From assembly GCA_016839245.1 (NCBI GenBank), contig JAEOUN010000121.1, positions 1 through 26,079 on the forward strand: DNA of 26,079 nt, read 5' to 3'. Below the pieces are notes generated by a model. The model saw nothing but the letters and a program-made list of their open reading frames with translations, made no database searches and was not told the DNA's origin. Both the position numbers and the translations under genes were made by a program. The stretch is from Candidatus Thorarchaeota archaeon. GTDB lineage: Archaea; Asgardarchaeota; Thorarchaeia; Thorarchaeales; Thorarchaeaceae. Below are positions 1 to 26,079 of the stretch, piece after piece; position 1 is the stretch's first letter, and the number at the start of each line of letters is the position of its first letter.

Positions 1-156
1 AGGACCATGATGCTCGCTCCATGCTGTAAGTCCAGTAATATCGCTTACAAACTCAATCACTATCCCCATTGCTGGGAGAGAAAGTAATGCTGCTGAGAGA
101 TATACAACTCTTAAAATCCAAACATTGCGATACCAAGGTGTTTCTTTTGAAGTCAT
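1..156 (-). CDS. Membrane protein fragment, 5' end only (paralogue of the neighbouring 300-residue protein)
   Basis: The minus strand has an ATG at 156 with a GGAGGA ribosome site at 163-168, seven bases upstream. The frame stays open to the window edge, so only the first 52 residues are visible. After a short polar start comes one hydrophobic segment (about residues 13-38), then ITGLTAWSEHHG. This aligns without gaps to the C-terminal domain of the next gene upstream (PWW...ITGLASWREHHG), with about 21 of 45 residues identical. Here the domain begins directly with its own start codon, so it exists without the four-helix N-terminal part of the neighbour. I do not recognise a function. Being next to a relative suggests tandem duplication or a two-subunit membrane assembly. 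The gene call is good because start, ribosome site and homology agree; the role is unknown. Confidence 0.75.
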   Translation of the reverse strand, partial: MTSKETPWYRNVWILRVVYLSAALLSLPAMGIVIEFVSDITGLTAWSEHHGP

Positions 157-249
157 CGTAGTTCCTCCAGCTTGTCTGTTTTCTCATTGGACTTTTTACT
201 TTAACAAGTCATGCGCTAAGCAGAGCTTCATGGATATTAGTTAAGAATG

Positions 250-277
250 CTACTATCTTAGCATAAACTAATAGTAG
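250..277. repeat. 7-bp inverted repeat, 14-bp spacer
   Basis: CTACTAT at 250-256 and its exact reverse complement ATAGTAG at 271-277 flank a 14-base AT-rich spacer. It lies between the stop of the 300-residue membrane protein and the start of the gene fragment at 156. There is no T-tract on the minus strand directly after it, so it is not a clear terminator. It could be an operator or a chance repeat. Confidence 0.3.
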
Positions 278-305
278 TCATCAACTGTTGATAAGATTAC
301 ATATG

Positions 306-1208
306 TTAAATATCATTATACTCAGATGACGAAAAAGCTTTGAAAATCATGGCGATTGAAACTCCCATAAAGAAAATGATAGCGAGGAACGAAGCCATGA
401 AAGGAGGTCCCGTTATTTCATTCAATACGAAATAGTCACCATGGTGTTCTCTCCAACTAGCCAGTCCTGTTATTTGACCTATTAATTGAATTGAAAATCC
501 CATAAGAAATATTGAAAGAAGACCACAGGCAAGATAAAATGTCCTGCGCATCCATGAGCTCTTCCACCATGGAAGTTTTATTTGTGGTAATTCATCTTTA
601 ATTGATTTCGTCGCGATAGTGGATGTATCTGGACTAGTCGTATCTTCTCTCTGGGCACCTACAGAAGTAATTAACTTTGTATCTTTATAGCTATCATAAC
701 GGCTCTTGAAATAATACTTAGCTTGACTCCATGAGATGTCATATTTTCGCTTCAGTAATTTATTCATCCAATATAGTGATAGAATAAAGGAAATCCCACC
801 TGCCCAAAATGGTGGATATACCATGCCGCCTACGTAGGGAAGGTAGTAGAATGTGACATTATAACCAACCATAGCTATTCGAAGGGCAATAACAAAAGAC
901 AAAGCGAATGTATCAGGTCCTTCTGGTCTTGTCCTTGTATGAAGATAGTAAGATCCCGCCATCATGCAGAAGAAGGTAAAGCCGACAATATTGATGATTG
1001 CCCAAGGGAACCATAATCCAGCAGCCAGAAGCTCTCTTGTTATCGGGTTAAATTCAACCTCAAATCCATAGCGAAATGTCATAGCTATTGTATAGACACT
1101 ATCAATTATTCCAATGGGGATTAGCATTAAAACCATACCACGGACCCAACGTTCGTTCCACCACCCAAGAAATAGCTCGTTTGGAGTGATTGTAGAGAGA
1201 TTCTTCAT
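306..1208 (-). CDS. Integral membrane protein with DUF5658-like N-terminal half, function unknown
   Basis: This is a polytopic membrane protein of about 300 residues. About four hydrophobic segments lie in residues 23-150, followed by a charged cytoplasmic-looking linker (about 152-215) and two more segments (about 222-244 and 268-290). The first part has an Asp in a helix, then FEVEFNPITRELLAAG. That pattern (helix Asp, E-x-NP, L-x-x-G) resembles small DUF5658-type membrane proteins, a resemblance judged by eye. The C-terminal part (ITGLASWREHHG) is shared with the truncated gene at 1-156. A GTG at 1214 also opens the frame, but ATG 1208 has GGTG at 1214-1217, five bases ahead, so I prefer it. 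A TATA-like element lies at 1246-1256. No enzyme motif is visible. Confidence 0.75.
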   Translation of the reverse strand: MKNLSTITPNELFLGWWNERWVRGMVLMLIPIGIIDSVYTIAMTFRYGFEVEFNPITRELLAAGLWFPWAIINIVGFTFFCMMAGSYYLHTRTRPEGPDTFALSFVIALRIAMVGYNVTFYYLPYVGGMVYPPFWAGGISFILSLYWMNKLLKRKYDISWSQAKYYFKSRYDSYKDTKLITSVGAQREDTTSPDTSTIATKSIKDELPQIKLPWWKSSWMRRTFYLACGLLSIFLMGFSIQLIGQITGLASWREHHGDYFVLNEITGPPFMASFLAIIFFMGVSIAMIFKAFSSSEYNDI

Positions 1209-1245
1209 TGGCACACCATCATTATTAGTTAAATAATTATTAATG

Positions 1246-1256
1246 ATTTAATATAA
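1246..1256 (-). promoter_or_regulatory. Candidate archaeal TATA box for the 300-residue membrane protein
   Basis: The minus strand reads TTATATTAAAT, about 42 bases ahead of ATG 1208. A start about 25 bases downstream would give a leader of roughly 18 bases that still contains the GGTG ribosome site. The whole spacer is AT-rich, so this is a plausible but not unique assignment. Confidence 0.4.
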
Positions 1257-1277
1257 CTATTAAGCACTCAGCAATTC

Positions 1278-1312
1278 CTTGTTAGTAACACTGGTGTGTT
1301 TTTAATAACAAG
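1278..1312. repeat. Inverted repeat CTTGTTA / TAACAAG upstream of the candidate TATA box
   Basis: CTTGTTA at 1278-1284 and its exact complement TAACAAG at 1306-1312 are separated by 21 bases. The repeat sits just upstream of the candidate TATA element at 1246-1256, where archaeal activators usually bind. It could also be chance in AT-rich DNA. Confidence 0.3.
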
Positions 1313-1390
1313 TTCGACGCAATTTTTCGTTATCAAAAGATTGAGCATCGTTATACATGAAAGAAGCAGCTTAATTGATTACAAATTGGC

Positions 1391-1430
1391 AAAAAAAGAA
1401 AAGGATGACAGAGGCAAAAGCCTCTGCATC
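1391..1430 (-). terminator. Intrinsic-type terminator after the substrate-binding protein gene
   Basis: About 20 bases past the stop of the substrate-binding protein, the minus strand forms a perfect 7-bp stem, CAGAGGC-TTTT-GCCTCTG (1409-1426). A further GATG/CATC pairing extends it across a one-base bulge (1404-1430). A long T-rich run follows (A-tract on the plus strand, 1391-1403). It is the clearest transcription-end signal in the window and marks the gene as separately transcribed from the membrane protein downstream. Confidence 0.8.
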
Positions 1431-1449
1431 TTAGACTAAAACTTACACA

Positions 1450-3312
1450 TTACGTGGTACTATAGACCTTATGCATGTGATAGAAGTATGCTTGGTGCAT
1501 CGGATTGTAGATCAGACCATCACCTTGCAGCCATACACGCCAAGTTCTGAACTCTGTTGATTGATAGACCCATAGGTATGGAGCTTCATCAGCACAGATG
1601 TCGTTGATCTTGTTGTAGTAGTACATTCTCTCGGTCTCGTTCAACTCGACCTTTGCTAGCTCGTAGTACATGTTGACATCAGAGTTATTGAAACCAATTC
1701 TCTGAGAGTATGTACCTACATGATAACAGAATGGATAGACATAGTTGTCTGGATCTGCATAGTCTGGTGCCCAACCTACGAAGAAGATTGGCATCTGACG
1801 GTTTCTAATGTAGTCGAGATAGTTTGACCACTCAAGAGCTTGAGTTGTAAAGGTCATCTCTTCATCGAGACCAGCAGCAAGTTGATCATCTGCAGCGTCA
1901 TCAGTTGCCATTGCAGTAAGACCATCTGCTAGGAGTAGTGAACCCTGCTCACGAACAGTGTTACCACTGTTGTAGTAGATAGTAAGGGTGCAACCAAGTG
2001 AATTCATGCTGTCTACAAAGCTTGAGTTAGCAAGTGCTAAGTTCCAAGCGTCAACAGCTGCGTCTATATCATATTCAAATGTGTATGAGGTATCGTTGTA
2101 ACCAAACATACCGTATGGTATTGGACCTTTAGCCTGTATTCCAAAGCCGTTGACAGCTGCCTCCATGAATGCATCATAATCGAATGCATAAGATGCAGCT
2201 TGTCGGAAGTCTTTGTTAGCGAATGGGCTTGTAAAGGAAACACCCTCGGTTGTGTTGATTGTACCCATGTTGAAACCAAAGAACATGACAGTGTAGCTTG
2301 CGCCACCAGTTGACACGTAGATGTTAGGATTCAATGACTCTTCAGCGTCTGGATCCCAAATATCGAGTGCGTTTGTGGTTGGCCAGTAGCAAGCATCAGT
2401 TCTACCAGTTCGGAGATTCAATGATCTTCCGTTAACATCCTCGTTTGTGCGGATGTAGATTTTCTCTAGTGCACCTGCATAATCTTGGTCAGCTTCTCTC
2501 CAGTAATCTGTGTAGAGATCTAACTCAATGTATTGGTCAGGTACCCAGTCAGTAAGCATGTATGGGCCAGTACCACAGGTGTGGCTAGCCATGTAGTTAT
2601 CATACTCACCATAGTCGACACCATAACCTTCCCATGTTGCATATGATGCATCACTTGCGTGAGCAATAGCAAAGCTTGGGCTTATCATTGCACCAACCTC
2701 ATAGGTCAATGCTGAGATGAATGGTGGATATGGAGCGTCTAGAACGAATCTGATTGTGTATGTATCAATAACTTCGATTGCGCCTGAGTTCTCAACCCAG
2801 TCATCAAAAGCTGCTTTGAATTCTGGCGAAGATGGACCTTCACCAAAAGCTTGATCCTCAACTGCAACACCGCCTTTCAGAGGTTCTGCAATCATCCAGA
2901 CAGGACCGTCAGGATAGAAGATTTTCATTGCGCGCTCGATGTTCCATTTCACACAACTTGCATTGAATGGAGTACCATCATGGAAGGTAATACCTTCACG
3001 CAGGGTAATTGTGTAGTTTAGACCACCGTTGGTTATTACTGGAGCACTTTCAGCCAGTAATGGCACATCGGGGGAGGTTACATCGCTATCCCACGGGTAA
3101 GTGTATAGCGTCTCATATATATTATATTGTACCCACGAACCGAAGCTCTCATAGTTGACATGGGGATCCATATAGTCAGGATTGCCAATTGTCTCCCAAA
3201 TCAGAGTATTCTGTGGCGGCCTAGATGGCTGCTGCATGAAGACAAAGGCGACTCCTGCGCCCGCTATGACAACTACAATAACTACGATCGCAAGTAGTTG
3301 ATTTCTTTCCAC
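1450..3312 (-). CDS. ABC transporter substrate-binding protein, family 5 (oligopeptide/dipeptide type)
   Basis: This is a 620-residue extracellular solute receptor of the SBP_bac_5 (OppA/DppA) family. Residues 6-26 form one hydrophobic signal or membrane anchor, with no lipobox cysteine. The mature protein starts with the family's N-terminal pattern (TLIWETIGNPDYMDPH) and carries the typical ITFHDGTPFNASCVKWNIERA stretch. The C-terminal part has WAPDYADPDNYVYPF, matching the conserved W-x-x-DYxDP segment. Family members bind peptides, nickel chelates or sugars; the ligand cannot be read from sequence. The start is GTG at 3312, supported by GGAGGA at 3319-3324 six bases upstream. No permease or ATPase gene is nearby, so it is an orphan receptor here. 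Two palindromes lie directly upstream and a strong terminator directly downstream, so it is probably monocistronic and individually regulated. Confidence 0.93.
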   Translation of the reverse strand: MERNQLLAIVVIVVVIAGAGVAFVFMQQPSRPPQNTLIWETIGNPDYMDPHVNYESFGSWVQYNIYETLYTYPWDSDVTSPDVPLLAESAPVITNGGLNYTITLREGITFHDGTPFNASCVKWNIERAMKIFYPDGPVWMIAEPLKGGVAVEDQAFGEGPSSPEFKAAFDDWVENSGAIEVIDTYTIRFVLDAPYPPFISALTYEVGAMISPSFAIAHASDASYATWEGYGVDYGEYDNYMASHTCGTGPYMLTDWVPDQYIELDLYTDYWREADQDYAGALEKIYIRTNEDVNGRSLNLRTGRTDACYWPTTNALDIWDPDAEESLNPNIYVSTGGASYTVMFFGFNMGTINTTEGVSFTSPFANKDFRQAASYAFDYDAFMEAAVNGFGIQAKGPIPYGMFGYNDTSYTFEYDIDAAVDAWNLALANSSFVDSMNSLGCTLTIYYNSGNTVREQGSLLLADGLTAMATDDAADDQLAAGLDEEMTFTTQALEWSNYLDYIRNRQMPIFFVGWAPDYADPDNYVYPFCYHVGTYSQRIGFNNSDVNMYYELAKVELNETERMYYYNKINDICADEAPYLWVYQSTEFRTWRVWLQGDGLIYNPMHQAYFYHMHKVYSTT

Positions 3313-3325
3313 TTAGCTTCCTCCA

Positions 3326-3360
3326 AATTTCCTTGGAAATTCATTCAGTTACGACTGAAT
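3326..3360 (-). promoter_or_regulatory. Two tandem palindromes in the 5' region of the substrate-binding protein gene
   Basis: Directly ahead of the GGAGGA ribosome site are two back-to-back inverted repeats. AATTTCC-tt-GGAAATT lies at 3326-3341 and ATTCAGT-tacg-ACTGAAT at 3343-3360 (plus-strand reading). Both are perfect 7-bp stems, separated by one base. In the minus-strand mRNA the second hairpin would end one base before the ribosome site. They could form a leader structure affecting translation or be operators. No TATA box could be assigned with confidence. Confidence 0.5.
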
Positions 3361-3549
3361 AGTTGGATTAGATTGGATAGAAATGGCAGAATAATGAACA
3401 GGTTTAAGCCTTTCGGATTTTTCTGCCATCTTGAAGTCTATGACTACAATTCGAGCTAATATACATTTTGGAATTTGAAGCCGCTTGTGTATATTGCTAC
3501 ATATTTCAACTACTATCGTATCAAAATAAGAAAAATCTCCTTCTTTCAT
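3349..3549 (-). CDS. Possible small protein, 66 residues, unrecognised
   Basis: An ATG at 3549 opens a 66-codon frame ending inside the palindromes ahead of the substrate-binding protein. The product would be a soluble, slightly basic peptide with two cysteines and no motif I recognise. Codon choice is compatible with coding, but no ribosome site lies at the right distance: a GGAG occurs about 20 bases upstream, in front of a different five-codon ATG frame. It may be a real short gene, or the leader/promoter region of the downstream gene. Confidence 0.2.
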   Translation of the reverse strand: MKEGDFSYFDTIVVEICSNIHKRLQIPKCILARIVVIDFKMAEKSERLKPVHYSAISIQSNPTIQS

Positions 3550-4060
3550 AATTCTTTAATCATATTGACTCCTTGTTTCTCTTCACTACGCGTGAAATGG
3601 CTGCAAGAATGTTATTTCAAGAATTGAAAGCAGAATGAAAATAACCAATTAATAATATCTCGAAGAAAAATAGATTATCACTACAAGGACTAAGATATAA
3701 TATGCTTTTTACAAGACAACCATTTGCGTTGCCTTGCCTAAGTTACAGTGACATATTGCGATAATTACGATAGTCATCAAAATAAATCTGGAATTCAGCC
3801 TCGAGTATGAAAATGCTTGCCTTATGGCACTCAGCATTTTTTAGCTATTGGGAGTAATCCTCATTTTTAGAGCTATTAATTGCATGGATAGGAGATGTCC
3901 TACAAAAGAAAGATTGAGCAGAAGGTTATGCCAGGATAGTGGGGGTAAGGAAGTTGAGTGATTGATTAAATGATGTCGCTAGGAAAACTCAGCCTGTCAA
4001 CGTACCTCTGCTCCAAATCATGGTAATGCAATTCAAAATTAGAATCCTAGTATCACTTAC
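3550..4060. other. Gene-free stretch of about 510 bases
   Basis: No convincing reading frame or RNA gene was seen on either strand. The only strong structure is the hairpin at 3810-3840. The stretch must contain the promoter of the leftward genes near 3312-3549 and the 3' end of the Nudix transcript. Confidence 0.6.
3810..3840. terminator. Strong interrupted hairpin in the gene-free stretch; terminator or small RNA element
   Basis: The plus strand reads AAAATGCT-TGCC-ttat-GGCA-ctc-AGCATTTT. This is twelve base pairs with a four-base loop and a three-base bulge, followed by further T residues at 3841-3842. Both arms carry A/T runs, so either strand could use it as an end signal. The Nudix gene, transcribed leftward, stops about 220 bases away. 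No plus-strand gene precedes it, so the purpose is uncertain. Confidence 0.45.
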
Positions 4061-4663
4061 TTAACTATTAAATTCATCAAGAACTCTGAAAAAAGATTGG
4101 GTTAAAAATGACCTATAAGCAAACCCACCCCAACCTGACTCTAACATTAGCCTATCGATTTCGCCTAGTAATTCTTCACGGGTCAGTATCTTTACATCAA
4201 ATATCTCATGAATATCAATGGGTTCCATTTTTCCTCCAAGAGACTCAGCTAGAAAAACAAGCGACCGCCAAGGAATATGTTCTGATTTGCAGACAATTTC
4301 CAAAGAAACATCGAGAACAAATTTAGTAAGCCTGACATCAAGACCCGTTTCTTCACGCATCTCACGAATAGCCGCATCTTCAAGAGATTCACCGGTATGT
4401 GAACCACCAGAGGGTGCACGGTAGATACCCGACCGCTGATATTGATGCTTCTGGATCACGACATAACCTCCACTCGAATGATGGATGAAACAGGTGATGT
4501 CATGGAATCGACCCTTTTGCTTACTTCGTCTAATTAATTCACATTCAAACTCGAGAAATTCAGTCTTAAATGAGAGATGCCTAGGTTTGCCAAATCGTTC
4601 AATCAAACTCTCTATTTCATTCTCGCTTATGTCGTTCAGAGTTCTCGCCAACCTCCCAAGCAT
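4061..4663 (-). CDS. Nudix hydrolase
   Basis: This is a soluble 200-residue protein with a perfect Nudix box, G-x5-E-x7-REUxEExGU, at residues 86-108 (GGSHTGE, then REMREETGL). The two Glu pairs would coordinate the metal for hydrolysis of a nucleoside diphosphate linked to another group. About 80 residues precede the box and about 90 follow, in the range of ADP-ribose or NADH pyrophosphatases. Substrate-specifying residues cannot be read with confidence. A TTG at 4675 also opens the frame, but ATG 4663 is the more ordinary start. The gene is divergent from a macro-domain gene 82 bases away, with one TATA element between. That neighbourhood favours an ADP-ribose-type substrate, which is an inference. 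Confidence 0.9.
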   Translation of the reverse strand: MLGRLARTLNDISENEIESLIERFGKPRHLSFKTEFLEFECELIRRSKQKGRFHDITCFIHHSSGGYVVIQKHQYQRSGIYRAPSGGSHTGESLEDAAIREMREETGLDVRLTKFVLDVSLEIVCKSEHIPWRSLVFLAESLGGKMEPIDIHEIFDVKILTREELLGEIDRLMLESGWGGFAYRSFLTQSFFRVLDEFNS

Positions 4664-4712
4664 AAATAATACCAAAAAGGATTGCGGACAACAACCTTTT
4701 ACGAAAATGTTC

Positions 4713-4720
4713 CATATATT
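4713..4720. promoter_or_regulatory. TATA element between the divergent Nudix and macro-domain genes
   Basis: CATATATT lies 25-32 bases ahead of ATG 4745, the classical distance for a transcript with almost no leader. A GAGG at 4731-4734 would then lie outside that message. Read leftward, the near-symmetrical ATATAT core is about 54 bases from ATG 4663, compatible with a leader of roughly 27 bases. It is the only TATA-like element seen in the 82-base gap, so it may serve both genes. Confidence 0.5.
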
Positions 4721-4744
4721 GAATCGTAATGAGGCGACTCAAGA

Positions 4745-5278
4745 ATGGAACATAGACTTGGTCATATCCTGATTAAAACTTTTATTGGAGACATAACAGA
4801 GCTTCAGGTCGATGCAATAGTAAATGCAGCAAATTCAGATCTATGGATGGGATCAGGAGTAGCAGGTGCGATAAAAGCAAGAGGAGGGCAGGAAATTGAG
4901 GATGAAGCATTATCATTGGGACCAATTCGTCCTGGTGAAGCAGTATTGACGACTGGGGGCAAACTGCTAGCGAAACATGTACTTCATTGTGCAGGAATGC
5001 CGCCAGGAGGAAGAGCAACATACTGGAAAGTGCTTGGTTCCGTCCAGAGAGCATTGGAAATTGCCTCTGATCACAATCTTAGTTCAGTTGCATTTCCTGC
5101 AATAGGTGCTGGAGTAGGAGGACTATCCGAACAAGAGTCTGCAAAAGCAATCGTTGCGGGCATCCATCATCACTCAAAAACACCAAGTTCGGTTAAGGAG
5201 ATCACTCTCGTAGGACTTAGTAAATATGTATGTGATTGCTTTTGTAGAGCTATTGATGAAGTTGAGGAGAATACTTAG
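4745..5278 (+). CDS. Macro-domain protein (ADP-ribose binding/hydrolase, MacroD-like)
   Basis: This 177-residue protein consists almost entirely of one macro domain. It has the beta-strand entry (FIGDITELQVDAIVNAAN), the ADP-ribose-binding loop NAANSDLWMGSGVAGAI, and the phosphate loop PAIGAGVGGL followed by a helix and strand (VKEITLVGLS). Macro domains of this type bind ADP-ribose, and many remove acetyl or ADP-ribosyl groups from O-acetyl-ADP-ribose or modified proteins. The Asn of the NAAN motif needed for activity in MacroD-like enzymes is present. The start codon lies about 28 bases past a TATA element. The stop is two bases before the GTG of a second, degenerate macro-domain gene, so the two are probably co-transcribed. 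Confidence 0.93.
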   Translation: MEHRLGHILIKTFIGDITELQVDAIVNAANSDLWMGSGVAGAIKARGGQEIEDEALSLGPIRPGEAVLTTGGKLLAKHVLHCAGMPPGGRATYWKVLGSVQRALEIASDHNLSSVAFPAIGAGVGGLSEQESAKAIVAGIHHHSKTPSSVKEITLVGLSKYVCDCFCRAIDEVEENT

Positions 5279-5280
5279 AG

Positions 5281-5772
5281 GTGTCATATTATCTAGATAA
5301 CGTTGAAGTACAGCTTATCATGGGGCAGTTTGATGATTCTGATCTTGATCTTGTAGTTAAATCACAGGATATTCCTTTGGGACTCTCTCCATCAGGTATA
5401 TTAGGATCCGGTGGCACAGTAGGAGGTTTTGGCATCACAGTGAAAGAGGCAAGTAATGCTGGCACAGTTCTCCAATGGCCAGAGCTATCGATTGAAAATC
5501 CTGATAGAAGAGAATTAATTTATGAAACTACAAGGAATGCTTTAATCACAGCCGATGAGATTGAGGCTGTGAAAATTGGTTTATTCACCATGGGACTTGA
5601 GGTTTCTAGAATTCCAAGCTGGGAAGTTGCAGAAGAGATTGTGAGAGCAGTCTATGAATATTCAAGGGAACCCACGAAAATTGAAAAAGTATTCCTAGTT
5701 GTAAGCTCAACTACTCAAGAGAGTTCATTTCAATTTACTCTCAGCAATCCTACACTCTTACAACAACGGTAG
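5281..5772 (+). CDS. Degenerate macro-domain-like protein (putative pseudo-enzyme partner)
   Basis: This 163-residue protein is not obviously recognisable by motif, but its layout follows the macro fold. The first strand and turn (VEVQLIMGQFDDSDLDLVV) match IKTFIGDITELQVDAIV of the upstream protein. The C-terminal third (helix, VKIGLFTMGLEVSRIPSWEV, helix, KIEKVFLVVSS) matches the upstream AFPAIGAGVGGLSEQES...VKEITLVGLS segment in order and spacing. The catalytic NAAN and the glycine-rich phosphate loop are both replaced, so ADP-ribose binding is unlikely to be conventional. The start is GTG 5281, two bases after the preceding stop, with GAGGAG at 5264-5269. The next ATG (5320) would delete the first strand. 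It ends three bases from the convergent flavoprotein gene. The macro assignment is my inference from pattern alone. Confidence 0.7.
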   Translation: MSYYLDNVEVQLIMGQFDDSDLDLVVKSQDIPLGLSPSGILGSGGTVGGFGITVKEASNAGTVLQWPELSIENPDRRELIYETTRNALITADEIEAVKIGLFTMGLEVSRIPSWEVAEEIVRAVYEYSREPTKIEKVFLVVSSTTQESSFQFTLSNPTLLQQR

Positions 5773-5775
5773 GAT

Positions 5776-7152
5776 CTACATCTTCAATCTTTTTCGTGCG
5801 GCATCAGCAGACTGCACGAGAGGGTCCCACGTATCACAGATTGCAGGAGCATAACAGTTTTCAAAATCGAAGAGTTCTCGTACATCGATGTTTTGTTGAA
5901 TCCCGAGTGTTATGACATTAAGACGCATTGCAGCATCTTCCACACCGATGAGTTGCCCGCCAACAAGTTTACCATTCTCTTTGTTGAAATAAGTCTTGAG
6001 TTTCAGTTCTTTCCCACCTATATAATAAGGAGGCTTAGTGCTTCCCTTCATGGATCCTTTTACTACATCGATATTGTATCGTTTAGCGAGGTCTTCTGTT
6101 AATCCGGTACTTGCAATCTCAAGGCCGAATAATTTGGTAACCTTTGCACCCACTATGCCCGGAAACTGAGCATCGCCACCAGCCGCATTGATACCAGCAA
6201 CTCTCGCTTGTCTAACTGCAATTGTGCCAAGACCAGCAATTAGCGGATTGCTTGTAATGAAATCGATATTTTCCGCACAATCACCAACTGCATAGACATC
6301 AGCCAGATTTGTCATCATTTTGTTGTTTGTCTTTATACCTCGAGTTGGACCAATCTCAACGCCAATCTGTTTGGCTAATTCAGAAACAGGTCGAACACCA
6401 GTTGCAACTACCACAAAATCAGCAGGTATCTCTGTTATCTCTTCAGTAGCTCTATTCTTAACAAAAACTCCTTTTACAGTATCATCACCAGTTATCTCTT
6501 GAGCAGCAGTATTATTCAGTATCTTTAGTCCATGTTCACGACAATGATCTTCAATAATTTCAGCAATATCTGGATCAACCATAGCTAAAAGAATATGCGG
6601 CAGAAATTCAACAACTGTTACATCCAAACCTTTCTCATGAAAAGCTTCTGCAGCTTCCATTCCAATGAGGCCACCACCAATGATAACAGCTTTTTTGGCG
6701 TGACCAACTTCTTTTGCTAATGATTTAGCATCATCAAGAGTGCGTAATCCATAGATGTGATTTTTCTCTAAACCCTTGATTGGAGGATCTGTATTGATTG
6801 CTCCTGTGGCAAAAATTAGAGTGTCATATGCAAGTTCGCTTTCACCCTCAGTCCCAATATAGTGAAGTATTCGTTCTTTGTGGTTAATTGAAGTAACAGT
6901 AGATCCAAGATGTGCATTGATATTCAATCCAGTCCAATTATCTGCAGGCATTAAAACTAGGTCATCAAACTCCTTCACTTTGCCAGAGATCGTATAGGGT
7001 AATCCACAACGTGAATATTGTGAATATTTTTCAGAATTGAAAATAGAAATTTGGACTTCACGGTTGAATTTCCTTGCTTGCATTGCTGCCGTTGCTCCAG
7101 CAGCTCCACATCCGATTACTGCAATGTGTTTGGTCATCAGAGTTTCCTTCAT
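5776..7152 (-). CDS. CoA-disulfide reductase / NADH-oxidase-type flavoprotein
   Basis: This is a 458-residue pyridine-nucleotide-disulfide oxidoreductase. Residues 10-19 hold the FAD-binding GCGAAG. The SRCGLPY motif has the single redox cysteine (Cys49) typical of CoA-disulfide reductases, NADH peroxidases and oxidases. A second Rossmann motif GGGLIGME binds NAD(P)H, and YAVGDCAE is the second FAD contact. The C-terminal dimerisation domain ends in YAPAICDTWDPLVQSADAA, as in the CoADR group. Likely roles are reduction of CoA disulfide or polysulfide, or oxygen/peroxide detoxification; sequence does not separate these. TTG 7164 is possible, but GGAG at 7160-7163 followed by six bases points to ATG 7152. 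It is convergent with the macro genes, separated by three bases. Confidence 0.9.
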   Translation of the reverse strand: MKETLMTKHIAVIGCGAAGATAAMQARKFNREVQISIFNSEKYSQYSRCGLPYTISGKVKEFDDLVLMPADNWTGLNINAHLGSTVTSINHKERILHYIGTEGESELAYDTLIFATGAINTDPPIKGLEKNHIYGLRTLDDAKSLAKEVGHAKKAVIIGGGLIGMEAAEAFHEKGLDVTVVEFLPHILLAMVDPDIAEIIEDHCREHGLKILNNTAAQEITGDDTVKGVFVKNRATEEITEIPADFVVVATGVRPVSELAKQIGVEIGPTRGIKTNNKMMTNLADVYAVGDCAENIDFITSNPLIAGLGTIAVRQARVAGINAAGGDAQFPGIVGAKVTKLFGLEIASTGLTEDLAKRYNIDVVKGSMKGSTKPPYYIGGKELKLKTYFNKENGKLVGGQLIGVEDAAMRLNVITLGIQQNIDVRELFDFENCYAPAICDTWDPLVQSADAARKRLKM

Positions 7153-7261
7153 TATATTCTCCAATCAAGTGTTTGTGCTCGAAGCATTCCATAACTTGAA
7201 TCTTTGGAAATAACATATTTGAGAATAAAAAGAGAGATTATTCAAGAAATGAAGAGAAAGG

Positions 7262-7283
7262 GTGCAATGGTTGAATGCACACC
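7262..7283 (-). terminator. Weak hairpin downstream of the zinc-ribbon membrane protein
   Basis: About 55 bases past the stop at 7334, the minus strand has GTGCA-n9-TGCAC inside a GGTG...CACC context, followed by a pyrimidine-rich run (about 7230-7260). It is the only candidate end signal in this gap, and the stem is short. Confidence 0.3.
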
Positions 7284-7333
7284 TTTCACATAGGATGAGA
7301 ATCAGTATTCATCGCACCATTGCTAGATTTGGA

Positions 7334-8911
7334 TTAGACATCATCCTTCGTATCAGGCGAAATTTCTTCATTCTCATCAATATTAGATTCATCAACTCCA
7401 TTTATCAACTCAGAGTCTGTTGAGGTCTCATCAAGTTCTTTTGGCAATTCAGATTCTTCTTCACTCACATCTTCAACAGAAGGACTTGTCTCTTCAGATT
7501 CTTTCAGTTCTTCAGCGGCTTCTTTAGCTGCTTCAGTTTCTGTGGGCATCCATTTCTTTCCATTTTCTATATCATCTTGGAATTTTTTGATTTGGGTTTT
7601 CCTGCTAACATAAAGAGCGATAATTACTGCTAGTGACAGACCAGCTCCAATGAGTGTGATGGTCGTTTGGAATGTACTTGCACTGTCGCCAAGAAGCTGT
7701 TGCCACGTAATTACAAGAAAAACAAGCCCAGCAATATTCAAGACAAAACTTCGAAGCGGTGTCCCGACCTTAACAATCTCGGTAACATCAGTATCTACCA
7801 TTGAAGCAGCAATAACACCTGCATTATAATCAGTTGATTTGGTCTTCTTTGCAAGTGTTCTAATATCTGCTGACTTCTTCTTACCCATGACTTTCAATGC
7901 AATAGGAACTTTGGAAGCGAGAAGATCTGCATATTCTCGTCTTGCATCTTCTTCAGATAGATTGCACCTCTTACACATATTGAGTTTTTTATTCCAATCT
8001 CTAGTACATTTGGGACATTTGTCCATTGGCCAAGCATCAGGAGCAACCTCGCGTAGTCTTTGACGAATAATGTATTCACTTACTTTGGTTTCTTCTGGTG
8101 TTTCTTCTTGTGTTTTGTCTTTCTTCTTCCTGCCCATTTTTGTCATACCTGCAAGCATCGAGAAGAGGAGAGGAAGTGCTCCGATAACTGTGAGATTTGG
8201 TAAGGAACGTAGTTCTGACGCTTTTTTATGAATTCCCTTCAACTTGTAAGCTGTCTTTAATCCATCAAATAGACTCATGAAACCTTTTCCTACTCCGAAT
8301 ACAGCACCTATTGTTGCTACAGTCACTGACACTCCAGTAACTGATGTAAAAACATCTGCGGGAGTTGCAGGTATACTAAAGTAAAACTGATTGGAAACAG
8401 TATGAAGTGTATGGGGATCACTCTCCAAATAGTATTCAAACTTAATTGATGCTTCAAATATGCCAGTTGTCAATTTTACTGGACCATATTTTAATGCAGA
8501 CGCAAGGTCAATTGAAGCTGTCACTGGCTCTGGTGCTGATGTGTGGTCTACTGGAACCCAGGTTGAGTTTGTGGCTTGATCTATGATTTGAATTGGAAAA
8601 ATCGCAATACCTTGATAGAAGAAGGTTATTTTTCCACTCATATTCAAATCCTGTGTCGAAGTGATATTGATTTGCAGGTAAAGCTCCATTGGAGCATCCA
8701 TGTTTATTTCAATGGGAGTATCTTCTCCGGAAGTCTTCAGATTTGTTCCATCAAGACTTGCATAAACCCAAAGGGTGCCGTCATTGACAAAATCTGCATC
8801 AGACAATGGAATCTGTGCAGTACTAATTGGGGTATAATAACTCCCAACATATAGTAATAGAGCAAATATAAAGAGTCCGAGGAAAAGCATTCTAGAAGGA
8901 TTACGACGCAT
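7334..8911 (-). CDS. Membrane protein with extracytoplasmic beta-rich domain, zinc ribbon and acidic tail; unknown function
   Basis: This 525-residue protein starts with a hydrophobic signal/anchor (residues 9-27). A 155-residue beta-rich extracytoplasmic domain follows, with several N-x-S/T sites, then two hydrophobic segments (about 187-208 and 238-258). A lysine-rich region leads to a CxxC-x10-CxxC zinc ribbon (Cys299, 302, 313, 316). Two further hydrophobic segments (about 386-406 and 416-435) are followed by a very acidic tail from about 455. I do not recognise a family. The ribbon should face the cytoplasm if the topology is right. The start is ATG 8911; a GGAG lies 11 bases upstream, rather far. 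The response regulator ends 76 bases upstream on the same strand, so co-transcription is possible. Confidence 0.8.
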   Translation of the reverse strand: MRRNPSRMLFLGLFIFALLLYVGSYYTPISTAQIPLSDADFVNDGTLWVYASLDGTNLKTSGEDTPIEINMDAPMELYLQINITSTQDLNMSGKITFFYQGIAIFPIQIIDQATNSTWVPVDHTSAPEPVTASIDLASALKYGPVKLTTGIFEASIKFEYYLESDPHTLHTVSNQFYFSIPATPADVFTSVTGVSVTVATIGAVFGVGKGFMSLFDGLKTAYKLKGIHKKASELRSLPNLTVIGALPLLFSMLAGMTKMGRKKKDKTQEETPEETKVSEYIIRQRLREVAPDAWPMDKCPKCTRDWNKKLNMCKRCNLSEEDARREYADLLASKVPIALKVMGKKKSADIRTLAKKTKSTDYNAGVIAASMVDTDVTEIVKVGTPLRSFVLNIAGLVFLVITWQQLLGDSASTFQTTITLIGAGLSLAVIIALYVSRKTQIKKFQDDIENGKKWMPTETEAAKEAAEELKESEETSPSVEDVSEEESELPKELDETSTDSELINGVDESNIDENEEISPDTKDDV

Positions 8912-8987
8912 TGATATTTCATCTCCATCTTAAGAGAGAGGAGTGAATTTGAATTACCCGTAATTGAAAAGGGTTTTGTTGCTCTAT

Positions 8988-9395
8988 CTAGGTAATTTGT
9001 GATGAAGGTTCTCTTATACCTCGAACCATATCTGCGACTTTTTGAGCGATTGATGCAAAACCTTCACTCTTCTTCAATACACCCTTTGCACCAGCATCAG
9101 CAGCTTGTTTTAGAGAGTCCTTATCGAAAAAACCAGTGAGTAGATAGACATTTTTAATCCCTAAAACACTTAACCGTTCAGTACACTCAAAACCATCCAT
9201 TTCAGGCATTTTCAAATCCATCAGAACAAAATCAGGAGGTTGTCCTTGATTGATACAATCTTGTGCTTGTTCGAGTGCATCTATTCCAGTCATTGCAGAA
9301 AGAATCTCATAATCATCCAAGTACTTTTTCAGGTACGAATTCATTACATCGTGAATTGCAGGTTCATCATCAACAATTAGGATTCTTAATACCAC
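8988..9395 (-). CDS. Stand-alone response regulator (receiver domain only)
   Basis: This 135-residue CheY-like receiver domain has no output domain. Numbered from the chosen start, the acidic pair is Asp9-Asp10 (ILIVDDEP), the phospho-acceptor Asp60 (VLMDLKMPEMDG), the switch Thr87 (YLLTGFF) and the conserved Lys108/109 (GVLKKSEG). The frame extends upstream to 9467, but GTG 9395 is chosen because GAGG lies eight bases ahead and the receiver strand begins immediately after it. A TATA-like stretch at 9419-9428 would place the transcript start almost at this codon. A soluble histidine kinase encoded about 3 kb away on the other strand is a possible partner, but this is only proximity. Confidence 0.92.
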   Translation of the reverse strand: MVLRILIVDDEPAIHDVMNSYLKKYLDDYEILSAMTGIDALEQAQDCINQGQPPDFVLMDLKMPEMDGFECTERLSVLGIKNVYLLTGFFDKDSLKQAADAGAKGVLKKSEGFASIAQKVADMVRGIREPSSQIT

Positions 9396-9547
9396 GCCAT
9401 ATTCCTCACAGATGCTTCGATATATTCTATTGCAGGCGCATCTTATCAATAATGCGTTTTTATTCAAAACTAACCATGTATCGTGAGAAAATCTCTAGGA
9501 AAATGTAGGTGTTTTTAGGATTAATGAAATAACATATAGTAGAGCAT

Positions 9548-10021
9548 ATGATGGAAAAGACAGTAGCAGATTGGACAGAAATTGCTAACTTGACTCCAAA
9601 CTCAAAAAACATCAATCTTCGATTTCTCGTCATAGATATGAAACAACCACGACGTACATTCTCGAAGAGAACAGGAAAGGAAAATGAGTTAGTTGAATGC
9701 ACAGTGGCAGATTCAAGTGCGAAAATTTCTTTGGTTCTCTGGAATGACGATATTGATTCAATAGAGCCTCAACATACCTATGATATGAGAAATGGTTGCA
9801 TTAACTTGTATGATGAATGTATGACTCTAACAAAAGGTCATCATGGCGAAATTTCAGAATCGAAAATTAAAATCGAAAAAATCAATGACGAAATCGATAT
9901 GAGTAAACCCTTCATGGGAAGACTAAAGCGTAAATCGAAGCGACGTTCATCAACAGGAAGATCTTTCGATGGTGCCGCTGGAAGGGATATACCAAAATAT
10001 TGTGGACGGAAGTCCTTTTGA
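9548..10021 (+). CDS. OB-fold single-stranded nucleic-acid-binding protein, SOSS-B/hSSB1-like
   Basis: This 157-residue protein has one OB fold in about residues 8-110. The order of conserved elements follows eukaryotic hSSB1/SOSS-B: LTPNSKNINLRFLVID (strand 1), ECTVADSSAKISLVLWNDD (strands 2-3 with the conserved Trp), then IEPQHTYDMRNGCINLYDECMTLTKG (strands 4-5). Residues 120-157 form a basic, Arg/Lys/Ser-rich tail that could add nucleic-acid contact. The likely role is ssDNA protection in repair or replication; RNA binding is also possible. Two ATGs lie in tandem at 9548 and 9551, and no strong ribosome site is visible. It is followed by the kinase gene 39 bases downstream on the same strand. 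Confidence 0.88.
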   Translation: MMEKTVADWTEIANLTPNSKNINLRFLVIDMKQPRRTFSKRTGKENELVECTVADSSAKISLVLWNDDIDSIEPQHTYDMRNGCINLYDECMTLTKGHHGEISESKIKIEKINDEIDMSKPFMGRLKRKSKRRSSTGRSFDGAAGRDIPKYCGRKSF

Positions 10022-10060
10022 GTTAGTTCTCACTTGGCACAAGCACTTAGGTGTCATGTG

Positions 10061-10960
10061 ATGAAAATACAATTTCAAGATACAGAGATTCCATATCCTC
10101 TCGCTATACTAAGAGGACATCTCAGACTAAGTGGAGTTATTGACAGCGAGATTGCAGCCATAATCTCAGAGTTATCAACAAGGAAACCACAATCCGGGAG
10201 TTGGAGTGAGTCTAAAATTATTGATTTTGTTCAGGACAATCTACAAAAAAGAAATTCAGAGATAACTAACTCATTTGCATCAATCATCACATATGAAAAC
10301 CTTCGAAGTATAAAAGAAGATGTTCCTCCAATAGTAGTCGTGATTGAAGGAGCATCAGCAACAGGTAAGTCAATGATTGCTTTAGACTTAATCCAAGCAA
10401 TTAGTCCTACGAGATTCATTAGTACTGATACGGTGCGACAACTCTTACGGAATACTCATTCGAAGGTTAAATATCCTGAACTTCATTGTCACACGTATCA
10501 AGCATACAAGTACAATCAAATTGGAAATTCAAATTTGGATCCAATAATTCGTGGATACAATGCTCAATCCAGACTTATTTTTCCGCATATTATCGACACG
10601 ACGAAGAGAATCATTATAGAAGGAGCAACATCTATCATTGAAGGAGTTCATATTCTACCTGGATTAATGAATGATATTAGTGAAGGTGTTCTGGAAATTT
10701 TAATCAATCCAAGTTACAGAGTTCATCAAGCTATGTTCGGTAGCAAGAACAAAATCGGGAAACTCAAATCAGTTTCCTCTGATGAACATGTGAGAAAAGA
10801 AGAATTCGTATCAGCACGTGTTATTCAAGAACATATGGAAAGAAACGCTCTTCAACAACATATCGCAATCATTGGTCTTGATGATTATGAACAATCTCAA
10901 CTTGAAATTTATCGATTGATTCTTGCAAAGATGAACCAACTCATTAAATCACATCAATAA
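10061..10960 (+). CDS. 2-phosphoglycerate-kinase-like P-loop kinase with ATP-cone-like N terminus
   Basis: This 299-residue protein has an N-terminal segment (YPLAILRGHLRLSGVIDSEIA) like the ATP-cone region of archaeal 2-phosphoglycerate kinases. A P-loop GASATGKS follows at about residues 97-104, then FISTDTVRQLLR, which matches the family's I-x-TD-x-[IV]RE-x-[ML]R pattern, and IIIEGATSIIEGVHILPG. In methanogens the relative phosphorylates 2-phosphoglycerate towards cyclic 2,3-diphosphoglycerate. In a non-methanogen the substrate may differ. TTG 10034 opens the frame, but AGGTG at 10049-10053 with seven bases spacing favours ATG 10061. It precedes the acyl-CoA synthetase gene by 12 bases, so these two are co-transcribed. 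Confidence 0.8.
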   Translation: MKIQFQDTEIPYPLAILRGHLRLSGVIDSEIAAIISELSTRKPQSGSWSESKIIDFVQDNLQKRNSEITNSFASIITYENLRSIKEDVPPIVVVIEGASATGKSMIALDLIQAISPTRFISTDTVRQLLRNTHSKVKYPELHCHTYQAYKYNQIGNSNLDPIIRGYNAQSRLIFPHIIDTTKRIIIEGATSIIEGVHILPGLMNDISEGVLEILINPSYRVHQAMFGSKNKIGKLKSVSSDEHVRKEEFVSARVIQEHMERNALQQHIAIIGLDDYEQSQLEIYRLILAKMNQLIKSHQ

Positions 10961-10972
10961 GGAGAGATATGC

Positions 10973-12376
10973 ATGTCTTGGAAAAACAGCTCCATGAACA
11001 GATTGTTCAGACCTGAATCAGTCGCCATTGTAGGGGCATCAGATAAGCCACAAAAACTTGGATCTCTAACACAACTAGCTTTGCATCAATTTATTGGAGA
11101 TATCTATCCTGTCAATCCAAGGTTAAAACAGGTAGGGAATAAGCCTTGCTATGCAAAGGTAACTGAAATTGATGCAACTATCGACTTAGCAATGATAGCA
11201 GTTGGACCACAACAAGTTCTCTCTGCAATGGAAGATTGTGCAGATGCAGGAGTAGGTGGTGCCATCATATTTTCTGCGGGATTCAAAGAACTCGGAGAAA
11301 TAGGCACAGAGCATCAGAAGCAATTGAAAGAGCTGGTCGATAGAGCCCATATCGCTGTGATAGGACCTAATTGCCTTGGAGCAGGTAATCCAAAAATCAG
11401 GCTAAATGCAACCTTCTTCCCGCATCCAGTTCCTTTGAAGGCAGGTCAGGTTGCAATGGTCAGTCAAAGTGGAGGCATTACAGGAGCAATGCTGTATCAA
11501 GCATCAGATAGAGGATTAGGAGTATCGAAGTTTGCAAGTGTCGGAAATAGAGTGAACATCGATTTTCATGATATGTTACATTATCTTAGAGAGGATGAGG
11601 AAACCAACATCATATGTCTATTCATAGAAGGAACTGAGTATGGAAGAGAGATGGCAAATGAAATGGCACTGACAACTAAGGAAAAACCAGTCATTGTCTT
11701 CAAGGTAGGAAAAACACCGGCATCACGCGATGCAGCATTAAGTCATACTGGAAGTCTAGCTGGAAACGCTGAATTATACTCTGCTGCGATAAAACAGAGT
11801 GGCGGTATTGAGGTAGGAGGATTGACAGAAATGATTGATACTGCTTACTGTTTCTCAACATGCAAAGGAAGACCTAAGGGCAATAGTGTAGCAATTGTTA
11901 CACACACATTAGGCATTGCCCTAGTAGCTGCTCAGACGCTAGAACTGAATGATGTCAGAATGCCTTTACCATCCAGAAATACAGTAAGCAAGATTCAAAA
12001 TATGCTTGAGATGCCGATCCAGATTGAGATTAAGAATCCAATCGACCTACTTGCACAAGGATGGGCACAACCTGATATTTTTGCAAATGCATTCAAATTG
12101 ATTTTGAACGAGGATAATTACGATGCCCTGATGATTGTCTTCGCACCTAATTATCAAGAAGACATTGGCGGAGGAATGCCAATTGATGAAATTGTCAAGG
12201 CTACAGAAAAGAAAACGAAACCTATCATCAGTATCCTTAGTTCTCCAGTGAGCAAGAAACCACCAGGATCTGAAATTCTTGAGAAATCAGGAATACCATT
12301 CTTTTCAGACCCTCAGCGAGCAGCACAGGCATTATCAAATATGTTAAAATATACAAATAATGAAAAACACAACTAA
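10973..12376 (+). CDS. Acyl-CoA synthetase (ADP-forming), alpha subunit
   Basis: This 467-residue protein has the domain set of archaeal ADP-forming acetyl-CoA synthetase alpha subunits. A CoA-binding Rossmann domain opens with PESVAIVGAS (about 14-23), followed by the ligase domains with GPNCLG (131-136) and SQSGG (164-168). The phosphorylated histidine lies in ALSHTGSLAG (His258), and Glu220 sits in FIEG. The enzyme converts acyl-CoA, ADP and phosphate to the acid, CoA and ATP, and is a main ATP source in peptide-fermenting archaea. The ATP-grasp beta subunit is not fused and not in the window, so it must be encoded elsewhere. ATG 10973 has GGAGAG at 10961-10966. It is the last gene of the rightward set. 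The organic acid used is not determined. Confidence 0.93.
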   Translation: MSWKNSSMNRLFRPESVAIVGASDKPQKLGSLTQLALHQFIGDIYPVNPRLKQVGNKPCYAKVTEIDATIDLAMIAVGPQQVLSAMEDCADAGVGGAIIFSAGFKELGEIGTEHQKQLKELVDRAHIAVIGPNCLGAGNPKIRLNATFFPHPVPLKAGQVAMVSQSGGITGAMLYQASDRGLGVSKFASVGNRVNIDFHDMLHYLREDEETNIICLFIEGTEYGREMANEMALTTKEKPVIVFKVGKTPASRDAALSHTGSLAGNAELYSAAIKQSGGIEVGGLTEMIDTAYCFSTCKGRPKGNSVAIVTHTLGIALVAAQTLELNDVRMPLPSRNTVSKIQNMLEMPIQIEIKNPIDLLAQGWAQPDIFANAFKLILNEDNYDALMIVFAPNYQEDIGGGMPIDEIVKATEKKTKPIISILSSPVSKKPPGSEILEKSGIPFFSDPQRAAQALSNMLKYTNNEKHN

Positions 12377-12563
12377 AATTACTACTCTGTTACCACGTAT
12401 TTGAATAAAAAGTACAAGAACGAAAATTTAATAGCTTGAAGTAGAAGCAAAAAATGTTTCGACCAGCTGTAGATGCTTTGTGAAAACTGTAAGTAACGTA
12501 ACAAAATGAAAGCATTCGAATAACATGGTCTGAGAATATACAAGAATGTTTCCGGTGTTTGAA

Positions 12564-14534
12564 ATGAGCACAACAATCAAAGGCGATAATGACAAGGAAT
12601 TGAATATTGATACTCTCAAGGTGTTTTTTGAATCCTCACCATTAGGAGTATCTATTTATCATAATGAGAAAGTGGTCTTTGCCAACTCAGTGTTTGCAAA
12701 ATACATTGGATTCTCACCGGATGAAATTATTGGTCGAAACATTTCGGATTTGTCTTCTATTTTAGAACCGACCAGTAAAAAACCCGCACTTGAAGGATTA
12801 TTAGAACTTAGTAGAAATAAGAAAATGCATGACAGGAATCGATACAAATTCATCACTGCTAAAGGTGATGTTAGATTCTTGGAGATGACTGGTACATCCA
12901 TCAAAATATCGGGTAAGAACTATGTAATTGCCTACAGTGATGATGTGACTATTGATGAACGGTCTCGTGAGATGACAGCTCGTGAGAGAAAAGCGTATGG
13001 AATGATTGCAGAAGCAGCCCTTAGTATAGAACCGATAGAATCGATTTGCCAAAGCGTACTTGAAGGACTTGTGGAAACCATTGAATTTGATTTAGGAACA
13101 ATTCGTCTTTATCGAGAGCAAGATAATATCCTAGAACTTATAGCAGATACAGGTTTGAAACATGACGAGTTGGAAATAGAAATCCCACTGAATAGCATGA
13201 GCCACCTCTCAGCTCGTACGGCAAGGACCAAGCAACCTCTTTTCGTTTCTGATATTACTGAGTCAAAAGAAAGCAAGGATCGAATGTTGAAACCAATACG
13301 AATGGGAATTCGTTCCTTGATTTTTTGGCCAATCATTGGTTCAGATAAACGATTACTTGGAGTAATCAATATTGCATCTAAAAAACAGATGCCACTAAAT
13401 CAAAAGGACAGGATTTTCTTTACTACAATAGCAGACATGTTTGCGACTATTATAGAACGGCGAAATGCAGAAGAGCAATTGAGAGAAAGTCAAGAGCAAT
13501 TTATCGCATTTGCAGATAATATCCCAGGTCCAGTTTATATCAAAGATCATGAGTTAAAGGTCATCTTTGTAAATCAGTTCATGAAAAATTGCTCACCGAG
13601 ATATTTTCGAGATAGCATGACAAATGAAGATCCATTCATTCAGAAGCATATTGAAGGACAAGGTGAAGATGATCGGAGAATATTAACTAAAGGAGCAATA
13701 GATCAAATTCAGCAAATATTGGGAAAAGATGGACAAACATACACATTTCGAAGTCACAAATTCCCAATCCATCGAGAAGGAAAACCACCACTCATAGGAG
13801 GATTCTCTATTGACATCACTGAACAGGTGGAAGCACAAAAACAACGGGAAGAAGCCCGCGCACGAGCAGAATTCTTTAACGATCTAATGTCGCATGACCT
13901 GAATAACATGCATCAAGGGATTATGGCTAGTCTTGAATTGATAATTGGAGATAAAGCACTTCCGGAGCATTTGAAAGACCTTGCAGAGAGAGCTTTGCTT
14001 CAAGTGAATCGTAGTGTTTCTCTGATATCTAATGTGAAAAAGTTCTCATTAGTGAATCAAGGTGAGTTAGCATTAGAAAAGACTGATCCTGCAGTTTCAC
14101 TTGGAGTTGCTATAGAAATGGTTAAGCAATCTTTTCCAAGTCGAAGAATAATTGTCCGTTCCAATCTTATCAAAGACAAGTACTGTATCATGGCAAATGA
14201 ATTCCTTCAAGATGTATTCTACAATATTCTTCACAATGCCGTAAAAGCTACTGAGTCAGAAGATGTTAATCTAGAAGTTGAATCGAGCTTGACAGAGAAG
14301 GGAGAGTTCCTTCGTATAGATTTTGTCGATTATGGTATGGGTATCGATGACACACTCAAAGATGTCATGCTATTAGGCTTTGATGAACTTATTAGAAGAG
14401 TTTCTGGTGTAGGTTTGACACTGGTGAAACAGATTATTAATCAATATAATGGTAAAATTTCAATTGAAAACAGAGTTGCTGGAGACTACACGAAAGGTTC
14501 TCGATTTATCATCCAATTACCATATGGATGCTGA
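12564..14534 (+). CDS. Soluble PAS-GAF-PAS sensor histidine kinase
   Basis: This cytoplasmic kinase of about 656 residues has no membrane segment. Numbering is from the alternative ATG 12546. PAS 1 covers about 22-145 (GVSIYHNEKVVFANSVFAKYIGF), GAF about 150-310, and PAS 2 about 315-435 (GPVYIKDHELKVIFVNQFM). The H-box LMSHDLNNMHQG has His450. The ATPase domain has N-box Asn560/Asn564, G1 DYGMGI (595-600) and G2 GVGLTLV (621-627). It should autophosphorylate in response to a small ligand or redox signal and pass the phosphate to a receiver. I prefer ATG 12564 because GGTG at 12554-12557 lies six bases ahead; 12546 has no ribosome site. No receiver is fused. The nearest one lies about 3 kb away. 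Confidence 0.93.
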   Translation: MSTTIKGDNDKELNIDTLKVFFESSPLGVSIYHNEKVVFANSVFAKYIGFSPDEIIGRNISDLSSILEPTSKKPALEGLLELSRNKKMHDRNRYKFITAKGDVRFLEMTGTSIKISGKNYVIAYSDDVTIDERSREMTARERKAYGMIAEAALSIEPIESICQSVLEGLVETIEFDLGTIRLYREQDNILELIADTGLKHDELEIEIPLNSMSHLSARTARTKQPLFVSDITESKESKDRMLKPIRMGIRSLIFWPIIGSDKRLLGVINIASKKQMPLNQKDRIFFTTIADMFATIIERRNAEEQLRESQEQFIAFADNIPGPVYIKDHELKVIFVNQFMKNCSPRYFRDSMTNEDPFIQKHIEGQGEDDRRILTKGAIDQIQQILGKDGQTYTFRSHKFPIHREGKPPLIGGFSIDITEQVEAQKQREEARARAEFFNDLMSHDLNNMHQGIMASLELIIGDKALPEHLKDLAERALLQVNRSVSLISNVKKFSLVNQGELALEKTDPAVSLGVAIEMVKQSFPSRRIIVRSNLIKDKYCIMANEFLQDVFYNILHNAVKATESEDVNLEVESSLTEKGEFLRIDFVDYGMGIDDTLKDVMLLGFDELIRRVSGVGLTLVKQIINQYNGKISIENRVAGDYTKGSRFIIQLPYGC

Positions 14535-14617
14535 ACATGAGAGAATATGATGAATCAACCCAGAATGATTAAATTCGTGATTATCAGTAGAATTAATCTC
14601 AATGAGTGATGATTTGG

Positions 14618-15163
14618 ATGGAGAAAGACCCAGAATATGTCCTAAAGATGGTTGCACTTGGGGACGGAGCAGTAGGAAAAACATCCTGTATAATCAGGTT
14701 CACAGAAGACAACTTTGGTGAGAAGTATAAAGCTACAATTGGTACGAATATAGCAATTAAAACCTTAGAAGTCAAATTGGAATCAGGATTAGTTGCGAAG
14801 ACCCAAATTGTTCTCTGGGACCTTGCAGGTCAACCAACGTACAAAGAATTACGTAGTAGGTATATGACAGGTTCGTCAATAGCGTTCATGGTCTATGATG
14901 TAACAAGACCACCTACATTCATGAGCATCTATGAATGGTATCGAAATTTCAGAGCAGTCTGCCCTGAAGCCGTTGTCGCGCTTGTGGCAAATAAAGTAGA
15001 CAAAAAAGACCGTCTGGTTCCTCCAGAAGCTGGGATGATGCTCTCTAAATGGTTGAATCTAACATATTTTGAAACTTCTGCGAAAACTGGTAAGAATATT
15101 GAAGATCTATTCATTGAATGTGCTAAAATGGCAATCCATAAAGAGAGTCTAAAGGATGACTAA
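14618..15163 (+). CDS. Rab/Ras-type small GTPase
   Basis: This 181-residue single-domain GTPase has all G motifs in order: P-loop GDGAVGKT (15-22), switch I Thr in TIGTN (40-44), switch II WDLAGQ (67-72, with catalytic-type Gln72), NKVD (125-128) and TSAK (153-156). The WDLAGQ and YDVTRPPTF signatures are Rab/Ras/Arf-superfamily, which is heavily expanded in Asgard archaea. The C terminus ends in a charged KDD without cysteine, so there is no lipid-anchor site and membrane attachment would need a partner. GTG 14606 and ATG 14609 are alternative starts; GAGTGAT seven bases ahead favours ATG 14618. It follows the histidine kinase by about 80 bases and may share its transcript. A weak ATTAAATT at 14568-14575 could be its own promoter. 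Confidence 0.92.
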   Translation: MEKDPEYVLKMVALGDGAVGKTSCIIRFTEDNFGEKYKATIGTNIAIKTLEVKLESGLVAKTQIVLWDLAGQPTYKELRSRYMTGSSIAFMVYDVTRPPTFMSIYEWYRNFRAVCPEAVVALVANKVDKKDRLVPPEAGMMLSKWLNLTYFETSAKTGKNIEDLFIECAKMAIHKESLKDD

Positions 15164-15215
15164 TTGCCTTCTGGAATATGTACTATAACTGCAGATGTCT
15201 TAGTATACATAGAAT
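15164..15215. other. 52-base convergent gap between GTPase and nuoN
   Basis: The gap contains CATAGA-a-TCTATG, a 13-base near-palindrome overlapping the nuoN stop codon. There is no T-tract, so a terminator is not established for either the GTPase or the complex I operon. Confidence 0.3.
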
Positions 15216-16721
15216 CTATGGAAAGAATGTCTGAGCCGCATCAAACGCAAGATCAAGTATTATATTTGGAAAGACAAACAATGCAATTACTAGAATCGTG
15301 CAGATACCAACTGCAAGTATGGTGATTGATGGCAATTGTAATTTTGAATCCTCCAATGGTTCCTCCATATATGCATATTTTAACACTCGAAGATAGTAAC
15401 CAAGTGAGAAGACAGAATTAAGGAGGCCAACAAGTGCAAGCCACCACATTCCAGCAACAACAGCACTTTGGAAAAGAATCAGCTTCGACCAGAAACCAAC
15501 TGTCAAAGGCATTCCAGCAAGAGAGAGTATCAAGATAGCAAGCATCGCTGATGCAACTGGTGCTCTCTTACTTAACCCAGCTAAGTCATCATAGGTAATC
15601 CGCTTTGTCAGCTTAAAGGACATCGCCCAAATGAGAATGAATGCCGCGGATTTCATTATTGCATGAGTAAATGCATGAAATGATGCAGCAGCTATACCAA
15701 TTTCATTTCCAGCTGCAACACCAATGAAAAGATAACCCATCATGGCAATACTAGAATATGCAAGCATTCTCATGATGTCCTTCTGAGCTAATGCTAGTAC
15801 ATTCCCAATTATCATTGTCAGAATCGCGACACCAGCTATAAGGGGAAACCACTCAGTCTTAGCAAAGAAAAAGCCAATCATGAGAATTCGAATAAGCGCA
15901 CTGACACCAGTCTTCTTTGAACCTCCTGCAAGATATGCAGTGACACTGCCATCGGCGCTGGCATATGCATCGGGTACCCATTGCCATCCTGGGAATATTC
16001 CAACTTTGAATCCGAATGACACAATGAAAAGCACCACTGCAAGCAATAACGTATACGCCGCTGCTTCATTACCAACTGGTGCAGACCAAATAGTGTTAAC
16101 AAAGGCTCTGAGGGAATTGAGATCAGTTGTTCCTGCTACACCATAAGTCAATGCGATTCCAAATAGCATGAGCATCGTAGCTAAGAGACCCATAACGAAG
16201 TATTTTGTTGCTCCATCTACTGCCTCTCTCCTCGGACTTATTGCAACGAGAATATAGGTAGGAGTACTCATGACTTCCCAAGCTAGAAAGAGCGCGACAA
16301 GGTCTGTCGCCATGATAACCCAGAGAGCGCCTGCAAAAGATATCATCAAGAGGAAATTATAGACACCCCGGTCACCTCCCCATATAGTTGAAGACATAAG
16401 AACAAGAAATGCAACAAAAAGAACAATGTAGATGAAGAAATCAGTAAATGCGTCACGAACAAAGAGTGTTCCAAATGAGTAACCTGACATTATGCTTGGA
16501 TCAAACAAAACCATCTCTAGGCTCGAAACGATGACACCAATGAAACTAATAGTTAGAGGATTGTAGCGCAATCCAATTACGAGTGCCAATACTCCAAAAG
16601 CCACTAAGGTGAGAGCTGGAAGTGACATTATCCAATCGCTTGGAATGTATAGTAGTAGGAAGTTTCTCAGAGGAGTTAATGCATTTCGTACAAAATCAAT
16701 AATTATGGTAAGTTGCATCAT
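15216..16721 (-). CDS. nuoN: Complex I antiporter-like subunit NuoN
   Basis: This is a 501-residue, highly hydrophobic antiporter-like subunit and the last gene of the operon. The conserved charges are present: Glu in the FLAWEVMSTPTY helix, Lys in SFGFKVGIFPGWQWVPDAY, and the Lys pair in LAGGSKKTGVSALIR about 30 residues later. A further Lys lies in HAFTHAIMKSAAF. NuoN is the pump closest to the NuoA/J/K/H hub in known complexes. Its start overlaps the stop of nuoM2 by one base (TAATG), indicating coupled translation. Length is close to the bacterial norm (about 485). Confidence 0.95.
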   Translation of the reverse strand: MMQLTIIIDFVRNALTPLRNFLLLYIPSDWIMSLPALTLVAFGVLALVIGLRYNPLTISFIGVIVSSLEMVLFDPSIMSGYSFGTLFVRDAFTDFFIYIVLFVAFLVLMSSTIWGGDRGVYNFLLMISFAGALWVIMATDLVALFLAWEVMSTPTYILVAISPRREAVDGATKYFVMGLLATMLMLFGIALTYGVAGTTDLNSLRAFVNTIWSAPVGNEAAAYTLLLAVVLFIVSFGFKVGIFPGWQWVPDAYASADGSVTAYLAGGSKKTGVSALIRILMIGFFFAKTEWFPLIAGVAILTMIIGNVLALAQKDIMRMLAYSSIAMMGYLFIGVAAGNEIGIAAASFHAFTHAIMKSAAFILIWAMSFKLTKRITYDDLAGLSKRAPVASAMLAILILSLAGMPLTVGFWSKLILFQSAVVAGMWWLALVGLLNSVFSLGYYLRVLKYAYMEEPLEDSKLQLPSITILAVGICTILVIALFVFPNIILDLAFDAAQTFFP

Positions 16722-18304
16722 TATGGTAAACCTCCAGCTAACATTGTCTCAACTACAGGTTTTACAAGATGAAGAATCAGGTCAGGCCATATTCCAAAAA
16801 GAATGACTGGAATCAGCATTAAGATTGGTGCAATAAGATCAACCCATGACGATTCCTTGACATCTTTCTCAGGATCTGCATCACTGAAGACAATTCGATT
16901 AAGCATCCAGAGCATGTACCCAACGGTAATGAAGATACCCAATCCAATTAATGCAGACCAGTAGAAAACAACAATTGAACCAAAGATGATTAGGGCCTCA
17001 GCCATAAAACCACTGAATCCGGGAAGTCCAAAAGCTGCAAGAGTTGCAAGAATCAACACTGCAGACAATTTTGGTGCCTTTGTCATGAGACCCTTGATAT
17101 CAGGAATCTCACGTGTTCCTGCATTATACTTCAACTGTCCTGCAACAATAAACAAAACAGAGATGATTGTACCATGAGAGAACATCATGAAGATGGATCC
17201 CTGAATAGCTAAGCTTGCAGCAGCTTGGATTGTAGGGTCTGCAGAATTGAAACCAGCTGCATATGCTGCAACACCTAGTAGCACCCAAGACATATGGTTG
17301 ATTGAGGTGTATGCAACAAGACTCTTCATATCAGACTGAGCCATAGCTGTGAAAGCAGCATAGATACAGGTGAATATCGCAAGGATGGCAAAGGGTATAG
17401 CAAGTCTTGCAATAGCTGAAGGGACCATCCAGAGACCCAGACGGATAAATGCATAACCACCCATCTTCAGCAAGATGCCTGCAAGGATAACAGAGCCAGG
17501 CGTTGGAGCTTTAACATGTGCCCATGGCAACCAATTATGAAGTGGCCAAACTGGCAATTTGACACCAGCGCCCATAAAGAGAGCCAAAGCAAATCCAATC
17601 TGAACCCATGGTTCCAGACCAAGATTACGGAGAGCTACCATACTAAAAGTTGGAACCTCGGTCGCGATCCCAATCACATTCACCATTGAGGATTGAAAAT
17701 AGAGATAGAAGAATCCAACAAGCATGACTGCTGAGCCAAGATGAGTGTAAATGAAGAATTTGACCGCAGCATGACGAGAGCCTTCCTCGCCCCATCTGCC
17801 AATGATAAAGAACATCGGGATTAATACTAACTCCCACCATACAAAAAATCCAATGAGATCTAGAGCCATGAATACACCCAATAGTCCTGTTTGAAGAACG
17901 AGAAAGAGCATGTAGTATAGTCCTTCAGATTCGTGAATGTGATTGGAGCTAATTGCAGCAATCCATACAACAAGATTCGATAGTAGAATCATTACCATAG
18001 AGATACCATCTACGCCAAGAATAATCTCAAAGGTAGGTGAGTCAGATGTAGTACCAAGTCGAGCTAGAAGGTAGCTGATGGTATGACTCATGCCACCAGG
18101 ATCAGTCCCAAGCGAAGGTGTTCCCAAGATCAATAAACCGGATAGTCCTAACTCGATGGTAGTAATAAATAATGTAAAAGCACGGGCACCTCTCCCGCCA
18201 ACGAGATAGGCGACCAAGGCACCAATCAGAGGTACCAAGAGCATCAAAACTAAAATATTCACTGGGAGTAAATTGATTAAACTTGATGCGAGTTCCAATT
18301 GCAT
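16721..18304 (-). CDS. nuoM: Complex I antiporter-like subunit NuoM (canonical copy, M2)
   Basis: This 527-residue subunit is close to canonical NuoM. It has VWWELVLIPMFFIIGRWG with Glu158, MGAGVKLPVWPLHNWLP with Lys249, and APTPGSVILAGILLKMGGY with Lys280. The 31-residue spacing between the two lysines is the same as in E. coli NuoM. GFSGFMAEALIIFGS carries the distal Glu. All proton-path charges are therefore present, in contrast to the other NuoM copy at 20505-21989. The start ATG directly abuts the nuoL stop. Confidence 0.95.
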   Translation of the reverse strand: MQLELASSLINLLPVNILVLMLLVPLIGALVAYLVGGRGARAFTLFITTIELGLSGLLILGTPSLGTDPGGMSHTISYLLARLGTTSDSPTFEIILGVDGISMVMILLSNLVVWIAAISSNHIHESEGLYYMLFLVLQTGLLGVFMALDLIGFFVWWELVLIPMFFIIGRWGEEGSRHAAVKFFIYTHLGSAVMLVGFFYLYFQSSMVNVIGIATEVPTFSMVALRNLGLEPWVQIGFALALFMGAGVKLPVWPLHNWLPWAHVKAPTPGSVILAGILLKMGGYAFIRLGLWMVPSAIARLAIPFAILAIFTCIYAAFTAMAQSDMKSLVAYTSINHMSWVLLGVAAYAAGFNSADPTIQAAASLAIQGSIFMMFSHGTIISVLFIVAGQLKYNAGTREIPDIKGLMTKAPKLSAVLILATLAAFGLPGFSGFMAEALIIFGSIVVFYWSALIGLGIFITVGYMLWMLNRIVFSDADPEKDVKESSWVDLIAPILMLIPVILFGIWPDLILHLVKPVVETMLAGGLP

Positions 18305-20494
18305 CTATATCACCCCCAGACTCAACAAGGCTATTATAACCAATAGCCCAAATCCAAATATTACAATACTAACATAGTCATTGATTTTTCCAGTCTGCGA
18401 TTCAAGTCCCACTTCAGATGCCTCAACACTCACTTTAGAGATGCCCTCAGCAAATCCATCAATGATATTATCATCAAACCATCGGACTTTCTTTGAGATA
18501 CTCTGAGCAGCGTCTGCAGACTTGAAATCAATACCATCAATGACCTTATCATCAACTTCTCTGCGCCAAAGATCAGCGAAGCGGAGAAACTTATCTACAA
18601 ACCAATAATATGCTTCATTGATATACCATCGGTGCTTTAAGAAAGAGTAGAGTCTGCGGCGAATCCCTGTTGCTGGTATTGCAGTATTAGGTGTATCTGC
18701 ATTCTTTATGTAAATCCAATATGCAGGAATCCCCCCTAGAAGTAGTGCACCAATTGTAATGCCAAATGGGATTAATCCTGGAAGAGTAAACTTGGCTACT
18801 ACCATCTCAAATAATATCTCTTGGAATAATTCGATTGTTATTGGTCCCTCGTTAAGCATTATAATCTGAACCAATGGAAATACTAGAAATGCGAAGATGG
18901 TAAAGATAGCTAAGACATATAATGGAATCATCATAGCCATTCCAGGGTCATGAGGTTCATCATGATGTTCATCTCCCGGATGTTCTGGCCTTTTCCCATG
19001 AAATACCATTCCTACTAAGCGGATACTATAGAATATTGTACATGCAGCAGCACTCACTGAGAGAATAAAGAGAAATGTTCCCACTAAGCTAGTCTCTGCA
19101 AATTCAAAGGTATACTCGATGATTGAGTCTTTTGACCAGAATCCAGACATCGGAGGGATTCCAGCTAATGCTGCAACACCAATCAAAATAACGCGATAAG
19201 TCCATTTCATCGAGTCTTTAAGTCCACCCATATTTGACATGTACTTTGTATGGACAGCATGGATGACACCGCCAGCAGCTAAGAATAGTAATGCTTTGAA
19301 AGCCCCATGAGAAATAATATGTAACACTCCACTAAGATGAGCAAATTCATAATGTCCTTCTATTGCAAAGACACCTGCTGTGCCAAGAGCAAGAATCATG
19401 TATCCAAGTTGACTGAGTGTAGAAAATGCAAGGACCTGTTTTAGTTCATTTGAAACCATGCCCATTGTAGCAGTCATGAATGCTGTGACCGCTCCTATTA
19501 TGGCTACCATGACAAAGAAGGATGATGCCATCTCGATACCAAAAGTCTGTAGTGGAACTAGAGTAGCAATATGCTCTCCGCCACTAGCAACAGATGTCGC
19601 GCCAACTATTGTAATCAAGAACCTAGCAGTGATATAGACTCCGGCCTTGACCATTGTTGCGGCGTGAATCAAAGCAGATACAGCAGTCGGACCCGCCATA
19701 GCTTCAGGTAACCACACTTGCAGGGGAGCCTGACCGGATTTTCCAATAGCACCTGCAAAAATAAGAATCAGAGCCGGAACGAGAAGACCCCACGCAGCCA
19801 TAGTGCTCCACCACTGGTTTATATTATTTGAAAGGTCAGTGAAGAGAAACGAACCAGTGAAAGTGAAGAGGAGGAGGATGCCACCAAGCATGAATGCATC
19901 ACCGACTCTTGTAACAATGAATGCCTTTGTTCCACAGTGAGTGTTATATTCGCCTTCAGTCTTAAACTTGAGGAGGGGATTGTTTTGTTCATATCCTAGA
20001 GGATCTCTCTCAGGGGGATTATGTTTATCATTCCAGAAACCAATGAGTCCGTAACTGCAAAAGCCCATGATTTCCCAACCAATGAATGCAATGAGTAGGT
20101 TATTACTGAGGACAAGTGTAAGCATTCCGCCACCAAAAGCAAGCATTAGGAAGAAGAACCGATTTCTATCCTCTTCATGTGCCATGTACTCAGTAGAATA
20201 CACATAGATAAGGAAACAGAGCGTACTTGATAGAATTGCCATGATGATTGAGAGTGGATCAAGAAGCATCTCAAAGGGAACATAGAGACCAGGGATGTTA
20301 ATCCATTCCCAATGTGGCATCTGTGTTGTTTCTAGGTCCATGAGGAGTGACCAACATAGAATCATGGTAATCCCCATGAAAATTGCAGGAGTCCAGTCGC
20401 GAAGCTTTTCGTTAAATCTGCCAACGACAGGAACAAGCAATGAGCCTGCAAGGGGAATTACAAGGATGAGATAGTAAGGTAAGCCAAGTATCAT
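18305..20494 (-). CDS. nuoL: Complex I antiporter-like subunit NuoL with enlarged lateral helix
   Basis: This 729-residue subunit is over 100 residues longer than E. coli NuoL (613). The core motifs are intact: Glu in FIGWEIMGFCSYGLIGFW, Lys in GAIGKSGQAPLQVWLPEAM, HAATMVKAGVY, and Lys in HGAFKALLFLAAGGVIH. The C-terminal amphipathic helix runs about 625-708. It holds two DDxxIDG motifs, at Asp648-Gly654 and Asp674-Gly680, exactly 26 residues apart. Against a typical NuoL helix recalled from memory, it is about 26 residues longer. Such an insertion is the known adaptation for holding a fourth pump. ATG 20494 has GAGGTGA ahead of it, ten bases after the stop of the first nuoM. Confidence 0.95.
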   Translation of the reverse strand: MILGLPYYLILVIPLAGSLLVPVVGRFNEKLRDWTPAIFMGITMILCWSLLMDLETTQMPHWEWINIPGLYVPFEMLLDPLSIIMAILSSTLCFLIYVYSTEYMAHEEDRNRFFFLMLAFGGGMLTLVLSNNLLIAFIGWEIMGFCSYGLIGFWNDKHNPPERDPLGYEQNNPLLKFKTEGEYNTHCGTKAFIVTRVGDAFMLGGILLLFTFTGSFLFTDLSNNINQWWSTMAAWGLLVPALILIFAGAIGKSGQAPLQVWLPEAMAGPTAVSALIHAATMVKAGVYITARFLITIVGATSVASGGEHIATLVPLQTFGIEMASSFFVMVAIIGAVTAFMTATMGMVSNELKQVLAFSTLSQLGYMILALGTAGVFAIEGHYEFAHLSGVLHIISHGAFKALLFLAAGGVIHAVHTKYMSNMGGLKDSMKWTYRVILIGVAALAGIPPMSGFWSKDSIIEYTFEFAETSLVGTFLFILSVSAAACTIFYSIRLVGMVFHGKRPEHPGDEHHDEPHDPGMAMMIPLYVLAIFTIFAFLVFPLVQIIMLNEGPITIELFQEILFEMVVAKFTLPGLIPFGITIGALLLGGIPAYWIYIKNADTPNTAIPATGIRRRLYSFLKHRWYINEAYYWFVDKFLRFADLWRREVDDKVIDGIDFKSADAAQSISKKVRWFDDNIIDGFAEGISKVSVEASEVGLESQTGKINDYVSIVIFGFGLLVIIALLSLGVI

Positions 20495-20504
20495 CTAATT
20501 CACC

Positions 20505-21989
20505 TCATGGATAGAGAATACCTGAAAACACCGGGACTATGACATCAAGTGCCAAGCTCGGAAATATTCCAAAGATTACAATGAGAACTCCAAGAATGAT
20601 CATCGGGATGGTCATCGAGTTAGGACTCTCTTTAACGTCTTCAAGTTCTTGGGGATTTGTGCCCAAAAAGACTCTCCAAAAGAAGCGAAGCATGTAAGCA
20701 GCACTTAGGATGGAACTAGACACAGCAAGAATAGAGAGGAGTAGGAATCCCATATTCACACCTGCTCCTGGAATTGGCATTGCTGCATTGAAACCACCAA
20801 GGAACATCATCCACTCACTCTGAAAACCTGACAGTGGAGGACTTCCTGCAATACTCATCATGCCTATTGCTGCTGCAAAGGCAGTAATGGGCATCTTATT
20901 TGATAGACCACCCATCTTCTTGATATCACGGAGTCCAGTCTGGTGGATTACTGCACCAGCTGTCATAAACAAGAGACCCTTAGAGAAAGCATGATTAATC
21001 AGATGGAACATACCACCTGATACTCCAGTAACTGTAACAGTTCCTAATGCAAAAAGGACATATCCCATCTGAGAAACCGAAGAATAAGCTAGGAGTCGTT
21101 TGATATCCAATTGCGCAAGTGCCATGAATCCTCCATAAAACATTGTGATAACGCCTAGAGCTGAAACCCAGAATGAAAGAGAAACGGCAGCAGCGTTCAA
21201 GGTGATAATACCGAATCGAACAAGAGCATAAGCACCAGTTTCAATCATTGCACCAGATAAAAGTACAGAGATAGGAGTTGGTGCCTCTGCGTGAACTGGA
21301 GGGAGCCACCAGTGAATTGGGAAGACTGCCATTTTGACCAGAAATCCTGCAGCAAGAAGGATGAAGATGATTTTAAAGATGAGTTCACCATTAGTCATGA
21401 TATTAGCAAGGACGAATGAGCCACCCTGAGCGTACAGGAGACCAAAACCAATCAGGATACAGACTGCACCTGATTGAGTATAAAGCCAGAATTTGAGGGC
21501 AGTGCGTTTCCTAGTTTCAGGAAGTCCCCAGAAGAGGATGAGGAAGTAGCTAGGGACCAACATAATTTCCCAAGCAATAAAAAATTCAATCATGTTAGTA
21601 GCAAGAGTGACCCAAGTCATACCCATGATAAAGAAGAGCTGGTTTGAAAAGAAGGTCGGTTTATTTTCGGTGTGTTCTGTGTATCCCACTGCATACACGA
21701 TAGACAGGAATCCCAATATCACAACTGCAAACGTTATTGGAAAAGCTACTGCATCAAGATACAGACCAAAGGGTTCGAGAATTTCAGACCAGATAGCAGT
21801 TTCTACGGAGCTTCCCACAGTAAGTAATTCATAGAAAGGTGGAATCATAAGGGTAGTAGCAAAGAGAGAAACGCCAACTGCAACCTTTCCAGCAAGCTCC
21901 TTCAGAATATTCTTGAACACATAGATGAATAGACCACCAAAGAACATGACAGCTAATGAGAGTGCCATGAAAGGAATTCCAAAAACCAT
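20505..21989 (-). CDS. Second NuoM-like antiporter subunit (M1), fourth pump of the complex
   Basis: This is a 494-residue antiporter-like subunit between nuoI and nuoL. It has FFIAWEIMLVPSYF with Glu141, AAGFLVKMAVFPIHWWLP with Lys219, and LSGAMIETGAY with Glu250. Glu250 sits 31 residues after Lys219, exactly where NuoM normally has the central Lys. NHAFSKGLLFM keeps the later Lys and SGFQSEWMMF the distal Glu. The sequence looks as close to Mrp/hydrogenase-type pumps as to NuoM. The frame extends to 22013, but ATG 21989 overlaps the nuoI stop by one base and has GGGAGG eight bases ahead. With L, M2 and N it makes four pumps in one operon. Confidence 0.92.
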   Translation of the reverse strand: MVFGIPFMALSLAVMFFGGLFIYVFKNILKELAGKVAVGVSLFATTLMIPPFYELLTVGSSVETAIWSEILEPFGLYLDAVAFPITFAVVILGFLSIVYAVGYTEHTENKPTFFSNQLFFIMGMTWVTLATNMIEFFIAWEIMLVPSYFLILFWGLPETRKRTALKFWLYTQSGAVCILIGFGLLYAQGGSFVLANIMTNGELIFKIIFILLAAGFLVKMAVFPIHWWLPPVHAEAPTPISVLLSGAMIETGAYALVRFGIITLNAAAVSLSFWVSALGVITMFYGGFMALAQLDIKRLLAYSSVSQMGYVLFALGTVTVTGVSGGMFHLINHAFSKGLLFMTAGAVIHQTGLRDIKKMGGLSNKMPITAFAAAIGMMSIAGSPPLSGFQSEWMMFLGGFNAAMPIPGAGVNMGFLLLSILAVSSSILSAAYMLRFFWRVFLGTNPQELEDVKESPNSMTIPMIILGVLIVIFGIFPSLALDVIVPVFSGILYP

Positions 21990-22420
21990 TATCGAAACCT
22001 CCCTCCACGCCATTCTAATGGATCTCTGTCGAGAGTAGTGATCTTTTCAGGTCCATAGAGAAGTTCTTCCTTCTCACCTTCGGATATGTCAACTATCTTT
22101 GTGTGGTACAGTGCATCGAATCTACATGCTGCAACACAATCACCACAGAAGATACAGCGAGTATAATCGAAGTATAATGCAGCATCCTTCTCGAATTTTC
22201 TGTCCTCTTTATCAATACGAATTGCCGAAACAGGACAGGCCCTCACACACTGAGCGCATGCAGTACAATTCTCACGGATGTGTATATGTCTGCCCCGGGT
22301 TATGTCAGGATACAGTCTATCCTCATAGGGATAGAAGTACGTGAAGGGTCTGCGAAATGCCTGTCGAAAGACATGTTTTAAGATTCGAAAGATATCACCT
22401 AGATTACTGAGAAATCCCAT
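21989..22420 (-). CDS. nuoI: Complex I iron-sulfur subunit NuoI
   Basis: This 143-residue 8Fe ferredoxin-type subunit carries clusters N6a/N6b on the electron path to NuoB. The cysteine sets are Cys52-55-58-62 (CTACAQCVRACP) and Cys89-92-95-99 (CIFCGDCVAACR). The second set lacks the usual following Pro (Arg instead). The N-terminal amphipathic helix (FRQAFRRPFTYFYP) resembles the membrane-contacting start of other NuoI proteins. ATG 22420 has GGAGGT overlapping the end of nuoH. Confidence 0.95.
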   Translation of the reverse strand: MGFLSNLGDIFRILKHVFRQAFRRPFTYFYPYEDRLYPDITRGRHIHIRENCTACAQCVRACPVSAIRIDKEDRKFEKDAALYFDYTRCIFCGDCVAACRFDALYHTKIVDISEGEKEELLYGPEKITTLDRDPLEWRGGRFR

Positions 22421-22424
22421 TTTA

Positions 22425-23570
22425 TCAACCTCCTGTCACAAGTGGAAAAAGTCCAGGAATGTAGACTAGTGCAAACATCACCACGACAACATTGAGTATT
22501 GACAATGGTATGAGGTACTTCCAACACAGATGGACAATTTGGTCCTGCCGAATTCGATAGAAGGACGATGTAACAACAATGAAGATGAAAAATACCACAA
22601 GCCATTTGATTGCAAAATTAATGATCCCTGGGACAAATGGGAGACCATTGGATCCACCAAAGAATAGAGTCACCATGATCGCACTGTAAAGCATCTGTTC
22701 AGCAAATTCAGCAAAGTAGACCAATGTGAAATAGATGCCAGACAACTCTGTACGCCAACCAAAAATAATCTCACTATCAGCAACGGGAGCATCAAATGGA
22801 AAAGTTCCAACTGACGCAATTGCTGCAACGAGAAACGTAGCAAAATTGATTGGAAGAAGAACGATGTACCAGATGTTTGTCTGAGCTTGAACAATTCCAA
22901 ACATGCTAAGAGATCCTGCTAGCATCGCCGGCCCAACAGATGATATAACCATTGGAATCTCTGAAGCAAACTGATTGTTTGCCGCTCTAAATCCACCAAT
23001 AAGCGAATATTTTGAACCAGACACCCATCCGATGAGAAGTGATAATACAGGAACTGCAGTGAGGAATGCAAAAACAAGAACAAGGCTAACCGATAGGTCA
23101 GGAAATGCTGGATTACCTAGAATGTTCCAGACGGGGTCCCATGGAATGAAAGCAAATGGAAGAAGAACAATGATCAAGAGAAGCGATGGCAGAATCCTAT
23201 AAGCCCAGCGTCGTGCCTTATCAGGAATGATAGTCTCTTTGCCCATGAGTTTGATTGCATCCGCAATCAATTGAAGGCCGCCATATTTCCCAACATGAGT
23301 GGGACCTCTACGATCTTGAATACGAGCCCAAGTCTTTCGTGTAAACCAGATAGTAAAAATGAGAGCAAGAACAATGAAAATCAGGCCTGGAAAGACAAGA
23401 GCTCTAAAGAGAAACATGAAGTTCGTAGGCACGATGATAATTGCCCAAAGACCGTTAAGGAGTCCTATTACCCACAAGAATAACCAGTTAACAATACCCC
23501 AAAGCCAGAAGAGAACTCCAATTAACCAGTTCCAGATTCCGTCAAGCCAAATAAAGAAATCAAACTGCAT
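22425..23570 (-). CDS. nuoH: Complex I membrane subunit NuoH with Trp-rich N-terminal extension
   Basis: This 381-residue subunit forms part of the quinone chamber. Family motifs are RIQDRRGPTHVGKYGGLQLIA (here from residue 83), the acidic-loop region SEIPMVISSVGPAML, and PFDAPVADSEIIFGWRTELSG. The conserved RxGP lies near residue 88, against about 46 in E. coli. About 40 residues are therefore added at the start: a hydrophobic helix with eight Trp between residues 8 and 42. The frame opens at 23663, but ATG 23570 has a perfect AGGAGGTG seven bases ahead, overlapping the nuoD stop. The extension is therefore part of the protein under the best-supported start. Confidence 0.94.
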   Translation of the reverse strand: MQFDFFIWLDGIWNWLIGVLFWLWGIVNWLFLWVIGLLNGLWAIIIVPTNFMFLFRALVFPGLIFIVLALIFTIWFTRKTWARIQDRRGPTHVGKYGGLQLIADAIKLMGKETIIPDKARRWAYRILPSLLLIIVLLPFAFIPWDPVWNILGNPAFPDLSVSLVLVFAFLTAVPVLSLLIGWVSGSKYSLIGGFRAANNQFASEIPMVISSVGPAMLAGSLSMFGIVQAQTNIWYIVLLPINFATFLVAAIASVGTFPFDAPVADSEIIFGWRTELSGIYFTLVYFAEFAEQMLYSAIMVTLFFGGSNGLPFVPGIINFAIKWLVVFFIFIVVTSSFYRIRQDQIVHLCWKYLIPLSILNVVVVMFALVYIPGLFPLVTGG

Positions 23571-23583
23571 ATCATAGCACCTC

Positions 23584-24720
23584 CTAACGATCCCACCATC
23601 CTGGATATGGATCCAAGCTACCAAATATGGCAGGAAAGTCTGCAAATCTCGAACCTGGAACAATGTGCTTTAGAGAATAATATGATGCAAAACACGGACC
23701 ACGTATCTTTGCACGATAAGGAGTCTGAGACTTTTCCAATGTCTTCAACCATACTGTCGTGATTCCACGAGCACCTTCAATTCTGCCATAAGCCTCACCT
23801 TCAGGTAAGCGATTCACCTTAGCTCGTGCTTTTTGATCAATAATATCGCCTTCTGGAAGTAATGGCAGCAGTTGACGTATTATTTGAAGGGAAGTATCAA
23901 TTTCTTTGAACCTCTGAATGAGTCTATCATATGCATCACATTCACCTGGATGATCAGGATTATTCGTTACAGGAACTTCCCAATCCACCAGATTATACGC
24001 AAGATTTGGATCCGCGTCATCCTTTCGCAAATCCATAGGAATTCCACATGCCTTAATATTAGGACCCGTAAGTCCCCACCTCAATGCATTCTTAGCAGTA
24101 TATTGACCAACTCCTTCCGTTCGCAATCTGAAGGTAGGGCTACCCTGTAACATATCACTAAAGAGTGGTAACCGCTCTTGAATACGAGTAACAGCTTTTT
24201 CCATTTTCTCTAAAAACTTGGGAGTGAAATCATACTTTACTCCTCCAGGAGTATTATACGAAACACTATGACGAGACCCAGTCAGCTCTTCAAAGGCATC
24301 AAGGGTATACTCTCTGTCAACCCATGGCCAGAGTAACATGGCAAAGAGCCCAAGTTCACCTGCAATTTGACCCCACCAAAATTGGTAAGAATGGATGCGA
24401 TTGAGCTCAATCATTATTGTACGCATAATCTTTGCACGTTCAGGAATTTCTAAATCAACTATCTTTTCGACTGCAGCAATGTATGGATACTCGGCAATGA
24501 TAGCTTCAACCAAACACATCCGTTCAAGTATCATAGAACCCTGCCTAAAATTCCTGAATTCAAGACACTTCTCTGCTGAACGATGAAAATACCCGGCATG
24601 AGGATCACATTCAACAATATAGTCACCGACAAGTATGAGTTTAGTAGCCCAGCCATGCGCACTTACATGTTGAGGACCAAACCAGATCTCACTGGCTTCG
24701 TCAAGAATGTCAGGTTTCAT
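23584..24720 (-). CDS. nuoD: Complex I 49-kDa subunit NuoD
   Basis: This is a 378-residue quinone-site subunit, related to the large subunit of [NiFe] hydrogenases. It starts with FGPQHVSAHG (histidine loop) and keeps the tyrosine in HSVSYNTPGG (Tyr155), matching the quinone-contacting Tyr. The hydrogenase L1 motif is reduced to ERMCLVE with one Cys (Cys69). The C-terminal DPCxxC of hydrogenases reads DPYPGW (370-375), so both nickel-binding cysteines there are aromatic. Hydrogenase activity is therefore excluded. The ATG overlaps the nuoC stop by four bases (ATGA). Confidence 0.95.
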   Translation of the reverse strand: MKPDILDEASEIWFGPQHVSAHGWATKLILVGDYIVECDPHAGYFHRSAEKCLEFRNFRQGSMILERMCLVEAIIAEYPYIAAVEKIVDLEIPERAKIMRTIMIELNRIHSYQFWWGQIAGELGLFAMLLWPWVDREYTLDAFEELTGSRHSVSYNTPGGVKYDFTPKFLEKMEKAVTRIQERLPLFSDMLQGSPTFRLRTEGVGQYTAKNALRWGLTGPNIKACGIPMDLRKDDADPNLAYNLVDWEVPVTNNPDHPGECDAYDRLIQRFKEIDTSLQIIRQLLPLLPEGDIIDQKARAKVNRLPEGEAYGRIEGARGITTVWLKTLEKSQTPYRAKIRGPCFASYYSLKHIVPGSRFADFPAIFGSLDPYPGWWDR

Positions 24721-25229
24721 GACGACTCACCTCCAGTTGCGGGTTTTGGTCTAGGAGTTGAGAGTCCTGTTTCATCGACACGACTCCTATCAGTGAGAAA
24801 TCGTTTACGCATTGGGTACTCCCCTACAAGCTCGTCAGGGAGTAAAAGAGGACGCATGTCAGGGTGGTTCTTGAATGTGATACCAAACATCTCAGATGTT
24901 TCACGCTCGTGCCATTCAAATCCAGGAAAAATATCACTCACAGTAGCAATCTCTGGATTCTTTCCTTCTAATGCTACACGAAGTTGACAAAGTAACTTTG
25001 ATTCGTGAGACCAGATGATGTAGATGACTTCATACTTGTCGTTCTCTAAATCTATGCCAAAGGCAGCCTCTGGAAGAGCATCTGGAAGTTGTTCATCAAT
25101 CATAGATACTAAATCTCGAATGATTGGTGCAGGAACTATTAATTCCACTTTGTTGCCATCAAGAAGTTTCGAAGAAACATCAGGGTGTTTGTTGATGACC
25201 GCTCTTGCAAATGTTGATGCGTCAACCAT
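24717..25229 (-). CDS. nuoC: Complex I 30-kDa subunit NuoC
   Basis: This 170-residue soluble subunit scaffolds the peripheral arm with NuoD. The signature is FPGFEWHERETSEMFGI followed by NHPDMRPLLLPDE and YPMRKRF, matching the Complex1_30kDa pattern. The C-terminal end is rich in Pro/Gly and short. An upstream ATG at 25277 exists, but ATG 25229 has GGAGG nine bases ahead and overlaps the nuoK end by eight bases. NuoC is separate from NuoD here, not fused as in E. coli. Confidence 0.93.
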   Translation of the reverse strand: MVDASTFARAVINKHPDVSSKLLDGNKVELIVPAPIIRDLVSMIDEQLPDALPEAAFGIDLENDKYEVIYIIWSHESKLLCQLRVALEGKNPEIATVSDIFPGFEWHERETSEMFGITFKNHPDMRPLLLPDELVGEYPMRKRFLTDRSRVDETGLSTPRPKPATGGESS

Positions 25230-25542
25230 CAATATCATCCTCCAGATGAATAGGTTGTCCAAGGTCAACAGTACCATAGCGTCGATGATACATAAGCATC
25301 AGAACCATGGCGAGAGCAGTATGAGCTGCAGCTACAGAAATGACTAGGATGATTAGGCCTTGTCCAGTAAATGAGAAGATTGGATTATAAATTGAAACTG
25401 CAACAAGAGCAATGTTTACACCATTACCCATTATTTCAGCTGAAATTAGGATACGAATGAGATTCCTCTTTACCATCATACCATAGGCACCGAAACCTAT
25501 CATAATGAATGAAACAACAAGATACCAAGATAATGGAATCAT
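25222..25542 (-). CDS. nuoK: Complex I membrane subunit NuoK
   Basis: This 106-residue, three-helix subunit has the first conserved Glu in place (Glu36, LISAEIMGNGVNI). The position of E. coli Glu72 (LAAAEASIG) is His74 here (VAAAHTALA); the codon is an unambiguous CAT. It begins MIPLSWYL, like other NuoK proteins. ATG 25542 overlaps the nuoJ stop by four bases, with GGAGG ten bases ahead. The acidic tail (LEDDIDG) is slightly longer than usual. Confidence 0.95.
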   Translation of the reverse strand: MIPLSWYLVVSFIMIGFGAYGMMVKRNLIRILISAEIMGNGVNIALVAVSIYNPIFSFTGQGLIILVISVAAAHTALAMVLMLMYHRRYGTVDLGQPIHLEDDIDG

Positions 25543-26079
25543 GATGAATCATCCTCCTGTTCTTGTTTGGAAGAGGTCTCAATATCTACCTCAGATGAAA
25601 TGTCATCAATTGGTTCTTCAACTGATTCAATACCATATATTCCCGTTATAGGCCTAACACGTTCAGCCTTCTCCATCTTCAAGATCGCAATAGATCCAAC
25701 AATAGCAGTAAGGAGAATTAATGCAATCATCTGTACATAGATACCATGATCAGACCAAAGCCATTGTGCTAATAATTCGAGGTTATCTTCCAATGGTGGT
25801 GTTTCAGGTGAAAAGGTTTCATACCATGGAAACATCAGGGCAAGAGCAGCAGAGAGAGTTCCAACAAGAGCAGATAGAACTAATCCAGCTCTTCGCCGTT
25901 GGGGAGATGCAAAAGTTTCTAATGATGAGTCTTGAGCACGCGGCAAAAGCAGGACTGCGAAAATGATGAGAGCACTTATTCCCCCGGTATAGACAGCAAT
26001 CTGCATCCCTGCAACAAACGGTGCTTCAAGAAGTAAAAAGAAACCTGAAACAAAGGCAGCCATGAATCCGAAGAAGAAA
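25539..26079 (-). CDS. nuoJ: Complex I membrane subunit NuoJ, 5' end beyond the window
   Basis: The frame is open to the window edge. Upstream of an internal ATG at 26063 it continues with Phe/Gly codons and no stop. Compared with E. coli NuoJ, the visible part starts near the second helix; VAGMQIAVYTGGISALIIFAVLLLP matches FAGALEIIVYAGAIMVLFVFVVMM. About 40 N-terminal residues are therefore probably missing. Two more hydrophobic segments follow, then an acidic Ser/Glu-rich tail of roughly 40 residues ending in QEDDSS, which is longer than usual. It is the most upstream visible gene of the operon. A and B, absent here, may precede it. Confidence 0.9.
   Translation of the reverse strand, partial: FFFGFMAAFVSGFFLLLEAPFVAGMQIAVYTGGISALIIFAVLLLPRAQDSSLETFASPQRRRAGLVLSALVGTLSAALALMFPWYETFSPETPPLEDNLELLAQWLWSDHGIYVQMIALILLTAIVGSIAILKMEKAERVRPITGIYGIESVEEPIDDISSEVDIETSSKQEQEDDSS

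Follow-up and report, generated by a model that had tools for sequence, protein, structure and literature searches.

An archaeal complex I operon with four antiporter-like pumps raises the question of where the extra pump came from and whether it is built into the membrane arm. In the window (the whole 26,079-nucleotide stretch of Thorarchaeota DNA analysed here), a single minus-strand cluster has the order J-K-C-D-H-I-M1-L-M2-N. Its open reading frames bear out the original prediction that M1 (20505..22013, 502 residues), L (18305..20494, 729 residues), M2 (16721..18304, 527 residues) and N (15216..16721, 501 residues) are four antiporter-like pumps of one operon. M1 overlaps the NuoI-like iron–sulfur subunit I (21989..22420) by 25 bases, and L and M2 abut. 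The rest of the cluster, on the same strand, consists of H (NuoH, 22425..23663, start codon uncertain), D (NuoD, 23584..24720), the NuoC-like C (24717..25277), the NuoK-like K (25222..25542) and the NuoJ-like J (25539..26063), the N-terminus of J probably being cut by the window end. Neither the open reading frames of the window nor the upstream part of a relative's locus (L008) included NuoE, NuoF or NuoG of the NADH module, which is also absent from Fpo-type and other complexes. A flavin dehydrogenase fused to NuoB lies upstream of the cluster in relatives. Judging by the gene complement and its arrangement, the placement of the subunits in trees, signature residues and the length of the lateral helix of L, we consider it likely that Thorarchaeota have a four-pump complex I with a hybrid membrane arm, with H, N and M2, and a D devoid of NiFe ligands, of the complex I kind, and M1 and L from the middle and distal pump lineage of Asgard group-4 hydrogenase-type complexes.

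L has the complete NuoL fold, including a lateral helix (HL; residues 622–696, 18407..18631, minus strand), which AlphaFold2 predicts as one continuous helix, with low confidence near its end (pLDDT <50 at residues 693–705). As the original prediction had it, the helix contains the motif DDxxIDG twice, as DDKVIDG at residues 648–654 (18533..18553, minus strand) and as DDNIIDG at residues 674–680 (18455..18475, minus strand), exactly 26 residues apart. The underlying DNA forms a 27-nucleotide repeat with a spacing of 78 and 85% identity. In the window protein by itself, the repeat is weak outside the motif, with seven identities at offset 26, and shuffling gives a P value of 0.034 for that offset and of 0.49 for any offset from 18 to 34. 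Across relatives the repeat is firm. Among the best 120 Thorarchaeota-type L matches listed, the C-terminal anchor is retained by 117, of which 110 show both motifs in strict form at a spacing of 26 and seven have near-variants. The self-similarity of a profile of 97 sequences with an HL of 77 residues has its maximum at offset 26, a value reached in 4 of 500 permutations of the columns. As had been suggested, the helix could plausibly have lengthened by local duplication of a unit of 26 residues.

Measured as the number of residues between the fixed anchors WYIN and QTG, HL is 77 residues long in the window L, in comparison with 48 in Escherichia coli, 53 in Shinella and 52 in Phocaeicola; the predicted excess of about 26 residues is therefore real, and it holds equally against the three-pump hydrogenase-type L of Asgard archaea. 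We surveyed 91 L frames, covering loci with a frame of 440 residues or more and part of the genomes initially listed. Twenty-four truncated clusters were not counted, except for two in which all four genes are present (L002 and L003); one locus in which L lies apart from the other pumps (L069) was excluded, one genome (G101) entered twice (L089 and L122), and an L broken by a stop (L127) was used as separate pieces. Within the hydrogenase-type L, HL length tracks pump number, being 24–25 residues in 18 of 19 two-pump clusters, 51–52 in all 28 untruncated three-pump clusters and 77–78 in all 11 Thorarchaeota four-pump clusters, although many of the "hydrogenase-type" cluster labels derive from L with no D sequence. 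The one exception is a two-pump cluster with an HL of 74 (L072). The Asgard NuoL of complex I type behave differently: HL is 78–79 or 104 residues in 10 of 10 untruncated clusters that have three pump genes only, so that HL length fails there as a pump counter and a longer helix cannot by itself be taken as proof of a fourth pump. A similar mismatch between HL length and pump number is described for Manganitrophaceae in PMC9040806.

These counts bear on the claim that the insertion makes a built-in fourth pump likely. The three-pump complex-I-type enzymes weaken it as a general rule, but it regains strength for the window L because this protein belongs to the hydrogenase-type lineage, in which HL does follow the number of pumps. 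The same data give some room to a reading in which M1, though encoded in the operon, is no fixed part of the arm, acting as an alternative outer pump, an assembly variant or an independent antiporter, and drift within the lineage, with no fourth pump, accounts for the long HL. Long helices beside three pump genes are what this reading would expect, and M1 carries Glu in the TM8 column in which NuoM has Lys, so that pumping by M1 is not assured. Against it stand the trend within L's own lineage and the gene order, as M1-L-M2-N is kept in all 11 four-pump-gene clusters examined, with M1 directly preceding L in each, and we regard a loosely associated M1 as unlikely.

The long-HL genomes with complex-I-type L could in principle encode further pumps elsewhere, but none was seen in 12 of 12, assembly gaps being possible. 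Five of them (G119, G113, G043, G086 and G099) have exactly three antiporter-like (PF00361) genes, a count that again fits an M1 outside the arm. In six others (G078, G072, G066, G028, G105 and G024), the additional PF00361 matches belong to two-pump hydrogenase-type clusters, the M and N of G105 sitting on a contig outside this check; in G110 they comprise one such cluster and an L fragment of the same type at a contig end. A single shared origin of the long HL in Thorarchaeota L and in complex-I-type L is disfavoured (P value 8.6e-5). A bolder reading takes HL as a ruler of 26-residue units, one for each pump crossed: Thorarchaeota would have placed an M1-L pair of hydrogenase type onto the arm of complex I, with one unit added, and the Asgard enzymes with an HL of 78–79 or 104 and three pump genes would reuse the same NuoM within one arm, so that three genes could yield as many as five pumps. 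We hold this extended ruler to be improbable.

The hybrid arm itself depends on the ancestry of L and M1. Trees of L built without HL put the Thorarchaeota L on the hydrogenase-type side (support 98, and 99 in a second tree) and group it with the three-pump hydrogenase-type L (97, and 100/98 in another tree); 14 L rows were left out of the tree giving 98 and 97, and 22 out of that giving 99. Loci added later are in the HL survey and partly in the L tree giving 100/98 and in the analysis of H and D, the earlier trees having been built from the original set. Uniting the Thorarchaeota L with the Asgard complex-I L in one group is rejected (P value 2.2e-6). Keeping the hydrogenase-type L in one group that excludes the Thorarchaeota L is also disfavoured (P value 0.0115), and the latter thus lies among them. 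This nesting argues against the opposite course of events, in which the hydrogenase-type L and middle pumps came from a four-pump enzyme like that of Thorarchaeota, or in which both arms descend from an older shared one and four pumps are an ancestral condition retained in Thorarchaeota, as does the far wider spread of hydrogenase-type L in the Asgard genomes surveyed. The trees, being unrooted, carry no direction of transfer, but we think such a course quite improbable.

Pump groups were named following a first tree. M1 joins the hydrogenase-type middle pumps with a support of 97/95 in a tree of 35 rows chosen out of 88, and with just 84 in a larger M/N tree from which five M/N rows were left out. 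All seven M1 and all 15 hydrogenase-type middle pumps have Gln in the column that corresponds to His322 of E. coli NuoM, and all 21 NuoM have His there. The notion that this is an ordinary 2M complex I whose extra pump is a second NuoM, as first proposed and as published for such complexes, can draw on the four pumps, on the HL insertion of about 26 residues and on the score of M1 above the curated NCBIfam NuoM cut-off (295.6 versus 263.8 bits), but it has very little probability left, since sisterhood of M1 and M2 by tandem duplication is rejected in two trees (AU test, P values 7.5e-51 and 4.4e-30), a place of M1 inside NuoM is rejected moderately (P value 0.020, 35-row tree) and M1 bears the Gln signature. 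In the one tree made with them, M1 did not join two MrpD rows of a single Sinorhizobium cluster, which form long branches. M2 falls with NuoM (support 100), N with NuoN (100) and H with complex I (100). D has no CxxC in seven of seven Thorarchaeota, whereas the two CxxC pairs of [NiFe]-hydrogenases are present in all 12 hydrogenase-type D examined. In the analysis of H and D, the placement of D agrees with complex I but does not settle it.

Under the hybrid-arm reading, we infer that all four pumps assemble in one complex, and the stoichiometry, direction, ion and electron donor proposed below are as conditional as that assembly. With a lateral helix one 26-residue unit longer than that of its three-pump kin, L could span three neighbours (M1, M2 and N) in place of two. 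As electrons pass to quinone, charge would be displaced outward along J/K, N, M2, M1 and L, and with the additional pump the number of ions moved for each electron pair would rise by about one, from four to five. Such a stoichiometry would require a larger drop in redox potential, or would deliver a stronger push when the enzyme runs in reverse. The probable donor in relatives would be the NuoB-fused flavin dehydrogenase, ferredoxin at I, or both.

Four-pump complexes with HL insertions were, as predicted, already in print, archaea included. The 2M complex I (Chadwick et al. 2018, ISME J, as related in PMC7300363, PMC7117926, PMC9040806 and PMC7419157) has four antiporter-like pumps and, like the Thorarchaeota enzyme, an HL extended by roughly one unit of 26 residues; PMC7300363 gives heterotrophic marine Thaumarchaeota as archaeal examples and describes the extra pump as a NuoM duplication, a description that sets it apart from the hydrogenase-type M1 and L found here. 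The Asgard group-4 [NiFe]-hydrogenases with full-length HL, reported in PMC11291895 for Freyarchaeia and Atabeyarchaeia, come close in that the Thorarchaeota L and M1 group with the L and middle pump of Asgard hydrogenase-type clusters, but Thorarchaeota differ from them in the missing NiFe cysteines of D, in M2, N and H of complex I type and in an HL of 77 in place of 51–52 residues. As outlined in PMC9040806, Complex_I_3 of Manganitrophaceae is likewise a two-source hybrid arm with a 26-residue HL insertion, but it has five pumps and other sources, with two MrpD-like proteins replacing NuoL; the rhizobial green complex I, in the same account, resembles our case in its four pumps with non-canonical outer ones and differs in that two MrpD-like proteins take the place of NuoL. 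The long-HL Asgard enzymes of complex I type (Heimdallarchaeota, Hodarchaeales and Kariarchaeaceae among the names) also show D..(I/V)D units at about 26 residues in HL, but have only three pump genes and an L in another clade. The hybrid origin, the 25/52/77 series of HL lengths and the flavin dehydrogenase–NuoB fusion upstream in relatives are apparently new.

The hybrid arm would represent a second route to an extra pump, in which complex I was fitted with the outer half of an arm of hydrogenase type and NuoM was not copied, in an Asgard lineage, among the archaea closest to eukaryotes. The 25/52/77 series offers a way to test what the lateral helix does, a matter of long debate, and any ruler model has to account for its counter-examples, the three-pump enzymes in which HL measures 78 or 104 residues. 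The flavin dehydrogenase–NuoB fusion would imply a non-NADH entry point for electrons, and it bears on the direction in which such a high-gear enzyme runs.

The genes J, K, C, D, H, I, M1, L, M2 and N occupy positions 15216–26063 on the minus strand, and four of them (M1, L, M2 and N) encode antiporter-like pumps. The original prediction had located two DDxxIDG motifs in the lateral helix (HL) of L, and its coordinates and both motifs were correct, DDKVIDG spanning residues 648–654 and DDNIIDG residues 674–680. The order M1-L-M2-N recurred in 11/11 four-gene clusters examined, the window included, all with an HL of 77–78 residues between the fixed anchors WYIN and QTG. Of the loci matched by L in genome contigs, 9 of 10 were labelled Thorarchaeota and 1 just archaeon, and the names among the best 120 protein matches were Thorarchaeota except for one Lokiarchaeota and one Promethearchaeota label, which assigns the window to an Asgard archaeon of Thorarchaeota type. 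Among the matches listed, 116 of 118 Thorarchaeota-type L proteins of at least 600 residues had an HL of 77–78, the remaining two (0 and 15) being apparently cut. Small Ras/Rab-like GTPase genes are typical of Asgard genomes, and a gene read from the sequence at 14606–15163, past nuoN and on the opposite strand to it, is one that we take to be of this kind.

We searched 119 Asgard genomes and found L-like genes in 87, the neighbourhoods being examined for part of these. The examined loci were of three kinds: hydrogenase-type clusters with two or three pumps, complex-I-type clusters in which L is accompanied by an M resembling NuoM and an N resembling NuoN, and the Thorarchaeota clusters. NiFe cysteines were present in 12/12 checked D proteins of the hydrogenase-type clusters, many of which were classed from L alone. 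In trees computed without HL, the Thorarchaeota L fell on the hydrogenase-type side (support 98 and 99 in two trees) and grouped with L of three-pump hydrogenase-type clusters (97 in one tree, 100/98 in another). In the pump trees, M1 joined the hydrogenase-type middle pump (83, 84 and 97/95 in three trees), M2 grouped with NuoM and N with NuoN; H grouped with complex I with support 100. Tree tests, whose p-values are not fully independent because an initial tree had served to name the groups, rejected a grouping of Thorarchaeota L with Asgard complex-I L (p 2.2e-6) and M1 and M2 as sister copies, rejected less strongly than this sisterhood a position of M1 anywhere inside NuoM (p 0.020), and were compatible with D grouped with complex I (p 0.58), a grouping that the tree does not establish. 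No CxxC was found in D of 7/7 Thorarchaeota. The possibility that the extra pump is a NuoM duplicate, raised by the original prediction, did not survive the pump trees, given the placement of M1 and the rejected sisterhood; these sequence comparisons make a hybrid the best interpretation of the Thorarchaeota membrane arm. A possible intermediate is L069, a cluster of genome G015 with complex-I-type M and N and an HL of 78, yet with hydrogenase-type cysteines (CGIC, CIAC) in D.

Where E. coli NuoM has His322, the aligned residue was Gln in M1 (7/7) and in hydrogenase-type middle pumps (15/15) and His in NuoM (21/21). The Lys265 column held Glu in M1 (7/7) and Lys in NuoM (21/21), and the 15 hydrogenase-type middle pumps were split among Lys (6), Glu (5), Gln (2) and Gly (2). 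The TM12 column was Glu in M1 and M2 and Lys in L and N, placing two Glu-type pumps side by side in the Thorarchaeota arm; all three columns presumably have functional roles in pumps. Changing the TM12 Glu of E. coli NuoM to Lys lowered pumping, which was still present, according to PMC9271201.

The long helix had also been taken as a sign of four pumps, and within the hydrogenase-type lineage of L helix length does follow pump number. Untruncated two-pump clusters had an HL of 24–25 in 18/19 cases (the exception, L072, having 74) and three-pump clusters one of 51–52 in 28/28. Two two-pump clusters with HL 24–25, L065 (genome G013) and L099 (genome G024), branch within a section of the L tree otherwise made up of three-pump clusters with HL 52, so the link between helix length and pump number does not reflect only one old split; in both, one pump and one helix unit were probably lost together. 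Helix length supports four pumps in Thorarchaeota because of the lineage of L, but the reasoning fails for complex-I-type L: all 10 untruncated clusters had three pumps, with an HL of 78–79 in 6 and 104 in 4, and five long-HL genomes of this type each carried exactly three antiporter-like genes. HL length is no general marker of pump number. The HL of 104 in clusters L067, L071, L081 and L082 (genomes G078, G119, G113 and G072) equals four units of ~26 residues, with three pump genes per cluster; relatives near this type carry the names Hodarchaeales, Heimdallarchaeota, Kariarchaeaceae and others, and the NuoL protein P0240 has an HL of 103 with three clear VDVNIVD units. AlphaFold2 predicted a single helix for the window's HL (622–696) and two helices for the HL of an HL-104 relative (624–691 and 702–729), with low confidence there. 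The helix rise is 1.5 Å per residue, giving ~39 Å for one 26-residue unit. Extra-long HLs also occur in two further Manganitrophaceae complexes, as PMC9040806 describes.

The repeat at a 26-residue spacing is firm across relatives, but in the window's protein alone it barely extends past the motif; its DNA repeat is 27 nt long, 85% identical and 78 nt apart. Among the matches listed, 110/117 relatives with an intact C-terminus had both motifs at a spacing of 26. Profile self-similarity peaked at offset 26 for HL-77 (97 rows; the peak was reached in 4/500 permutations) and for HL-104 (53 rows; reached in 0/500), and the HL-52 profile (11 rows) had no peak at this offset. L072 (genome G103; L at 5445–7529) contains a fresh tandem copy with 48/51 identical bases at a 75-nt step, which the repeat-finding search did not report. 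The unit repeated across relatives and this fresh copy make tandem copying of a ~26-residue unit a plausible route of helix growth.

Upstream of J and outside the window, NuoB was fused in frame behind a FAD-linked dehydrogenase in 9/9 Thorarchaeota loci with upstream DNA (L008, at 87–2042, L002, L004, L007, L009 and L130–L133; some cut at the locus end), and none of the remaining 36 Asgard frames with a NuoB match showed such a fusion. In L008, a single frame of 651 residues carries the Pfam domains PF01565, PF02913 and PF01058; we take the flavin family concerned to include glycolate and D-lactate dehydrogenases. Both PF01565 and PF01058 occurred in 46 of the best 120 protein matches listed, in which the named proteins were Thorarchaeota except for one labelled Hodarchaeota.

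The original observation is correct, but our reading departs from the proposed one on two points, namely where the fourth pump came from and what the helix signifies. Four-pump 2M complex I was reportedly published already by Chadwick in 2018. Clade 2 of 2M complex I is reported from heterotrophic marine Thaumarchaeota (PMC7300363), which means that the Thorarchaeota enzyme is not the first four-pump complex I known from archaea. A 26-residue HL insertion and a five-pump hybrid (PMC9040806) and an Asgard hydrogenase with full-length HL (PMC11291895) have been described. By title and abstract, with most subscription papers and bioRxiv outside the search, we found no paper dealing with the FAD-NuoB fusion, with a four-pump complex in Thorarchaeota or with a hydrogenase-type origin of that complex.

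According to PMC3274701, an insertion of six to seven residues into HL between NuoL and NuoM lowered pumping efficiency, a result that fits a coupling or clamp role of HL. The four-pump enzyme would move about five ions per two electrons, and the extra ion would require a larger redox drop; plain NADH oxidation would therefore be less likely than reverse use or the supply of electrons by a donor of low potential, for example ferredoxin.
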